The notes below the pieces were generated by a model that made no database searches, was not told the origin of the DNA, and was given only the letters and a program-made list of their open reading frames with translations. Source: an uncultured Bacteroidia bacterium (GTDB lineage Bacteria > Bacteroidota > Bacteroidia > Bacteroidales > UBA932). From it: a stretch of DNA of 64,000 bases. Position numbers and translations under genes: made by a program. The first letter of the stretch is position 1. Each line of letters opens with the position of its first letter. Shown piece after piece: positions 1 to 64,000 of this stretch. Location: NCBI GenBank assembly GCA_902785785.1, contig CADAAA010000003.1, positions 124,001-188,000 of the forward strand, given 5' to 3'.

Positions 1-1
1 G

Positions 2-700
2 ATCGAGCCGCTCCTGCGCGCCTGGGGAGTGCCGGATGACCTCAAGTACCTGATGGTCATCGAGAGCAATGTCGATCCGAAGGCGGTCTCCACCGCCGGC
101 GCTGCGGGCTTCTGGCAGTTCATGAAGGAGACCGGCAGGAGTTTCGGACTGGTCGTCAACAACGAGGTCGACGAGCGGTACAACACCGAGAAGGCCACGC
201 TCGCCGCGTGCAAATACCTCAAGCAGGCTTACGCCAAATACAAGGACTGGCTTACGGCCGCCGCCAGCTACAACGCCGGCCAGGGCAATATCAGCAAGCG
301 CCTGACCGACCAGCACCAGACGTCCGCCATGGACCTCTGGCTGGTCGAGGAGACCTCGCGCTACATGTTCCGCATCCTTGCGGCCAAGATGTATTTCGAG
401 GATCCCTCCGCCTTCGGCTTCTATTTCACCCGCGAGGGGCTCTACCCCAACATCCCTCCGCGCGAGGAGGTCGAGGTCAGCGGCCCGATCGACGACCTTA
501 CCGTTTTCGCCGAGAAATACGGCGTCACTTACGCCGACCTCAAGCGGGCCAATCTCTGGCTGCGCGACTCCAAGCTTGTCAACAAGGAGCGCAAGACCTA
601 TTATATAGCTATTCCGGATGTCGAAGCCGAGAAATATGACCCTTCCAAGACCCGGGTACACAACCTCACCTGGGTCAAAGCCACACCACTTCTGCCATGA
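2..700 (+). CDS. MltD-like lytic transglycosylase, 3' part
   Basis: Peptidoglycan-cleaving lytic transglycosylase whose 5' end lies outside the window; the reading frame is open from base 2. The SLT domain is visible as YLMVIESNVDPKAVST followed by AAGFWQFM, with the Glu of VIES as the expected catalytic acid, and later ASYNAGQGN, the usual third SLT motif. The last 70 residues (IDDLTVFAEKYGVTYADLKRANL) resemble a LysM peptidoglycan-binding repeat, so the order SLT then LysM points to the MltD type. It should act in the periplasm. The stop overlaps the menA start in ATGA, so the two are probably translationally coupled. Whether more LysM repeats or a lipoprotein signal exist upstream cannot be seen. 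Confidence 0.85.
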   Translation: MEPLLRAWGVPDDLKYLMVIESNVDPKAVSTAGAAGFWQFMKETGRSFGLVVNNEVDERYNTEKATLAACKYLKQAYAKYKDWLTAAASYNAGQGNISKRLTDQHQTSAMDLWLVEETSRYMFRILAAKMYFEDPSAFGFYFTREGLYPNIPPREEVEVSGPIDDLTVFAEKYGVTYADLKRANLWLRDSKLVNKERKTYYIAIPDVEAEKYDPSKTRVHNLTWVKATPLLP

Positions 701-1602
701 CCCTTTCTTCCTGCCTTAAATCCATGCGTCTGAGGACTTTGCCGCTGTCTCTGTCCGGCATTGTCATGGGCGTTTTCCTAGCTGCGGCCGATTATCGTAT
801 CGCACCTTGGACGGTGGTTTTCCTAGCCTTGACGACTGTCTGCCTGCAGATCCTGAGCAATCTCTCCAACGAGCTCGGGGACACCTTGCACGGTACCGAT
901 ACTTCTGACCGGCAGGGGATACATTATTCCATCCAGGACGGGGAGATGACCGTTCCGCAGATGAAGCGGCTCATCGGCGTCATGGTGGCGCTGTGCTGCG
1001 TGTTCGGGCTGCTGATGATAAAGTTTTCCTTCGGGAAGGTTTTTGACTGGCATCCAATGACTTTCGTCGTGCTCGGTGCGGCCGCCATCTGGGCGGCGAT
1101 GCATTATACCCTGGGCGATAATCCCTACGGCTACCGCGGGCTGGGCGACCTGTTCGTATTCCTGTTTTTCGGCATCGCGACAGTGTGCGGAGGGTACTTC
1201 CTCTGCGCGCATGAGTTCCCTTCGTGGATACTCCTGCTGCCCGCGACCGCCATCGGCTGCTTCAGCGTGGCAGTGCTGAATGTCAATAACATACGCGACA
1301 TGAAGACCGATGCCGCCACGCGTGTGACGGTGGCGATGAAGTTGGGCGGGCGCAGCGCGCGCATCTACCAGACCGCGCTCATAGCGCTGGGCTGGGCCGC
1401 AATGCTGGCCTACTGCGCGCTGCGCATTTTCAGCATCTGGCACTACCTGTTCGTGCTGACGCTTCCGCTGTTCATCCTGCACCTCCGCGGGGTCTGGACT
1501 CGCGACGGCCGCGCCCTCGACCCCATGCTCCCGCTCCTCGTCATGAGCTCCTTCCTCTTCTCCCTCCTCGCCGGCCTCGGCTTCGTGGTATTCCTCTTCT
1601 AG
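697..1602 (+). CDS. menA: 1,4-dihydroxy-2-naphthoate polyprenyltransferase
   Basis: UbiA-family prenyltransferase that attaches the polyprenyl chain to DHNA in menaquinone synthesis. The 301-residue product is almost entirely hydrophobic helices. It carries the two Asp-rich regions of the family: NLSNELGDTLHGTD near residue 55 and NVNNIRDMKTDAATR near residue 200, followed by K-x-GGR. The length matches the family. The ATG overlaps the stop of the transglycosylase. menG, which methylates the MenA product, lies 1.1 kb downstream on the other strand, which supports the pathway call. Directly after the stop the DNA becomes a CT-rich tandem repeat. Confidence 0.9.
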   Translation: MTLSSCLKSMRLRTLPLSLSGIVMGVFLAAADYRIAPWTVVFLALTTVCLQILSNLSNELGDTLHGTDTSDRQGIHYSIQDGEMTVPQMKRLIGVMVALCCVFGLLMIKFSFGKVFDWHPMTFVVLGAAAIWAAMHYTLGDNPYGYRGLGDLFVFLFFGIATVCGGYFLCAHEFPSWILLLPATAIGCFSVAVLNVNNIRDMKTDAATRVTVAMKLGGRSARIYQTALIALGWAAMLAYCALRIFSIWHYLFVLTLPLFILHLRGVWTRDGRALDPMLPLLVMSSFLFSLLAGLGFVVFLF

Positions 1603-1844
1603 CGTCCCCTCGCGGCCCCTCCTCCCCTCGCGGCCCCTCCTCCTCCCGCGGCCCCTCCTCCTTCCGCTGCCCCTCCTCCTCCCGCGGCTCTTCCTCCTCC
1701 CGCTGCCCCTCCTCCTTCCGCTGCCCCTCCTCCTCCCGCTGCCCCTTCCCCTCGCCCGCAGCCCTTCTTACGCCCCCACGCCCTTTCTCCTCCCACGCCC
1801 TTTCTCCGCTCGCGGCCATTCCTCCTCCCGCGGCCGTTCACTCG
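1603..1844. repeat. CT-rich tandem repeat downstream of menA
   Basis: Low-complexity DNA built from variants of an approximately 18-bp unit, GCGGCCCCTCCTCCTCCC, starting immediately after the menA stop and degenerating toward 1840. One strand is almost purely pyrimidine. Open frames across it on either strand are repetitive Pro/Arg or Gly/Glu/Arg strings, not protein-like. No function can be assigned. Confidence 0.85.
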
Positions 1845-1873
1845 TTATCCCTCACCCGCCGGCTGAGGGATAA
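1845..1873 (+). terminator. Perfect 10-bp hairpin after menA
   Basis: TTATCCCTCA and TGAGGGATAA flank a 9-nt loop and form a perfect stem. There is no proper T tract (only TAAAATG follows), so termination is uncertain; it may equally be one more intergenic hairpin repeat. Confidence 0.35.
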
Positions 1874-1890
1874 AATGCCCCACTACTTTC

Positions 1891-2007
1891 TGCGCAGGAG
1901 GACTCCCGGGCTGCTCCCAGTCCTCCTACGCACGGGAAAACGCCCTCCAATGGCACTTTACTATTTGTAGGAGGATTCTTAACGCCCCCACGTTCCTCCT
2001 GCGCATA
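1891..2007. repeat. AGGAGGA/TCCTCCT hairpin repeats
   Basis: A hairpin with arms TGCGCAGGAGGA and TCCTCCTACGCA occupies about 1891-1936. A second, looser pair (TAGGAGGA and TTCCTCCTGCGCA) follows to about 2007. The same arm sequences recur in the 73-bp tandem repeat at 54871-55150, so this is a dispersed family. Confidence 0.7.
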
Positions 2008-2019
2008 AAGAGACCTATC

Positions 2020-2076
2020 GGCCTGTGCTTTCCTTATTGGCCTGTGCTTTCTTTATCGGCTTGTGCTTTCCTGATT
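2020..2076. repeat. Three tandem 19-bp repeats
   Basis: Units beginning GGCCTGTGCTTTCC start at 2020, 2039 and 2058. The array is bracketed by two copies of AAAGAGACCTATCGG. No coding potential or known site was recognised. Confidence 0.75.
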
Positions 2077-2210
2077 TCGGTTAAAGAGACCTATCGGCTG
2101 AAGGATAATTCACTTTCCCTGTCATCCTTCTACCTCAGGTCAAAGATTCCGAGCGTTTTTGCCTTTTTTCCGCGTTAATTATCCGGTCGCTCGGATGCTG
2201 GCTCGCCTTT

Positions 2211-2390
2211 TTCTGAACAAATCGGCCCTTTTTGTTCAGAAAACGAGCATTCCTGCTTGAATCTGAATAATTTGGCGTGATTTGTTCAGAAAACGAGCGT
2301 TTCTGCTTGAATCTGAATAATTTGGTGTGATTTGTTCAGAAAGGGGACGTTTTTCTTCGAATCTGAACAATTTGACATCGTCTGTTCAGA
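2211..2390. repeat. 50-bp hairpin array A
   Basis: TTTGTTCAGA recurs at exactly 2231, 2281 and 2331, with a variant at 2381, giving a 50-bp period. An inverted repeat TTCTGAACAAA / TTTGTTCAGAA opens the array at 2211-2241. Inside the array each unit has CTGAA-type and TTCAG arms about 27 bp end to end, separated by a linker of about 23 bp. The arm sequence CTGAACAAA is shared with the array at 55201. Confidence 0.85.
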
Positions 2391-2728
2391 TTGTGTTTGA
2401 TAGCGGCCGAAAGATAAAAAGGGGGGGTGATGAGGAGGATAGACCGGGTGATTTTGAGTTGCCGGGTAGTCCTGTAGGGCCGGGCGATTTTGAACGGTCG
2501 TGTGGATACTGGGGACAAGTTGATTCTCAGTGGATGGCAGAAACAAGGGACGTGTGATCGTGTGGGGAGTGTGATACTGATGGATGGGGATAGGGTAATC
2601 CTAACCAGCAGGGTGGCCTGAACGGCGGGGAGATAATGGGGCAGAGGGGTCTGGGGAGAAGTTTTGGGAGGTGGTTATGGGGAAGATAGTTCCGGGTGCT
2701 GGTCCTGGGGAGGAAGTGTAGGTGGCGG
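2391..2728. other. Gap without recognisable gene
   Basis: After the 50-bp array the DNA up to the menG stop is G-rich and irregular. Short open frames exist on both strands, but none resembles a protein family or has plausible codon usage. No terminator or RNA was recognised. Confidence 0.5.
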
Positions 2729-3583
2729 TCAGGGCTTGAGGCCGATGTACATGCGGCAGATGCCGAGGGTGAAGGCCTTGTGGCGTACGCCGGCGTAGCC
2801 GCAGGCGCGCATCGTGGCCATCCACTCGTCGCGGCCGGGGAAATTCAGCACTGACGCAGGGAGATACCGGTACGCAGCCTTGTCACCGGAGATCTTGCCG
2901 CCGATGATTGGGAGAGGGCCGGTGAAATACAGTTTGTAGAACCAGCGGATTACCGGGTTGGACGGGACTGAGAGTTCAAGGATGACGAGTTTGCCGCCGG
3001 GCTTCAGGACACGGAGGATCTCACGCAGGGCTGTCTCGCGGTGTTCGAAGTTCCTGATGCCGAAAGCGATTGTGACACAGTCGAATGCGGCATCGGCGTA
3101 GGGGAGGGCCTCGCTGTCGCCCTGCACGCAGGCGACGCGGTCCTCCAGGCCGGCGGCCGCGAGCTTGGCCCGCATCACGGCCAGCATGCCCTCGGAGAGG
3201 TCAAGGCCGGTGACGCGGCTGCCGGGCGCCATCGCGCGGGCAATGGCGATGCTGAAATCGCCCGTCCCGCACGCGATGTCAAGGATCTCCTGCGCGGCAG
3301 GATGCCCGACTATGCCGCTAGCGCTCTGAACGGCAGTGCCGTTTGCGCTCTGCGCGGTTTGTCGCGCAGTGCCGGAGGCTGGGCGCGTGGCGGCTTCCGG
3401 ATCGCTTCGGGGCCCGGTGTCGGCGCTAGCGCTGGCGCTGGGCGCCGGAGCTTTGCGGACGATCTCCTTGATCGCCCGCCGGCGCCAGCTGCGGTCAATA
3501 CCGAGTGACATTATATGGTTCAGGCGGTCGTAGTCTCCGGCGATCCCGTCGAACATCTGCTGTATCTTCTCCTTTTTCGGCAT
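2729..3583 (-). CDS. menG: Demethylmenaquinone methyltransferase (UbiE/MenG)
   Basis: SAM-dependent methyltransferase for the last step of menaquinone synthesis. The family N-terminus MPKKEKIQQMFDGIAGDYDR is present, then LNHIMSLGIDRSWRRR, the SAM motif I LDIACGTGDF near residue 101, and downstream motifs AFGIRNFEHRE and LRVLKPGGKLVILELS. I start at the Met of MPKKEK rather than 51 bases upstream, because the family starts there. The odd part is residues about 45-97, an Ala/Ser/Thr-rich stretch between the N-terminal helix and motif I where family members normally have only a short link. A TAnnTTTG box ends 8 bases before the ATG, so the mRNA may be almost leaderless. Confidence 0.93.
   Translation of the reverse strand: MPKKEKIQQMFDGIAGDYDRLNHIMSLGIDRSWRRRAIKEIVRKAPAPSASASADTGPRSDPEAATRPASGTARQTAQSANGTAVQSASGIVGHPAAQEILDIACGTGDFSIAIARAMAPGSRVTGLDLSEGMLAVMRAKLAAAGLEDRVACVQGDSEALPYADAAFDCVTIAFGIRNFEHRETALREILRVLKPGGKLVILELSVPSNPVIRWFYKLYFTGPLPIIGGKISGDKAAYRYLPASVLNFPGRDEWMATMRACGYAGVRHKAFTLGICRMYIGLKP
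3293..3451 (-). repeat. In-frame hairpin-rich insertion in menG
   Basis: DNA encoding residues about 45-97 of MenG. It is a chain of short inverted repeats (ACGGCA/TGCCGT; CTGCGCG/CGCGCAG; CCGGA/TCCGG) with the palindromic GCTAGCGC near both ends. The reading frame is kept and the product is low-complexity Ala/Ser/Thr. It looks like a palindromic repeat that entered the gene in frame. Confidence 0.6.
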
Positions 3584-3590
3584 ACTTCGG

Positions 3591-3598
3591 CAAATATA
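3591..3598 (-). promoter_or_regulatory. menG promoter -7 box TATATTTG
   Basis: The minus strand carries TATATTTG, an exact match to the Bacteroidetes -7 consensus TAnnTTTG. It ends 8 bases upstream of the chosen ATG at 3583, so transcription would start at or next to the start codon. No clear TTTG -33 box was found. Confidence 0.5.
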
Positions 3599-3639
3599 GC
3601 GATTTTCCAGCAGGGTCGGTTCATTTTGCAGCACCCTTC

Positions 3640-3936
3640 GGGAAAAATGGCAGTGGATAAAGCACGGTCTTGGCTCAGTGAGAATACGCTCGTGAGCAAG
3701 GTCTCAATTGAGTTTTTCGGGAAAAAAGTAGTGGGCAAAACTGGGCCTTGGCTCAGTGAAAAAATGCTAGTGGGAGAAGCCAGTACTAGGGCTTCTGTGA
3801 AAAACATCCGCGGGCAAGGCGGCAGCAGTGGCCTCTGCGGGCAGTGTCTCTCGGCTCTGCTGCCTCCGCGGCCGCCGCGCGCTGCCCAAAGGGGCCGCGG
3901 AATCCTTTCGCTCGAAAGCAGAGAACTTCCGCCTCC
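3640..3936. repeat. 77-bp imperfect tandem repeat in menG-araC gap
   Basis: AGTGGATAAAGCACGG at 3652 and AGTGGGCAAAACTGGG at 3729 begin two similar 77-bp segments that share CTTGGCTCAGTGA. A third, weaker copy (CTTCTGTGAAAAACATCC and GGGCAAGGC) follows. The rest of this gap to 3936 is GC-rich DNA in which no gene or terminator was recognised. Confidence 0.5.
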
Positions 3937-4806
3937 CTACCCGGCGGGGGTGAAGTGCTGGTCGCGGTAGCGCTGGGGCGAAACGCCGGAGAAGCGCTTG
4001 AAGGTGCGGGTGAAATAGGACAGGTCGTCGTACCCCAGGGTCAGCGCGATGGACTTGATGTTGGCGTTGCTCGTGGCGAGCAGGACCATGGCCCTTTCCA
4101 TCTTTACCCTTGTAATATACATGTTGGGAGTCTCCCCGGTCTCTTTCTTGAACAGCCTGATGAAGTGCTCCATGGAGAGGGAAGTGCTGTCTGCCAGTTC
4201 CTTGACCATTATCTTGTTGCCGATGTTCTTCCGGATATAATTCAGTGCGATCCTGATCCTCTCATCCTTGGAGGAAGACTTGGGCCTGGCTGCCTCCAGG
4301 AACCTGGAGGTCAAGATATACACTATGCCACGGGACTCGACTATGTCCTGGAACTCCCTGGTCTTGTTGATGCGTATGTTCTCGATCAGGGTTGAATGGT
4401 TGTCGTAACTCTTGGGATTGGACTGCTGCAGCCGGCCCTTCGGATTCAGCTCGCAGAGCCTCTGGAAGAGCTTGGAATCGCCTTCATGGGGAGCAACCTC
4501 GAAAGGGAATTCGTACTCTTCGAAGATCTTGCTCTTGGACTGCACATCCTCATAGATATGTATATAGTAATGCTCGAAATGTTCGTTACATATATTGGTG
4601 TGCCTGGTGAAAGAAGGAACGATATAGAGCTTGCCCGGATAAAGGTCATGGACGCCGTCCTCCATCCGTATCTGTGCGTGACCGTCAGTGACATAGTATA
4701 GCCTGGTGAAAGGACTGGAGACATCCTTCCAGTTCCAGTCACTGTTGTGGACAGCATATCCGACATTGAGGACCAGAAGCCTCAGGTCATCGACAGAATA
4801 ATCCAT
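3937..4806 (-). CDS. AraC-family regulator, sugar-binding type
   Basis: 289-residue transcription factor. Residues about 15-100 look like an AraC-type cupin effector domain (FTRLYYVTDGHAQIRMEDG, LYPGKLYIVPSFTRH). Residues about 185-285 form the double HTH: IMVKELADSTSLSMEHFIRL then IKSIALTLGYDDLSYFTRTF, with FKRFSGVSPQRYR as the signature. It is divergent from the reductase and the SusC/SusD locus across a 175-bp AT-rich gap. No hybrid two-component system or anti-sigma/sigma pair is in the window, so this is the best candidate regulator of that locus. The effector is inferred to be a sugar and cannot be named from sequence. Confidence 0.88.
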   Translation of the reverse strand: MDYSVDDLRLLVLNVGYAVHNSDWNWKDVSSPFTRLYYVTDGHAQIRMEDGVHDLYPGKLYIVPSFTRHTNICNEHFEHYYIHIYEDVQSKSKIFEEYEFPFEVAPHEGDSKLFQRLCELNPKGRLQQSNPKSYDNHSTLIENIRINKTREFQDIVESRGIVYILTSRFLEAARPKSSSKDERIRIALNYIRKNIGNKIMVKELADSTSLSMEHFIRLFKKETGETPNMYITRVKMERAMVLLATSNANIKSIALTLGYDDLSYFTRTFKRFSGVSPQRYRDQHFTPAG

Positions 4807-4874
4807 GGCGATAGCTTAAAAATAGCAATCGCAATATAGCAATTTTCTGATATAAAATTGATAAAACGTTTCAA

Positions 4875-4882
4875 TATTTTTG
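4875..4882 (+). promoter_or_regulatory. Candidate promoter of the reductase/PUL operon
   Basis: TATTTTTG matches TAnnTTTG in the divergent AraC-reductase gap. It would give a leader of about 90 nt. There is no clear TTTG at the expected -33 distance, which would suit activator dependence, but that is inference. Confidence 0.4.
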
Positions 4883-4981
4883 CACATGTCAAAATAATCC
4901 AACTATTTGTAAATAATTTTCCAACTACTTCCGGGTTTCTACCGTAATTTTATAAACGAAACTGGATAACCAATCTTTTTT

Positions 4982-5929
4982 ATGAATTATAGGGAAATCG
5001 GTCGGACAGGGATGGTAGTCTCCGAATTGTCCTTCGGATGCTCCTCGCTTGGAGGGGTATTCCGGAGCGTAAAGGAGCAGGAAGCCATCGAAGCTGTCTT
5101 TACTGCCATCGAGTGCGGCATCAACTTCTTGGATGTCTCGCCATATTACGGGCATTACAAAGCTGAAACCGTGTTGGGCAAGGCCCTGAAGTCCATTCCC
5201 CGTGACAAGTACTATCTGTCCACCAAGGTCGGCAGATACGGCAAGGACGGGGTCAATATCTGGGACTATTCAGCCAAGAGGGCGAAGGAGAGCGTGTATG
5301 AGAGCATGGAGCGCCTGAACATCGACCACATCGACCTTATCAATGTCCACGATATAGAGTTCCAGGCCTCCCTGCCCGGCGGCCTGAAAAAGGTGGCGGA
5401 AGAGACTCTTCCCGCGCTCCATGAGCTGAAGGAGGAGGGTGTTGTCGGCCATATCGGCATCACGGACCTGCAGCCCGAAAACCTTAAATGGGTTATTGAC
5501 AATACCGAAAGCGGGCTGGTCGAGTCCGTCCTCTGCTTCTGTCACTACTGCCTGAACGATACTCTGATCCTGGATTACCTCGACGAATTCGAGCAGAAGG
5601 GCGTCGGCGTCATCAATGCTTCGCCCTTGTCCATGGGACTGCTCTCCGAAAGGGGTATCCCCGACTGGCATCCCGCCCCGAAGACATTGGTAGATGTCTG
5701 CGCGCAGGCGGCAGAATACTGCAAGGGCGTCGGTTACCCGATAGAGAAGCTCGCCATGCAGTTCGCCACCGACAATCCTAGGATAGCCACGACCCTGTTC
5801 AGTTCGGCCAATCCCGACAATGTCAGGAGGAATGTCGCATACGTTGAATCCGAAACCGATGCAGCCCTGCTGGAGGCGGTCACGAAGATTATCGAACCGC
5901 ACTTCGGCGAGCGATGGAATAATACTTAA
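4982..5929 (+). CDS. Aldo/keto reductase, L-galactose/L-fucose dehydrogenase-like
   Basis: 315-residue NAD(P)-dependent aldo/keto reductase. The catalytic set is visible: Asp51, Tyr55/56 in DVSPYYGHY, Lys82 in STKVGRYG and His123 in NVHDIEF. The segments VHDIEF, CHYCLND, KGVGVINASPLSMGLL and PDWHPAP closely resemble plant L-galactose dehydrogenase as I remember it. L-fucose is 6-deoxy-L-galactose and the operon carries a GH95 fucosidase, so oxidation of released L-fucose or L-galactose is the likely role. It is cytoplasmic, having no signal peptide. It is 128 bp upstream of susC in the same direction. The exact sugar and cofactor are not determined. Confidence 0.85.
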   Translation: MNYREIGRTGMVVSELSFGCSSLGGVFRSVKEQEAIEAVFTAIECGINFLDVSPYYGHYKAETVLGKALKSIPRDKYYLSTKVGRYGKDGVNIWDYSAKRAKESVYESMERLNIDHIDLINVHDIEFQASLPGGLKKVAEETLPALHELKEEGVVGHIGITDLQPENLKWVIDNTESGLVESVLCFCHYCLNDTLILDYLDEFEQKGVGVINASPLSMGLLSERGIPDWHPAPKTLVDVCAQAAEYCKGVGYPIEKLAMQFATDNPRIATTLFSSANPDNVRRNVAYVESETDAALLEAVTKIIEPHFGERWNNT

Positions 5930-6057
5930 AGTTTGTTTGTTTGGTTAATGGTTGGTTCCGGGGCAGCCTCCCTCGCTGGGAAGCGCGGGAGGCAAAGGCC
6001 CCCAGGGAACAAGATTGAAAACGAAAGAATTACATTCACCATACTAATTCTATAACC

Positions 6058-9000
6058 ATGATGAAAAAACATCTCTTGTTTGTGCTGGCGTTCTTCTTGA
6101 TAGTATGCCAGTCCGCCTTTGCCCAGCAAAGGACAATTACCGGAGTCGTTACGGATGAGAACAACGAACCCCTGGTGGGTGTCGCCGTTCTCCTTCAGGG
6201 TAGCGTCTCCGTAGGAACGATCACGGAACTTGACGGAACCTATTCAATTTCAGTCCCTTCGTCAGGCGCCGTCCTCCAGTTCTCTTCCCTCGGCTACCTC
6301 TCCCAGACGGTTCCCGTAGGACAGTCGAACAACATCAACGTGTCCCTTGCACTTGACAACATGCAGCTGCAGGAGACGGTGGTGGTCGGATATGGTGTCC
6401 ACAAGAAGGAGACATTGACCGGATCCATCGTGACCGTCAAGGGCGATGAACTCACGAAGAGCCCTTCTCCGAACCTCGGTTCGTCCCTCGAAGGCCGTCT
6501 CCCCGGCCTCATCGTGAACCAGCGTTCCGGTGAGCCCGGACGTGACGACCCGTCCATCCACATCCGCGGTTTCAGTACTTTCGGCACCACGACCCCGCTT
6601 TACATCATCGACGGTGTCGAGCGTGACGGCATGACCCGCTTGAACCCTGATGATATCGAGAGCATCACCGTCCTGAAGGACGCATCGGCCGCTATCTACG
6701 GAGCCCGTGCTGCTAACGGTGTTATCCTCATCACCACAAAGAAGGGACAGGAAGGAAAGACCAGCTTCTCGGTTGATTTCAGTACTTCCTTCTCCAGCCC
6801 TACCAAGATCCCTAAGATGCTCGATGCAGTCACCTACTCCGAGGTCTACAACGAAGGCGACTGGGACAGGAAGGGCAGGCCGGCGAACTACAATCCCGCC
6901 ATCGCCCTTTCCGATATCGAGAAATACCGCAACGGTTCTGACCCCGTCCTCTATCCGAACACCGACTGGGTAAAGGAGACCCTCCGTCCGTACGCACTCC
7001 AGACCCGTACCAGTGTCCAGGCTTCCGGCGGTACCAAGAACGTCCGTTACCTCCTTTCCTTCGGCGCAAGGACCCAGGGACCTGGCTTCTATCACCAGCT
7101 TGAGGAGTACAACCAGTACACCTTCAGGACCAATGTAGAGGTTGACTTCAGCGATTACTTCACCGTAGGCGCCAACATCAGCGCCATCCTTTCCAACGAG
7201 ACCCACAGCCATGTGAGCACCCACGACAACTTCGTGAACATCCTCATGGCCGACCCTCGTCTCATCGCTGTCTATCCCAACGGACTTATCGCTCCCGGAC
7301 GACTCGGAGAGAACCCCCTCCTGCTCGATACGCGCGGTTACAACAAGACCTGGAGGTCTCCTATCTATTCCACCTTCACCGCGACCTACAAGATTCCGTG
7401 GGTGGAAGGCCTCAGGGTAGATGCCTCCTTCAACTACGACATCTCCACCTCGAAGAACAAGGTATGGTCCATTCCTTACTTCTATCACGAGTACAACGTG
7501 AACACCGGAGAGTATGACTACAAGCAGGGTACCGGCCAGAGCACCGTCACGCTCACCGACACCTACAACTATGGTACTAACATGCTCTACAACTACCGTA
7601 TCACCTATGACAGGTATTTCGGTGACCATCGCGTAGCCCTCATGGTCGGTCAGGAGCAGCAGATCAACCAGAGTTCCTCGGCAATGGCCAGAAGGCAGAA
7701 CTTCATCAGTACCGCGATCGAAGAGATCAACGTCGGTAGCACCGCTGCGGAAGACAAGGACAACTCCGGTTCTTCTTCGAAGACCGCCCGTAACAACTAT
7801 TTCGGCCGCTTCAACTACGAGTATGCATCGAAGTATCTGTTGGAGCTCCTGTTCAGGTATGACGGATCCTACAAGTTCCCTAAGGACAAGCGCTACGGCT
7901 TCTTCCCTGCAGCTTCGTTCGGATGGCGTATCTCCGAGGAGCCTTTCATCAAGAACAACGCCCCTTGGATCAACCAGTTGAAGCTCCGCGCATCACTCGG
8001 ACAGACCGGTAATGACGCCGTCTCCGCTTACCAGTACATGCAGAATTACAGTTTCGGAGGCAACTTCATCTTCGGAACCAGCACCTCTGCAGGTATCCAG
8101 CCCGGCACCATGCCTAACCCCAACATCACCTGGGAGAGGAGTACGAAGTACGACCTCGGTCTTGAGACCACCCTTTGGAACGGCCTTCTCGGCGCTGAGA
8201 TCACGGTCTTCAAGGAGAAGCGCAACAACATCCTTACCGCCAGGAACCTCTCTATCCCGAGCACCTTCGGTTTCTCCTCTCTCCCTAACGAGAACATCGG
8301 AAAGATCGAGAACCACGGATATGAGATCGTCCTGAGCCATCGCAACAGGGTGGGTGATGTGGCCTATAACGTATCCGCCAACATGTCGTACGCCAAGAAC
8401 ACCATCATCTTCATGGATGAGACCCCGAATGTGGAAGAGTATCAGAACCGTACCGGCCACCCCATCGGCGCCGGCCTCTACTACAAGGCTGACGGCATCT
8501 TCCACACCCAGGAAGAGCTCGACTCCTATCCTCACCACAGCAGGACCCACGTCGGAGACCCCAAGATCATCGACCTCAACAATGACGGCAAGATCAACTC
8601 CAACGACCGTTTCCGCTTCGACTACGATGCCACGCCTAGGTATGTCTTCGGACTCAACTTCGGTGTCAATTACAAGAACTTCGATCTCAGCATGCTCATC
8701 CAGGGCCAGGCCGGAGCTTACAACTATGACGACGAGTATGTCAAGCTCGGTGCTTCCGACTACAGCAACAGTACCGTACACAGGTCCATCAACCGCTGGA
8801 CCGTCGACAATCCCAACGGTACCATGCCGAGAGCGGACTGCTACCAGCCCGGTAGCTCCACCTTCTTCCTCCATAACGCTTCGTTCGTCCGTCTGAAGAA
8901 TATCGAATTCGGCTATACCATCCCCAAGAGTGTCATGAGCCGTATCGGCTTCAACTCCTGCAGATTCTATGTCAGCGGATTCAATGTCCTGACCTGGGCC

Positions 9001-9096
9001 AAGGAGGTCAAGTGGAGTGACCCTGAGGTCAGCGGCAACTACCTCAGCTATCCTCAGCAGCGCGTTCTTAACCTTGGAGCAAGAATCCAGTTCTAA
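6058..9096 (+). CDS. SusC-like TonB-dependent outer-membrane transporter
   Basis: 1012-residue TonB-dependent importer of oligosaccharides. A signal peptide ends at QSAFAQ (about residue 23). Next comes a carboxypeptidase-regulatory-like domain (ITGVVTDENNEPLVGVAVLL), a TonB-box-like LQETVVVGYG, the plug (SLEGRLPGLIV, IHIRGFSTFG, LYIIDGVERDG, SITVLKDASAAIYGARAANG) and a beta-barrel ending in the aromatic NLGARIQF. The partner SusD follows after 15 bp. Two adjacent ATGs (6058 and 6061) are possible starts. It imports what the surface lipoproteins bind and trim. Confidence 0.95.
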   Translation: MMKKHLLFVLAFFLIVCQSAFAQQRTITGVVTDENNEPLVGVAVLLQGSVSVGTITELDGTYSISVPSSGAVLQFSSLGYLSQTVPVGQSNNINVSLALDNMQLQETVVVGYGVHKKETLTGSIVTVKGDELTKSPSPNLGSSLEGRLPGLIVNQRSGEPGRDDPSIHIRGFSTFGTTTPLYIIDGVERDGMTRLNPDDIESITVLKDASAAIYGARAANGVILITTKKGQEGKTSFSVDFSTSFSSPTKIPKMLDAVTYSEVYNEGDWDRKGRPANYNPAIALSDIEKYRNGSDPVLYPNTDWVKETLRPYALQTRTSVQASGGTKNVRYLLSFGARTQGPGFYHQLEEYNQYTFRTNVEVDFSDYFTVGANISAILSNETHSHVSTHDNFVNILMADPRLIAVYPNGLIAPGRLGENPLLLDTRGYNKTWRSPIYSTFTATYKIPWVEGLRVDASFNYDISTSKNKVWSIPYFYHEYNVNTGEYDYKQGTGQSTVTLTDTYNYGTNMLYNYRITYDRYFGDHRVALMVGQEQQINQSSSAMARRQNFISTAIEEINVGSTAAEDKDNSGSSSKTARNNYFGRFNYEYASKYLLELLFRYDGSYKFPKDKRYGFFPAASFGWRISEEPFIKNNAPWINQLKLRASLGQTGNDAVSAYQYMQNYSFGGNFIFGTSTSAGIQPGTMPNPNITWERSTKYDLGLETTLWNGLLGAEITVFKEKRNNILTARNLSIPSTFGFSSLPNENIGKIENHGYEIVLSHRNRVGDVAYNVSANMSYAKNTIIFMDETPNVEEYQNRTGHPIGAGLYYKADGIFHTQEELDSYPHHSRTHVGDPKIIDLNNDGKINSNDRFRFDYDATPRYVFGLNFGVNYKNFDLSMLIQGQAGAYNYDDEYVKLGASDYSNSTVHRSINRWTVDNPNGTMPRADCYQPGSSTFFLHNASFVRLKNIEFGYTIPKSVMSRIGFNSCRFYVSGFNVLTWAKEVKWSDPEVSGNYLSYPQQRVLNLGARIQF

Positions 9097-9111
9097 TTAA
9101 AAGCTAACGAT

Positions 9112-10809
9112 ATGAAAAAGATATTTGCAATCATCCTTACAGTACTGGCAATATCCGCTTGTAGTGACAAGATACTGGATATCAAACCTACCAACAGCAT
9201 TTCCGATGCTGCCGTATGGTCGGATCCCAGTTTGATCAGGGCCTACCATACCGCTCTCTTCAATGCCATCCCCCACGGCTTCAAAATCGATATGCAGTGC
9301 AAGACCACTGATGAGATCGTCACCGTCAACTCCGGCAGCTCCCCGGTGATCGCACTCGCAACCCTTACTCCTGACAACGTCGGCAACCTTTCCACCACTC
9401 AGTGGCATGGCGGATGCAACCTCAACTATTGGAACCAGGCATACCAGTACCTCCGCAGGATCAATTTCTTCCTGGAGCAGATGGAAACGACCGAAGTCTC
9501 CATGCAGGACAAGGATAAGCTCGTCGCCGAGGCCAGGTTCCTCCGCGCCTTCATCTATTTCTATCTGATCGAGCGCTACGGAGACGTTCCTCTAGTGACC
9601 CAGTCCTACGAGCTTGGTTCGGACAATACATTCACCAGCACTCCGTTCGATGAGATCGTGGCTTTCATAGACAAGGAACTGGCTGCCATCATGCCTTTGC
9701 TCCCTGATTATTACGCCACGAACGATGCCAATTTCGGCCATCCCACCAAGGCTGTCTGCCAGGCTCTCCTGAGCAGGATGTACCTCTATGCCGCATCCCC
9801 CCTGTTCAACACTTCGAACGACAAGTCGAAATGGAACAAGGCTTATGAGGCATCCAAGAAGTTCATCGATACCTACACCCAGTACTCTCTCTATCCTGAC
9901 TACGAGAAGTTGTTCAACCAGGCCAGCGGTACTCCGAACAGTGAGATCATCTTCGCCCAAAACTTCACCTCGACCAGCAGCCACCAGTACCCGATCAACA
10001 CGATCGGCCGCCGCTACGGTGGATATGGCGGATGGTGGGGAAGTTCCGGTGTCTCCAAGGAGCTCCTCGACGACTATGACATGATCAACGGCGAGCCTGC
10101 TTTCATCTGGAACAACGGTGTCAAGACCATCAACCCTGCTTCCGGCTACGATCCCCAGCACCCTTATGACAACAGGGATCCCCGTATGGATATGTGTATC
10201 CTCCACGACGGTTCGCAGTTCCACGGTGTCACTTTTGAAATGTGGGTGTCTTCCGATGGTACCAGCTGGGGATATGACAACGTCCACCAGAGTAGTGACA
10301 ACCCTGCCAGCAACCAGCAGATGAGGAAGTTCATGCCGCCGGATGAGATTCCTCTTACTTGGCAGGAGAAGTATGTCATGCCTTGGATCCACTTCCGTCT
10401 GGCTGAGATTTACCTCAACTTCGCAGAAGCTGCATTCGAGACCGGCAAGGAAGCCGAGTGCCGCGAGTACATCAACAAGATCCGCGCCCGCGTCGGAATG
10501 CCCGGCCTGCCGGCATCCGTCACCGGTGAAGCCCTCAGGGCCCGCCTCTACAACGAGCGCCGCATCGAGCTTGTGTTCGAAGAGCACAGGTACTTCGACC
10601 TCCGCCGCTGGATGATCGCCTCCGAGGTGCTCAACCGCCCTGGACACGGTATCAAGATCACCCTGGACAAGGCAACCGGCGTAAAGACTTACGAAGACGA
10701 GTTGCTCCTCGACAGGAAGTTCAACGATTCGATGTACCTGCTTCCTATCGCAACGGACGAACTCCTGAAGAACAACGGTACTCTGCAGCAGACCAGAACC
10801 TGGAGATAA
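9112..10809 (+). CDS. SusD-like surface glycan-binding lipoprotein
   Basis: 565-residue partner of the upstream SusC. The signal peptide ends in the lipobox ISAC (Cys17). SusD/RagB features include [15 protein letters not shown] near the N-terminus, a TPR-like segment [26 protein letters not shown], and the C-terminal [29 protein letters not shown] and [12 protein letters not shown]. It should sit on the outer leaflet of the outer membrane and cap the SusC barrel. A strong hairpin follows the stop. Confidence 0.95.
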
Positions 10810-10814
10810 TTTCT

Positions 10815-10858
10815 TATATTTGTGCTGTGGCTGGGTATCCAACCACAGCACAATTTTT
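10815..10858 (+). terminator. Hairpin terminator/attenuator between susD and GH95
   Basis: A perfect 10-bp stem TGTGCTGTGG / CCACAGCACA (10821-10852) is followed by ATTTTT, an intrinsic terminator inside the operon. TATATTTG, a -7 box match, overlaps its 5' edge at 10815-10822. The site could lower enzyme expression relative to SusC/SusD, or separate the units with an internal promoter. Confidence 0.65.
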
Positions 10859-10867
10859 AATACAGCT

Positions 10868-13213
10868 ATGAAAAGAGCAGCTTACATTCTCGGCGCGGTA
10901 CTCTGTATGTGCGCCCTCTCCTGCAACGGACAGACCGAGGCAGGAGTAAACGAAGTCTTATGGTACGATGCGCCGGCCGGCGTCTGGCTGGAAGCACTGC
11001 CCCTGGGCAACTCCAACATGGGAGCCATGGTATATGGCGGTGTCCAGAAAGAGGAGATCCAGCTCAACGAAGAGACATTCTGGAGCGGCGGTCCCCATAA
11101 CAACAACAGCCCCCGCTCGCTCGCCCGCCTGGACGAAGTGAGGCAGCTGATCTTCGACGGAAAGGAGGCTGAAGCCAAGACCATCATCGACCAGGATTTC
11201 GTCGTCGGGCCGCACGGAATGAGGTTCCTCAATGCCGGAAGCCTGTTCATCGAGTTCGAGGGAGTGGGCGAGGCTGAGAACTACCACCGTCAGCTCGACC
11301 TGTCCAATGCCGTCAACACCACCACGTACACCTCCAACGGTGTCAACTATACGAGGACGGCATTCGCCTCGCTGCCTGAGAAGGTAGTCGTAGTCCGCCT
11401 CACCGAGGACAAGAAGACTTCGTTCTCGCTGTCATACAACGCGCGCCTGCCGTTCGAGGCCAAGGCCAACGGCAACGACCTGGTAGCGGTCGTGCAGGGC
11501 GACTCGATGGAAGGCATCGACGCCAAGCTCGCCGCTGAGATCGTGATCAGGGTCAAATCCAACGGCTCGGTCACGGCAGCGGGTGACAAGATCAATGTAA
11601 GCGACGCGACCGAGACCATGCTGCTCATCTCCGCAGCCACCAATTTCGTCAACTACCACGACGTCAGCGGCAACGCTTCCGCCAAGAACGCCGAAAGGCT
11701 TGCCGCGGCGGAGAAGATGTCCTACAAGCAGCTTCTCAAGCGCAGCGTCGATGCATACAAGGACCAGTACGACAGGGTGGACCTCGATCTTCCCGCAGGA
11801 GCCAACGCATCCCTTCCTACCAGCCAGCGTCTCGACTCGTTCACCGGCAGCGACGACATGGGAATGGTTGAGCTGATGTTCAACTACGGCCGCTACCTGC
11901 TCATCAGCAGCTCGCAGCCAGGCGGACAGGCCGCCAACCTCCAGGGCGTCTGGAACCAGGAGCACATGGCCCCTTGGGACAGCAAGTATACCATCAACAT
12001 CAACGCTGAGATGAACTACTGGCCCGCAGAGGTCTGCGGCCTTACGGAGACTACCGAGCCGCTGTTCTCGATGATCAAGGATCTCAGCGAGACAGGAGCC
12101 ATCACAGCCCGCGAGATGTACGGATGCGGCGGCTGGATGGCGCATCACAATACCGACATCTGGAGGATCGCCGGTCCTGTGGACGCTGCCGACTGGGGTA
12201 TGTATCCCAACGGCGGCGCATGGCTCGCCACGCACCTTTGGGAGCATTATCTGTTCACGAAGGACAAGGCTTTCCTGAAAGAGTGGTATCCGGTGATCAA
12301 GGGCGCCGCCGACTTCTACCTTGACTACATGCAGGTCGATCCCAACAACGGCTACCTCGTGGTCGTTCCTTCCGTCAGCCCCGAGCACGGCGGCGTCGGC
12401 AAGGCCAATCCGCTCACTGCCGGCTGTACGATGGACAACCAGATCGTAGTCGATATCATGACCGCGGCCAAGACTGCCGCCTCCGAGCTCGGCATCGACG
12501 AGGCTTACCAGAAGACCCTCGCCGAGACTATGGCCAAGCTCCCGCCCATGAAGGTCGGCCAGTACGGCCAGCTCCAGGAGTGGATCGAGGACATGGATGA
12601 TCCCAAGGACGAGCACAGGCACATCTCGCACCTCTACGGCCTCTATCCTTCAAATCAGATCAATCCCGACACGCCCGAACTGTTCAACGCCGCCAGGGTC
12701 ACCCTCATCCAGCGCGGCGATCAGGCCACCGGCTGGAGCCTCGGCTGGAAGACCAACTTCTGGGCCCGCATGCTGGACGGCAACCATGCCTTCCTCATCC
12801 TCAGCAACATGTTCACGCTTATCGACCCGAACGTCGGCTTCGGCCGTCCCAGGATGGCTCCGGGCGGCCAGCGTCCCAAGATGGGAAGGACCTATCCCAA
12901 CCTCTTCGACGCTCATCCTCCGTTCCAGATCGACGGCAACTTCGGAGCTACCGCCGGTGTGGCGGAGATGCTCCTCCAGAGCCAGAACGGCTATGTCCAC
13001 CTACTCCCCGCACTGCCTGACGCATGGCCTACCGGAAGCGTCAAGGGCTTCCGCGCCCGCGGCGGATTCATCGTGGACATGACATGGGACGGCGGCAAGC
13101 TTGTCAAGGCCAGCGTCAAGTCCCAGGTCGGCGGCCCCCTGAAGGTCAGGGTCGGCGACAATTACTATGACTTTGACACCAAGGCCGGCGAGACCGTCAA
13201 GATCTCCCTTTAG
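10868..13213 (+). CDS. GH95 alpha-L-fucosidase lipoprotein
   Basis: 782-residue enzyme expected to release terminal alpha-1,2-L-fucose, or L-galactose, from side chains. I start at MKRAAYILG, which begins a lipoprotein signal (CALSC, Cys19), not at the frame's earlier Met. GH95 hallmarks: [54 protein letters not shown] (Asn377, Asn379), SVSPEHG (Glu506) and FQIDGNFG (Asp689). Their spacing matches the Asn/Asn/Glu/Asp set of the bifidobacterial AfcA. It lies between SusD and the GH2 gene. Fucosidase is the usual activity; L-galactosidase activity is also known in the family. Confidence 0.93.
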
Positions 13214-13235
13214 ACTATAGAAACAACCCAGCATT

Positions 13236-16200
13236 ATGCGCAGAATCATTCTACCCCTTGCCTTGTGCCTTATCGCCCTCCAGGCGCCTGCACAGGACAA
13301 ACCCTTCCTTGAGGACCTGCCGTACTATATGGAGAACCTCGCGGTGTTCGAGCTGAACCAGGAGCCCGGAAGGGCCTTCCATATCCCCGCCCACAACGTT
13401 TCCCTGGACGGAAAATGGCGTTTCCAGTACTTTGAGTCGCCTTATGACGTTCCGAAGGACTTCTTCAATCCGTCGTTCAACGACAGGAAGTGGTCCTGGA
13501 TCGAGGTGCCGTCCAACTGGGAGATGCAGGGCTTCGGACAGGCGCTGTTCCGCAACGTCAGCGCCCCCTTCGCGGTGACCATGCCCGAGTCCCTCCTGGA
13601 GCGGTACCGCAAAATATTGGATGACCCCAATGCGAGTGAGCAGCAGAAACGCATGGCGCGGTTCCGCGCCGGGGGCGGCCCGGTCAATCCTTTCGCCGCG
13701 CAGATCCCCAATGTCCCGATGGACTTCAACCCCACGGGAGCCTACCGTACCACCTTCAACCTCCCTTCTTCCTGGAAGGGCGAGCAGGTCTTCCTGCGTT
13801 TCGAGAAGGTCGCGTCAGGCTCCTTCGTATGGGTCAACGGCAAGCAGGTAGGATACAATGAAGGTGCACAGGAGCCCTCCGAGTACAATATCACCAAGTA
13901 TGTCAAGCCCGGCAAGAACACCGTGGCCGTGATGGTGGTGAAGTACTGCGACGGCTATTACCTGGAAGGACAGGACTACTGGCGTCTGGCCGGTATCTTC
14001 GATGACGTCACTGTCTTCGCTACGCCCCAGGTCCGCATCCGCGACTGGCAGGTGATCACGGATTTCGACGCGTCGTATACCGACTCCGACCTCAGCCTGG
14101 CGGTGGACGTCCAGGCATTCGACGCCCAGGCCTCCGGCTACTCCCTTTCCGCCGTGGTTTCCGACGGCGGAAAGGCGGTGGCTACCATGGAGCAGTCCGG
14201 GCTCAGCGTGGCTGCCGGAGGGCAGCAGAAGGTAAACTTCCGCGCCCGCGTGGCCGCGCCGAAGAAGTGGTCGTCCGAGACTCCCGACCTCTATGACCTC
14301 AAGATGACGCTCAAGGACGCCTCCGGACGCGTCGTGGACGAGGTCACCAAGCGCATAGGCTTCAAGAAGACCGAGATACGCGAAGGCGTCTTCTACCTGA
14401 ACGGCAAGCCGCTCAAGGTCAGCGCCGTCGACTCCCACATGCAGCATCCCGACCTCGGTCACGCCATGACCGAGGACGTGATCCGCAAGGATTTCGAGAT
14501 CCTCAAGCAGTTCAATTTCAACGGAGTGCGTACCTCGCACTATCCGCCGGTGAACGAGTACCTCGACCTTGCTGACGAGTACGGCATCTTCATCGTCGAC
14601 GAGACCGGTGACGAGGCTCACGCCTCCGAGTATGTCAGCGACATGCCCGAGTTCACGGAGATGTACCGCGAGCGCGTCCGCAGGATGGTCCTGCGCGACC
14701 GCAACCACGCTTGCGTGCTCTTCTGGAGCGCCGGCAACGAGAGCGGCGAGGGCAACAACATCACCGAAGTCGTGAAGGAAGGCAAGTCCTACGATCCCAC
14801 CCGCTTCTGGATGTACGGCGGCAATGCCGCCAAGCATCCCGCCGAGGATATCGTAGGCCCCCGCTATCCTTCACCGATGGAACTCGAGCTCGGCTACGGC
14901 CTCGATACCAAGGACCTGCGCCCCTCCTTCATGGATGAGTACCTGTCAGTCGCCGGAAACGGCGGCGGTGGCGTGGACGACTACTGGGATGTCATCTATG
15001 CGCATCCGAAGTCGATGGGCGGAGCCCTCTGGGACTTCGTCAGCGTCGGTCTCAACGAGCCGGTCCGCGCCCTCAAGGACAAGTCCGGCAACGACGTTCC
15101 CGCGCATATCATGGGCAAGGCAAGGCTTGTCAAGGGTCCTTACGGCAATGCCATCGACCTGAACAAGCAGGACCAGTGGGTCCAGGTGTACAGGGCTGAC
15201 GCCGTAGAGATCTCCGGCACCGGACTCACCCTCACCCTCGACCTACTGCCGAGGCACTACAACGCCAGCGGCGGATACCTCATCACCAAGGGCGAGAACC
15301 AGTTCGGCCTCAAGCAGCAGGGCACCGAGAACCTGTTGTTCTACATTGATACGGGCAGCAAGCAGACGCTGACCGCGCCGCTCCCGGCCGACTGGGAGGG
15401 CAAGTGGCACAATGTCACCGCCACCTATGACGGTGCCGCCATGCGCATCTTCATCGACGGTGCCGAGGCAGCATCCAAGCCTATGACCGGATCCATCCGC
15501 AACCTCCCTCTCTCGCTCTGCATAGGCCGCAGCGAGGAGGCCCAGGGCCAGGATACCAACGTCTATATCTGCGACGCCCTCATCGACAATGCAGGAGTGT
15601 TCGCGGAGGCTGTTTCGCCTTCTTCCCTGGATCCTTCCAAGGCCGCTCTCTGGCTCGATTTCGAGGAGGAAACCAATGAAGGAACCTTCTGGACATACGG
15701 CATCGGCGCCAGGACCTACGGATGTATCTGGCCCGACCGTACTCCCCAGCCCGAGATGTGGCAGCTCAAGAAGAGCACCCAGCCCCTGTCCTTCAAGCTC
15801 CTGAGCCCGGAGCAGGGGACCGTCGAGGTCTGGAACCGCAACCATTTCCTCAATGCTTCGTACTACAAGACTACCTGGACCCTGACCGCCGACAACGACG
15901 TCGTGGCGTCCGGTGTGATGGATCTCGACGTGGCTCCTCTGAGCCGCAAGGTCGTCAAGATCCCTCTTGTACGTCCTCAGTCCGTCCCCGGCAAGGAATA
16001 CAGGCTCAATTTCAGCTCCGTACTGGCGAAGGACGAGAAATGGGCTTCCGCAGGTCACGAAGTGTCCTGGGACCAGTTCGAGCTTTCTTCCTGGAATGTC
16101 CCGGCCGCACCTAAACCCGCTTCCGGCAAGAAGGTCAGGATGAGCAATGCCAACGGCCGTATCACCGCCGCTGGTGACGGATTTGAATACAGCTTCGACA

Positions 16201-17096
16201 CCAGGTCCGGAGCCCTCGTCTCGATTAAGGTGGGCGGCAAGGAGATGATGACCGAACCGCTCCATCTCAACCTCTGGCGCGCCCCTGTCGCCAACGAACT
16301 CGACGGCTGGAACGGCCGCAATGCCGGCAATGCCAGGGTATCCGGCTATGGCTCGATAGGACATGCCCAGGTACTTGCTTCGCACTACTATTCGGCCGGA
16401 CTGGACAAGGTCGCCTACATGCCGGTATCAGTGCAGGCGCGCGAGGCCGGTGACGACGTTGTCGTCGACGTGCGCGACCTCGCGCTGTTCGGTGCCGGCA
16501 CCGGCAGGATGATGCAACTCGACGCCTACATCAGCGGCCGCTCCTACGACGGATTCGACGAGACCTACAGCTGGAGAGTGTCCGGAGACGGCACCCTGAC
16601 GCTGCTGCACAAGGCCAATCCCCAGGGACAGATGCCGCAGTGGCTGCCGCGCCTGGGTCTCACCCTGAGCCTTGACAAGTCCCTCCGCGAGGTCGAATGG
16701 TACGGACGCGGCCCCCAGGCCTCGTATCCCGACCGCAAGACCGGCTACAGGATCGGCATCTGGAAGTCCGACATGGACGAGATGTACGAGCCTTACCTGA
16801 TCCCTCAGGATTACGGCCTCAGGACAGACAACCGCTGGGTCCGCCTGACCGACGGATCCGGAGCGGGACTGGAGTTCTCGATGGACGCTCCTTTCTCGTT
16901 CAACGCCTACGACTGCACCACTGACAACCTCACCAAGGCAGTGTACCAGTATCAGCTGGTCAGGGGAGGGGACATCACCCTCAACCTCGACTACGTCACC
17001 TCCGGCGTCGGCTGCACGGCCCGCGGCATCTTCGATGCCTACCGTGCATACCCCGCCGGCTATACCCGTACCGTAACCATACGTCCCATATTATGA
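13236..17096 (+). CDS. GH2 beta-galactosidase with inserted LamG-like domain
   Basis: 1286-residue exo-enzyme, probably beta-galactosidase. Signal peptide ends at APAQD. Order: sugar-binding jelly roll (VSLDGKWRFQYFES, VPSNWEMQGFG), an Ig-like domain, the TIM barrel (GVRTSHYPPVNEYLDLADEY), acid/base Glu502 in WSAGNESGEG, nucleophile Glu568 in SFMDEYLS, and the C-terminal LacZ-type domain (VEWYGRGPQASYPDRKTGY). Two extras stand out: an insertion of about 45 residues near 115-165, and a LamG/concanavalin-like domain at about 630-830 (GPYGNAIDLN, WHNVTATYDGAAMRIFIDG) right after the barrel. It could help bind glycan. The stop overlaps the GH31 start in ATGA. Confidence 0.92.
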   Translation: MRRIILPLALCLIALQAPAQDKPFLEDLPYYMENLAVFELNQEPGRAFHIPAHNVSLDGKWRFQYFESPYDVPKDFFNPSFNDRKWSWIEVPSNWEMQGFGQALFRNVSAPFAVTMPESLLERYRKILDDPNASEQQKRMARFRAGGGPVNPFAAQIPNVPMDFNPTGAYRTTFNLPSSWKGEQVFLRFEKVASGSFVWVNGKQVGYNEGAQEPSEYNITKYVKPGKNTVAVMVVKYCDGYYLEGQDYWRLAGIFDDVTVFATPQVRIRDWQVITDFDASYTDSDLSLAVDVQAFDAQASGYSLSAVVSDGGKAVATMEQSGLSVAAGGQQKVNFRARVAAPKKWSSETPDLYDLKMTLKDASGRVVDEVTKRIGFKKTEIREGVFYLNGKPLKVSAVDSHMQHPDLGHAMTEDVIRKDFEILKQFNFNGVRTSHYPPVNEYLDLADEYGIFIVDETGDEAHASEYVSDMPEFTEMYRERVRRMVLRDRNHACVLFWSAGNESGEGNNITEVVKEGKSYDPTRFWMYGGNAAKHPAEDIVGPRYPSPMELELGYGLDTKDLRPSFMDEYLSVAGNGGGGVDDYWDVIYAHPKSMGGALWDFVSVGLNEPVRALKDKSGNDVPAHIMGKARLVKGPYGNAIDLNKQDQWVQVYRADAVEISGTGLTLTLDLLPRHYNASGGYLITKGENQFGLKQQGTENLLFYIDTGSKQTLTAPLPADWEGKWHNVTATYDGAAMRIFIDGAEAASKPMTGSIRNLPLSLCIGRSEEAQGQDTNVYICDALIDNAGVFAEAVSPSSLDPSKAALWLDFEEETNEGTFWTYGIGARTYGCIWPDRTPQPEMWQLKKSTQPLSFKLLSPEQGTVEVWNRNHFLNASYYKTTWTLTADNDVVASGVMDLDVAPLSRKVVKIPLVRPQSVPGKEYRLNFSSVLAKDEKWASAGHEVSWDQFELSSWNVPAAPKPASGKKVRMSNANGRITAAGDGFEYSFDTRSGALVSIKVGGKEMMTEPLHLNLWRAPVANELDGWNGRNAGNARVSGYGSIGHAQVLASHYYSAGLDKVAYMPVSVQAREAGDDVVVDVRDLALFGAGTGRMMQLDAYISGRSYDGFDETYSWRVSGDGTLTLLHKANPQGQMPQWLPRLGLTLSLDKSLREVEWYGRGPQASYPDRKTGYRIGIWKSDMDEMYEPYLIPQDYGLRTDNRWVRLTDGSGAGLEFSMDAPFSFNAYDCTTDNLTKAVYQYQLVRGGDITLNLDYVTSGVGCTARGIFDAYRAYPAGYTRTVTIRPIL

Positions 17097-19327
17097 AATA
17101 CAGACATCTCATCGTAGCCCTTTGCGTCGTCGTGGCCGGATGTTCCGGCCATGGCACCAAGATCGCTACCGGACAGGGTGAACTGACCCTTATCCCGCTG
17201 AGTGACAATGCTATCCGCGTGCAGGTCAAAGGCGACCTGCAGACCCCTCAGCTCCAGGAACTCGTGTATACTGAAAAGGTCCGTGCCCCGAAGTTCAAGA
17301 CAAGCAAGACCGAGGGCGGCACGCTCTATTCCCTGAAAGGCATCTCCGTGGAGTACAGCCCCGCGCAGGACGTGCTGACGTTCTACGGCGCTGACGGGAA
17401 GGTAATACTCAAGGAGACTTCGCACAGCATCAAGGAGTCGTCCGTCTCCGGCGTGCCCTGCTATGACGTCACGCAGGCGTTCACCTCGCCCGCGGACGAG
17501 CATCTGTACGGCACCGGCCAGTTCCAGGACGGATATCTCGATATCCGCAGTCTCTCGAGGCGCCTGACCCAGGTCAACACCCAGATAGCGATCCCTATGG
17601 TCCTGTCCAGCAAGGGATACGCCCTGCTGTGGAACAACTACGGTCTGACGGAGTTCAACCCCTTGCCCAACTGCGTGGAGATGAAGCAGATACAGACCGA
17701 AGCCGACGGAAGGATGTTCAATGTCACCGGTACCCTCGGCAACAGGCGTGAGATGCGTTTCAATACCCAGTTCGAGGAGACCCTCCAGCTGCCGGAGGAC
17801 GGGATGTATTCAATCCTCCTGGATGTAGGCCAGACCATGTCCAGGAAGCAATACCTCGCCATCGACGGCGAGCCCGTGATCGATTTCACCAACTCCTGGC
17901 TGCCGCCCACCGCTTCGGTCATCGTCGAGCTCGCCGCGGGTGAGCACAAACTCGAGGTCAGCGGAATGCGCGGCGACAAGCCGAAGGTGTATTGGGGCAA
18001 GGCCCAGGACGCGACCGTCTTCCATTCGCCCGTCGCTACGGCGCTGGATTTCACGGTGTTCGCCGGAAGTGCCGACGAGTGCATCGCCTCGTACCGCAAG
18101 CTCACTGGCGAAGTCCCCAAGATGCCAGAATGGATGTTCGGATACATCCATTGCCGCGAGCGCTACAGCTCGTCGGACGAGATCCTCGAGAATGCCGCCG
18201 GATTCAAGGATCGTGGCATCCCCCTCGACGTGATCGTCCAGGACTGGCAGTGGTGGGGCAAGTACGGCTGGAACGCCCTGCGTTTCGATGAGGACCATTA
18301 TCCGGATCCCAAGGCCCTGACCGACGCCCTCCACAAGGACAATGTCCATCTCATGCTGTCGGTCTGGTCCAAGGTCGACAGGAAGAGCGAGGTCGGCAAG
18401 GCGCTGGAGAGCAACGGCTACTATATCGACGGTACGGACTGGGTTGATTTCTTCAATCCCGAAGCGGCCGACTATTATTGCAAGAATTTCCTCGACAGCC
18501 TTGGACGCTTCGGCATCGACTCATGGTGGTTCGACGCTACCGAGCCTGAGAACGACGACCTCCTGGGCAGATCCATCGGCAAGGACGGCCTTCCGGGCGA
18601 GTTCTACCGCGACGTATATCCGCTTATGGTGAATAAGACGATGTACAAGGGCCTGAAGAGCATTTCCAAGGAGGAACCGTCTATCCTGACGCGCTCCGCT
18701 TTCTCTGGCATCCAACGCTACGGCGTCGTGACCTGGTCCGGTGACGTGGGCAACGACTTCGGCACCCTGCAGAGGCAGATTGTCGGAGGCCTCGGACTTA
18801 TGTCTACCGGCCTCCCTTGGTGGACCTTCGACGCCGGCGGATTCTTCCGCCCGTCGGACCAGTACCAGAGCGAGGAGTACCAGGAGCGGATGCTCCGCTG
18901 GGTCCAGGTTGGCTGCTTCCTTCCTTTCATGCGTGTGCACGGCTACATGAGCCGCACCGAGCCGTGGAGGTACAGCGAGGCGACGCAGGAGATATTCGTC
19001 AAGTACATCAACCTCCGCAAGTCCCTGCAGCCGTATGTCATCGACTGCGCCCGCAAGGTCTCCGAGGAGGGCTATACGATGATGAGGCCGCTCGTATTCG
19101 ACTTCTGTGACGACGCCGAGGCGCTCCGTCAGGACAGCGAGTACATGTTCGGCCCGAAATACCTCGTGTGTCCTGTGCTCGAGGCCGGCGTCACGAGCTG
19201 GAGGGTGTACCTGCCCGCCAATGCCGGCGGATGGGACGACTTCTGGACCAACGAGCATTTCGAGGGAGGGAAGTACTATGACATCCCCGTCTCCCTCGAG
19301 AGCATCCCGGTTTTCGTACGTAAATAG
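17093..19327 (+). CDS. GH31 alpha-xylosidase-like lipoprotein with PA14 insertion
   Basis: 744-residue GH31 enzyme. Lipobox VVAGC (Cys17). An N-terminal GH31 beta domain leads to HLYGTGQFQDG. A PA14-like insertion at about 215-325 follows (FNTQFEETLQLPEDGMYSI, LELAAGEHKLEV-type strand). The barrel then carries VIVQDWQWWGKYGWN, nucleophile Asp481 in WWFDATEPE and acid/base Asp551 in TWSGDVGND. A PA14 insertion at this place is known from the Cellvibrio xyloglucan alpha-xylosidase, and the GH95-GH2-GH31 order matches the Fuc-Gal-Xyl side chain. Alpha-glucosidase or another GH31 activity remains possible. Confidence 0.9.
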   Translation: MKYRHLIVALCVVVAGCSGHGTKIATGQGELTLIPLSDNAIRVQVKGDLQTPQLQELVYTEKVRAPKFKTSKTEGGTLYSLKGISVEYSPAQDVLTFYGADGKVILKETSHSIKESSVSGVPCYDVTQAFTSPADEHLYGTGQFQDGYLDIRSLSRRLTQVNTQIAIPMVLSSKGYALLWNNYGLTEFNPLPNCVEMKQIQTEADGRMFNVTGTLGNRREMRFNTQFEETLQLPEDGMYSILLDVGQTMSRKQYLAIDGEPVIDFTNSWLPPTASVIVELAAGEHKLEVSGMRGDKPKVYWGKAQDATVFHSPVATALDFTVFAGSADECIASYRKLTGEVPKMPEWMFGYIHCRERYSSSDEILENAAGFKDRGIPLDVIVQDWQWWGKYGWNALRFDEDHYPDPKALTDALHKDNVHLMLSVWSKVDRKSEVGKALESNGYYIDGTDWVDFFNPEAADYYCKNFLDSLGRFGIDSWWFDATEPENDDLLGRSIGKDGLPGEFYRDVYPLMVNKTMYKGLKSISKEEPSILTRSAFSGIQRYGVVTWSGDVGNDFGTLQRQIVGGLGLMSTGLPWWTFDAGGFFRPSDQYQSEEYQERMLRWVQVGCFLPFMRVHGYMSRTEPWRYSEATQEIFVKYINLRKSLQPYVIDCARKVSEEGYTMMRPLVFDFCDDAEALRQDSEYMFGPKYLVCPVLEAGVTSWRVYLPANAGGWDDFWTNEHFEGGKYYDIPVSLESIPVFVRK

Positions 19328-19338
19328 AGAATCAGACA

Positions 19339-22032
19339 ATGAAAAGACCTGGACTCATCATTTCGCTGGCGGCGTGCGTTGTGCTGCCCGCCATCGTGCT
19401 AGTGTGCTGCAGCGGCCCCGGCCGCAAGTCGCTGCCTTGCGACATTTACAAGGCCGGGGGCACGCCCTGCGTTACCGCCCACAGTACCACGCGCCTGCTC
19501 TACTCGAAATACCACGGGCCCCTGTACCGCGTGCAGCGTGACTCCGACGGGCAGACCCTCGACATCGGCGCCGACGCGTCGGGCTATGCCGACGCCGCCG
19601 CGCAGGACCGGTTCCTGGAGGGAACCTTGGGCCGCATAACGGTCATATTCGACCAGTCCGGAATGGGCAATGACCTTGTCCAGGCGTCGCCCGGCACGTT
19701 CCTCGGGCCGGACGACGGCGGCTTCAACGCCTTGCCGATCGCCGACATGGCCCCTGTCCTGCTGGACGGTCACAAGGTCTACGGCGCGTACATCATGCCG
19801 GGCATGGGCTTCCGTTGCAACAACGCCCGCGGCCTGGCCATTGATGACGAGCCTGAAGGCATGTATTACGTCATCGACGGCATGCATTACGACAGCGGCT
19901 GTTGCTTCGACTACGGCAACTCCTCCACCAACGGCCGAGCCGTCGGTACCGGCACCATGGAGACCACCTACTACGGCACCGCTACGGCCTGGGGCAGCGG
20001 CAACGGCGAAGGCCCCTGGATCATGTCCGACATGGAGGCCGGCCTGTTCTCCGGCTACAATGCCAAGAAGAACGACGTCCCGTCCATCACCGACTGGGAC
20101 TTCGTGTCTGTCTTCGTCAACGGCGGAGGCGGCAATAAATGGGACCTCCGCGGAGGTGACGCCCAAAAGGATTCGCTCATCACATTCTACAGCGGAGTCC
20201 GCCCCCACACCCCGGAAAGCGACGCCTACTACCCGATGCACAAGAAGGGAGGCATGCTCCTTGGCAACGGCGGTGACAACGGCAACGGCTCGGCCGGCAC
20301 CTTCTTCGAGGGTGTCATGACCTTCGGCTATCCCACCGACGAGGCCATCAACAAGGTCCAGGAGGGCATCGCCGCCGCCGGATACCGCAGGTATCCTCTC
20401 AGCGTCTCGCGCCTCACCTCCTTTGCGCCGGGCTCCGGCTCTGACGTGACTGTAGCATTTACCAATACCACCGGGAAGAAGCTTAACGGTTTGACTATCA
20501 GTGCGGAGCTGCCGGAAGGCTGGACGCTCGACGGCAAGGGCGACGCGTCGTCGTCGCTGGGCGCCGGGGCGAATACCTCCAAGGTATTCACCGTCACGGC
20601 GCCGGCGGCCCGCTCCGCGGGCTTCATCCGCTTCACCGCCAAATGGAAGGGCGGTGAAGCTTCGCTCGTCGAGCGCGTGCGCAGCGTCGAGCCCGTCAAG
20701 ATCAACGAAGTCGGCATCCCCTCTGCGGTCGGAAGGACTGCGTTCGTCGAGCTCTATAATTCGGGCTCGGACGCTGCCGACCTCTCCGGCGTGGACGTCG
20801 TCATCCGCAGGAGCGGATGGACGCCTGTCAAGGCCTTTACTTTCCCGAAGGGAACTATCGTCAAGCCCGGCGAGTTCGTCACCCTCGAGCAGGGCGCCTC
20901 GGCCGTTACGGCCCCGGCCGCCAAGGGCAGCAGCGAGGTCAACCTCCTGTATGACCTCGCCGCGCTCGACAGGATAGAGATCGACGGCTCGCAGTACGGC
21001 ATCGCCCAGCGCGGCACGCCTGCCGGCGAATTCACCACCGTCTTCACTCCCGTATCCACAGGCCCCTGGATGAACATCCCGGCCGGTGCGACCAACATCC
21101 CCGTCACCTCCACAGAGGGCTTCACGAAAGGGGAGAAGATGGGCATTGGCCTCGGCGGCAACTACGAGGTCGTCACCGTGACGGAGGTCGGTACCCCGTC
21201 CACCCAGAGCACCCTGATGCAGGCCGCCAAGGCCGGTGATACTCAGCTGGTTATCGAGGTTACGCGTAACCTCGTCCCGGGCTCCAAGGTCACCGTCAAC
21301 ACCGGCGACCGCGTGGAGGTCGTGACCGTCAAGGAGCTCGTTAAAGCCTCCGACCCGCCGGCGCCGCGCCGCTTCGGCCAGCCGCAGGTCCCGCACGAGC
21401 CCGGCATCATCGAGCTGACGGAGCCTTTGAAGAAGGATCACGCCGTCAGCGTCGATGTCTCCTGCCCGGGCACGGGCGTATCGTTCGAGCCCGCGACGGG
21501 CTTCGCCCACATCAGTGGCGAAGCCGTCCAGCCCCTCGGCGCGCCGTACAAGCTCGATGCGCCGCTTAAGGCCGACGTCGCCGCCTACCAGGCGGTCGGC
21601 CTGCCCGCAGGCATCGAGGTCGTGCGCGACATCCTGCGCCTGATCGTCGGCAAGGACGACTCCTCCGTCCGCTTCGGGCTGGGCTACGCCCCGTCCCTCA
21701 CGGCTGGCTCCGTCGCCCTCGTCGACCCGGCCACGGGCGCAGTCCTGGACGCCATAGTCTACGGCTCGCAGCAGAGCAGCTCCAGCGCCAACGGCACCAT
21801 CGCCAGCCCTGAACTCGCCACCCTTGAGGGCGTCCAGGACGGCGGCGGCTGCATCGCCGTGCTGCCGCAGGCGAGGCGGCCCTTCGGGCCCGCCGGCGCC
21901 GCCGCCCCGCCCGTCCTCTACCGCAGCCTCGTCCGCTTCCCGGACGGCGCAGACACCGACATGCTCTGCAAGGATTTCCGGCTCACCGGCCTTCCTACCC
22001 CCGGCTCCGCCAACTCGGTAGAAGTAGAATAA
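19339..22032 (+). CDS. GH54 alpha-L-arabinofuranosidase, multidomain lipoprotein
   Basis: 897 residues with a lipobox-like LVCC (Cys23/24). Residues about 33-350 closely resemble fungal AbfB catalytic domains: CDIYKAGGTPCVTAHSTTR, DQSGMGNDL, HYDSGCCFDYGN with the rare CC disulfide, WIMSDME (nucleophile Glu233) and GGDNGNG (acid Asp313), then AGTFFEGVMTFGYP. Instead of the fungal CBM42, it continues with a NEW3/NPCBM-associated-like domain (about 355-450), a lamin-tail-like domain (KINEVGIP, FVELYNSGSDAADLSGVDVV) and two repeated beta segments. It should remove arabinofuranose. It ends the operon; a terminator follows. Characterised GH54 enzymes are mainly fungal, so origin by transfer is plausible. 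Confidence 0.9.
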   Translation: MKRPGLIISLAACVVLPAIVLVCCSGPGRKSLPCDIYKAGGTPCVTAHSTTRLLYSKYHGPLYRVQRDSDGQTLDIGADASGYADAAAQDRFLEGTLGRITVIFDQSGMGNDLVQASPGTFLGPDDGGFNALPIADMAPVLLDGHKVYGAYIMPGMGFRCNNARGLAIDDEPEGMYYVIDGMHYDSGCCFDYGNSSTNGRAVGTGTMETTYYGTATAWGSGNGEGPWIMSDMEAGLFSGYNAKKNDVPSITDWDFVSVFVNGGGGNKWDLRGGDAQKDSLITFYSGVRPHTPESDAYYPMHKKGGMLLGNGGDNGNGSAGTFFEGVMTFGYPTDEAINKVQEGIAAAGYRRYPLSVSRLTSFAPGSGSDVTVAFTNTTGKKLNGLTISAELPEGWTLDGKGDASSSLGAGANTSKVFTVTAPAARSAGFIRFTAKWKGGEASLVERVRSVEPVKINEVGIPSAVGRTAFVELYNSGSDAADLSGVDVVIRRSGWTPVKAFTFPKGTIVKPGEFVTLEQGASAVTAPAAKGSSEVNLLYDLAALDRIEIDGSQYGIAQRGTPAGEFTTVFTPVSTGPWMNIPAGATNIPVTSTEGFTKGEKMGIGLGGNYEVVTVTEVGTPSTQSTLMQAAKAGDTQLVIEVTRNLVPGSKVTVNTGDRVEVVTVKELVKASDPPAPRRFGQPQVPHEPGIIELTEPLKKDHAVSVDVSCPGTGVSFEPATGFAHISGEAVQPLGAPYKLDAPLKADVAAYQAVGLPAGIEVVRDILRLIVGKDDSSVRFGLGYAPSLTAGSVALVDPATGAVLDAIVYGSQQSSSSANGTIASPELATLEGVQDGGGCIAVLPQARRPFGPAGAAAPPVLYRSLVRFPDGADTDMLCKDFRLTGLPTPGSANSVEVE

Positions 22033-22048
22033 TTATCCTGATTATACT

Positions 22049-22092
22049 GCGTCTCCGGTCCCAAAAGGGCTGGAGACGCTTTTCGTTTGTTT
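22049..22092 (+). terminator. Terminator of the PUL operon
   Basis: GCGTCTCC (22049-22056) pairs with GGAGACGC (22072-22079), followed by TTTTCGTTTGTTT. It lies 17 bases after the GH54 stop and before the sod promoter. Confidence 0.8.
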
Positions 22093-22116
22093 AACAACAA
22101 ATAATTAATATATTTG
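22086..22116 (+). promoter_or_regulatory. sod promoter, full -33/-7 consensus
   Basis: TTTG at 22086-22089, then 19 nt, then TATATTTG at 22109-22116: an exact Bacteroidetes housekeeping promoter. The leader to the sod ATG would be about 85 nt and contains a hairpin AAGACCC/GGGTCTT at 22130-22149. Confidence 0.75.
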
Positions 22117-22205
22117 TATTTTAATGGAAAAGACCCCTTATAGGGTCTTCCCGGCCGTGCTTTCCCACAAGGGGAGCAGAGGCGAAGCCATTTAAATTCC
22201 CGACC

Positions 22206-22790
22206 ATGTTCACACTTATCAACCTCCCCTATGCGGACAATGCGCTGGAGCCCGTGATCAGCGCCCGTACCATCAGCTTCCATCACGGCAAGCACCTCCA
22301 GGCCTACGTCGACAACCTGAACAAACTCCTCCCCGGCACCCCCTGGGAAGGCCTCCCGCTGGACGAGATCGTCAAGCAGTCTGACGGCGCCGTCTTCAAC
22401 AACGCCGGCCAGATCCTCAACCACAACATGTACTTCACGCAGTTCGCCCCCAGCCCGGCATCGCCGGACCAGGCCGGCAAACTCGTTAAGCAAATCGTCA
22501 AACAGTGGGGCACCCTCGACGCCTTCAAGGACGACTTCATCGCCAAGGGCGTCGGGCTCTTCGGCTCCGGCTGGGTCTGGCTCGCCGCCGCCCCCGACGG
22601 CTCCCTCGCCATCACCCAGGAGCCCGGCGCCGGCAACCCCCTCACCAAGGGCCTCCGCCCCATCCTCACCTTCGACGTCTGGGAGCACGCCTACTACCTC
22701 GACTTCCAGAACCGCCGCGCCGCCCAGCTCCAGGCCCTCTGGCCCCTCGTCGACTGGGCCGTGCTGGAAGAAAGGTGCGTAAACCGTTAG
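22206..22790 (+). CDS. sodB: Superoxide dismutase [Fe/Mn]
   Basis: 194-residue cytoplasmic superoxide dismutase. Metal ligands are His26 (SFHHGKH), His73 (LNHNMYF), Asp156 and His160 (DVWEHAYYLDF). Gln69 in NAGQILNH occupies the position of the second-sphere glutamine of iron enzymes, so an Fe or cambialistic form is likely; metal use cannot be proven from sequence. Length and motifs are standard. It is a single-gene unit behind its own consensus promoter. Confidence 0.93.
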   Translation: MFTLINLPYADNALEPVISARTISFHHGKHLQAYVDNLNKLLPGTPWEGLPLDEIVKQSDGAVFNNAGQILNHNMYFTQFAPSPASPDQAGKLVKQIVKQWGTLDAFKDDFIAKGVGLFGSGWVWLAAAPDGSLAITQEPGAGNPLTKGLRPILTFDVWEHAYYLDFQNRRAAQLQALWPLVDWAVLEERCVNR

Positions 22791-22807
22791 TTTTTAACGT
22801 ATATTAT

Positions 22808-22847
22808 GAACAAGTTTTGGAAAAGTGTAAACTTGTTCGTATTTTTG
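22808..22847 (+). promoter_or_regulatory. AAA ATPase promoter with overlapping palindromic operator
   Basis: TTTG (22816-22819), 20 nt, TATTTTTG (22840-22847): full consensus. A perfect 10-bp inverted repeat GAACAAGTTT (22808-22817) / AAACTTGTTC (22829-22838) covers the -33 box and spacer. A dimeric repressor or autoregulator could bind it; it could also fold as DNA or RNA. The gene starts 25 bases downstream. Confidence 0.7.
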
Positions 22848-22872
22848 CAGTGATTTTTTAACGGAATCCATC

Positions 22873-24201
22873 ATGCTTCTTAGGTTTGTTGTCAAGAATC
22901 TTTACTCTTTCAAGGACGAGACCGAGTTCAACTTATTCCCAAGCAGTAGAGCCACGCATCATCTTCATCATAAGATTAAGTGCGGTCATGCTGAGGCGTT
23001 GAGATTCAGTGCCATATATGGTGCCAACGGTGCAGGGAAGAGCAACTTGGTCAAGGCTCTTACTGATCTCAGAAGTTTTGTGTCCCGTGGAAGTATTATT
23101 GGCAATCTCTTCCAGTACTATAAGTTCCAGCTTGCGAAGGAGTGCATTAATGAACCTGTCTCAATGGCAATAGAATTCAGCTATGAGAGTACGGTTTTCT
23201 ACTATTCCGTCGAGTTTGAGACCGACAGGGTCAACTATGAATCCCTTTCAGTCTCCGAAGGAGAGAAGGATAAGCTTGTCTTTGAGAGAAAGAGTAATGG
23301 TACTCAAACGATTTCTTTTGGTAAAGAGTACATGAAGAACAAAAAGAATGTGTTCTTTTCCAACGTTCTTGAAGAGAAGCTTTTGAATAAGGAGTCCCTT
23401 CTTCTGAGTTTCATGGCGGTCAATTATCCGGATGAGATAAAGGAAATAAAAGAAGCTTACTCCTGGTTCATCGATAAGCTCGTTATAGTACAATCGGATG
23501 GGCTGAAAGGTTTGACAATCGCCCATTTCCTGGATGTCAATGCCGATATGATGAAACTCCTTCAGGATCTTCTGCCAGGGATGAAGACCGGCATCTCGAG
23601 CCTGTCTATTGTCCCGACTGTGATGGATGAGGACAAAATACCTCAAGATTGGGTCAAGGAGTTAAAAGCAACGCCAGGTACGGCCCGCGTCATCCCGAGC
23701 AACTATGATTCCAGAATCACAGCCTCTATCATATATGAGAATGGCAGGATAGTACTGAAGGAGTTGCAGCCTTTCCATCAGCTTAGTGATGGGTCGACAG
23801 TAAAGATGCCGATTAATTTTGAGTCAGATGGTACGATCCGGCTGATAGAGTATACTCCTGTAATCTATCTCGTCCTTAACCAGGACTGTACAGTGCTTAT
23901 TGACGAGGTAGAGCGCAGCCTCCATCCAATCTTGATCAAGGAGATCATTACTAAGCTCTCGGAGAGCGAGACCGCCAAGGGACAGCTTGTTTTCACTACC
24001 CATGAGTCCTGCCTGCTGGATCAGGATATACTGCGCCCGGATGAGATTTGGTTCGCACAAAAGGATCAAGACCAGGCAACCCAGTTTTACCCGCTCAGCG
24101 ACTTCAATATCCACAAAACCGCAAACATTGAGAATGGCTACCTGAACGGCCGTTATGGTGGCATTCCTTTTCTGTCGAACTTGAAAGACTTACACTGGTA
24201 G
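22873..24201 (+). CDS. AAA/ABC-type ATPase (AAA_15/RloC-like)
   Basis: 442-residue SMC/ABC-like ATPase. Walker A GANGAGKSN (50-58), an ESDGTIRLI segment at the place of the ABC signature, Walker B TVLIDEVERSLHP (Asp344, Glu345) and H-loop TTHES (His377). The N-terminus LRFVVKNLYSFKDETEFNL is typical of single-ATPase defence proteins. Such ATPases often stand beside an RloB-type nuclease or act in abortive infection; here no nuclease gene follows, only a decayed capE-like gene. A palindrome-bearing promoter precedes it. The function in this strain is open; a phage-defence role is inference from family context. Confidence 0.8.
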   Translation: MLLRFVVKNLYSFKDETEFNLFPSSRATHHLHHKIKCGHAEALRFSAIYGANGAGKSNLVKALTDLRSFVSRGSIIGNLFQYYKFQLAKECINEPVSMAIEFSYESTVFYYSVEFETDRVNYESLSVSEGEKDKLVFERKSNGTQTISFGKEYMKNKKNVFFSNVLEEKLLNKESLLLSFMAVNYPDEIKEIKEAYSWFIDKLVIVQSDGLKGLTIAHFLDVNADMMKLLQDLLPGMKTGISSLSIVPTVMDEDKIPQDWVKELKATPGTARVIPSNYDSRITASIIYENGRIVLKELQPFHQLSDGSTVKMPINFESDGTIRLIEYTPVIYLVLNQDCTVLIDEVERSLHPILIKEIITKLSESETAKGQLVFTTHESCLLDQDILRPDEIWFAQKDQDQATQFYPLSDFNIHKTANIENGYLNGRYGGIPFLSNLKDLHW

Positions 24202-24222
24202 AATGATCATACCAATAACCAA

Positions 24223-24497
24223 ATGTCAGTTTTCAAAGGCAAGACTCTTATGATTATAGGAGGAACTGGCAGTCTCGGTAACGTTGTACAGCGTAGGTCC
24301 CTGGACAGTGACGTCAATGAGATCCCAGCAGCATCATCCGCTACATAGAATACTACAAGTACTTTACCGAAGGGAATGAAAATGTATCCAGGATTCATGA
24401 TAACTACAGTCACAACACTATTCGTATAGACGTTGATGGAATAATAGAGCTTCTCTTCCTGAAGTTCCGCTTCATTTGTGAAGACCTTGGCTTCTAG
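24223..24497 (+). pseudogene. Remnant of a CapE/CapD-like UDP-sugar dehydratase
   Basis: At 24223 a frame begins MSVFKGKTLMIIGGTGSLGN, then after a drift RSLDSDVNEI, matching the N-terminus of polysaccharide dehydratases of the CapE/FlaA1 type (MSxFK-KTLxITGGTGSFGN). In another frame 24325-24497 encodes RYIEYYKYFTEGNENVSRIH and NYSHNTIRIDVDGIIELLF before a stop, resembling the end of the same family. About 800-900 bases of the middle are missing and the frames differ. So this is a deleted, frameshifted copy and marks an older edge of the polysaccharide locus. Confidence 0.55.
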
Positions 24498-24559
24498 ACT
24501 AGGGCGAAGAGAAAGGACATTAGGAGCAAATAGGTTTCAAGACTAAAACCAGTATTAAT

Positions 24560-24982
24560 ATGTCTAAGATAGAAGATAATATCGTCCCAATCAAAATTGC
24601 TTATTTGGCAGAGTTTATAGCTGAAAAGAAGCGAATCTCACTTCAAGATGCCTTGACTTACATCTACTCTAATCCAATGTCTGAAGAACTCTACGATGAG
24701 AGAGCCAAGTGGTGGTATCTTGATACGGAATCGTTGTATAACGAGTTCGAAAAGAGACGTAAAACTGCTTCCAAAGGAGTTGAATTCCGGGCATTTGAGT
24801 TTTATGTATATTGTCTCGAACAATTCGCTAAAAGAACAGGCTTGACAAGCCTGCAAGTAATGGCTTTATTCGATCGATATGGAGCAGATGATTATATTCT
24901 GGACAACTATGATTTACTTCATACTCAAGGAATAGGGCTTGTATTGGACGATGTTGAACACTTTATCGATAATAGAAGATGA
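24560..24982 (+). CDS. DUF3791-domain protein, candidate antitoxin or partner
   Basis: 140 residues in two parts. Residues about 75-138 (FEFYVYCLEQFAKRTGLTSL, DDYILDNYDLLHTQG) resemble DUF3791. The N-terminal 70 residues (IAYLAEFIAEKKRISLQDAL, MSEELYDERAKWWYLDTESL) form a second small helical domain often found with it. The stop overlaps the start of the DUF3990 gene by 4 bases. DUF3791 and DUF3990 genes commonly travel together in Bacteroidales. A toxin-antitoxin role is my inference from the pairing and size. Confidence 0.7.
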   Translation: MSKIEDNIVPIKIAYLAEFIAEKKRISLQDALTYIYSNPMSEELYDERAKWWYLDTESLYNEFEKRRKTASKGVEFRAFEFYVYCLEQFAKRTGLTSLQVMALFDRYGADDYILDNYDLLHTQGIGLVLDDVEHFIDNRR

Positions 24983-25461
24983 GATTGTATCACGGATCAA
25001 CAGTTGAGGTGCGAAGACCGGTGATTTCCCGGGGACGTCCTAATACGGATTTCGGGAAAGGTTTCTATGCAACGACAAGCTATGAGCAAGCGGAGAGGTG
25101 GGCTCACATCCGGCAACAGCGGGACAAAACAGCAAAAGCTGTTGTGTCGATATACGAATTTGAAGATGCATTGTTGGATGATGAACGATTCTCAGTCCGC
25201 CGTTTTTCTGGTGTAGATTCGGAGTGGTTGCACTTCATCGTTGGCTGCAGAAAGCAAAAGATTCATCACGACTTCGACATGGTAATGGGGCCTGTTGCAA
25301 ATGATAGGCTCTATCTCACAATCAACATGTATGAGAACGGAGAATTGAGTGAAGAAGCAGCTATTATTCAATTAAAGTCATATAAACTCTTTGATCAATT
25401 GTCTTTTCATAAGAAAGATGCCTTGAGGTTATTGAGGTTTGTGGAGTCGGTGGAAGTTTAA
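24979..25461 (+). CDS. DUF3990 protein, ADP-ribosyltransferase-like
   Basis: 160 residues. The start RLYHGS (His5), then DFGKGFYATTSYEQAERWA (Tyr30), is the hallmark of DUF3990, which belongs to the ADP-ribosyltransferase fold; the pattern fits the H-Y of H-Y-[EQ]. The late segment LSEEAAIIQLKSYKLFDQLSFHKKDAL matches the family end. Translationally coupled to the DUF3791 gene. If active it would modify a cytoplasmic target, with DUF3791 as a likely neutraliser. The activity is not shown by sequence alone. Confidence 0.75.
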   Translation: MRLYHGSTVEVRRPVISRGRPNTDFGKGFYATTSYEQAERWAHIRQQRDKTAKAVVSIYEFEDALLDDERFSVRRFSGVDSEWLHFIVGCRKQKIHHDFDMVMGPVANDRLYLTINMYENGELSEEAAIIQLKSYKLFDQLSFHKKDALRLLRFVESVEV

Positions 25462-25545
25462 TCCTTCTGCTTGATGAATAAGCTGGGATCTAGTTGAAAA
25501 CCAATGAGTTGTAAATCAATAGGCTTAGAAAAGAAAGATGGATTG

Positions 25546-25827
25546 GAGCGTGAAAAGGGCGAAAATGAGCACGGGAAGCACATATTAGACGAGAATGTGC
25601 TCAAAAAAGGCAAATAAGAGCATGAAAAGCACAAAAACCGCAAGTTTGTGCTGAAAAAGGGGCTAAATCCGCACGGAGGAGGTGAGAATGAGAAATCGGT
25701 GCGGGAAAAAGGCAGAAAGCCGCACGGATGGCATAATTTAAGCGAGTGCGTGCTCAAAAACGGGCAAACCGAGCACGAAAAGCACAAAAACAGCGAGAAT
25801 GTGCTTGAAAAGGGCGGAAACGAGCAC
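25546..25827. repeat. 51-bp hairpin array B
   Basis: Six units start at 25546, 25597, 25648, 25699, 25750 and 25801, an exact 51-bp period. Each is a 27-bp hairpin (GTGCTC...GAGCAC or variants) plus a 24-bp linker. The unit at 25699 has GTGCGG...CCGCAC, a compensatory change. The first unit is degenerate. About 80 bases before it and 40 after it, to the flanking genes, hold nothing recognised. Confidence 0.88.
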
Positions 25828-25868
25828 GGCGAACAAAGAGGATTAAGGAAAGAATAAAATCATCATCC

Positions 25869-26858
25869 ATGATAAAAGTCATCACATACGGAACATACGA
25901 CCTGCTGCATCAGGGGCATATCAACCTGCTGCGGAGGGCGAAAGAGTTGGGTGATTACCTGATCGTCGGGGTTACGAGTGACACGTTCGACCAGGGTCGT
26001 GGGAAACTCAACACCAGGAACAATGTCTTGGAACGCGTTGAGGCCGTGAAAGCGACGGGGTATGCAGACGAAGTCATCATCGAGGACTATGTGGGTCAGA
26101 AGATAGATGATATCCAGAAATACGATGTCGATATCTTCGCCATCGGCTCGGACTGGGTAGGGAAGTTCGACTACTTGAACGAGTACTGTAAGGTAGTCTA
26201 TCTTCCGCGTACGGAAGGCATTTCGAGTACTCAACTTCGCGAACAGACGCAGGATACCTATCGCATCGGAATCATCGGCTCCGGCCGCATCGCGCGCCGC
26301 TTCGTGCCCGAGTCGAAGATTGTCAGCGGAGCTGAGGTCGTCTCGGTCCTCAACCCCGATGCGGCCGGAGCAGAGGCCTTCGCCCGAGAATTCGGGCTTC
26401 AGGCCCATACCGCGTTCGACCCCTTCATAGAAGGCGTCGACGCGGTCTATATCGCTTCCCCGCACCCCACTCACTACGAGTACGCCAAGCGTGCCCTCGA
26501 GGCCGGCAAGCATGTTCTCTGCGAGATCCCGCTTGTCCTCTCGGGCACCGAGGCCCGCGAGCTCTACGACCTCGCGGAGCGCAACAAACTCGTCCTCCTC
26601 GAAGCCAGCAAAACAGCGTTCTGCCCGGCTTTCAACCATCTTGTCACCTTGGTCAAGAGCGGAGTCATCGGTGACGTCGTGGACGTCAAAGCCTCCCTCT
26701 CCAAGATGGTCGCCCCGCCCACGCGCGAGCTCGATCCCGCCCAGGCGGGCGGAGCCATGAACGAGCACGCGCCGCTCACCCTTCTCGCCATCATCAAACT
26801 CCTTGGCCGCGACTACACCTGGCAGTCACCGACACGCATGGCGCGGATCTGCGCCTAA
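25869..26858 (+). CDS. Glycerol-3-phosphate cytidylyltransferase fused to truncated Gfo/Idh/MocA
   Basis: 329 residues. Residues 1-130 are TagD/TarD-like: VITYGTYDLLHQGHINLLRRAK with HQGH as the nucleotidyl-transfer motif and EGISSTQLRE. Residues about 132-315 are the NAD-binding half of a Gfo/Idh/MocA oxidoreductase: IGIIGSGRIARRFV, ASPHPTHYEYAKRALEAGKHVLCEIPL. Full Gfo/Idh domains need about 140 more residues, but the frame ends in SPTRMARICA where hairpin array C begins. So the oxidoreductase half is truncated and may be inactive. It would make CDP-glycerol or a CDP-polyol for a surface polymer; the exact substrate is unknown. Confidence 0.75.
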   Translation: MIKVITYGTYDLLHQGHINLLRRAKELGDYLIVGVTSDTFDQGRGKLNTRNNVLERVEAVKATGYADEVIIEDYVGQKIDDIQKYDVDIFAIGSDWVGKFDYLNEYCKVVYLPRTEGISSTQLREQTQDTYRIGIIGSGRIARRFVPESKIVSGAEVVSVLNPDAAGAEAFAREFGLQAHTAFDPFIEGVDAVYIASPHPTHYEYAKRALEAGKHVLCEIPLVLSGTEARELYDLAERNKLVLLEASKTAFCPAFNHLVTLVKSGVIGDVVDVKASLSKMVAPPTRELDPAQAGGAMNEHAPLTLLAIIKLLGRDYTWQSPTRMARICA

Positions 26859-26867
26859 GGGCGGCCG

Positions 26868-27098
26868 GTGCTCAGAATGGGCCGAACCGAGCACCGGAGG
26901 CAGGGGGAAAGGCAGTCGGTGCTCAAGAGGGGCCGAATCGAGCACGAGAGACACGAAATAGACCAGCCCGTGCTCAAAAGCGCCCGAATCGAGCACAGGG
27001 AGCACAAGAATCGCGAGTTTGTGCTGAAAAAGGGGCAAAATCCGCACGGAGGAGGTGAGAATGAGGAATCGGTGCGGGAAAAGGCCGGAAAGTCGCAC
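26868..27098. repeat. 51-bp hairpin array C
   Basis: Units start at 26868, 26919, 26970, 27021 and 27072, each a 27-bp hairpin plus a 24-bp linker. Three stems are GTGCTC/GAGCAC and the last is GTGCG/CGCAC. The fourth and fifth units are nearly identical to 25648-25728 of array B, so the arrays are related and bracket the TagD fusion gene. Confidence 0.88.
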
Positions 27099-27114
27099 GA
27101 CAGACCTAGAGTAA

Positions 27115-27198
27115 GGGGACCAATATGGACAGTACCTCCTCCTCGTCATTGACGAACAGAAAGAGAGGACCAATAGTGATACTTTGACTCACAATTAG
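27115..27198 (+). pseudogene. Remnant of rfbA 3' end
   Basis: In frame from 27115 the DNA encodes GDQYGQYLLLVIDEQKERTN and then SDTLTHN before a stop at 27196. GxYGxYLxxVID resembles the C-terminus of glucose-1-phosphate thymidylyltransferase (RfbA/RmlA), and rfbC starts 2 bases later as in rml operons. The rest of rfbA is gone; hairpin array C lies directly upstream. Confidence 0.5.
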
Positions 27199-27199
27199 A

Positions 27200-27769
27200 A
27201 TGAATGTCATCAAGACAGATATCGAGGGATTAGTCATAATCGAACCGAAGGTATTTAGAGACCCTCGGGGCTATTTCTTCGAGAGCTTTTCCCAAAAGGA
27301 ATTCGATGAAAAGGTGAGGCCTATTACTTTTGTCCAGGACAATGAAAGCATGTCCAGCTATGGGGTATTGAGGGGATTGCATTTTCAATGCCCGCCCTTT
27401 TCTCAAAGCAAACTTGTCCGTTGTGTAAAGGGCGCAGTCTTGGATGTAGCGATTGACATAAGAAAGGGGAGTCCGACCTATGGGAAATACGTCGCCATAG
27501 AATTAAATGAAGATAATCACCGTCAGTTTTTCATCCCGCGAGGATTCGCCCATGGCTTTTCAGTGTTGAGCGAAACGGCAGTTTTCCAGTATAAGTGTGA
27601 CAACTTCTACGCACCGCAGGCAGATGGAGGAATCTCTATCCTTGATGCATCGTTCGGAATAGATTGGCGAATCCCTGCGGAGAGAATTATACTCAGTGAG
27701 AAGGACACGAAGCATTGTCTATTCTCTGACTTCAACTCTCCGTTCGATATCGGCGTGGATTTATATTAG
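27200..27769 (+). CDS. rfbC: dTDP-4-dehydrorhamnose 3,5-epimerase
   Basis: 189-residue RmlC cupin epimerase of dTDP-L-rhamnose synthesis. Seen: DPRGYFFESFSQKEFDE, LRGLHFQ with the catalytic His, KLVRCVKGAVLDVAIDIRKG, PRGFAHGFSVLSE and YKCDNFYAP. Length is standard. It stands alone: upstream only the tail of rfbA remains and downstream rfbD is broken, and no rfbB is in the window. So it cannot make dTDP-rhamnose by itself unless the other steps lie elsewhere. DNA becomes AT-rich from about here. Confidence 0.93.
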   Translation: MNVIKTDIEGLVIIEPKVFRDPRGYFFESFSQKEFDEKVRPITFVQDNESMSSYGVLRGLHFQCPPFSQSKLVRCVKGAVLDVAIDIRKGSPTYGKYVAIELNEDNHRQFFIPRGFAHGFSVLSETAVFQYKCDNFYAPQADGGISILDASFGIDWRIPAERIILSEKDTKHCLFSDFNSPFDIGVDLY

Positions 27770-27773
27770 ATTG

Positions 27774-28110
27774 ATGATACTTGTAACAGGAGTAAGCGGA
27801 CAATTTGGGAACGTCATGCGTATCGTCTCCAAAAGTTCAAGTGATTACTATCTTTTCACTGATATATGGATTCAATTGAGATGCTTTCACAATCTTTCGG
27901 GTGAGATTGTATGCATCTCTACGACTTAGGATATAACAGACATTGATCCTGTTAGAGTGATTGTAATAGAGAACAATGTTGATGTAGCGAAAGATAACCG
28001 TGACCTCGTCGAACTTTGTAATGCGATCTCTCCCAAATACTTCGCCATGATGATAAAAGAAGTCGATGGTTTTTGCTCATTTTTCCGTTGATTATTTAGC
28101 AACTATCCCA
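27774..28110 (+). pseudogene. Remnant of rfbD (dTDP-4-dehydrorhamnose reductase)
   Basis: The frame opens with MILVTGVSGQFGNVMRIVSK, the RmlD N-terminus, then breaks. Later pieces in shifted frames read ITDIDPVRVIVIENNVDV, KDNRDLVELCNAISPKYFA and, further on, AHFSVDYL, the counterpart of HISTDYVF. Pieces are in RmlD order but with deletions and frameshifts, and about two thirds of the gene is missing. No other gene lies between this remnant and wzx at 28197. Confidence 0.7.
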
Positions 28111-28196
28111 TTTTGTGTGACCCAATAATGAAATGCTTTTAGATAATGACTTCGTGAGTCGGAATGAAGTTACCCTCATGACAAAAGCAGTTTAGT

Positions 28197-29711
28197 ATGA
28201 ATAGAGGTAAAAGGGCTGTTGGCAATACTATTATTATGTATGTTCAATTAGTTTTGAATGTACTTATAGGCTTTTTTACTGTCAGGATTATTCTAAACGC
28301 TCTCGGTGAAGTTGATTATGGTATCTATGACCTAATTGGAGGAATAGTCGGTCTTCTGAGTTTTATCAGTGAATCTCTCTCTCAATCTTCTATGAGGTTT
28401 ATTTCGGTTAGCTTAGGTACTGGGAGTATAAATAACACAAATCATGTTTTTGTTTCATGTGTGTGGCTTCATCTCTTAATAGCATTGCTTTTATGTGGGT
28501 TGTTGGAGTTTGTAGGCATGTTTTTGTTCACGGGTTTTTTAAATATTCCGGCTGAGCGAGTACCTGTTGCTAAAATTATTTATCATTGTATGGTGCTAAG
28601 CCTCTTTGTTAAGATAAACTCTACGCCATTAAGTGCTTTGGTTTGCTCCTATGAGAGATTTGGATATAAGGCTACAGTATCAATTACTGAATCCATTCTT
28701 AAATTATTGCTAGCTTTATTTGTCGCTAGTTACGAGAATGATAAGTTGCTGATTTATTCCGTTTTAATGGTGGTCATAACCATTATTGATTATTCGTTAT
28801 TCTTTTTTTATTCAAAACTGAAGTTCCCTTCTGTTTCCAGGATGCATATGCCAGTACGGGGCTGTTTTTCTGAAGTTGGCCAGTTTGCCGGGTGGACTCT
28901 TCTGGACACCTTTAGCTCAGTTGTAAATAGACAAGGTTATTCAGTTTTGTTGAATAAGTTTTTCGGTCCCACGATAAACTCTGCATTCTCTGTCTCCCGA
29001 CAACTTGAGGGGCATATTTATTCAGTATCAGCAGCTGTTGTGAATTCTATCAAACCGCAGATATTGAAAAGCCATGGGGCAGGTGATGAACAGCGAATGT
29101 TCAGATTATCCTTAACAGCAGGGAAATTCGGATTCTTTATGATGTCAATCATCACTATTCCGCTACTGATAATGATGCCAGATCTTCTACATATATGGTT
29201 GAATAAGGTCCCTAATTATACTGTATCCTTTTCTAGGCTACTTATTGTTGCTTGTATGGTAGAGCAATTAACTAGAGGTTTGGTTTATGCAAATCAAGCC
29301 GTTGGGAATATTAAATGGTTTTCAATCATAGTATCTTCCTTGAGAATGATAGCTCTACCATTGTCTTGGGTTGTTCTTTTATTCGGCTTTTCTCCTAAAT
29401 CAGCTATTATTGTTTTTGTTATATGTGAAACAATAGGCTCTTTAAGTAGGGCGGTTGTATTATCTCTTATCTCGAGCTTTAAAATCTCACGCTTTTTCAA
29501 AGATGTTTTGGCGCAGGTCATTGCTCCTGTAACATTATCTTATTTTATTTGTTACGAGGTATACTCTATAAAGAGTGGCTTTAGCTGGATGCTATTTGCC
29601 GGGGTCATTTGTATAGCAACACTATGCATAACAGTTTGGCTAATAGGACTCACTCACGAAGAAAAACAGTTTGTTTTGTCATTATTACCGACAAAGAAGC
29701 AAACAACTTAG
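28197..29711 (+). CDS. Wzx-like polysaccharide flippase
   Basis: 504 residues with about 12-14 hydrophobic helices, MOP-superfamily type. The start NTIIMYVQLVLNVLIGFFTV, then RIILNALGEVDYGIYDLIGG, is typical of Bacteroidales O-antigen/capsule flippases. It would flip undecaprenyl-linked repeat units across the inner membrane. First intact gene of an AT-rich run of mostly overlapping genes; the acyltransferase follows after 18 bp. Confidence 0.88.
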   Translation: MNRGKRAVGNTIIMYVQLVLNVLIGFFTVRIILNALGEVDYGIYDLIGGIVGLLSFISESLSQSSMRFISVSLGTGSINNTNHVFVSCVWLHLLIALLLCGLLEFVGMFLFTGFLNIPAERVPVAKIIYHCMVLSLFVKINSTPLSALVCSYERFGYKATVSITESILKLLLALFVASYENDKLLIYSVLMVVITIIDYSLFFFYSKLKFPSVSRMHMPVRGCFSEVGQFAGWTLLDTFSSVVNRQGYSVLLNKFFGPTINSAFSVSRQLEGHIYSVSAAVVNSIKPQILKSHGAGDEQRMFRLSLTAGKFGFFMMSIITIPLLIMMPDLLHIWLNKVPNYTVSFSRLLIVACMVEQLTRGLVYANQAVGNIKWFSIIVSSLRMIALPLSWVVLLFGFSPKSAIIVFVICETIGSLSRAVVLSLISSFKISRFFKDVLAQVIAPVTLSYFICYEVYSIKSGFSWMLFAGVICIATLCITVWLIGLTHEEKQFVLSLLPTKKQTT

Positions 29712-29729
29712 GTTTCCTGGTCATTGGTC

Positions 29730-30713
29730 ATGCGATTTCTTAGTGTAAGTTTACAGACGGGCGCACACCGGGCGATTCTTAATAAAAATGTTACAGATTT
29801 ATTAAGATTATTATGCTGTTTGCTTATAGCTCTTCATCATTATTCTCAGTATTTGATACAACAGAATTTGTCAGATAGCATTTTTATTAGTTTGTTGTCA
29901 TCACAGGGTGGTTATATCGGGGTCGCATTTTTCTTTTTTTTATCAGGATTTGGGCTTTCAGAGAGTTGGTCAAAGCACCCACGTCCTTTTTTTCAATTTA
30001 TTAAAATACGGTTTTTGAAAGTATATCTCCCCGTTGTTCTAGTCACCGTTTTATGGTTTATTGTCTTAGTAATCTCACCAAAAATACGGATTGCAGCGGG
30101 AGTAGATGGCCACGATATTTCTGGGATTAACCCTTTGATTCGAATTGCAACTTTTCAGTTTTATGATTCTGTTTTGTGGTTCGTTAAGGTTATTCTATTG
30201 CTTTATCTTCTGTTTTGGGTTTATTCCGGTTTAAATACCTCTGTCTCGATTAGTTTTTTGATTCTTATCTTGGGGTCTTGTTCAATTATGTATTTTGCAT
30301 ATCGTTCGATTGGGCCTTTTTCTGTTGTGTCGATACCGTTGTTCTCTTTTGGTGTATTAGTGTCGAAATACAGTTTCTTTTGGGGTAAATATCGTCATGT
30401 TTTATTTGTCTTGAGTGTTACTCTTGCGTTGGTTTGTACGATTGTTTTTTATAAGAGATCATTAATGCTCCATGCAATAGTCAGCTATACTATTGTTTTT
30501 GTTTATGTCTATCTCTCTTGTATTTTTAATATAGTAGCCAAAGCATTGCCACAACTGATTTCTGATTTGTCTTACGATATCTATATAACGCACAACAAGG
30601 TTAAGTTTGCTCTGAATGCTCTCTGTCCAATCTCATCTTTAATTGTTTTCTTTTTGTCTACCATATTGGTGTCTTTCATATTCCGTTTAATACGCAAACT
30701 AGTTTTTAGATGA
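29730..30713 (+). CDS. Acyltransferase-3 family membrane protein
   Basis: 327 residues, about ten hydrophobic helices. LIALHHYSQY near the N-terminus and GYIGVAFFFFLSGFGLSES are the conserved acyltransferase-3 motifs, with the His as expected catalytic residue; LSYDIYITHN lies near the end. I use the ATG at 29730, two codons after a TTG. It probably O-acetylates the polysaccharide in the inner membrane. Overlaps the next gene in ATGA. Confidence 0.85.
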   Translation: MRFLSVSLQTGAHRAILNKNVTDLLRLLCCLLIALHHYSQYLIQQNLSDSIFISLLSSQGGYIGVAFFFFLSGFGLSESWSKHPRPFFQFIKIRFLKVYLPVVLVTVLWFIVLVISPKIRIAAGVDGHDISGINPLIRIATFQFYDSVLWFVKVILLLYLLFWVYSGLNTSVSISFLILILGSCSIMYFAYRSIGPFSVVSIPLFSFGVLVSKYSFFWGKYRHVLFVLSVTLALVCTIVFYKRSLMLHAIVSYTIVFVYVYLSCIFNIVAKALPQLISDLSYDIYITHNKVKFALNALCPISSLIVFFLSTILVSFIFRLIRKLVFR

Positions 30714-32029
30714 GCCCTTCATCCATAAATGATTCTTTAGGTAAGAACCGAATCGTGATAAACGTTCTGGTAGCGTTTTTGTACTCGGCATATTATAACT
30801 ATATATATTCTGATTATATAGTTTCTTTATATGGATCTTCCTTTATTAAAATGAGTACAAGTATCTTCATTGAATATCTTATTATTTGCACTTTTCCTAT
30901 AGTCTTTTTTAAGGGTATATACAATCTTGCATCACTCTTTTCCATTTTTAACTATGTTTTTGTCTATATTCCTTTTATGGAGACGTTATATACTGGAGGA
31001 TACGGGCCTGAGTATAATGCCTATAAGATAGTATTTTTAATATTCACGATTCTATTTTTTGCGACGGATAACCTTAAGTTATTGCGAGGACCTTTTAAGA
31101 AAAAAGGGATTATCTCTTTTCGTGTTTTCGAGATAGGCTCTCTAGTTTTGTTGAGCGCACTATTATTACTAAACATAAGAAATCTTCATTTTACTAATTT
31201 TGTTGAATCAAAAAGTGATTTGTATGATTTGAGATCAAACTTAAGCATAGTGGGTGGATCTATAGCCGTTTATTTCCTATACTGGCTGAAGTGTGCGTTT
31301 TTACCATGTTTGTTAGTCTACTATCTTCGCAAAAACAATCTCGTAAAAGCCGCTATTGCTTTTGTCAGTTTCATTCTATTGTTTATGCTTGATCAGCAGA
31401 AGATCACTTTTTTTATTCCTTTTCTCATTATCTTGCTTTTTGCCCTTACAAAATGGAAGAAGAAACTACTAACTAACCACTTCTTTGCATTAATTGTCTT
31501 TGCTCTCGTTGCAGTTTCATTTGTATTAAACCAAAATAAGGATTCTAGCCCAATTCTTTATGAGCTGGCTGCAATTTTTATAATGAGAATACAGTGTATT
31601 GAGGGTATGGAACTAAATACCTATCTTCGTTTTTTTGGCTCTGATGGTTCATATCACCCATACACACATTATTCACATATTGGTATTGTTAATTCTATTA
31701 CTGGTTCATATCCGTATGATATGTCATTGGGGCATGCTGTAACATATGGCGGAGCCAATGCAAATGGTTGTTTCTGGTTGATGGATGGTATAGCGGCAGA
31801 TGGAATTGTGGGGTGTATTATCATAAGTGTTGTGTTTTTGTTTATAAAAGCGTTGTTCAATAGTATAGGTGAGAAGTACGATTCTCGTTATTGTTATATC
31901 ATCTTCATATTTGCGGTATCAATGATGATGAATGTGTCTATTTTTACTGCACTATTGACCTGTGGATTGATAGCGCTATATTTAATCCTCGCGTTAGTTG
32001 ATTTGAAACCTCTAGAGTTAGGTAATTGA
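30710..32029 (+). CDS. Wzy-like polysaccharide polymerase
   Basis: 439 residues, about 11-12 predicted helices. There is little recognisable sequence identity, which is normal for Wzy. A large loop around residues 285-350 (MRIQCIEGMELNTYLRFFGS, GGANANGCFWLMDGIAADG) could hold catalytic residues. It lies between the acyltransferase and a glycosyltransferase, next to wzx, and the locus has no other polymerase candidate. Assignment rests on topology and context. Confidence 0.65.
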   Translation: MSPSSINDSLGKNRIVINVLVAFLYSAYYNYIYSDYIVSLYGSSFIKMSTSIFIEYLIICTFPIVFFKGIYNLASLFSIFNYVFVYIPFMETLYTGGYGPEYNAYKIVFLIFTILFFATDNLKLLRGPFKKKGIISFRVFEIGSLVLLSALLLLNIRNLHFTNFVESKSDLYDLRSNLSIVGGSIAVYFLYWLKCAFLPCLLVYYLRKNNLVKAAIAFVSFILLFMLDQQKITFFIPFLIILLFALTKWKKKLLTNHFFALIVFALVAVSFVLNQNKDSSPILYELAAIFIMRIQCIEGMELNTYLRFFGSDGSYHPYTHYSHIGIVNSITGSYPYDMSLGHAVTYGGANANGCFWLMDGIAADGIVGCIIISVVFLFIKALFNSIGEKYDSRYCYIIFIFAVSMMMNVSIFTALLTCGLIALYLILALVDLKPLELGN

Positions 32030-32032
32030 GTA

Positions 32033-33145
32033 ATGAATCTTTGTATTATATATAATTTTGCAGCTCATTATCGTCAAGGGATTTTCAAGAGAATTGATAA
32101 GGAATTCAATTGTACTTGGTTCTTTGGAAAGAGTAATTCAGATATAAAGAGAATGGATTATTCTTTTTTCCGAGGGGACGTGAAAGAATTAGATTGTGTC
32201 GTCATAAAAGGGCTATGTTGGCAAAAAGGTGTTTTAAGCCTGCTGCGAAAAAGGGAATACACTAAATATCTTATACTAGCTCAAACAAAGGATATTAGTA
32301 CCTGGGTGTTTGCCATTTTAGCAAGACTTTTCTACCCTAGAAAAAGAGTCTTTTTTTGGTCTCATGGATATTACGGTAAAGAGAGTTGGTTGGAGCGTTT
32401 TATTAAAAGAGTGCTTTTTAGCCTACCTAAAGGAGGAACTTTCTTATATGGAAATTATGCGCGCGATCTAATGATTAATGATGGGTTGGATGCTAATAAA
32501 TTATATGTCATTCATAACTCATTAGATTATGAGTGTCAGTTAGAAATCCGTCGTACTCTTCATCAGTCTGCTATATTTAGCTCATATTTTGGTAATTTTA
32601 ATCAGACCATAGTGTTTGTAGGTAGATTAACATCTATTAAAAGATTAGATATTCTTATCAAATCATTAAAGCGATGCCACCAGCTTGGCAAGTTGTACAA
32701 TCTAGTGCTCATCGGAGATGGCGAGATGAAAGAGGAATTAGTGTCGTTATCGTCTCTCTTAGAATTGAAGGATCATATTTGGTTTTATGGACCATGCTAT
32801 GATGAAAAAGTGTTAGGCGAATTCATTTATAATGCTGATTTATGTGTTTCACCAGGTAATGTTGGATTAACAGCAATGCATTCGTTGGTATATGGTACTC
32901 CAGTAATAACTCACAATGATTTTACGCATCAGATGCCTGAGTTTGAGGCGATTATCCCTAAAATTACTGGTGATTATTTTGTTGATGGATCAGTCCCATC
33001 CCTTACTGAAGTGATCATAGCATGGCTTTCTTCTAATTCAAACAATCGTGAATCCATACGCCAAGCGTGTTTCAAAGAGATTGATACAAACTGGACTCCT
33101 AGTTTCCAACTGTCTGTATTATGCCGCCATATCAAGAATGAGTAA
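32033..33145 (+). CDS. Glycosyltransferase, GT4-like
   Basis: 370 residues, GT-B fold. N-terminal CIIYNFAAHYRQGIFKRI and FFWSHGYYGKESW; C-terminal VFVGRLTSIKRLDILIKSLK, VLIGDGEMKEELVSL, ADLCVSPGNVGLTAMHSLVYGTPVI, the donor-binding part of glycosyltransferases group 1. It transfers one sugar of the repeat unit in the cytoplasm. Donor and acceptor unknown. The stop overlaps the next gene by 8 bases. Confidence 0.85.
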   Translation: MNLCIIYNFAAHYRQGIFKRIDKEFNCTWFFGKSNSDIKRMDYSFFRGDVKELDCVVIKGLCWQKGVLSLLRKREYTKYLILAQTKDISTWVFAILARLFYPRKRVFFWSHGYYGKESWLERFIKRVLFSLPKGGTFLYGNYARDLMINDGLDANKLYVIHNSLDYECQLEIRRTLHQSAIFSSYFGNFNQTIVFVGRLTSIKRLDILIKSLKRCHQLGKLYNLVLIGDGEMKEELVSLSSLLELKDHIWFYGPCYDEKVLGEFIYNADLCVSPGNVGLTAMHSLVYGTPVITHNDFTHQMPEFEAIIPKITGDYFVDGSVPSLTEVIIAWLSSNSNNRESIRQACFKEIDTNWTPSFQLSVLCRHIKNE

Positions 33146-33809
33146 GTTTAGTTTTTTCCGTGGGTGGCTTAGGCACCTGTTCAATCGTAGAGTTTCGTCT
33201 CTTGCATTTGTTTCTGCCGATTCGGATGTTGATAAATCGGTTGTTATATATCGTGGGGCTAAGATTAAAAATACATGCATCAAGAGTCACACATATGTTT
33301 CTGCCCATACAGAGATTGAAAATGCTGAGATAGGGAAGTATTGCTCAATAGCCGATCATTGCCGAATAGGAATGGCTGACCATTCTACAAATAGAATCTC
33401 TACTTCTCCATTGTTTAGCAAAAGAATAAATGCGTGTAAAGATTCATGGGTTAAGCAAGATAGTAATGAAGTCGTTTCTAGGCGAGTTGCCATTGGTAAC
33501 GATGTGTGGATTGGCTCTCATGCGCTGGTTTTGGGTGGAATCAAGGTCGGTGATGGTGCAGTCATCGGGGCTGGTGCGGTTGTCACCCACGATGTACTTC
33601 CCTATGCGATTGTGGGTGGCGTTCCGGCGAAAACGATTAGATTTCGATTTGACCAACATATTATCTCGGAACTTCTTAAAGTGCAATGGTGGGATTTACC
33701 AGAAGGAACACTAAAACAGGCGGTTGATTTATTCCAAAAAGAAGATTTCGATGTTTCTTCTTTATGTACTATTTCGCGTGGGATCATGCATGGCAAATTA
33801 GAGCCTTAA
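33138..33809 (+). CDS. CatB-like hexapeptide-repeat acetyltransferase
   Basis: 223 residues starting at MSKFSFFRGW, where ATGAGTAA overlaps the preceding stop. The left-handed beta-helix shows repeats such as VVIYRGAKIKNTCI and AEIGKYCSIADHCRIG, then VAIGNDVWIGSHALVLGGI, VGDGAVIGAGAVVTHDVLPY and IVGGVPAKTIRFRF. Xenobiotic/Vat/NodL-type acetyltransferases share this layout. It probably acetylates a sugar of the unit. Confidence 0.88.
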   Translation: MSKFSFFRGWLRHLFNRRVSSLAFVSADSDVDKSVVIYRGAKIKNTCIKSHTYVSAHTEIENAEIGKYCSIADHCRIGMADHSTNRISTSPLFSKRINACKDSWVKQDSNEVVSRRVAIGNDVWIGSHALVLGGIKVGDGAVIGAGAVVTHDVLPYAIVGGVPAKTIRFRFDQHIISELLKVQWWDLPEGTLKQAVDLFQKEDFDVSSLCTISRGIMHGKLEP

Positions 33810-33826
33810 GGGTTTATGTGGTTTTT

Positions 33827-34447
33827 ATGTATAAAAGATTTTTAAAAAGAGTTTTTGATTTTTTAATAGGGTTGATGGTATTACCATTTGCGCTATTAGT
33901 TATTCTGTGTTGCGCCCCTTTCATCTGGTTAACCGATAGAGGCCCAATATTCTATAATGCATATAGGGCAGGCTTAGGGTATAGGCCTTTTAAGATGATA
34001 AAACTTCGTAGTATGTATGTTAATTCTCCTGATTTGAAGAATCCTGATGGAAGTACTTTCAATAGCGATAATGACCCCCGGGTTACGCCGGTCGGGAAAA
34101 TCATGCGTAAATGGTCGCTCGATGAGTTCCCACAGTTTCTAAATGTATTATGGGGAGACATGAGTTTGGTGGGGCCTCGTCCAAAGCTTTACATAGAAGG
34201 CCGGCTGGAACGTGATGATGCCAGTGAGGATTTCAAAAGAAGTTTTTCTGTTAAACCTGGTGTCACAGGATATGCACAAGCTTATTTCCGTAATAGTATT
34301 ACGCAGGAGGAAAAAATCAAATGGGATGCATATTATGCAAAGAACGTTTCATTCTTGATGGATATAAAGATTCTGTTGCAGACAATCCTCTCTGTCATTG
34401 GACGAAAGAATATTAACACTGAACAAAGCTATAAAAACATAAAATGA
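33827..34447 (+). CDS. PglC/WcaJ-type initiating sugar-phosphate transferase
   Basis: 206 residues. I start at MYKRFLKRVFDFLIGL, the family N-terminus with its single re-entrant membrane helix. KMIKLRSMYVNSPD, SLDEFPQFLNVL with the Asp99-Glu100 dyad, GDMSLVGPRP and KPGVTGYAQ are the monotopic phosphoglycosyl transferase hallmarks. It loads the first sugar-1-phosphate on undecaprenyl phosphate and so starts the repeat unit. The small size matches the PglC class rather than full-length WbaP. Overlaps the next gene by 4. Confidence 0.92.
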   Translation: MYKRFLKRVFDFLIGLMVLPFALLVILCCAPFIWLTDRGPIFYNAYRAGLGYRPFKMIKLRSMYVNSPDLKNPDGSTFNSDNDPRVTPVGKIMRKWSLDEFPQFLNVLWGDMSLVGPRPKLYIEGRLERDDASEDFKRSFSVKPGVTGYAQAYFRNSITQEEKIKWDAYYAKNVSFLMDIKILLQTILSVIGRKNINTEQSYKNIK

Positions 34448-35625
34448 AAAGGCTAATGATAGTGGGGGCTTCTGTGCTCCAGTTGCCTGCTATATTAAAG
34501 GCTAAGGAGATGGGGCTTTATGTTGGGGTAGTAGATTACAATCCACAAGCAATAGGTATCCAATATGCAGATGAGTATTTTAATGCTTCAACGATGGACG
34601 AGGATGCTGTGTTAAGTGCTGCTGAAAAGTTCAAGCCAGATGGGATTATGACTTTGGCCACAGATATGCCAATGCGTGGTGTTGCTAAAGTTTCGGATCA
34701 GATGCGCTTACATAGTATTTCATATGAGACGGCATTTAAAGCTACGGATAAGTACGAAATGATAAAGGCATTTAAGGCCTATGGCGTACCATCGCCGTGG
34801 TTCTATACTGTAGATTCGTTTGGAGAATTGAAGGCATTGGAGGGCATGGTGACTTTCCCGTGTATCATTAAACCAACAGATAATGCGGGCAGCCATGGTG
34901 TTGCAAAGGTTGATAGTTTTGAAGAATTATTATCAAGCTATGAATATAGCCACTCGTGTAGTCGTTTTGGTAAGGTTATAATAGAGGAGTATCTGGACGG
35001 CCCGGAGGTATCGGTAGAAGTTATGGTCATAGATGGAGCAGTTAATGTCCTACAAATCACGGATAAGATAACCACCGGCGCCCCTCACTTTGTGGAGATG
35101 GGACATACTCAACCTTCGTCACTTCCATTTGATGTTCAGCGTCAGATTCGCGAAGTTGCCAAGTCTGCTTGTCTTTCTTTAGGGCTTGATAAGGGACCTG
35201 CACATGTGGAAATGAGAGTGACAGATCGGGGCCCCATGATGATAGAATTAGGTGCACGAATGGGTGGTGACAACATTACTACTCATCTTGTACCGTTAAG
35301 TACTGGAATAGATATGGTTGGTGCTACTATTAGAGTTGCTCTTGGTGAAATACCAGATATTAAACCTTCTCTAAATTGTGGCTCCGCAATACGCTACTTT
35401 AATTTGCCTTTTGGTACTATCGATTCAATCAAGGGGATTGACGCTGCGAAAAAAAAACGTGGTGTAAAACAGATTACTTTTACAAAAACAGTAGGCGAGA
35501 AATCGTCTCGCATTGAGTGTAGTAATGACCGTATAGGCTATGTTATTGCACAAGGTAACAATGCGGAGCAGGCCGTCAGGGTCTGTAACGAGGCAATGAA
35601 TATGATTAGTGTCATTATCAAGTAA
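34444..35625 (+). CDS. ATP-grasp ligase 1
   Basis: 393-residue ATP-grasp enzyme. N-terminal pre-ATP domain RLMIVGASVLQLPAI and GVVDYNPQAIGIQYADEYF; ATP-binding part VTFPCIIKPTDNAGSHGVAKV, IIEEYLDGPEVSVEVMV; metal site HVEMRVTD and MIELGARMGGDN. Most similar in layout to carbamoyl-phosphate-synthase/PurK-like ligases that join a carboxylate to an amine. In a polysaccharide locus such a gene could attach an amino acid to a uronic or amino sugar; that is inference. A second ATP-grasp lies two genes on. Confidence 0.82.
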   Translation: MKRLMIVGASVLQLPAILKAKEMGLYVGVVDYNPQAIGIQYADEYFNASTMDEDAVLSAAEKFKPDGIMTLATDMPMRGVAKVSDQMRLHSISYETAFKATDKYEMIKAFKAYGVPSPWFYTVDSFGELKALEGMVTFPCIIKPTDNAGSHGVAKVDSFEELLSSYEYSHSCSRFGKVIIEEYLDGPEVSVEVMVIDGAVNVLQITDKITTGAPHFVEMGHTQPSSLPFDVQRQIREVAKSACLSLGLDKGPAHVEMRVTDRGPMMIELGARMGGDNITTHLVPLSTGIDMVGATIRVALGEIPDIKPSLNCGSAIRYFNLPFGTIDSIKGIDAAKKKRGVKQITFTKTVGEKSSRIECSNDRIGYVIAQGNNAEQAVRVCNEAMNMISVIIK

Positions 35626-35642
35626 TAGTTTTGAGCGTATCG

Positions 35643-36998
35643 ATGATGGCAAAGGGGCTCTACCGAATTATACCCCATTTAATTGTTTTGTTCGTGTCAT
35701 TGACAATCTGTGGTTGTACTAATCTGCCGACAGATTTTCACGATGGAGTAAAAAGTGATATACCTGAGAATATAGGAGTTAAAAATGCTCTTAAGAAAGC
35801 AGCTCAGATGAAAAATGTTGTTTGGAAGACAGCCGCAAAAGGGATGCCTTTTAACGAAGGTTTTTTCAAGGATAATACTGAATACTGCGGTATCCCATAT
35901 AGTAATGTTTTAGCGTATAATCAGCATGTTTTTCTTGATGTAAGTATCGAAACTTTCGTAACTGCAGTACATAATCCAAGAAGTGTATTATATACTGAGA
36001 ATGTCAGCAAAACCAATAGTAAATCCTCCTTGGGCAGAAAGTATAATGGGGTCGGCAGTGCTTGCTATTATGGCTCTACTTGCAGTTATTTAGTGACATA
36101 TGCTTTAGGGCTTCCTTTTGGGATTTTAGCATCTGAGTTTCCGTATTGGGACGAAGTAGAGGTCGTAGATATTCAAAACTCTCGTGGTGTTAAACTAGCA
36201 GACATTCTATCTTCTGGCTATCATGTGTCTTTGATAACGGACATAAAAAGACATGCAGATGGTACAATTTCGACTATAACGATTACAGAGAATGCAAATA
36301 TGACTACTTCATCGACGGAGTTTACACCTGCTCAATTTGATGAGTATTTGTCAACGGGATATACTATTGTTCGGTACAAGAATATAGAGAACAATTTAGA
36401 ATATACCCCATATACCGACTTTGTCGCTGTTGAGGGAGAAGTGCTTGGCTGTTATGCTTTTAACGAGGATGTCTGCCCTAATTATGGGAATAGGAGTAAC
36501 TATGTTGAAGGTGATACGGTGGTCATTAATATCACAAAAGATTATAGTAAAAAAGGATATAGGTATTTAAATGTTTATAAAGATAACAATCTCCTGTTTT
36601 GTAGGGAGATTTCTAGTATAGATATTTGCTTAGAAGGATTGCCTTACGGAGATTATAAAGTGTGCTTAACTGATGGGCACAATCGTACAAGTGAGTATTC
36701 GTTTTTTAAGGTTGTAAATATGTCGGTCAGTCTCAGTAGGAATGACCAACAAAGCATAGTTTATTTCGCATCGGAAAACGCAAAGCCGCTTTATTATGAT
36801 TTCTGCGAAGATAATGGTCAGAAGGGGCCGCGAGGAGTAAAAGGGATATTAAGTCATTTACTTACCTCCACAGAAATCTCAGATGGTATGGCAGTACTTA
36901 CACCACCATTAATCCCAACAGAAAGCGCCCCATTTATTAAGGTGCATTTTGAAACTGAGTATGGAAGGACAGCTAAAACAGCCAGGATTTTTGAATAA
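35643..36998 (+). CDS. Lipoprotein with cysteine-hydrolase-like core
   Basis: 451 residues from the ATG at 35643. A hydrophobic stretch ends in LTICGC, a lipobox. I recognise no family with certainty. Residues 138-160 (GSACYYGSTCSYLVTYALGL) place Cys147 at the start of a helix and GYHVSLITDI places His194 in a strand, followed by a strand TITITENA; this Cys-His order and spacing resembles papain-like NlpC/P60 amidases. The C-terminal half (about 260-450) looks like beta domains (VEGDTVVINIT, GYRYLNVYKDNNLLF). It lies between two ATP-grasp genes. A hydrolase or transpeptidase acting on the decorated glycan is possible. Confidence 0.55.
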   Translation: MMAKGLYRIIPHLIVLFVSLTICGCTNLPTDFHDGVKSDIPENIGVKNALKKAAQMKNVVWKTAAKGMPFNEGFFKDNTEYCGIPYSNVLAYNQHVFLDVSIETFVTAVHNPRSVLYTENVSKTNSKSSLGRKYNGVGSACYYGSTCSYLVTYALGLPFGILASEFPYWDEVEVVDIQNSRGVKLADILSSGYHVSLITDIKRHADGTISTITITENANMTTSSTEFTPAQFDEYLSTGYTIVRYKNIENNLEYTPYTDFVAVEGEVLGCYAFNEDVCPNYGNRSNYVEGDTVVINITKDYSKKGYRYLNVYKDNNLLFCREISSIDICLEGLPYGDYKVCLTDGHNRTSEYSFFKVVNMSVSLSRNDQQSIVYFASENAKPLYYDFCEDNGQKGPRGVKGILSHLLTSTEISDGMAVLTPPLIPTESAPFIKVHFETEYGRTAKTARIFE

Positions 36999-37093
36999 TG
37001 TGAGCATAACTGGTCGTTTGTAGAATTATGCGGTATTACGAGTCGGCCTTGTTTTATTGTTGTTAAATTGAGAGTTTACTTGTTGATTGTTCT

Positions 37094-38281
37094 ATGGAAT
37101 ATAAAGGTAAAAAGCTTCTAGTTCAAGGCGCAAGTCGTGGCAACCTTGGACTTGTTAAAACAGCTAAAGAAAGAGGGATATATATAGTGATGACTGGGCT
37201 GGGAGGTGATTTTCCTTGCAATCCATATGCGGATAAGTTTTGCTATGCAGATATTTCTGATCCTGATGCTGTTTTAAGAGTAGCTCGAGACGAGAGGGTT
37301 GATGGCGTTATTATCTGCTGTTCTGATACTGGACTACAAGCAGTTGGACGGTGCAATGATGTGATGGGACTAGCTGGCATTACAGAACGAGCTGCAGTAG
37401 TATCTGCAAATAAGTTCTTGATGAAAGAAGCATTGATGTCAGCAGGGGTTCGCACGGCTAAATATATAAAAGTATGTCAAGCAACTGAGCTTGAAATGGC
37501 CATCAAAAATATAGGTTTTCCAATGATTGTGAAGGCCACGGATTTACAAGGTAGTCGTGGAATTAGTATTGTCCATGAGAAATCACAGTTGCTCAAGGCT
37601 TATCAGGATACAATGTCCCTCACAAAAAAGGACTATTGCATTATTGAGCAGTTTATTGAGGGGAGAGAATATGGCGCCCAAGCCTTTGTATATCACGATG
37701 AGATTTTGTTTGTTCTTCCGCACGGTGATGAAACTATTATGTGCAAGACTGCAGTCCCCGTTGGCCATTATATGCCCTACGAGATTAGCGAAGAACTTTA
37801 TGCCGACACACAAAAACAAGTCACTAATGCTATAATGGCATTGGGGATTAATAATTGTGCAGTTAATGTCGATTTGATTGAGAAAGATGGGAAGGCATAT
37901 ATAATTGAATTGACAGGCAGAGTTGGAGCGAATAGCTTGCCTGAATTAACAAGTAATTATTGGGGGATTAATTACTATGAAATGATTTTGGCCGCTTGTC
38001 TTGGCGAGAATCCGAAGGAAGTATTTAACCAACATAAAGAACCATCGACGACAATGGCTCGCATGATTAAGTCCGAGCGATCGGGAATATGCAAAAGTGT
38101 GTCATATAAAGAGGAGAATGATGTTCAGATTCACCTTTTTATTCATAAAGGCTCTGAAGTTAGAGTTTTTACAAATAGCAATGACGCCGTGGGAGAGATA
38201 ATCGTACGTGGACAGAATATGGATGCGTGTGAAAAACTACTGAATTCAGCTAGAAGTAAGGTTATTATTGAATTCGAATAA
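37094..38281 (+). CDS. ATP-grasp ligase 2
   Basis: 395 residues, ATP-grasp like gene 34444-35625 but clearly diverged. KKLLVQGASRGNLGLVKTAK, FPMIVKATDLQGSRGISIV, IIEQFIEGREYGAQAFVYHD, NCAVNVDLIEKDGKAYIIEL and GRVGANSLPEL mark the nucleotide and metal sites. The 95 bp before it hold no gene. The pair of ligases around a secreted putative amidase suggests a small modification module. Substrate unknown. Confidence 0.82.
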   Translation: MEYKGKKLLVQGASRGNLGLVKTAKERGIYIVMTGLGGDFPCNPYADKFCYADISDPDAVLRVARDERVDGVIICCSDTGLQAVGRCNDVMGLAGITERAAVVSANKFLMKEALMSAGVRTAKYIKVCQATELEMAIKNIGFPMIVKATDLQGSRGISIVHEKSQLLKAYQDTMSLTKKDYCIIEQFIEGREYGAQAFVYHDEILFVLPHGDETIMCKTAVPVGHYMPYEISEELYADTQKQVTNAIMALGINNCAVNVDLIEKDGKAYIIELTGRVGANSLPELTSNYWGINYYEMILAACLGENPKEVFNQHKEPSTTMARMIKSERSGICKSVSYKEENDVQIHLFIHKGSEVRVFTNSNDAVGEIIVRGQNMDACEKLLNSARSKVIIEFE

Positions 38282-38285
38282 TGAC

Positions 38286-39248
38286 ATGAATAGTGTATTA
38301 GTTTTATTGTCCACATATAATGGGGAAGAGTTCTTATGTGAGCAGCTAAACTCATTGTTTAAACAAGAGGGAGTATTTGTCCATGTTCTTGTTCGCGATG
38401 ATGGATCTACTGATAACACTGTCAGGATTATTCAAAGCTGGATAGATAGTGGAGAAAACATCTCTTTAATTAAAGGTGATAATCTTGGTTTTGCAATGAG
38501 CTTCATGTCTTTGGTTGGAGAGGCAGCTGAATATGCGGACCAATATGATTATTATGCATTCTGTGATCAAGATGATGTATGGCTCCCGACAAAACTATTG
38601 TCAGCAATTAAGAAACTACAGGAAAAAGGCGTGTCTGATAGACCTAATCTGTACTGGTCTAATTATACGTTAGTTGATAGGGATTTGAATCCTCTTTTCA
38701 GCTCAAAAAAAGTAAAGCAGAATACCGGCCAAAAGACAATCAAAGAGTATCAGCCTACTATGACTAAACCAACGATTCTGGTAAGATACTTTATGTTAGG
38801 TTGTACCATGGTTTTTGATAGAAACATGTTAGATTTCTTAAATAAACATAAAGCAGAAAATAAGCTTACAATGCATGACCTATGGCTTAGCCAAACCGCC
38901 ATCTTCTTCGGAAATGTTGTCTATGATAACAACTCTTATTTGCTCTATCGGCAGCATGGGAAAAATGCGGCAGGTGTGGATAGTTCTTGGAGAGGCCGTT
39001 GGAATAGGTTTAAGAAATCATTCAAAACATATGAAAGAAGACATTTTAGAGAAATCAATGCTCGGAATCTATTGAGCGCATATAAAGATGTCCTTAACGA
39101 TGATGACTATAAGCTTATAAAGAGTGTCGCTCATTATAAGGATAGCATTTCAAGTAGGATTAAATTGTTGTTTAATAGGGAAATAAGAATGGGATCGTTC
39201 ATGTCTGATTTCATGATAAAAATGAGGATTATTTTCGGGCTTCTATAG
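38286..39248 (+). CDS. Glycosyltransferase family 2
   Basis: 320 residues, GT-A fold. MNSVLVLLSTYNGEEFLCEQ, VRDDGSTDNT and the DxD-region AFCDQDDVWLPTKL are typical of GT2 rhamnosyl-type transferases (RfbF/WbbL-like). I start at the ATG after the previous stop, not at an upstream TTG. Sugar specificity cannot be read from sequence; if a rhamnosyltransferase, its donor supply is doubtful because the local rml genes are broken. Confidence 0.87.
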   Translation: MNSVLVLLSTYNGEEFLCEQLNSLFKQEGVFVHVLVRDDGSTDNTVRIIQSWIDSGENISLIKGDNLGFAMSFMSLVGEAAEYADQYDYYAFCDQDDVWLPTKLLSAIKKLQEKGVSDRPNLYWSNYTLVDRDLNPLFSSKKVKQNTGQKTIKEYQPTMTKPTILVRYFMLGCTMVFDRNMLDFLNKHKAENKLTMHDLWLSQTAIFFGNVVYDNNSYLLYRQHGKNAAGVDSSWRGRWNRFKKSFKTYERRHFREINARNLLSAYKDVLNDDDYKLIKSVAHYKDSISSRIKLLFNREIRMGSFMSDFMIKMRIIFGLL

Positions 39249-39305
39249 AAGTAATCAGAGTGATTATTCTCATAGAGGATATGGCGTAACAAATTGTTTA
39301 TTGTC

Positions 39306-40556
39306 GTGAGAGTTTTATTATTACCTGCTTATTTTTACCCTGAACATGCCGCTAGTTCGTATTTAGGTGAGAATAGATACGCTGCTTTCGCAAGTGCGGG
39401 ATTTAATAGTATTGCATACGTACCATCTCCGACGCGGGGCATCACGCCTGAAATGCGAAGAGCATACAAAAACAGGAAGTTAGAAATCATGTACGATGGC
39501 AAGATGGTAGTCCATAGATTTTCTATGTATGCTGAGGGTAATAATCCCATTTTCCGTGCTATTCGTTATATGATATGCTGGATTAAGCAGTTCAATAGGG
39601 GGCTTCTTGCAAAAGATATTGATTGTATCTATTTGGCAAGTACGCCTCCGATACAAGGAGTATTAGGGGGATGCTTAAAAAGGCTGAAGAAGGTGCCTTT
39701 TATATATAATCTTCAAGATATTTTTCCCGACTCCCTTGTAGGGACTGGCCTAGCCAAAAAGGACGGTTTTCTTTGGAAGATCGGCCGTGTGGTAGAGAAT
39801 TTCACTTATCGCAATGCGGACAAGATAATAGTCATCTCTGAGGATTTCAAAAAGAACATAATGGCAAAAGGGGTCCCAGAGGAGAAGATCGTTGTCGTCT
39901 ATAATTGGGTTGATGAGGATGCTGTAAAGGATGTTCCTCGCTCGGAGAATAAACTCTTCGACACATTTAATCTTGAACGAAGTAAGTTCTACATCACTTA
40001 TTCTGGAAACATAGGCCTCACACAGAATATGGATATGCTACTGGAAGTGATGGAAGAATTGCAAATGGAGGCACCGGATATCCAGTTGGTGCTCATTGGG
40101 GAGGGGGCATACAAAAAACAGGTGGAGAGCATCATCGAGGCAAAGAATCTTATGAATGTTACTATGTTCCCCTTTCAGCCGTATGAGGATATCAGCTATG
40201 TGTTTAGCTTAGGAGACGCGGGACTGGTGATAAGTAAGCCTGGAGTGGGGGCGAATTCTGTGCCGAGCAAAACTTGGAGTATCATGTCAGCATCACGTCC
40301 TGTGCTGGCTAACTTCGATGAAAATGAGTTAAAGGATATTGTCACTGATCACAATTGTGGAATCTTCACAAAAGCAGGGGATAAGGATGCATTCAAGGCG
40401 TCAATCCTTAAGCTATATTCTAATCCAAGCCTTTGTAGAGAGTATGGTCAGAATGGTAGACAATTCGTTATGGAAAACTTGACGAAGGAGGTCGGAACCA
40501 AGAAATATGTGGATGTGATAAAATCTTTTGAGAAAAAGGAAATAAAGAGAGTATGA
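39306..40556 (+). CDS. Glycosyltransferase family 4, WbuB-like
   Basis: About 416 residues, GT-B. VLLLPAYFYPEHAASSYLGENRY at the start; ASTPPIQGVLGG and FIYNLQDIFPDSLVGTGL are characteristic of WbuB/WcaI-type transferases for FucNAc or fucose-like sugars; the donor part has YSGNIGLTQNMDMLLEVMEE, LVLIGEGAYKKQVE and PSKTWSIMSASRPVLA. The start is taken as GTG at 39306; a TTG at 39294 is an alternative. Overlaps the DegT gene by 4. Confidence 0.85.
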   Translation: MRVLLLPAYFYPEHAASSYLGENRYAAFASAGFNSIAYVPSPTRGITPEMRRAYKNRKLEIMYDGKMVVHRFSMYAEGNNPIFRAIRYMICWIKQFNRGLLAKDIDCIYLASTPPIQGVLGGCLKRLKKVPFIYNLQDIFPDSLVGTGLAKKDGFLWKIGRVVENFTYRNADKIIVISEDFKKNIMAKGVPEEKIVVVYNWVDEDAVKDVPRSENKLFDTFNLERSKFYITYSGNIGLTQNMDMLLEVMEELQMEAPDIQLVLIGEGAYKKQVESIIEAKNLMNVTMFPFQPYEDISYVFSLGDAGLVISKPGVGANSVPSKTWSIMSASRPVLANFDENELKDIVTDHNCGIFTKAGDKDAFKASILKLYSNPSLCREYGQNGRQFVMENLTKEVGTKKYVDVIKSFEKKEIKRV

Positions 40557-41821
40557 ATTTGAAGCTTAGAAACATACCGTTCTCGCCTCCGGACATGTCG
40601 GAGGCTGAGGTTGAGCAAGTGGCCGAGGCGTTGAGGTCTGGATGGATCACGACGGGACCGAAAACCAAGGAGTTCGAGCGGCAGATTGCTGCATATTGTG
40701 GGACGGCGAAAGCTGTCTGCTTGAATTCGGCGACTGCCGCGATGGAGATGGCCTTGCGGTTGATTGGTGTCGGGCCGGATGATGAGGTTATCGTGCCGGC
40801 TTACACATATACTGCGACTGCATCGGTGACGCAGCATGTAGGATGTCGTTTGGTGATGGTTGATTCGCAGAAGGATTGCGTGGAGATGGATTATGATCGG
40901 TTGGCGGATGCGATCACGGAGCGCACGAAGGTAATATGCCCTGTGGATCTGGGAGGGATCGTTTGCGACTATGATCGCGTGTATGCCATCATAGAGGCGA
41001 AGCGAAGCTTGTTTAGACCTTCTAATGAAATACAGAAACGGATTGGGCGGATAATCGTAGCGGCGGATTGTGCTCATGCATTTGGCGCGTCAAGGCATGG
41101 TATTAAAGCTGGGGCGATCGCAGATTTTTCATCGTTTTCATTCCATGCCGTGAAGAACCTTACGACTGCGGAGGGAGGTGCTTTGACATGGAATCTCCCT
41201 TTCGGAGAAGAGCCGGTGACCATTGATCCGTGGAGTACTGTGCCTCCAATTGAGGGAGAGACATGGGATGCGTTCTTGTATAGAGTTTCGCAGCTGTACT
41301 CACTTCACGGGCAGAACAAAGACGCTCTTGCGAAGACAAAGCTCGGATCCTGGGAATACGATATCATCGGGCCTTGGTATAAATGCAATATGACTGATGT
41401 CATGGCGGGAATCGGTCTCGCGCAGCTTTCGCGTTATGCTGGAATGCTGGAGCGCAGGAGGGAGATCATCTCGTGCTATGATGCTGCTCTGGCTGAGCTG
41501 CCGGTGGCAGTCTTGAAGCACTATGGGGCAGACTTTGCTGGCAGCGGGCATCTGTATCTGACGCGGTTGCTCGGCCGCTCTGATGCTGAGAGGCGCGAGG
41601 TAATTGTTAAGATGGCCGAGCGGGGAATTGCTTGCAACGTGCATTACAAACCTCTCCCGTTGATGACCGCTTACAAGGCGCTTGGATTCGATATTGCCGA
41701 TTTCCCTAACGCTTATCATCTCTTTGAGAACGAGGTTACACTTCCACTGCATACGAGACTGACGGATGAGGATGTGGAATATGTGATTGGGAATTATGTG
41801 GAGGTGGTGAAAGAACTCTAG
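40553..41821 (+). CDS. DegT/DnrJ/EryC1-family sugar aminotransferase
   Basis: 422-residue PLP enzyme that aminates a nucleotide-linked keto sugar. RSGWITTGPKTKEFERQIA and LNSATAAMEMALRLIGVGPD, then DEVIVPAYTYTATASV, are family motifs. Lys201 in SFHAVKNLTTAEGGA binds PLP; AADCAHAFGA carries the PLP-contacting Asp. GC content rises sharply from this gene onward compared with the preceding 13 kb. The product sugar cannot be named. The next gene starts on the last base of its stop. Confidence 0.92.
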   Translation: MNLKLRNIPFSPPDMSEAEVEQVAEALRSGWITTGPKTKEFERQIAAYCGTAKAVCLNSATAAMEMALRLIGVGPDDEVIVPAYTYTATASVTQHVGCRLVMVDSQKDCVEMDYDRLADAITERTKVICPVDLGGIVCDYDRVYAIIEAKRSLFRPSNEIQKRIGRIIVAADCAHAFGASRHGIKAGAIADFSSFSFHAVKNLTTAEGGALTWNLPFGEEPVTIDPWSTVPPIEGETWDAFLYRVSQLYSLHGQNKDALAKTKLGSWEYDIIGPWYKCNMTDVMAGIGLAQLSRYAGMLERRREIISCYDAALAELPVAVLKHYGADFAGSGHLYLTRLLGRSDAERREVIVKMAERGIACNVHYKPLPLMTAYKALGFDIADFPNAYHLFENEVTLPLHTRLTDEDVEYVIGNYVEVVKEL

Positions 41822-43047
41822 TGGAAGCATTATTCAAACTTTTGCGCATCGCGCTGGGTGGTGAGACGGATCTGTCGGTGCCGGAGGGCGCGGACTGGCC
41901 TGCGCTTGTGGCCTTGGCCACGGAGCAGGGCGTCGCAGCACTCGCGCACGATGGTTTGCAGAAGTGCTACGAGGCCGATCCTCGGCTTTCGCTCCCGTTG
42001 GACCGCGAGCTCAAGGCGGTGAAGTACGATTGGTTCGGGGCCACGTTGAACGTCGAGGTCGAGTGCGACAAGCAGTGGAAGGCGGTATCGGCGCTGGGAG
42101 AGTTGTTCTCGGCGGCCGGGCTTCGCACCTTGGTGCTGAAGGGCTTTGCGCTGGGCGAATGCTATCCGGTCCCGCAGCATCGGTATTCGTGCGATTTCGA
42201 CTGTTTCCTGATGGGCGACGGGCCGGCGACGGACCGGAGCGCGTTCGAGCAGGGGAATCGCGCGATGGAGGCTGCGGGGGTGAAGGTCCGTCGATTCCAT
42301 TACAAGCATTCGTCCTTCAAGTATGAAGGTGCGAGCGTCGAAAACCATCAGTTCCTGACGGGATGGCGTGGGAGCGTGCGCTGGAAGCGCTTCGAGCTCG
42401 AGCTTGAGCGGATGCTCGAAGCCCCGGGCGCGCTGCGGCCTTTGGAGGGGTCTTCGTTGTTGGTCGGCCCTCCGTTGTTCAATGCTCTTTTCCTGACCAG
42501 GCATGCGCACCAGCACTTTCTTGTGGAAGAAGGTATCTCGCTGCGGCATGTTTGCGACTGGGCGATGTTCCTGAAGCGATACCGCCAGGAGTTTGATTGG
42601 GAAGAATTCATGTCAATATGCTCCCGTTATGGCCTTTCGCGCTTCGCGGAGTCCATGACGCGCTTGGCGGAATATGTGTGCGGCGTCCCGGCTTCCGCCG
42701 GATCCGCCCGGCAGGGAGGCGCTGGCGATCCTCGCCGCCTCACCCCTGAGGACCGCAGAATGCTTGATGACATCCTGACGATAGGCGAGCGTTCCGGCTC
42801 CGTCGGATCCGCCCGGCAGGGAGGCGATGTCGAGCCTTGCCGCCTCACCCCTGCGGACCGCAGAATGCTTGATGACATCCTGACGATAGGCGAGCGTTCC
42901 GGCTCCGTCGGAGGCCGGCTCGGCATCGCGCTGCGGATCCTCCGCTCCGGCTGGAAATTCCGCCTCTTCTCCGACGAAACCCGCCTCGGCTGCCTCCTCC
43001 GCTACGTCTGGGGCTACTTCTTCGTCAAGGACCTTAAACTATCATGA
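41821..43047 (+). CDS. Nucleotidyltransferase-fold protein (NTP_transf_5 type)
   Basis: 408 residues from a GTG that overlaps the DegT stop. AGLRTLVLKGFALGECYP, then RYSCDFDCFLM, matches the uncharacterised nucleotidyltransferase family PF14907, common in polysaccharide loci; NHQFLTGWRGSVRWKRFE and HAHQHFLVEEGISLRHVCDW agree. The C-terminal part contains a perfect-frame 35-residue duplication (starting GSARQGG, ending SGSVG) not expected in the family. Function unknown. Confidence 0.75.
   Translation: MEALFKLLRIALGGETDLSVPEGADWPALVALATEQGVAALAHDGLQKCYEADPRLSLPLDRELKAVKYDWFGATLNVEVECDKQWKAVSALGELFSAAGLRTLVLKGFALGECYPVPQHRYSCDFDCFLMGDGPATDRSAFEQGNRAMEAAGVKVRRFHYKHSSFKYEGASVENHQFLTGWRGSVRWKRFELELERMLEAPGALRPLEGSSLLVGPPLFNALFLTRHAHQHFLVEEGISLRHVCDWAMFLKRYRQEFDWEEFMSICSRYGLSRFAESMTRLAEYVCGVPASAGSARQGGAGDPRRLTPEDRRMLDDILTIGERSGSVGSARQGGDVEPCRLTPADRRMLDDILTIGERSGSVGGRLGIALRILRSGWKFRLFSDETRLGCLLRYVWGYFFVKDLKLS
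42701..42910 (+). repeat. 105-bp in-frame tandem duplication
   Basis: GATCCGCCCGGCAGGGAGGC at 42701 recurs at 42806; the two 105-bp copies differ at few sites and both contain the inverted pair GAGGCG/CGCCTC. The unit encodes 35 residues, so the frame is kept. Confidence 0.9.
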
Positions 43048-43130
43048 CGCACCGCCTCCCTCGGATTTCCGCGCCTGTGCGCGGATCATATTCTGCGGGT
43101 TCCGTCTCCCGGCCCGCCCCGGTCTTGCAG

Positions 43131-43240
43131 GCGTGCAATGTAAATGCTTGAAACTGAGTATTTTCCTTGCTTTTCCTCTTCCATTTTTGAGACAGGGATT
43201 TTGGTGATTTGATTGATTATCAGGGTTTTATATTGCACGC
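43131..43240. repeat. 110-bp element, copy 1
   Basis: Bounded by 13-bp terminal inverted repeats GCGTGCAATGTAA and TTATATTGCACGC (one mismatch). The interior contains TTTTCCTCTTCCATTTTTGA and TTGATTGATTATCA. Copies 2 and 3 are at 44365 and 48117 with the same length within one base. No ORF. The remaining DNA to 43300 includes GTAGAGTTTGATGAACAG, also shared with copy 2. Confidence 0.85.
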
Positions 43241-43300
43241 GTATGCTGGGCTTTTTCAAATTGGTTGGTAGAGTTTGATGAACAGGGGGCAGACGCATAA

Positions 43301-43333
43301 TATTAAAGAGGGCCACTCTTGCGGGTAGCCCTC
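43301..43333 (-). terminator. Minus-strand terminator after the 44-codon ORF
   Basis: Read on the minus strand, GAGGGCTAC pairs with GTGGCCCTC with a short loop and is followed by TTTAATA. It would end a transcript coming from the promoter at 43687-43694. Confidence 0.5.
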
Positions 43334-43401
43334 CGGAGCCAAGGCTCCTGCGGAGATGTCGGTGCAGCACCGGTCAGAGACCGATTGGGCCATAACTCAA
43401 G

Positions 43402-43536
43402 CTAATGCTTTCGCCAGTGGGCCTTCACGTGGACTCTTTTTCCGTTCTGAACTCTCCAGTGGGAGCGCACATAAACGGGTTTGGCATCTGTACCATGGAC
43501 AGAGATGCACATGATGAATAGGTCGTATTTTATCAT
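43402..43536 (-). CDS. Small basic protein with two VxVxxHWR motifs
   Basis: 44-codon ORF, MIKYDLFIMCISVHGTDAKP then VYVRSHWR, a short NGKR link, and VHVKAHWRKH. The repeated V-x-V-[KR]-x-H-W-R pattern is too regular for random sequence and resembles short basic repeats seen in small uncharacterised proteins. It lies between a consensus minus-strand promoter (43687) with a hairpin leader and a terminator (43301), so it can be a complete unit. It is absent from the otherwise duplicated copy near 44.5 kb. Function unknown. Confidence 0.45.
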   Translation of the reverse strand: MIKYDLFIMCISVHGTDAKPVYVRSHWRVQNGKRVHVKAHWRKH

Positions 43537-43604
43537 ATTCAAGTTTGTTTTATTAGTCGGGGACCTTCTCATTGACAAACCTGACCATCTCCGCTCTGTT
43601 ACAT

Positions 43605-43680
43605 AAAAAGAGCATCGCTCCTGGAGAGGAGACAATGCTCTAACTGATAAAATACGGCCGATTCCACGACCACAAACTTG
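43605..43680 (-). ncRNA. Candidate small RNA or leader, copy 1
   Basis: On the minus strand a TAACTTTG promoter box is followed about 80 nt later by an intrinsic terminator: GAGCAT, an inner stem AGGAG/CTCCT and ATGCTC, then CTTTTTAT. A related copy exists at 44536-44612 with the same length; its inner stem is TCCC/GGGA, a compensatory change. Shared bases include ATTTTATCA and CGTGG. It may be a free small RNA, or an attenuating leader of the 44-codon gene. Confidence 0.6.
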
Positions 43681-43686
43681 CTGGAA

Positions 43687-43694
43687 CAAAGTTA
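43687..43694 (-). promoter_or_regulatory. Minus-strand promoter -7 box TAACTTTG, copy 1
   Basis: Exact TAnnTTTG on the minus strand within the context CGTAACTTTGTTCC. At 19 nt further upstream is GTTG, one base from the TTTG -33 box. Confidence 0.6.
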
Positions 43695-43734
43695 CGAATT
43701 AGTTTTTGAAATCCAACAGATTTAGGGACTTTCG

Positions 43735-44142
43735 ATGGTAATTGATTCTCATCTTCTCGATTCTCTTTCCGCCCAGGCCAAGGCTTCGCCTCGCTTGAGG
43801 ATGAATTTCGATCTGCGGAATTCTCCCGCGGACGACTCGCAGCGGATGCTGAATGCGCTGGAGCCTGGGACGGAGTTGCCGATCCATCGGCACATGAAGT
43901 CGTCGGAGACGATTGTGATCCTGCGGGGGAGCGCGACGCAATACTTCTATGACGACGCGGGGCAGGTGACGGAGCGGGTGACGATCGCTGTCGGCGGTCC
44001 TTGCGTCGGGATGTCCGTCGAGGCCGGGCGGTGGCACCGCCTGGTGCCCCATGAGCCCGGCACCGTCATCCTCGAGTGCAAGGACGGCCCCTATGAGCCT
44101 TTTGCCCCCGCGGATATCAAGGAAAAACCCGATAATTGCTGA
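43735..44142 (+). CDS. wbuC: WbuC-family cupin metalloprotein
   Basis: 135-residue cupin. RMNFDLRNSPADDSQRMLNA, EPGTELPIHRHMKSSETIVIL, LRGSATQYFYDD and SVEAGRWHRLVPHE match the WbuC family found in O-antigen loci with FucNAc/fucose genes; the His-x-His, Glu and later His form the usual cupin metal site. Its biochemical step is unknown in the family. It is isolated from neighbours by two related segments (42962-43700 and 44308-44650), so it resembles a cassette. Confidence 0.8.
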   Translation: MVIDSHLLDSLSAQAKASPRLRMNFDLRNSPADDSQRMLNALEPGTELPIHRHMKSSETIVILRGSATQYFYDDAGQVTERVTIAVGGPCVGMSVEAGRWHRLVPHEPGTVILECKDGPYEPFAPADIKEKPDNC

Positions 44143-44307
44143 TTATCGAAGAAATACTCGATAATTACCTCTTCGCGACCGTGGTCACTAATGCGTTAAC
44201 TACTAGCACTTTATTTGGTTTTGATACCCTGATTACAGGGGAGTAGTTAAATGGTCTATCGAATTGATTGTCAGTACTTTACTTACCACGCCTCGGCTGG
44301 TGGTTAT
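44143..44307. other. Gap after wbuC with small hairpin
   Basis: ATTATCGA and TCGATAAT (about 44143-44165) can pair just after the wbuC stop, without a T tract. The rest of this AT-rich stretch shows no gene. Confidence 0.35.
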
Positions 44308-44364
44308 GCCTCTTCTCCGACAAGACCCACCTCGGCCGTCTCCCTTGGCTCTCTGTGCCTGTGT
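44308..44364 (+). pseudogene. Fragment duplicating the nucleotidyltransferase 3' end
   Basis: GCCTCTTCTCCGACAAGACC at 44308 mirrors GCCTCTTCTCCGACGAAACC at 42962 inside the NTP_transf_5 gene (RLFSDETRLG versus LFSDKTHLG). It is followed by CTCCCTTGGCTCTCTGTGCC, matching 43068 onward. It shows that the segment before the 110-bp element was duplicated around wbuC. Confidence 0.6.
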
Positions 44365-44474
44365 GCGTGCAATGTAACTATTTGAAATTGAGCATTTTCC
44401 TTACTTGTCCTCTTCCGTTTTTGAGACGGGGAATTTGACGATTTAATTGATTATCAAGGTTTTATATTGCACGC
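44365..44474. repeat. 110-bp element, copy 2
   Basis: Same terminal inverted repeats as copy 1 (GCGTGCAATGTAA and TTATATTGCACGC) and exactly 110 bp; the interior differs at scattered bases (for example CCTCTTCCGTTTTTGAGACG). GGTAGAGTTTGATGAACAG follows as in copy 1. Confidence 0.85.
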
Positions 44475-44535
44475 GATTGCTGGGCGTTTTCAAGCCGGGT
44501 GGTAGAGTTTGATGAACAGAAGACCTTTTTGATAT

Positions 44536-44612
44536 AAAAAGAGCATCGTCCCCTCACGGGAAACAATGCTCTACATGATAAAATCGACCTAGCCCACGGC
44601 CAAATAGTCTCG
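44536..44612 (-). ncRNA. Candidate small RNA, copy 2
   Basis: Minus-strand unit like 43605-43680: promoter box TATCTTTG, an approximately 76-nt transcript, and a terminator with GAGCAT/ATGCTC outer stem, TCCC/GGGA inner stem and CTTTTTAT. Here no ORF follows; the 110-bp element comes next. It is divergent from gmd. Confidence 0.6.
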
Positions 44613-44618
44613 CTGGAA

Positions 44619-44640
44619 CAAAGATAGGTCTTTATTTTTG
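44619..44640. promoter_or_regulatory. Divergent promoter boxes: small RNA copy 2 (-) and gmd (+)
   Basis: 44619-44626 read on the minus strand is TATCTTTG; 44633-44640 on the plus strand is TATTTTTG. Both match TAnnTTTG. The gmd leader would be about 14 nt. The two would compete for polymerase because they are only 6 bp apart. Confidence 0.6.
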
Positions 44641-44660
44641 AAACTCAATACAATTACATA

Positions 44661-45749
44661 ATGAAAAAAGCACTAATCACCGGTATTACCGGGCAGGATG
44701 GGTCCTTTCTCGCGGAGTTTTTGATCGAGAAGGGATATGAGGTTCATGGCATACTTCGGCGCAGTTCGTCGTTCAATACGGGGCGTATCGAGCATCTGTA
44801 TCTGGACGAGTGGGTGAGGGATATGAAGAAGAGGCGTCTGGTCAATCTTCATTGGGGCGACATGACGGACTCGTCGAGCCTGATCCGCATCATCTCGGAG
44901 ATCAGGCCGGATGAGATCTACAACCTTGCGGCGCAGAGCCATGTAAAGGTGTCGTTCGATGTGCCGGAGTTCACGGCGGATGCGGATGCGATAGGTGTGC
45001 TCAGGCTGCTGGAGGCCGTGCGCATCGCGGGTTTGGCGAAGACCTGCCGCATCTACCAGGCTTCGACTTCGGAGCTGTTCGGCCTGGTGCAAGAGGTGCC
45101 GCAGAAGGAGACGACGCCGTTCTATCCGCGCAGCCCGTATGGCGTGGCAAAGCAGTACGGGTTCTGGATCGTGAAGAATTATCGCGAGAGCTACGGGATG
45201 TATTGCTGCAACGGCATTCTGTTCAACCATGAGTCGGAGAGGCGAGGGGAGACGTTCGTGACGCGCAAGATCACGCTCGCGGCTGCGCGCATTGCCCAGG
45301 GATTCCAGGACAAGCTGTACCTTGGCAATCTCAACTCGCTCCGCGACTGGGGATATGCCAAGGACTACGTGGAGTGCATGTGGCTGATGCTGCAGCAGCC
45401 GCAGCCGGACGATTTCGTGATTGCGACGGGGCAGTATCATTCCGTGCGGGAGTTCTGCACGCTGGCCTTCAAGGAGGTCGGGATCGAGCTCCGCTGGGAA
45501 GGCGAGGGCGTGGACGAGAAGGGCATCGACGTCGCGACCGGCAGGACGCTGGTCGAGGTGGATCCGAAGTACTTCCGTCCGGCCGAGGTCGACCAGCTGT
45601 TGGGCGATCCGACCAAGGCCCGGACCGTCTTGGGGTGGAATCCTCAGAAGACGAGCTTCGAGGATCTGGTGAAGATCATGGTCAAGCATGACATGAAGAA
45701 AGTTCGCAAACTTTATTTGCGCAGCAAGTTGGATGATGGAGAAGAATAG
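44661..45749 (+). CDS. gmd: GDP-mannose 4,6-dehydratase
   Basis: 362-residue extended SDR. NAD motif [13 protein letters not shown] at residue 8, [16 protein letters not shown], catalytic region ASTSELFG and YGVAKQYG (Tyr-x-x-x-Lys), and [17 protein letters not shown] typical of Gmd. It makes GDP-4-keto-6-deoxymannose for the next gene, fcl, which it overlaps by 17 bp. Own promoter directly upstream. Confidence 0.95.
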
Positions 45750-46677
45750 CAAGATCTACGTGGCCGGGCACCGGGGAATGGTGGGTTCGGCCATCGTCCG
45801 CGAGCTTCAGAGGCAGGGTTATACCAATATCGTCGTGCGGACGCACAAGGAGCTGGACCTTTGCCGGCAGGCGGATGTGGAGGCGTTTTTCGAGGCGGAG
45901 AAGCCGGAATATGTGTTCCTGGCCGCCGCCAAGGTTGGCGGCATCGTCGCCAACCAGAGTGCGCTGGCGGACTTCATGTACGACAATATGATCCTGGAGA
46001 TGAATGTGATCCATGCGGCTTGGAAGAACGGCTGCAAGAAGCTGGAATTCCTGGGGTCGTCGTGCATTTACCCGCGCATGGCGCCGCAGCCTATGCCGGA
46101 GAGCTGCCTGCTGACCGGCGCGCTGGAGAAGACGAACGAGGCTTACGCCTTGGCTAAGATATCCGGCCTGAAGTACTGCGAGTTCCTGAACAGGCAGTAC
46201 GGGACGGACTATATCTCGGTGATGCCGACCAATCTGTACGGGCCGAATGACAACTACCATCCGGAGCATTCGCATGTGCTGCCGGCCCTGATCCGTCGCT
46301 TCCACGAAGCGAAGGTGGCCGGCGCGCCTTCCGTCACCTGCTGGGGTGACGGGTCTCCTCTGCGGGAATTCCTCTATGTGGATGACCTCGCCAATCTGTG
46401 CGTGTTCCTGATGAACAATTATTCCGGCAATGAGACCGTGAATGCCGGTACAGGCAAGGAGCTGACTATCAAGGAACTGACTGAGTTGGTGGCCAAGGTG
46501 GTCGGTTATACCGGAGAGATCCTTTGGGATACTACGCGTCCCAACGGGACGCCGCGCAAGCTCTTGGACGTGTCCAAGGCCACTGCGCTCGGCTGGACTT
46601 ACAAGACCGAGCTGGAGGACGGCATCAGGCTGGCGTATGATGATTTCTTGAACAATCCAATGCGCGCGGAGCGGTAA
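45733..46677 (+). CDS. fcl: GDP-L-fucose synthase
   Basis: 314 residues. NADP motif [47 protein letters not shown] and the catalytic YALAKISG are the Fcl/WcaG signature; FLYVDDLA follows. Epimerase/reductase converting the Gmd product to GDP-L-fucose. Two start codons in a row (45733, 45736). Stop overlaps the next gene by one base. With gmd it gives a de novo GDP-fucose supply for the surface glycan. Confidence 0.95.
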
Positions 46678-47843
46678 TGGCAAAGAAGGTTTTTGTTTCG
46701 GGATGTTATGACCTGCTGCACAGCGGGCATGTGGAGTTTTTCCGGCAGGCGTCGGCGTATGGCGACTTGTATGTGGGTATCGGGTCGGATGCGACGATAT
46801 TGGACTATAAGCATCACAAGACCGTTTACAGTGAGCAGGAAAGGCTCTTCATGGTGAAGAGCATCCGCTATGTGAAGGATGCGTTCATCAATGCCGGAAG
46901 CGGGGTGATGGATTTCGTGCCGACTGTGGATTTCCTCAAGCCGGATATACTGGTCGTGAATGAGGATGGCGGGAGCGAGGAGAAGAAGCGGTTTTGCGAA
47001 GAGCGGGGGATCGAGTACGTAGTACTCTCCCGCGACCCCCACGAGGGGCTGGAGGCCCGCTCGAGCACATCTTTGAAGAAAGTGGGGAGCCGGATACCGA
47101 CGCGTCTGGACCTGGCGGGGACGTGGATAGACCAGCCGTATGTGTCTTGTTTCGCTCCGGGCTGGGCTATCACGATCTCGCTGGAGCCGACGTTCGAGGT
47201 GCGGGAGCGTTGCGGGCTGTCGACTTCAACGCGCAATGTGATAAAGAAGATATGGCCTTACCAGCTGCCGAACATGGACCCCGAGATGCTGGCTAAACTG
47301 GTTTTCTGCTTCGAGAATGACCCCGAGCGGTCCGACGGGATCGTGTCCGGGGCTCAGGATTCCATCGGAATCTGCGTGCCCGGACTCTGCCGGCATTATT
47401 ATGACAACCGTTTCTGGCCGGACAAGATCGAGACCTGCTACGACGAGAATGTACTCTCGTGGCTGGAGGAACATCTGTGCATGATACCGATGTTTCCCCG
47501 GCGGCCGGGGTGCTCGGTGGTAGCCGGGAAGGATATCACCGAGGCTAAGGTCCGGGCGCTCGCGTCCGCAGCGGAACGCTGCTGGGACGCGATCCTGGCC
47601 CGGGACCTCGACGCCTTCGCCGGCGCCTACCGGGCCTCCTTCGAGGCCCAGGTGGCGATGTTCCCGGCGATGATCCAGCCCGGCGTGCAGGAGTACATTG
47701 ACATGTACTCCGCCCAGCCGGGCGTCCTCGCCTGGAAGATGCCGGGCGCCGGCGGCGGGGGCTACCTCGCGCTCGTCTGCGCCTCGCGCTCCGCCTTCCC
47801 CCCCGCCGCCATCCCCCTCACCATCCGCCGCCCCGGTATGTAA
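46677..47843 (+). CDS. Cytidylyltransferase fused to GHMP-kinase-like domain
   Basis: 388 residues. Residues 1-140: nucleotidyltransferase with FVSGCYDLLHSGHVEFFRQA (HSGH). Residues about 145-375: GHMP-like fold, RLDLAGTWIDQPYVS and MPGAGGGGYLALV, but the usual ATP loop is replaced by SGAQDSIGICVPGL, so kinase activity is uncertain. Similar fusions occur in Bacteroidales polysaccharide loci. The last 11 residues (IPLTIRRPGM) are encoded by the first unit of a 45-bp tandem repeat, so the natural C-terminus seems overwritten. Substrate unknown; a role in nucleotide-sugar supply fits the gmd-fcl operon. Confidence 0.75.
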   Translation: MAKKVFVSGCYDLLHSGHVEFFRQASAYGDLYVGIGSDATILDYKHHKTVYSEQERLFMVKSIRYVKDAFINAGSGVMDFVPTVDFLKPDILVVNEDGGSEEKKRFCEERGIEYVVLSRDPHEGLEARSSTSLKKVGSRIPTRLDLAGTWIDQPYVSCFAPGWAITISLEPTFEVRERCGLSTSTRNVIKKIWPYQLPNMDPEMLAKLVFCFENDPERSDGIVSGAQDSIGICVPGLCRHYYDNRFWPDKIETCYDENVLSWLEEHLCMIPMFPRRPGCSVVAGKDITEAKVRALASAAERCWDAILARDLDAFAGAYRASFEAQVAMFPAMIQPGVQEYIDMYSAQPGVLAWKMPGAGGGGYLALVCASRSAFPPAAIPLTIRRPGM

Positions 47844-48108
47844 CCCCTCCGCCATCCCCCCTCACCATCCGCTGCCCGTATGTGACCCCGCCGCCGTGAT
47901 CCCCCTCACCATCCGCCGCCCCGGTATGTATCCCGCCAGCCTGCTCTCTCTCACCATCCGCTGCCCGGTATGTGACCCCGCCGCCGTGATCCCCCTCACC
48001 ATCCGCTGCCCGGTATGTGACCCCGCCGCCGTGATCCCCCTCACCTTCCGCCGCCCCGGTATGTAACCCCGCCGCCGTGATCCCCCTCACCTTTCGCCGC
48101 CGTATTCC
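47811..48108. repeat. 45-bp GC-rich tandem repeat
   Basis: TCACC within ATCCCCCTCACCATCCGC recurs near 47818, 47862, 47906, 47951, 47996, 48041 and 48087: seven units of 44-46 bp. The first unit encodes the end of the cytidylyltransferase/kinase protein. Confidence 0.9.
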
Positions 48109-48116
48109 TCCTTGCC

Positions 48117-48227
48117 GTGTGTTTTGTAAGTGATTGATTATACGACTATTGACTGAAACCTCATCCTCCGTTTTAGATAGGGAATTTTAGCGGATCAAAT
48201 TGATTTTCAATCCATTGCAAAACACGC
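48117..48227. repeat. 110-bp element, diverged copy 3
   Basis: 111 bp with ends GTGTGTTTTGTAA and TTGCAAAACACGC. Compared with copies 1 and 2 the stem core GCAAT/ATTGC has become GTTTT/AAAAC on both sides, keeping pairing. The interior CCGTTTTAGATAGGGAATTT aligns with CCGTTTTTGAGACGGGGAATTT-type sequence of copy 2. Confidence 0.75.
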
Positions 48228-48277
48228 TTCTGTCTCAGGCAACTATAAACTAGAGATCTACTGAATACATTTAGGAT

Positions 48278-48505
48278 ATGGATAAGATAACGTTCGTCAA
48301 ACGCGTCGCCATCTGGGTGGCGGTGGTAGCTGCTTTGGCCATCGCCGTCATCGGCCTCTGCTTCGGCCGCGTCATCGAAGGCTCCCTCGCCGCCGAGATA
48401 GGGAAGTGGGTTCTTATGGGCCTCGTGGTCATCGGCATCTTGGAGGGCTTCGTCTACTTCCTCGGTCCCTTGATCTGGCACTTCACCTACGGCAAACGAA
48501 AGTGA
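48278..48505 (+). CDS. Small two-helix membrane protein
   Basis: 75 residues. Two hydrophobic segments (about 12-29 and 43-63), positively charged N-terminus MDKITFVKR and C-terminus YGKRK. No family recognised. AGGAT lies 5 bases before the ATG. Codon use is GC-rich like the core genome. It stands alone between repeats. Confidence 0.6.
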   Translation: MDKITFVKRVAIWVAVVAALAIAVIGLCFGRVIEGSLAAEIGKWVLMGLVVIGILEGFVYFLGPLIWHFTYGKRK

Positions 48506-48682
48506 CCGTGCGCAACTGACCGAATCGCTGTTAACTTGCCGGACATTTCGCCTGCGTCAAACGCAAATAGCTGGATCACAATTGACCGAATGACTAAATG
48601 ACTGAGCGCCCTAGGACGTTTTTGCCTAAATGACTTTTCGAGGAGTTGCGTTCGCAGCTCCTTTTTCGTTTCCTCCTGTCTG

Positions 48683-49015
48683 GCGCATGTTTTCCCCGTT
48701 TTTGTGCGCTTTTCGCCGGAATCGGCTGCTTCCGCGCACGTTTTTCCCGTTTTCGTGCGCTTTTCCCCGTGATCGTCTGCTTCCGCGCACGTTTTCCTCA
48801 TTTTCGTGCGCTTTTCCCGGTGATCGTCTGCTTCCGCGCGCGTTTTCCTCATTTTTGTGCGCTTTTCCCCGTGATCGTCTGCTTCCGCGCATGTTTTCCC
48901 CATTTTCGTGCGCTTTTCCCGCTGATCGTCTGCTTATGCGCACGTTTTCCCCGTTTTCGTGCGCTTTTCCCCGTGATCGTCTGCTTCCGCGCATGTTTTC
49001 CCCGTTTTTGTGCGC
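48683..49015. repeat. 51-bp hairpin array D
   Basis: Seven units at 48683, 48734, 48785, 48836, 48887, 48938 and 48989. Each has a 27-bp hairpin (GCGCACG/CGTGCGC, with A-to-G and T-G wobble variants) and a 24-bp linker such as CTTTTCCCCGTGATCGTCTG plus a few bases. All three frames on both strands stay largely open because 51 is a multiple of 3. That is an artefact. No gene was found in 49016-49247. Confidence 0.9.
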
Positions 49016-49247
49016 TTCACTGCCGCCTTTCCTCCTTTCCGCCAGCCCATTATAATATGTTTTTCGCCCTCCTTCTCGCTATTTCCCCATTTCCTTTCTC
49101 CATTTCCGCCCTTTCCACTAGCACTTCCTATTTCTCTAACCCTCTCCTCTCGCCCTTTTCGTCCTTCTGATTTCCTCTCTTTCGCCCCTACCTATCTTTA
49201 GCGCTTCCTCTCTCTTACTTCCCCTCCCGCCATCTCCTTCCGCACCT

Positions 49248-49421
49248 CTCTAACCCGGGCACAATTCACTATTTGGCGATATGCATCAAGCGCGAAATCG
49301 GCCTTTGAGGGGCAAAAACGCGGCAGATGCGACATTGTAATGTCGCATGAAGAGCGTTTTCCTTCACCAAATGCCGAAAGTGCGCTTGGTCGGAATTGCA
49401 CTGGGGAGCGCTTTGGCCTAC
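49248..49421. repeat. Approximately 175-bp direct repeat, copy 1
   Basis: Runs from CTCTAACC to TTTGGCCTA; nearly identical to 49911-50092. It contains a perfect 10-bp palindrome ATGCGACATT/AATGTCGCAT at 49327-49348. No coding potential was recognised. Confidence 0.85.
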
Positions 49422-49576
49422 TACTGAGTGAGCTTCACGACTTGCTACTGGGCGTGCTTCTGGGAGGGGCTACCACGATGGGTCTTTTCCTGAGGGCGCT
49501 TCTGGGGGGGCTGCCGATATGAGCCTTCTTCTGAATGCGCTTCTATAGTAATCAATGCTATTCTATTTTAATCCTG

Positions 49577-49688
49577 CCGCGACGGCAAATATGTGGGTGG
49601 TTTTTGGGCGTCGCGGTTTGTTTTTGTGTGGATTGGGGCAGTTTTGTGACGCGACGTTGAAAAAACGGCTTATATCTGGGCGTCGCGG
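49577..49688. repeat. CGTCGCGG repeats
   Basis: CCGCGACG at 49577, CGTCGCGG at 49609, CGCGACG at about 49650 and CGTCGCGG at 49681 alternate orientation and can pair. The same words form the hairpin at 55652-55695. The DNA between here and 49910 is GT-rich and holds no gene I can support. Confidence 0.65.
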
Positions 49689-49910
49689 TGAGGGCGTTGG
49701 AGGGGCCAGCGAGTGTGTTGTTGAGGTTGAGGTCTGTGAGGGTGATGGTTGGGAAGGGTGGGGGTGACAGTTTGTGAGGGTGATCGTCGGTGTGGGTGGA
49801 GAGCTCTTGAAAGTGTGGGGAGGGACGGTAGATTTGTTCTGACGTTGGAATGTTTGAGGATATGTTTAGAATGTGAGGGGCTGTAAGTGCCACCCATTCT
49901 CTTCTGCTTT

Positions 49911-50092
49911 CTCTAACCAGGGCGCAATTTACTACTTGGCGATATGCATCAAGCGCGAAATCGGCCTTTGAGGGGCAAAAACGCGGCAGATGCGACATTA
50001 AAATGTCGCATGAAGAGCGTTTTCCCTCGCCAAATGCCAAAAGTGCGCTTGGTCGGAATTGTATTGGGGGGGCGCTTGGGCTAAGCTTGCAA
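49911..50092. repeat. Approximately 180-bp direct repeat, copy 2
   Basis: Second copy of 49248-49421, offset by 663 bp, with the palindrome at 49990-50011. Both copies keep the arm sequences exactly; only the 2-nt loop differs (GT versus AA). Confidence 0.85.
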
Positions 50093-50286
50093 CTGAGCTG
50101 GTTTGGGTGGTCTGGTCTGGTCTGATCTGGTCTTGTCTGGCCTGGGCAAGGCTAGGGAGGTTGGGTTAGGCTAAGTTTAAGGCCAGGGGTAATGGTAAAA
50201 TGAGGGTAAAGGTGAAGGTGAAAGAGATGGTGATGAGTGTGATGCTGAGAGAGAGGGTGATGGCGATGGCGGGTGAGAAGGATAGG
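50093..50286. repeat. Pentanucleotide and GGTGA-rich low-complexity DNA
   Basis: TGGTC-like pentamers repeat at about 50108-50145, followed by AGGGTAAAGGTGAAGGTG-type purine runs up to the DUF819 stop. No gene recognised. Confidence 0.6.
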
Positions 50287-51537
50287 CTAGAGGAGGGTGA
50301 GGAGGTGGGAGATGAGGAAGCCGAGGTAGTTGCCGGCGGCGTAGCCGATGACGCCAACGGCGAGGCCGCCGGCGAGGACGCGGCGGTTGTTCATTGCGGC
50401 AGCCATCATGGGGACGAAGGGCGGGGAGCAGATGTAGGCGACGGAGCTGATCGTCATGGTGTCGGCGTCGATCTTGAGGAGCCTGGCGAGGAGGACTTGG
50501 AGGAGGAGGGAGCCGAAGACGACGAAGGCGAGGTAGCCGAGGAGGTTGACACTGCCGGAGATGCTGAGGTTGCGGAGGTCGGCCATGGAGGCGACGACGA
50601 CGGAGAAGACATAGATGAAATACATTCCGATGTCGTAGCTGTGGCGGAGTTGTTTGATGGGGCGCCAGAAGGAGGCGGCGATGCCGAGGGTGGTGAGGGA
50701 GAGGATGAGGACGGTCATGAAGGCGGCGTCGCCGGCGAGGAGGCCGAGGCTGGCCGAGATGCCGATGATGAGGGCATCGACGGCCAGGAGGATGGCGGCG
50801 TCGCGGAGGCCCCGGCGGGTGAAGAGCCCCTGGAAGGGGCGCTCCGCCCGCCCGCCGGCAGCCTCTGGCTCGCCACCGCCGGCCCCGGGGCGATCGGTTG
50901 CCCCGGACGCGCTGGTGGAGTCGAGGTTGCCGTTTGCCTCGGGCGCCATGGTTGGCTTGAGGCCGGTTATGGGGCCGGGGGCAATGGCGTCGGAGTCGTG
51001 GGGGAGGATGCGGCGGAAGAGCTTGAAGCCGATGGCGAGGAGGAAGGTCACGTAGAGGAAGCTGACCGCCATGTCGAACGAGTTGAGGAGGACGAAGGTC
51101 TCCTCGGGGACGTCCAGCATGACTTGGAGGGAGGCGAGGTTGATGGTGCCGCCGGTGTAGACGCCGGTGAGCATGCCGCCGATCTTGGGGCCGTCCTTGA
51201 GACCTTTGCCGAAGAGGAGGTAGCCGGCGATGACGGCGGCGGTGACGGCGAGCATGCCGGACAGGAGGGCTAGCAGTTGGCTGCGCGTTCCGCTGCGGCG
51301 GAAAGTGCAGGAGAACAGCATGAGCGGGATGGCCAGGGGGACCATGGCGCTGGAGAGCGCCTGCTGGATCCGCGCCATCCCGGCAGGGTGGAAGAGGTTG
51401 CCGACGAGGATGCCGAGCAGATAGAGGATCAGGACGGGGCCGATTTTGCCGAGCGTCGGGAATTGCCGGCAGAGCCGGAGGACTCCCGCCGGGGCAAGGA
51501 GGAAGAACAGCGTTATGAGGATGGTTCCTGCTGACAT
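50287..51537 (-). CDS. DUF819 integral membrane protein
   Basis: 416 residues with about ten helices. VLILYLLGILVGNLF, ALSSAMVPLAIPLMLFSC, GMLTGVYTGGTINLASL and YICSPPFVPMMAAAMNNR are conserved DUF819 segments. A transporter-like function is assumed in the family but no substrate is known. Between helices, residues about 181-236 form a Gly/Ala/Pro-rich loop encoded by GC-rich hairpin-prone DNA. It follows xerC by 3 bp and is the last gene of the cca-xerC unit. Confidence 0.82.
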   Translation of the reverse strand: MSAGTILITLFFLLAPAGVLRLCRQFPTLGKIGPVLILYLLGILVGNLFHPAGMARIQQALSSAMVPLAIPLMLFSCTFRRSGTRSQLLALLSGMLAVTAAVIAGYLLFGKGLKDGPKIGGMLTGVYTGGTINLASLQVMLDVPEETFVLLNSFDMAVSFLYVTFLLAIGFKLFRRILPHDSDAIAPGPITGLKPTMAPEANGNLDSTSASGATDRPGAGGGEPEAAGGRAERPFQGLFTRRGLRDAAILLAVDALIIGISASLGLLAGDAAFMTVLILSLTTLGIAASFWRPIKQLRHSYDIGMYFIYVFSVVVASMADLRNLSISGSVNLLGYLAFVVFGSLLLQVLLARLLKIDADTMTISSVAYICSPPFVPMMAAAMNNRRVLAGGLAVGVIGYAAGNYLGFLISHLLTLL

Positions 51538-51540
51538 GTC

Positions 51541-52575
51541 CTATTTCTCGGAAGGGTCCTTGGCGCGGGGGTGGGCCTTGTCGTAGACGGCTTTGAGACG
51601 CTCGATGGAGTTGTGGGTGTAGACCTGGGTGGCCGCCAGGGAGGAGTGGCCGAGGAGCTCCTTGATGGAGTTGAGGTCGGAGCCTTCGTTGAGCAGCTCG
51701 GTCGCCAGTGTATGGCGCAGGACGTGGGGGGATTTGCGGCCGGTGATGTCGGGGACGGAGCCGAGCTCGGCCTTGACAGCCCGGTCTATGTAGACCGGGT
51801 AGAGCCGGCGGCCGGACGGAGTCCGCAGGAGCGGATCTCCGGCCGCCGGCCTCCCGCCGAAGTACACTTCGGCAGCCTCCAGATACCGCTCCGTCTCCCG
51901 CACTACCGCCGGCACGAGCGGCACGTCGCGCATCTTGTCTCCTTTTCCCTTGACTTTCAGGATATTGCGTTCAAAGTCAAGGCTTTGGATGTCGAGCGAC
52001 GCAAGCTCGGCGCGCCGGAGGCCCGTGCCGTGGAGGAACGACACGACGAGCCTCCGGAGGCGGCGCTCGTAGAGTGTCCGAGCGAGCGGGGCGGGCGCCC
52101 CGGCCGGCTGGCCATCCGGCACGCCGGCCGGCCCCGCGCCCCGCCCGCACACCTCTCGCAGCAGCTCGAGGCTGTCCTCCGACACGGCAAACTCCGTGTC
52201 GGAGAGGTAGCGCTCCATGGCCTCGTCGCGGTAGAATATCGGGAGGCGTTTCTCCGTCTTTGGACGGGTCACAAGCCGGACAGGATTGGACCGAAGGACC
52301 CCCTGGGTCATCAGGTATCTGCAGAATCCGCTGAGGACCGACAGGTGCAGATTGACTGTACGGGTGCCGAGCTTGCGGTCCTCCATGATATGGACCTCGT
52401 AATTGCGGACGGATGTAGGATTGAGCGAAGCGGCCAGCTCATCGGAAGAAGAAGGATCCTCAAGCGAATACGCTGCATACTCCGTCAGGACGTCATTATA
52501 GATGTCCCGCGTCCGCTGGGAATACCTTCGGACTGTCTCGACATAGCGGATATAATTGCCTATCAGGGGATTCAT
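51541..52575 (-). CDS. Tyrosine recombinase XerC-like
   Basis: 344 residues from MNPLIGNYIRYVE. N-terminal SAM-like core-binding domain, then catalytic Arg187 (GTGLRRAEL), Lys of KVKGKGDKMRDVPL, His284-x-x-Arg287 (HVLRHTLATELL), His310 (LGHSSLA) and Tyr319 (TQVYTHNS). Length is near family norm except for a Gly/Ala/Pro-rich insertion at residues 144-166. It lies in a housekeeping operon, so chromosome dimer resolution is likely; an alternative is another Xer-type recombinase of Bacteroidales. Confidence 0.9.
   Translation of the reverse strand: MNPLIGNYIRYVETVRRYSQRTRDIYNDVLTEYAAYSLEDPSSSDELAASLNPTSVRNYEVHIMEDRKLGTRTVNLHLSVLSGFCRYLMTQGVLRSNPVRLVTRPKTEKRLPIFYRDEAMERYLSDTEFAVSEDSLELLREVCGRGAGPAGVPDGQPAGAPAPLARTLYERRLRRLVVSFLHGTGLRRAELASLDIQSLDFERNILKVKGKGDKMRDVPLVPAVVRETERYLEAAEVYFGGRPAAGDPLLRTPSGRRLYPVYIDRAVKAELGSVPDITGRKSPHVLRHTLATELLNEGSDLNSIKELLGHSSLAATQVYTHNSIERLKAVYDKAHPRAKDPSEK
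52078..52148 (-). repeat. In-frame palindromic insertion in xerC
   Basis: GCGGGGCGGGC and CCGGCCGGC on the left pair imperfectly with GCCGGCCGG and CCCGCGCCCCGCCCGC on the right around a loop TGGCCATCCGGCAC. It encodes residues 144-166 (AGPAGVPDGQPAGAPAP) with no stop. Confidence 0.65.
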
Positions 52576-52588
52576 TGGCAAAGACGAT

Positions 52589-54102
<1,514 letters not shown>

Positions 54103-54115
<13 letters not shown>

Positions 54116-54513
54116 TGGGCAAGCATTTCTTCGTAGACCGGAGCCTTGTCGAGGAACGCGTATCCGTCCCCGGTCTTCCTGCAGATATAGGTCAGATGTC
54201 CGTTGGTCAGGAAAAGGAAAGGCACCTGCAGGACTGCGCTGTAGCGCAATGCCTGCTCCAGTACCTCCTTGCTGATCTCGATGTCCGGGCGCTTGCACTC
54301 GACGACCGCCATGGGAACGCCGCCGTGTCCGTAGACCACGATGTCCGCGCGCCATTTCTTGCCTGCACCGTACTCCAGGGCCACTTCGCTCATCATCTGA
54401 TGGAGCGGAACGCCCGCCGCGGTGCGGAGCTGCTCGATGAACCACTGGCGCACCCGCTCCTCGGGCGTGAGGGACACGTCCTTGCGTCTGAGCGGGTCAT
54501 ATATCGATTCCAT
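54103..54513 (-). CDS. PD-(D/E)XK nuclease-fold protein (HSDR_N-like)
   Basis: 136 residues from MESIYDPLRRKDVSLT (a GTG two codons earlier is possible). LTPEERVRQWFIEQL, RADIVVYGHGGVPMAVVECK with Asp and Glu-x-Lys of the nuclease fold, and LEQALRYSAVLQVPFLFLTNG match the N-terminal domain of type I restriction HsdR subunits, here alone without motor domains. Such stand-alone genes are conserved beside housekeeping genes in Bacteroidetes. Function unknown; maintenance rather than restriction is possible. Confidence 0.78.
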
Positions 54514-54556
54514 GGTCACTTTCGGCAGATTGACATCAATTTTCCTGACAAGATTA

Positions 54557-54585
54557 CAAAGTTAACATATTTTTGTTTATATTTG
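54557..54585. promoter_or_regulatory. Divergent promoter boxes: HSDR_N-cca-xerC unit (-) and tRNA-Ser (+)
   Basis: 54557-54564 on the minus strand is TAACTTTG; 54578-54585 on the plus strand is TATATTTG. Both match TAnnTTTG and are placed for starts about 40 nt before the nuclease-like gene and about 10 nt before the tRNA. A second TATTTTTG occurs on the plus strand at 54568-54575. Confidence 0.6.
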
Positions 54586-54602
54586 CACCCGCAAACCGCA
54601 AA

Positions 54603-54690
54603 GGAGAGGTGCTCGAGTGGCTGAAGAGGCGCGTCTGGAAAGCGCGTGACCTCCCAAAGGGGTTCGCGGGTTCGAATCCCGCCCTCTCCG
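54603..54690 (+). tRNA. tRNA-Ser (GGA anticodon)
   Basis: Acceptor arms GGAGAGG and CCTCTCC with discriminator G; anticodon arm CGCGT-CTGGAAA-GCGCG gives anticodon GGA, reading UCC/UCU; a long variable arm, as in class II tRNAs; T arm GCGGGTTCGAATCCCGC. CCA is not encoded, consistent with need for the nearby cca product. Confidence 0.95.
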
Positions 54691-54696
54691 CTGAAA

Positions 54697-54724
54697 GCCG
54701 AGGCTGTCATCAGCCTCGGCTTTT
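54697..54724 (+). terminator. tRNA-Ser terminator
   Basis: GCCGAGGCTG and CAGCCTCGGC form a perfect 10-bp stem with a TCAT loop, followed by TTTT, 6 bases after the tRNA. Confidence 0.9.
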
Positions 54725-54870
54725 CGCGTCGACGGCGGGATCACCCTTTCTCTTTTTTTCTCGAGCGCGGAATCTAATTCATCAGTTGTGCCTTTGCGTC
54801 GATGGTGGTCCCAAGTCCTCTCCCCCTCAGCGCTCTGCACCGGTCCCCACCACTCCCGCAGCGTGTCCCG

Positions 54871-55150
54871 TTCTGCACAGGAGGATCCCAGACATCTTCT
54901 CAGTCCTCCTACGCGCAGGGAAACCCCCTCCAAGCGTGTTCCGACCCGCGCAGGAGGACCCCAGACATCTTTTCAGTCCTCCTACGCGCAGGGAAACCAC
55001 TCCCAAGCGTGTTTCGGCTCTCACAGGAGGAATGTCGGCGCCCTTGCACTCCTCCTGTGCAGATGGAAACCACTCCCAAGCATGTTCTGACTCGCACAGG
55101 AGGACCCCAGACATCTTTTCAGTCCTCCTACGCACCGTACTCCTCCTTCG
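54871..55150. repeat. 73-bp tandem repeat with AGGAGGA hairpins
   Basis: Four units begin near 54871, 54939, 55012 and 55085. Each contains CACAGGAGGA or a variant, CCCAGACATCTTTTCAG, TCCTCCTACGCGCAGGGAAA and CTCCCAAGCGTGTT. The AGGAGGA and TCCTCCT arms pair. Related to 1891-2007. The stretch 54725-54870 before it holds no gene. Confidence 0.85.
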
Positions 55151-55200
55151 CAAGCGCGGCGAGTGGAATCCCGCCGTTCCCGTCTCGGATTCCCGATAAA

Positions 55201-55326
55201 TGAACAAAACGGGCAGTTTTGTTCAGGATAGACGCCAAGACTATTAAATCTGAACAAAAACGGCCGTTTTGTTCAGAATTGCGCCCGAAATCGCTGAAAA
55301 TGAACGAAATCGGCCTATTTGTTCAT
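55201..55326. repeat. 50-bp hairpin array E
   Basis: TGAAC begins units at 55201, 55251 and 55301, an exact 50-bp period. The middle unit is a near-perfect palindrome CTGAACAAAAAC / GTTTTGTTCAG of 27 bp with a 23-bp linker; the outer two are TGAACAAAAC/GTTTTGTTCA and TGAACGAAAT/TATTTGTTCA. The stem sequence is shared with array A 53 kb away. Confidence 0.88.
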
Positions 55327-55339
55327 CGGTGGCCCGTGG

Positions 55340-55640
55340 GAGGTGGACTAGATGGAGTCTGCTTCCGGGATGGGGCAGTGAGGGGACCAGAGTGGATTTA
55401 CGGAGTGGTGGAAGGAGGGGCTAGAGGGCGTATTATGAACGGGATAGTGAGGTGAGGGGATTAAGGGGGGAGTATGCTTAAGGGACGGTAAGGGGCCAAG
55501 AGGGACTCCCGTGACGGTGGGGGGGGGACAGTGAGGACGGTGAGGGAGTTTGCTATCTGGATGGTAGGGGGACGGTGGATGACCGCGACGGAGAAGATCG
55601 GGGTGGAATTTCGGCGTCGCGGCAGGGAAACAGGGGGAAA
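55340..55640. other. G-rich gap without gene
   Basis: Purine-rich DNA with runs such as GGTGGGGGGGGGACAGTGAGG. No ORF, terminator or known repeat recognised apart from GGCGTCGCGG at about 55612, which belongs with the CGTCGCGG words. Confidence 0.5.
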
Positions 55641-55651
55641 CGCCGGAAAAC

Positions 55652-55695
55652 GAACCGCGACGCCAAAACAGAGTTCTGTTTTTGGGCGTCGCGGT
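55652..55695 (-). terminator. Hairpin downstream of the SIMPL gene
   Basis: AACCGCGACGCC plus AAAACAGA pairs with TCTGTTTTT plus GGGCGTCGCGGTT, a long stem ending 20 bases past the SIMPL stop. On the minus strand it is followed by GTTTTCC, a weak T tract. It may act as a terminator; the arms belong to the CGTCGCGG repeat family seen at 49577. Confidence 0.5.
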
Positions 55696-55714
55696 TAAAG
55701 TCGAAAGACTTGCG

Positions 55715-56407
55715 CTACCGGTCGATGGCGTAGGTGATGGTGGCGACGCCGCGGACCTTCATGACGGCGGGGTTCTCTTCCGTGCTGGAGATGGAGAACT
55801 GGCCCTGGTCGGCGGTGATGAGCTTGCCTAGCTTGCTGCCGTAGTTGGCGACGAACTGGGTGGCGGTGGTCTTGGCGTTGGCGATGGCTTCCTCGATCAT
55901 TTCCTGCTTGAGGTCCTGGAATCCGGTGTAGTCATAGTTGATGTAGTTGTAGCCGCCGAGCGCGATGCCCTTGGAGAGGAGCTCACCCTGCTTCATGACG
56001 ATGCCCTTGACCAGGTCGACGTTGGACGAGGTGATGGTGATGGGTGTCGTGAGCTTGTAGTTGAAGGGGATGTACTCGTTGGACCAGCGGTTGGAGATGC
56101 GGTCGTCCACCTCGGGAGGGAGGATGGATATCTCGCTCTCGGACAGGCCGTTGCTCTTGAGGAAGGCCACGACGGTCTCGTTGGTCTTCTGGATCTCGTT
56201 GTAGAGTGCGGGCAGTGCGTCGCCGGTGACGTATGTGGAGAGTTTCCAAGTGATCTTGTTGGCCGGAACCTCACGCTCGGAAAGTCCCTTTACCGTGACC
56301 TGGCGGTCCTTGTCTATGAATCTGATGATGCCGCTCCTGAGGATGAAACCGAAGAGGATGAGGCTGAGGCCGACTATGACGGCCGCGATGATCTTGTTGT
56401 CTTTCAT
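55715..56407 (-). CDS. SIMPL-domain protein
   Basis: 230 residues. One N-terminal membrane anchor (AAVIVGLSLILFGFILRSGI), then the SIMPL/DUF541 domain: VTVKGLSEREVPANKITW, LKSNGLSESEISILPPEVDD, LTTPITITSSNVDLV, IANAKTTATQFVANYGSKLG, and RGVATITYAI at the end. Likely anchored in the inner membrane facing the periplasm. Family function is poorly defined. Confidence 0.87.
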   Translation of the reverse strand: MKDNKIIAAVIVGLSLILFGFILRSGIIRFIDKDRQVTVKGLSEREVPANKITWKLSTYVTGDALPALYNEIQKTNETVVAFLKSNGLSESEISILPPEVDDRISNRWSNEYIPFNYKLTTPITITSSNVDLVKGIVMKQGELLSKGIALGGYNYINYDYTGFQDLKQEMIEEAIANAKTTATQFVANYGSKLGKLITADQGQFSISSTEENPAVMKVRGVATITYAIDR

Positions 56408-56528
56408 GATTTGCGATCTTTTCCGCGAAGTTAGTCAAAAAGGATACCATACTGGATGACTTTTTTAAATAATCTTCGTTTTGTGACATGATTTTTGTAT
56501 ATTTACAATCGTCAACCTGGACTAACCG

Positions 56529-56545
56529 CCCCGAAAGGGGTTTTT
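56529..56545 (+). promoter_or_regulatory. Short leader hairpin before hpf
   Basis: CCCC-GAAA-GGGG followed by TTTTT, ending 13 bases before the hpf ATG. It has the form of a small intrinsic terminator with a stable GNRA tetraloop. It may be the end of an upstream transcript or an attenuator for hpf. Confidence 0.45.
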
Positions 56546-56558
56546 AACATATTTCATT

Positions 56559-56852
56559 ATGGAGATCAAGATCAAATCCTTGAAATTCGACGCGGACCAG
56601 AAGCTGGTCGCTTTCGTCGAGAAGAAAGTTTCAAAGCTGGAGAGGTTTTACGAGGGTGTGGATACCGTGGATGTGATCCTTTCCCTGCTTCCTGAGCCGG
56701 AGAACAAGAACGCCAGGATCCAGATCCATGTGCCGGGCCAGGAGCTCATCATCGAGCGCAACGCCAGGACCTTCGAGGATGCCGTCACCGAGTGTGCCGA
56801 TGCGATGAAGGAGAAACTGACCAGATTCAAGGAGAAACTCTACGAAGGATAG
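56559..56852 (+). CDS. hpf: Ribosome hibernation-promoting factor, short form
   Basis: 97 residues. MEIKIKSLKFDADQKLVAFV, KLERFYEGVDTVDVILSL, RIQIHVPGQELIIERNARTF and EDAVTECADAMKEKLTRFKE match the HPF/RaiA family without the long-form C-terminal domain. It would bind the 30S subunit in slow growth. Followed by a very clear terminator. Confidence 0.9.
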   Translation: MEIKIKSLKFDADQKLVAFVEKKVSKLERFYEGVDTVDVILSLLPEPENKNARIQIHVPGQELIIERNARTFEDAVTECADAMKEKLTRFKEKLYEG

Positions 56853-56871
56853 CAGACATACTTTTATTGTG

Positions 56872-56901
56872 AGGATGGTTGTCAAACCATCCTTTTTTTT
56901 T
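56872..56901 (+). terminator. hpf terminator
   Basis: AGGATGGTT and AACCATCCT pair perfectly with a 4-nt loop, followed by eight or nine T. It lies 20 bases after the hpf stop. Confidence 0.92.
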
Positions 56902-56908
56902 ACCTTTG
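56901..56908 (+). promoter_or_regulatory. holA promoter -7 box TACCTTTG
   Basis: Exact TAnnTTTG starting on the last T of the hpf terminator and ending 6 bases before the holA ATG at 56915. Transcription would start at or next to the start codon, so the mRNA is probably leaderless. Confidence 0.55.
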
Positions 56909-56914
56909 TGTACT

Positions 56915-57961
56915 ATGGCAAAGAGTTCCGTACAGATTCCCGCGCTGTGTTCACAGCTCGCCGAAGACGCCCGCAGGGGCGTTTTCAAGCCGGTGTATCT
57001 GCTGATGGGCGACGAGCCGTATTATCCCGACCTGGTATGTGATGCCGTCATGGCGAACTGCGTGGAGGAGGGGTTCAAGGATTTCAACGAGTACATATTC
57101 TACGGGGCCGACACCACGGCCGACAACGTCGTCTCGGCGGCGAGGCAGTATCCGATGATGTCGGACCGCATCCTTGTCGTGGTGAAGGAGGCGCAACTGA
57201 TGAAGGATATCGAGACGCTGCAGTACTATTGCCAGCAGCCGCTGGACTCGACGGTGCTGGTGGTGCTGATGCACAAGGCCTCCGTCGACAAGCGCAAGGC
57301 CTTCTACAAGAGCGTGCAGAAGTGCGGTGGCGCCATCGTCGAGTCGCCATCGCTGCGGGACTACGAGATTGCGGACTGGATAGTCCGCTATTTCCGCAGC
57401 CGCGGGCTGAACATTTCGCCAGAGGCGGCTTCCCTGATGGGGGAGAGCACGGGCACCGAACTCAGTACCATCGTGGTGGAGACCGACAAGCTCGTCAAGA
57501 ATCTCCCGGAGGGGGTGGACACCGTGACGGTGGCCGACGTCGAGAAGAACGTCGGCATCAGCCGCCAGTTCAGCGTCTTCGAGCTGAACCGCGAACTGGC
57601 GGCCCGCAATGCCGCCAAGGCGGTGCGCATCGCGACGCACGTCGGCTCCGCCGCGCGTTTCGCGATGCCCATGGCCGTCAGCGTGATCTTCTCGCAGTTC
57701 TACAAGGTGCTCCGCTACGCCGCCCTGCTGCAGCGCAGCCCCCGGCCTTCTCCGGAGGAAAAGGCCGAGGCCCTGGCGGGCGTCAACCCTTACTTCTACC
57801 GCGACTACGACGTGGCGGTCCGCAACTATCCGCTGCCCAAGTGCATGCAGGTGATCTCCATCCTGAACGAGTACGACTACAAGGGCAAGGGCGGCGACGG
57901 CGGCGACATGGATCAGGGCACTCTCCTCGTAGAGATGGTCACGAGGATACTTAATGTTTGA
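56915..57961 (+). CDS. holA: DNA polymerase III delta subunit
   Basis: 348 residues from MAKSSVQIPALCSQL. VFKPVYLLMGDEPYYPDLVC, DRILVVVKEAQLM, STVLVVLMHKASVDKRKAFY, GLNISPEAASLMGESTGTEL and SRQFSVFELNRELAARNAAKA are typical of Bacteroidetes HolA. Clamp-loader subunit that opens the beta clamp. I prefer this ATG to one 36 bases upstream because that would sit inside the hpf terminator. Confidence 0.92.
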   Translation: MAKSSVQIPALCSQLAEDARRGVFKPVYLLMGDEPYYPDLVCDAVMANCVEEGFKDFNEYIFYGADTTADNVVSAARQYPMMSDRILVVVKEAQLMKDIETLQYYCQQPLDSTVLVVLMHKASVDKRKAFYKSVQKCGGAIVESPSLRDYEIADWIVRYFRSRGLNISPEAASLMGESTGTELSTIVVETDKLVKNLPEGVDTVTVADVEKNVGISRQFSVFELNRELAARNAAKAVRIATHVGSAARFAMPMAVSVIFSQFYKVLRYAALLQRSPRPSPEEKAEALAGVNPYFYRDYDVAVRNYPLPKCMQVISILNEYDYKGKGGDGGDMDQGTLLVEMVTRILNV

Positions 57962-57985
57962 AAAGTTTTTGAAAAACTTCAACTA

Positions 57986-58019
57986 TTTGTTGTTTTTCAA
58001 TATATTTTTATTATTTTTG
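57986..58019 (+). promoter_or_regulatory. Promoter of the ABC exporter operon
   Basis: TTTG at 57986-57989, 22 nt, TATTTTTG at 58012-58019, then a leader of about 20 nt to the ATG. Just upstream AAGTTTTT/AAAAACTT can pair and may end holA transcription. Confidence 0.65.
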
Positions 58020-58044
58020 CATCGCTAAACAGAAAGAACGAACA

Positions 58045-58905
58045 ATGGGATTGATTGAGTGCAAGGAAGTTTGCAAGAGTTTCGGTGAGAAGGTGGCCCT
58101 CGACCACGTCTCCATCGACATCCCCGAGGGCAGGATTTTCGGACTGCTGGGTCCCAACGGCGCAGGAAAGACCACCCTCATCCGTATCATCAACCGTATC
58201 ACCATCCCCAATTCCGGTGAGGTCCTCTTCAAGGGAGTCCCCATCACTCAGCGCGACGTCGAGAAGATCGGATACATGCCGGAGGAGCGCGGACTGTACC
58301 GCAAGATGAAGGTGGGCGAGCAGGCCATGTACCTCGCCCAGCTGAAGGGCATGAGCGCCCGCGACGCGCGCACCGGCCTCAAGGAGTGGTTCGTCCGCTT
58401 CGGTATCCAGGACTGGTGGGACAAGAAGGTGGAGGAGCTCTCCAAGGGTATGGCCCAGAAGCTCCAGTTCATCACCACGGTGGTCCACAAGCCCAGCCTG
58501 CTGATCCTCGACGAGCCTTTCTCGGGCTTCGACCCGGTCAACGCCGACATCATCCGGAAGGAGATCCTCCGCCTGCGTGACGAGGGCGCTACCATCGTGC
58601 TCTCTACCCACAATATGGAGTCCGTCGAGGAGCTTTGCGACGAGATCGCGCTGATCAACAAGTCCCGCCTGGTAATCACCGGCGGAGTCGAGCACATCCG
58701 CCGCGAATACGGCAACAACAACGTCGAGCTCGTCTATACCGACGCCGACGGCCGCCACACCGAGGTGCTTCCTCGCGAGGTTGACGGCAACTCCACGCTC
58801 GAGGCCTACATCGCCAAGGGCGTGACCATCAACTCCTACAAGGAGCTGATGCCCCGCATGAACGATATCTTTATCAAACTTGTAACAGGGGAGGACGCGA
58901 AATGA
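58045..58905 (+). CDS. ABC exporter ATP-binding subunit (NatA-like)
   Basis: 286 residues. Walker A LGPNGAGKTTLIR (about 35-45), signature LSKGMAQKLQF, Walker B SLLILDEPFSGFDP and the switch His in VLSTHNMESVEEL. The C-terminal extension after residue 215 is usual for NatA/CcmA-type subunits of ABC-2 exporters. Overlaps the permease gene by 4 bp. Substrate unknown. Confidence 0.92.
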   Translation: MGLIECKEVCKSFGEKVALDHVSIDIPEGRIFGLLGPNGAGKTTLIRIINRITIPNSGEVLFKGVPITQRDVEKIGYMPEERGLYRKMKVGEQAMYLAQLKGMSARDARTGLKEWFVRFGIQDWWDKKVEELSKGMAQKLQFITTVVHKPSLLILDEPFSGFDPVNADIIRKEILRLRDEGATIVLSTHNMESVEELCDEIALINKSRLVITGGVEHIRREYGNNNVELVYTDADGRHTEVLPREVDGNSTLEAYIAKGVTINSYKELMPRMNDIFIKLVTGEDAK

Positions 58906-60260
58906 ATCTGAAAACCATAGGCATAATCATCAGGCGCGAGTATCTCAACAAGGTCAAGAAGAAGAGCTTCCTGATCACCACCTTCCTCGTGCCCATCCTC
59001 GTGGCCGGCCTGACCATCGGTGGCATGGCGGTCATGATGACCACCAAGGAGAAGACCAAGACCATCGCGGTCGTGGACCGCTCCGGCATAGTTCTCCCGT
59101 ATCTGGAGGATACCGAGACCATCAAATACGTTGACTGCAGCGGCCAGGAGGCCGATTCGATCAAGCTTCGTCTCTCGAACCTGGGTTATGACGGTCTGCT
59201 GAGCATCCCGGCACTTGATACCGTTGCCAAGACCGTCAACCCCGACCTGTTCTCGACCAAGCCCCTGGGCATGGACCTGACATCGAACATCAACAACCGC
59301 CTGGACAAGGCCGTGGAGGACTATCGTATAGCCTCTTACGATATCGAGGGTCTGGATGAGATAATGAAGGCGGTCAAATCCGATGTCAAGCTGCACTCCT
59401 ACACCGTAGATGAGAGCGGCAAGGAGAAGATATCCGAGGCGGGTGTCTACTCCATCATCTCCATGGTGCTGGGTATCATTATCTTCATGTTCGTCACGAT
59501 GTTCGGCAGCATGGTGATGTCCGCCGTGATCGAGGAGAAGCAGAGCCGTGTGGTGGAGGTCCTCGTATCTTCCGTCAAATCCACCGAACTGATGTTCGGC
59601 AAAATCATCGGCATCGCCCTGGTCGCCCTGACGCAGTTCCTTCTGTGGATCCTGTTGTCCGGAGTCATCATCGGAGTGGCCGGAGGCATCATGAAAGACA
59701 AGCTCATCGAGCAGGCCGATCCCGCCGAACTGGCCCAGTCGCTGGGTGTCAGCCCCGACCAGCTCGACACCGTGGATTTCACCCAGCTTGCCGGCACCGA
59801 CAATGACATGGCGATGGCTCTCGACATGTTCCACAGCATCCCGATTGGGAAGATCATCATCATCTTCCTGGTGTTCTTCCTCTTCGGTTACCTGCTCTAC
59901 GCCTCGCTCTTCGCGGCCATCGGCTCAGCGGTGGAGAACGCCGAGGATACGCAGCAGCTGCAGATACCGCTGACGGTGCCGCTGATGCTGGGCTATATCA
60001 TCGCGCTGTATGCGTTCAAGGCTCCTGACAGCTCCATCGCGTTCTGGGCCTCGATGTTCCCCTTCACCTCCCCGATCGTCATGATAGCCCGCCTGCCTTT
60101 CGGCGTGCCGGGCTGGGAGATAGCCGTTTCGCTGGGCCTCCTGATCCTGACGTTCGTCGTGTGTGCATGGGCTTCCGCCAAGATATACAAGGTCGGCATC
60201 CTGATGTTCGGCAAGAAGTCCTCGTGGAAGGATCTCTGGAAATGGCTGAAACAAAACTAG
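58902..60260 (+). CDS. ABC-2 type permease (NatB-like)
   Basis: 452 residues. One N-terminal helix (FLITTFLVPILVAGLTIGG), a periplasmic domain of about 140 residues, then five or six helices from GVYSIISMVLGIIIFMFVTM on; SAVIEEKQSRVVEVLVSSVK is the conserved ABC-2 loop. Partner of the upstream ATPase. Na+ or drug export is possible but not shown. Confidence 0.9.
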   Translation: MNLKTIGIIIRREYLNKVKKKSFLITTFLVPILVAGLTIGGMAVMMTTKEKTKTIAVVDRSGIVLPYLEDTETIKYVDCSGQEADSIKLRLSNLGYDGLLSIPALDTVAKTVNPDLFSTKPLGMDLTSNINNRLDKAVEDYRIASYDIEGLDEIMKAVKSDVKLHSYTVDESGKEKISEAGVYSIISMVLGIIIFMFVTMFGSMVMSAVIEEKQSRVVEVLVSSVKSTELMFGKIIGIALVALTQFLLWILLSGVIIGVAGGIMKDKLIEQADPAELAQSLGVSPDQLDTVDFTQLAGTDNDMAMALDMFHSIPIGKIIIIFLVFFLFGYLLYASLFAAIGSAVENAEDTQQLQIPLTVPLMLGYIIALYAFKAPDSSIAFWASMFPFTSPIVMIARLPFGVPGWEIAVSLGLLILTFVVCAWASAKIYKVGILMFGKKSSWKDLWKWLKQN

Positions 60261-60264
60261 TTAT

Positions 60265-61110
60265 ATGAGACGATTCGTCATCCTGCTGTTGGCGTCGTCG
60301 CTGGCTGTCCTGCCGGCCGGCGCCTTCGGCTTCAAATGGAAGTCAACCCCCGTGGACGGTTCGCGTACGGGGGTGACCTGCCCCAACGCCGACAATGTGG
60401 AGGCGGCTATGGGCAGGATGGAAGGCCGCACTTACGTGGCGCCCAACGGGCGCCGCTTCAAGGGCCGTACGGCCACGGCCCGGGCCGCCAGGCTGATGCT
60501 GGCGGCGCAGCCGGGCATGGCCGACGTCAAGGAGGCCGTGGGCTTCTGCCCGACCGGCCTCGAGCGCGGCGGCGCCGAGAATGTCCTCGGCGACTGGGCC
60601 GTGGACATCCTCATGGAGGCCACCGCCGCCGAGACGGGCAAGCCCGTTGACATCGGCATCCTCAATCACGGCGGCATCCGCATCGACATGCCGCAGGGCA
60701 CGGTCCTGATGGACGACATCATGTCGATGTTTCCTTTCAGGAACTATCTCTGCCACATGATGATGAAGGGGTCCGAGGTGCGCGCTCTGCTCGCGGCGAG
60801 CGCCCGCAGGCTCCCCGTGATCGGTGGCGTGAAGGCCACCGTCAAGGACGGGGAGCTGCTCGAGGTCCTCGTGGGAGGAGAGCCGCTGGATGACGACCGC
60901 ATGTACGGCGTCGCATCCATCGACTTCCTCGTGACGGGCGGCGACAGCATCTTCACGGGCCGCGAGATGGACCAGGTCATCACAACCGACGTGCTGGTGT
61001 TCGACGCTATCCTCGGCAAGGTGCGCGAGCTGAATGCCGCCGGGAAGCCCATCGAGAAGGAGAGGGACGGCCGCGTCGTCGACCTCAGTGAAAGGAGGAG
61101 TAGGGACTAG
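60265..61110 (+). CDS. 5'-nucleotidase C-terminal-domain protein
   Basis: 281 residues with a signal peptide (to LPAGAFG). FCPTGLERGGAENVLGDWAV, DIGILNHGGIRIDMPQG and VASIDFLVTGGDSIF are the substrate-binding C-terminal domain of UshA-type 5'-nucleotidases, without the metallophosphatase domain. That domain is encoded by the next gene, 2 bp downstream, so this is a split enzyme in reversed order. It follows the ABC permease by 4 bp. Confidence 0.88.
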   Translation: MRRFVILLLASSLAVLPAGAFGFKWKSTPVDGSRTGVTCPNADNVEAAMGRMEGRTYVAPNGRRFKGRTATARAARLMLAAQPGMADVKEAVGFCPTGLERGGAENVLGDWAVDILMEATAAETGKPVDIGILNHGGIRIDMPQGTVLMDDIMSMFPFRNYLCHMMMKGSEVRALLAASARRLPVIGGVKATVKDGELLEVLVGGEPLDDDRMYGVASIDFLVTGGDSIFTGREMDQVITTDVLVFDAILGKVRELNAAGKPIEKERDGRVVDLSERRSRD

Positions 61111-61112
61111 CC

Positions 61113-61925
61113 ATGAAGAGATTGTTGCTTACAATGCTCTGCCTGCTGGCAGTCATGGCCGGCGCCTCGGCGCAGCGCCTCGTCATCATCCATGTCAATG
61201 ACACGCACAGCCACCTCGATCCGGAGCGTACCGGTGACGATATCGGTCACGGCGGCATCATCGAGCGCGCAGCCTACATAGACAGCGTCAGGAACGCCGT
61301 CGGCAAGGACAAGGTCCTGCTCTTGCACGCTGGAGACTGGAACCAGGGTTCGCCGTACTATTCTATTTTCGGAGGCGACCTCGAGGTCTCGCTGATCAAC
61401 GCCCTCAAGTACGATTGCCTGACGCTTGGCAACCACGAGTTCGACAACGGTGTCGAGGACCTTGGCCGCAGGGTCAAGGGCATCAAGGCCCCCGTGATCT
61501 GTGCCAACTATGACTTCAGCCAGTTCGACATGGGAAGGAGGGGGGTGAAGCCTTGCACCATCATCCGCCGCGGCGGTCTGAAGATAGGCATCATCGGCAT
61601 GCTCACCGACATCACCAAGGTGGTCTCATACGAGACTGCGAGCCGTATCCCGCGGGCTGGGACGGATGCCGAAGTTGTGAACAAATGGGCTGACTATCTG
61701 CGCAACGACAAGAAGTGTGATCTGGTCATCGTCCTGTCCCATCTGGGCTACGACGAGGACCTGGACCTCGTGAAGGAAACGCGAGGCGTAGACCTCGTGG
61801 TCGGAGGCCATTCGCACACATTCGTAAAGGACCTGGAGTACAGGACCGACCTTGAAGGCAAGCAGGTCCCGGTCATCCAGGACGGCTGCTGGGGCCTTAA
61901 CATCGGCCGTATCGACGTCTATTAG
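61113..61925 (+). CDS. Metallophosphatase domain of a split 5'-nucleotidase
   Basis: 270 residues, signal peptide to ASAQ. Metal ligands in order: Asp-x-His of HVNDTHSHLD, LLHAGDWNQG, TLGNHEFDNG, IVLSHLGYDED and VGGHSHTF. It ends where UshA would enter its C-terminal domain. With the upstream gene it would form a periplasmic nucleotidase of two chains. The stop overlaps the yicC stop tail to tail. Confidence 0.9.
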   Translation: MKRLLLTMLCLLAVMAGASAQRLVIIHVNDTHSHLDPERTGDDIGHGGIIERAAYIDSVRNAVGKDKVLLLHAGDWNQGSPYYSIFGGDLEVSLINALKYDCLTLGNHEFDNGVEDLGRRVKGIKAPVICANYDFSQFDMGRRGVKPCTIIRRGGLKIGIIGMLTDITKVVSYETASRIPRAGTDAEVVNKWADYLRNDKKCDLVIVLSHLGYDEDLDLVKETRGVDLVVGGHSHTFVKDLEYRTDLEGKQVPVIQDGCWGLNIGRIDVY

Positions 61926-62809
61926 AGAATATTGAGGCTCTGCTCGCGGATCTTCTCGAGCTCGTCTTTCATGCGGACCACGCACTTCTGGATGGAGGCG
62001 TGGTTCGCTTTGCTTCCGGTGGTGTTGATCTCGCGGCCCATCTCCTGGATGATGAATCCGAGCTTCTTGCCGGGGAAGGGTTCTCCGTCGATGGTGTCCA
62101 TGAAGTACTTGCAGTGCTGGCGCAGCCGGACCTTCTCCTCGTTGATGTCGAGTTTTTCAAGATAATATACCATCTCCTGCTCGAAACGCTCGGGGTCTAC
62201 CTTGGCCTTGAGCTCCTCGAGGTTCTTCATGAGCCTGGTGCGGACCGCTTCGAGGCGCTCCGCCTCGTGGCTTTCGACCTCGTCGTACAGGCCGAGGATC
62301 TTCTGCACGCGGGAGGTGACGTCTTTGTAGAGGGCTTCACCTTCCTTGACGCGGTAGGCGTCGATCGCGGCCAGGGCCTCGTCGACGGCTTTCTCCACGA
62401 GCGGCCAGTTGGCGTCGGTGATGACATCCTGCTTCTTGGCGTCGATGACATCCGGCATGCGCAACAGCGTGGCCAGCAGGTAGTTGGGTTCGTGGAGGGG
62501 GAGGTTGACGGCACCGATCTCGCTGCCGAGCGCCTGTATCTGCGAGAAATACTCCTTAGCGAGGGCGATGTTGACGGCCTTGGCGCCTTCGGAAGCATTG
62601 GGCTCCCAGGTGAGGAACATGTCGATGGTTCCGCGCTGGAGCTTGTCGGCTATCTTTTTCCTCACGCCCATCTCCTTGTCCTTGGGGAGCAGGGAAGTCT
62701 TGATGTTGATGTCGGCGTTCTTTCCGTTCACGGAGCGGAACTCCACCGTAAGCTTTCCGTTTTCAAGCAGGGCCTCGGACTTGCCGTAGCCGGTCATAGA
62801 TCTTATCAT
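61922..62809 (-). CDS. YicC-family endoribonuclease
   Basis: 295 residues from MIRSMTGYGKSEALLENGKL. VEFRSVNGKNADINIKTSL, RGTIDMFLTWEP, ERFEQEMVYYLEKLDINEE and GKKLGFIIQEMGREINTTGS are highly conserved in YicC; the C-terminal DUF1732 part is complete. YicC proteins are RNases in other bacteria. The upstream nine codons of the frame are left out because the family begins MIxSMTGYG. Confidence 0.9.
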   Translation of the reverse strand: MIRSMTGYGKSEALLENGKLTVEFRSVNGKNADINIKTSLLPKDKEMGVRKKIADKLQRGTIDMFLTWEPNASEGAKAVNIALAKEYFSQIQALGSEIGAVNLPLHEPNYLLATLLRMPDVIDAKKQDVITDANWPLVEKAVDEALAAIDAYRVKEGEALYKDVTSRVQKILGLYDEVESHEAERLEAVRTRLMKNLEELKAKVDPERFEQEMVYYLEKLDINEEKVRLRQHCKYFMDTIDGEPFPGKKLGFIIQEMGREINTTGSKANHASIQKCVVRMKDELEKIREQSLNIL

Positions 62810-62833
62810 GCCGAAATGTTGATTATATCCGTG

Positions 62834-62862
62834 CAAAAATACGAATATATTAATTAATTTTG
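62834..62862. promoter_or_regulatory. Divergent promoter boxes of yicC (-) and glnS (+)
   Basis: 62834-62841 on the minus strand is TATTTTTG and 62855-62862 on the plus strand is TAATTTTG, both exact TAnnTTTG. Leaders would be about 20 nt in each direction. Clear -33 TTTG boxes are not seen. Confidence 0.55.
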
Positions 62863-62886
62863 CATGTTTTTAGAATAAGAAGTCAT

Positions 62887-64000
62887 ATGGCCGATATCAA
62901 CAAAACCGTAGAGAATGCCGCCGAGCCGCGCAAGCTCAACTTCCTCGAGGAGATCATCGAAAAGGACCTCGCAGAGGGCAAGTACGAAAGCATCCTCACG
63001 CGTTTCCCCCCGGAGCCGAACGGCTACCTCCACCTGGGCCACGCCAAGAGCCTTTGCATCAACTTTGGACTTGCCGAGAAATACGGCGGCAAGACCAATC
63101 TCCGCTACGACGACACCAACCCCACCAAGGAGGATACCGAGTACGTCGACGCCATCAAGGAGGACATCAAGTGGCTCGGATTCCAGTGGGAGAAGGAATG
63201 CTACGCTTCCGACTATTTCGACCAGCTCTATGAGTGGGCCGAGCAGATGATCATGAAGGGGCAGGCCTATGTCGACGACCAGACTCTGGAGGAGATGCGC
63301 GAGAACCGCGGCACCGTGGACAAGCCCGGTACCGACAGCCCCTGGCGCAACCGTTCCGTCGAGGAGAATCTCCGGCTGTTCCGCGAGATGAAGGCCGGCA
63401 AGTACGCCGACGGCGAGAAGGTGCTCCGCGCCAAGATCGACATGGCCCATCCGAACATGATGTTCCGCGACCCTATCCTGTACCGCATCAAGCATGCGCA
63501 CCATCACAGGACCGGTGACAAGTGGTGCATCTATCCGATGTACGACTACACCCACGGTCAGTGCGACTCCATCGAGCATATCACCCATTCCATCTGTACC
63601 CTCGAGTTCGACGTCCACAGGCCCCTGTACGACTGGTTCATCGAGACGCTCGGCATCTATCCGAGCCATCAGTACGAGTTCGCGAGGCTGAACCTCACCT
63701 ATACCCTCATGAGCAAGCGCAAGCTCCTGGAGCTTGTGCAGAAGGGATTCGTCTCGGGCTGGGACGATCCGCGCATGCCTACGCTGTGCGGCGTCCGCCG
63801 CCGCGGATACACGCCCGAGGCGCTCAAGATGTTCTGCGACAAGATCGGCGTCAGCAAGCGCGACCAGCTCATGGACATCCAGTTGCTGGAGTGGTGCGTC
63901 CGTCAGGACCTCAACGCCCGTTCCAACCGCTACATGGTGGTGTCGGACGATCCCATCAAGGTCACGCTGACCAACTGGGAGCCGGGCAAGGTCGAATGGT
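62887..64000 (+). CDS. glnS: Glutaminyl-tRNA synthetase, 5' part
   Basis: 371 codons before the window ends. [18 protein letters not shown] carries the class I HIGH-type motif, [12 protein letters not shown] follows, and [11 protein letters not shown] is the KMSKS loop; [20 protein letters not shown] is typical of GlnRS as opposed to GluRS. N-terminal start [15 protein letters not shown]-terminal anticodon-binding beta barrels lie beyond the window. Confidence 0.95.

Follow-up and report, generated by a model that had tools for sequence, protein, structure and literature searches.

REP-like hairpin arrays with a near-constant spacing of about 51 bp accompany a genus-restricted clade of RAYT-like transposases in uncultured Bacteroidales

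In a REPtron, REP sequences lie on either side of the RAYT/TnpAREP gene to which they belong (PMC6006769, PMC8266576), and in REPINs two inverted REPs form a pair whose spacing differs by REP type, the distances given being 71 and 110 bp (PMC3116915). The accounts cited here already describe REP doublets whose spacing is constant within a type, clusters in tandem next to RAYT genes, and palindromes of atypical form in Bacteroidetes. We found no report of one spacing common to different REP types in the open-access literature, a body of text mostly without subscription papers. New here are a fixed geometry of about 51 bp that spans many private hairpins and a transposase clade restricted to one genus. 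The starting point was a 64-kb stretch of DNA, hereafter the window (C3:124001-188000), from the 2.36-Mb, 12-contig genome (G000) of an uncultured Bacteroidales bacterium whose closest named relatives, with one protein compared, are MAGs of uncultured Bacteroidales from sheep omasum (70% identity) and buffalo rumen (67%).

An initial annotation of the window had reported five hairpin arrays beginning at 2211, 25546, 26868, 48683, and 55201, and all five are present with their hairpins in register. The family A array (GCGCAC...GTGCGC, 48683-49015) contains seven hairpins of 27 bp separated by 24-bp linkers, with all six intervals at 51 bp. Family C (TGAACA...TGTTCA) forms one array of four units at 2214-2388, with a period of 50, a core span of 25, and a linker of 25, and another of three hairpins at 55201-55325, also of period 50. 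The remaining two arrays combine family B stems (GTGCTC/GAGCAC) with units of family E (GTGCGG/CCGCAC). The first, at 25546-25827, has six units in a 51-bp register, of which unit 1 is degenerate, and includes a B/E hybrid at 25648-25674 and a family E unit at 25699-25725; the second, at 26868-27098, has five units of period 51, three belonging to family B, with a B/E hybrid at 27021-27047 and an E-like unit with one arm mismatch at 27072-27098. The single hybrid of each array joins a B-type left arm to an E-type right arm in register, and the hybrid and E stretch of the second array is a near-repeat, in the same orientation, of 25648-25725. A near-identical stretch common to both GTGCTC arrays covers 25640-25725 and 27013-27098 in direct orientation, and the two arrays flank one gene of about 1 kb, a cytidylyltransferase/GFO_IDH fusion.

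The periods proposed for these arrays were borne out, at 50 for the two beginning at 2214 and 55201 and 51 for the three beginning at 25546, 26868, and 48683. Other parts of the initial description held only in part: a hairpin of about 27 bp with a linker of 23-24 bp fits array 48683 (27/24) but not the TGAACA units, with their 25-bp core and 25-bp linker, and the arrays are unrelated in sequence insofar as linkers are nearly unrelated between arrays, but the stems GCGCAC, GAGCAC, and TGAACA have a weak purine-CA core in common. Tandem Repeats Finder (TRF) at score 40 called period 50/51 only for the window arrays 48683 and 2231; the other three went uncalled because they are too diverged, though in register.

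Hairpins with these stems exceed chance across the whole genome. The pattern GCRCAC-N5..30-GTGYGC gave 38 matches against 7 for its reversed-pattern control, with 33 of the 38 spanning 27; GTGCTC-N5..30-GAGCAC gave 42 against 2 (33 of 42 spanning 27); and TGAACA-N5..30-TGTTCA gave 45 against 1, with a span of 25 in 28 and 26 in 3. When units were chained into arrays, accepting intervals of 46-55, the interval was 51 in 31 of 32 cases for type A and 32 of 32 for type B, and 50 in 24 of 29 for type C. We also surveyed tandem repeats by TRF (period at least 20, score at least 80) in 464 kb, about one fifth of the genome, made up of the window and a grid of 20 x 20 kb. Six of the 12 arrays had period 50 or 51, two of these six flanking one transposase gene, and the other six had periods of 22, 33, 41, 45, 73, and 105, one array each. 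An excess over other periods was what the initial annotation had named as support for its reading.

Each of the three stem types in the window corresponds to a different transposase paralog in the same genome. At one locus (L003), a single gene lies between two GCGCAC arrays, and its product carries NHVH and, later, YNNRNG, which resemble the HuH and Y motifs of Y1 transposases. A search with the L003/L057 protein returned eight more homologs in the genome (E ≤ 10), with none in the window. The L057 transposase gene (G000:C5:136102-137067) has GCGCACG arrays on both sides, the stem of array 48683 and family A; the L058 gene (G000:C12:11180) is flanked on both sides by GTGCTC arrays, the family B stem; and the L059 gene (G000:C5:148495-149394) has arrays of TCTGAACA, the family C TGAACA stem, on both sides. 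For families A, B, and C, then, one private palindrome family flanks a gene and has copies elsewhere in this genome. The initial annotation had suspected a protein behind the arrays, and the HuH/Y1 transposases, one next to arrays of every stem type, are now candidates for it.

Three further paralogs carry other palindromes, spaced 51, 52, or 102 bp: AAGCACA at L060, GTGCGGG at L061 (G000:C4:219645), and GTAGACGGTCCA at L062, with GTAG inside the arm. Units of the GTGCGG type in window arrays 25546 and 26868 are similar to those at L061, where the palindrome pairs at 1396-1473 and 2579-2655 on either side of the gene are near-identical and in direct rather than inverted orientation. No arrays of about 51 bp were found in the transposase flanks of L063, L064, and L065 in this genome. 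Palindromes of the GGCAGATGCGACATTG type occur in the window at 49322-49337 and 49985-50000, next to array 48683; because a GGCAGATGCGACATTG-type element also stands on both sides of L065 (G000:C1:216612), one of the distant homologs of the transposase, it follows that one more transposase-linked family is represented in the window.

Of the 76 encoded ORFs, 67 carry the HuH motif together with Y---[NQ][GPASC], the two being a median of 55 residues apart, and M73, N75, H76, H78, Y134, N138, and Q294 are invariant in 36 aligned members. The NCBIfam model REP_Tyr_transpos (NF047646) matched 15 of these 36 at E ≤ 0.01 (best 7.6e-11), with L062 scoring 36.7 bits against a cut-off of 80 bits, and Pfam Y1_Tnp matched 6 of 36; the L057 protein alone had no Pfam or NCBIfam match. 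The family profile retrieved five sequences from the PDB, all annotated as transposases, with weak scores (E 0.056-0.21), and the one alignment shown spans the HuH region. A direct relation to E. coli RayT was considered and dropped, as hhalign gave no significant match (probability 0.4%).

The arrangement has much in common with REPtrons: an HuH/Y1 gene with flanking palindromes, copies elsewhere, one transposase per palindrome family, and several families per genome (PMC6006769, PMC8266576). It differs in that families A, B, and C have no GT[AG]G foot, in the length of the proteins (about 300 residues), and in tandem units about 51 bp apart regardless of palindrome sequence. Because the canonical GTAG/GTGG at the hairpin foot is absent by eye in the printed A, B, and C units, we call these hairpins REP-like rather than canonical REPs. 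The view that no named repeat class fits the arrays therefore has to be given up in favor of a match to REPtrons and BIMEs in arrangement, though with hairpins that lack the canonical GTAG foot. As in BIMEs, the arrays can be mosaic, with arrays 25546 and 26868 mixing B and E units and a hybrid in register, but BIME linkers are described as variable (PMC8266576) and those here are of near-fixed length. Family C resembles REPINs in occurring mainly as doublets at near-constant spacing, and ordered tandem clusters, including clusters beside RAYT genes, are described for REPINs too (PMC3116915); unlike REPINs, each unit here is itself palindromic and the spacing is about 51 bp for all types. TnpAY1 subclass 2.6, or RAYT group 5, is also similar as described, being mostly from Bacteroidetes with atypical, weaker, genome-recurrent palindromes that lack GT[AG]G (PMC6006769). 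The distance between HuH and Y sets it apart by that description, with a median of 82 in subclass 2.6 and 58-67 in most subclasses (PMC6006769) against 55 here, a comparison in which the counting methods may differ. Because of this distance and the weak family matches, we call the proteins RAYT-like and keep them out of subclass 2.6.

Folding of doublets as single-stranded DNA does not decide the mechanism. The one-long-hairpin fold of the REPIN type was seen for the type C doublet at 55195-55281, which is nested, and weakly for the type B doublet at 26919-26996, while one type A doublet and the L062 pair each gave two hairpins and L072 and L085 were weak. The palindromic units could also suit a role in transcripts, as terminators or stabilizers of mRNA ends, of the kind described for REPs elsewhere (PMC6006769); one array does lie between convergent genes, and no window array overlaps a family-matched ORF (10 ORFs scanned). 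We consider such a role very unlikely, as it predicts neither a near-constant 51-bp period nor private stems beside transposase genes, and type A loops are long, at 13 nt. Array 48683 is moreover overlapped by mechanical ORFs without a family match. At gathering thresholds, the sole Rfam match in the whole window was a tRNA.

Of 61 genomes from the genus, our own among them, at least 50 contain homologs at E ≤ 1e-8. For a survey of spacing, we assembled 76 loci with flanks, comprising 9 from this genome and 67 others from the listed matches, taken best per genome first and then down the list; L127 had also been picked but tblastn did not recover it, and L114 was taken for its arrays. Of the 76, 14 had a flank shorter than 700 bp on one side. 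Pairs of palindromes with the same arm (arms of at least 6, 1500-bp flanks) were 51 bp apart in 30 of the 76 loci, 52 in 5, and 50 in 4, with the doubled distances of 102 bp (12 loci) and 100 bp (3 loci); no further distance was seen in more than two loci. Pairs at 50-52 bp were absent from shuffled flanks and from 20 random loci of the genus, and they occurred in 5 of 20 stretches of our own 20 x 20-kb grid, as scattered arrays predict. Within 700-bp flanks, pairs at about 50-52 bp were present in 36 of 76 loci with arms of at least 6 and 48 of 76 with arms of at least 5, while 0 of 60 control segments had any at either arm length.

These controls bear on another account, that ordinary replication slippage of hairpin-prone tandem repeats made the arrays with no transposase link. 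The arrays are internally homogeneous and show higher-order repeats of 102 and 153 bp, as slippage would produce, yet beside transposase genes a period of 50-52 keeps returning in arrays whose stems differ and whose linkers are nearly unrelated, and 0 of 60 controls show it. The period survey, the spacing across the genus, and the control segments already disfavor slippage, which we regard as exceedingly improbable.

We removed three loci with a stop inside the BLAST segment, leaving 73 usable, of which 47 had arrays of about 51 bp (arms of at least 5, 700-bp flanks), with no such array within 700 bp at the other 26. The dominant spacing was 51 in 34 of the 47, 52 in 7, 50 in 5, and 52.5 in 1, and the 47 loci had 38 different commonest arm 5-mers, so that the proposal of a spacing kept while sequence is not extends well beyond the window. 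A stricter test (1500 bp, double spacing also accepted) found arrays in 37 of 73 loci, and the share drops with distance from L057, from 31 of 52 near homologs to 6 of 21 distant ones. Among transposase pairs at least 45% identical, 8 of 63 had an arm 5-mer in common (shuffled mean 3.8, P 0.03), and stems therefore turn over fast yet are not fully random.

The arrays fall in a clade of 53 rows and in three of the seven rows of a separate clade (L062, L129, L131). When 247 genomes of the order were searched with the family profile at E ≤ 1e-15, matches came only from our own genome and a second member of its genus; the two other genera of the family represented among the 247 gave none. For comparison, we searched other Bacteroidales with NF047646 and took 30 RAYT loci from 75 genomes with a match. 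None of the 30 had pairs at about 51 bp with arms of at least 6; with arms of at least 5, one (700 bp) and two (1500 bp) of the 30 did, each with one 49.5-bp pair.

Regular spacing raises the question of whether the arrays are kept as sites for a host protein such as gyrase or a nucleoid protein, the transposase being only their past source. This idea has some precedent, since IHF, DNA polymerase I, and gyrase are all said to bind REPs (PMC6006769). A conserved protein would favor one sequence, however, and the stem is private to each array-bearing paralog and differs between genomes; nor is 51 bp an exact multiple of 10.5. We therefore think host-protein sites an unlikely explanation.

The linkers show how arrays may have grown. 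Within arrays they are alike, with identities of 0.77 in family A, 0.69 in B, and 0.63 in C (only 8 pairs in the last). Between arrays, the better of the two orientations gave 0.41, 0.42, and 0.44 for A, B, and C against 0.31, 0.32, and 0.30 for shuffled linkers, with single array pairs reaching 0.83 and 0.92. At the sequence level, this pattern points to local extension in steps of about 51 bp after founding, with linker length kept and linker sequence not. CRISPR arrays were rejected as an identity, since linkers alike within arrays (0.63-0.77) are not unrelated spacers.

Dispersal was followed in this genome for family C, with cluster loci picked from the whole-genome listing of the TGAACA pattern. 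Doublets predominate in this family: the 13 clusters that lie neither in the window nor near L059 comprise 10 doublets, two triplets, and one singlet. Families A and B occur mostly as longer arrays. Among the 31 family C hairpins with a span of 25-26 in the genome listing, 29 lie close to another, at distances of 50 (12), 51 (2), and 150 (1). Twelve dispersed doublets, chosen for exact 50-bp spacing, had a median linker-core identity of 0.35 against a null of 0.29. Recent transposition of the element alone was considered for L180/L185 and for the two doublets of L182, pairs with linkers in common, and rejected: homology extends well beyond the doublets, and because the pairs are part of longer segmental duplications we dropped them as evidence of mobility. 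At L182, the near-identical doublets at 1483-1558 and 2701-2775 flank one gene, presumably for a symporter-like membrane protein; the homology begins at about the doublet and continues for more than 200 bp with gaps, which suggests duplication at doublets.

The main rival to a spacing set by the transposase is that the period was inherited and indels are selected against. An ancestral array of about 51 bp would have been duplicated with the transposase gene, substitutions altering stems and linkers, indels being rare, and unequal crossing-over homogenizing each array. A spacing of about 51 bp across deep branches of one transposase clade, local homogenization, and the slight similarity of linkers between arrays (0.41-0.44 against 0.30-0.32 shuffled) are all in keeping with this. 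Harder to reconcile with it are the near-invariant intervals of all three types and the linkers of family C doublets, which are near random while the 50-bp distance holds. Since linkers have drifted while unselected neighbor distances stay at 50-51 (150 once), either indels are selected against or length is reset at copying. We rate inheritance as possible rather than probable.

Array 2214-2388 also allowed presence to be compared among relatives. It lies between the two genes of a convergent pair: the first ("men", 697-1602) has a product that we take to be a UbiA-like prenyltransferase, and the second is a ubiE-family gene by Pfam (2729-3634). The junction sample comprised 35 loci from other genomes (29 of the 34 such matches listed, plus L021-L026), of which 15 had the convergent pair, 12 had no ubiE in the available flank, 7 had ubiE elsewhere or in another orientation, and 1 lacked the first gene. 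The 15 convergent loci represent 13 distinct relatives, as L023 equals L255 and L025 equals L251. The gap between men and ubiE is 1130 bp here and -10 to 136 bp in all 13. Judged from these gaps, the array is a lineage-specific presence at its site. The 1.1-kb insert also contains other repeats, so the gap is not a clean empty site and need not mark the limits of the array itself. No transposase homolog was detected by tblastn at 1e-3 in the related loci L021-L035. In G019, arrays of another stem stand on both sides of the first gene; in G044, the first gene is followed by a transposase gene; and in L249 what looks like a 50-bp pair, located 539 bp beyond the first gene, falls outside the junction. 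The SIMPL neighbor of array 55201 was set aside as a second such site, because relatives are 33-38% identical and orthology is unclear.

We detected several other repeats nearby. A CCTCC-rich 18-mer tandem repeat occupies 1611-1835 inside the men-ubiE gap, and the window has further tandem repeats of 45 bp (47798-48101) and 105 bp (42683-42912). Six AGGAGGA...TCCTCCT palindromes of 32 bp lie 73 bp apart at 1896-2000 and 54879-55129, which is another constant spacing, with no transposase partner identified.

The comparisons above make it very probable that these arrays belong, as REP-like elements, to RAYT-type HuH/Y1 transposases of a clade confined to one genus of uncultured Bacteroidales; we infer that the spacing of about 51 bp is set by the protein or its reaction. 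Each array-bearing transposase gene sits beside or between arrays of its own palindrome, and copies in this genome are scattered as doublets or longer arrays. From known HuH/Y1 biology (PMC8266576, PMC6006769), the likely activity is to bind single strands and to cleave them close to the hairpin: the transposase may bind its own hairpin in single-stranded DNA, probably on the lagging-strand template, and cut and rejoin near it, spreading doublets and lengthening arrays. The distance from hairpin to hairpin would be fixed by the protein complex or its reaction, and it would persist while the arm sequence, and presumably the recognition surface of the protein, changes from paralog to paralog.

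A mechanism that copies by measuring about 50 bp, as raised in the initial annotation, could be at work, because linkers are alike within but not between arrays. In its strongest form, the transposase would be a molecular ruler that cuts at a fixed distance, so that the hairpin and about 24 nt travel together and copying on a 51-nt intermediate, for example by rolling-circle or template switching, adds 51-bp steps. We find this version rather doubtful. If true, array-specific linkers would be flanking DNA that had been captured, and many different specificities for hairpin recognition would have arisen on a ruler that itself stayed unchanged.

How RAYTs recognize their palindromes and disseminate them, and what makes cells retain these, is a standing question. 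The present reading explains one class of short tandem repeats in the genus as transposase-linked elements, and a single genus with dozens of paralogs, each with a private hairpin and nearly one spacing, offers a natural data set from which the residues that select the hairpin, and those that fix the distance, could be read.
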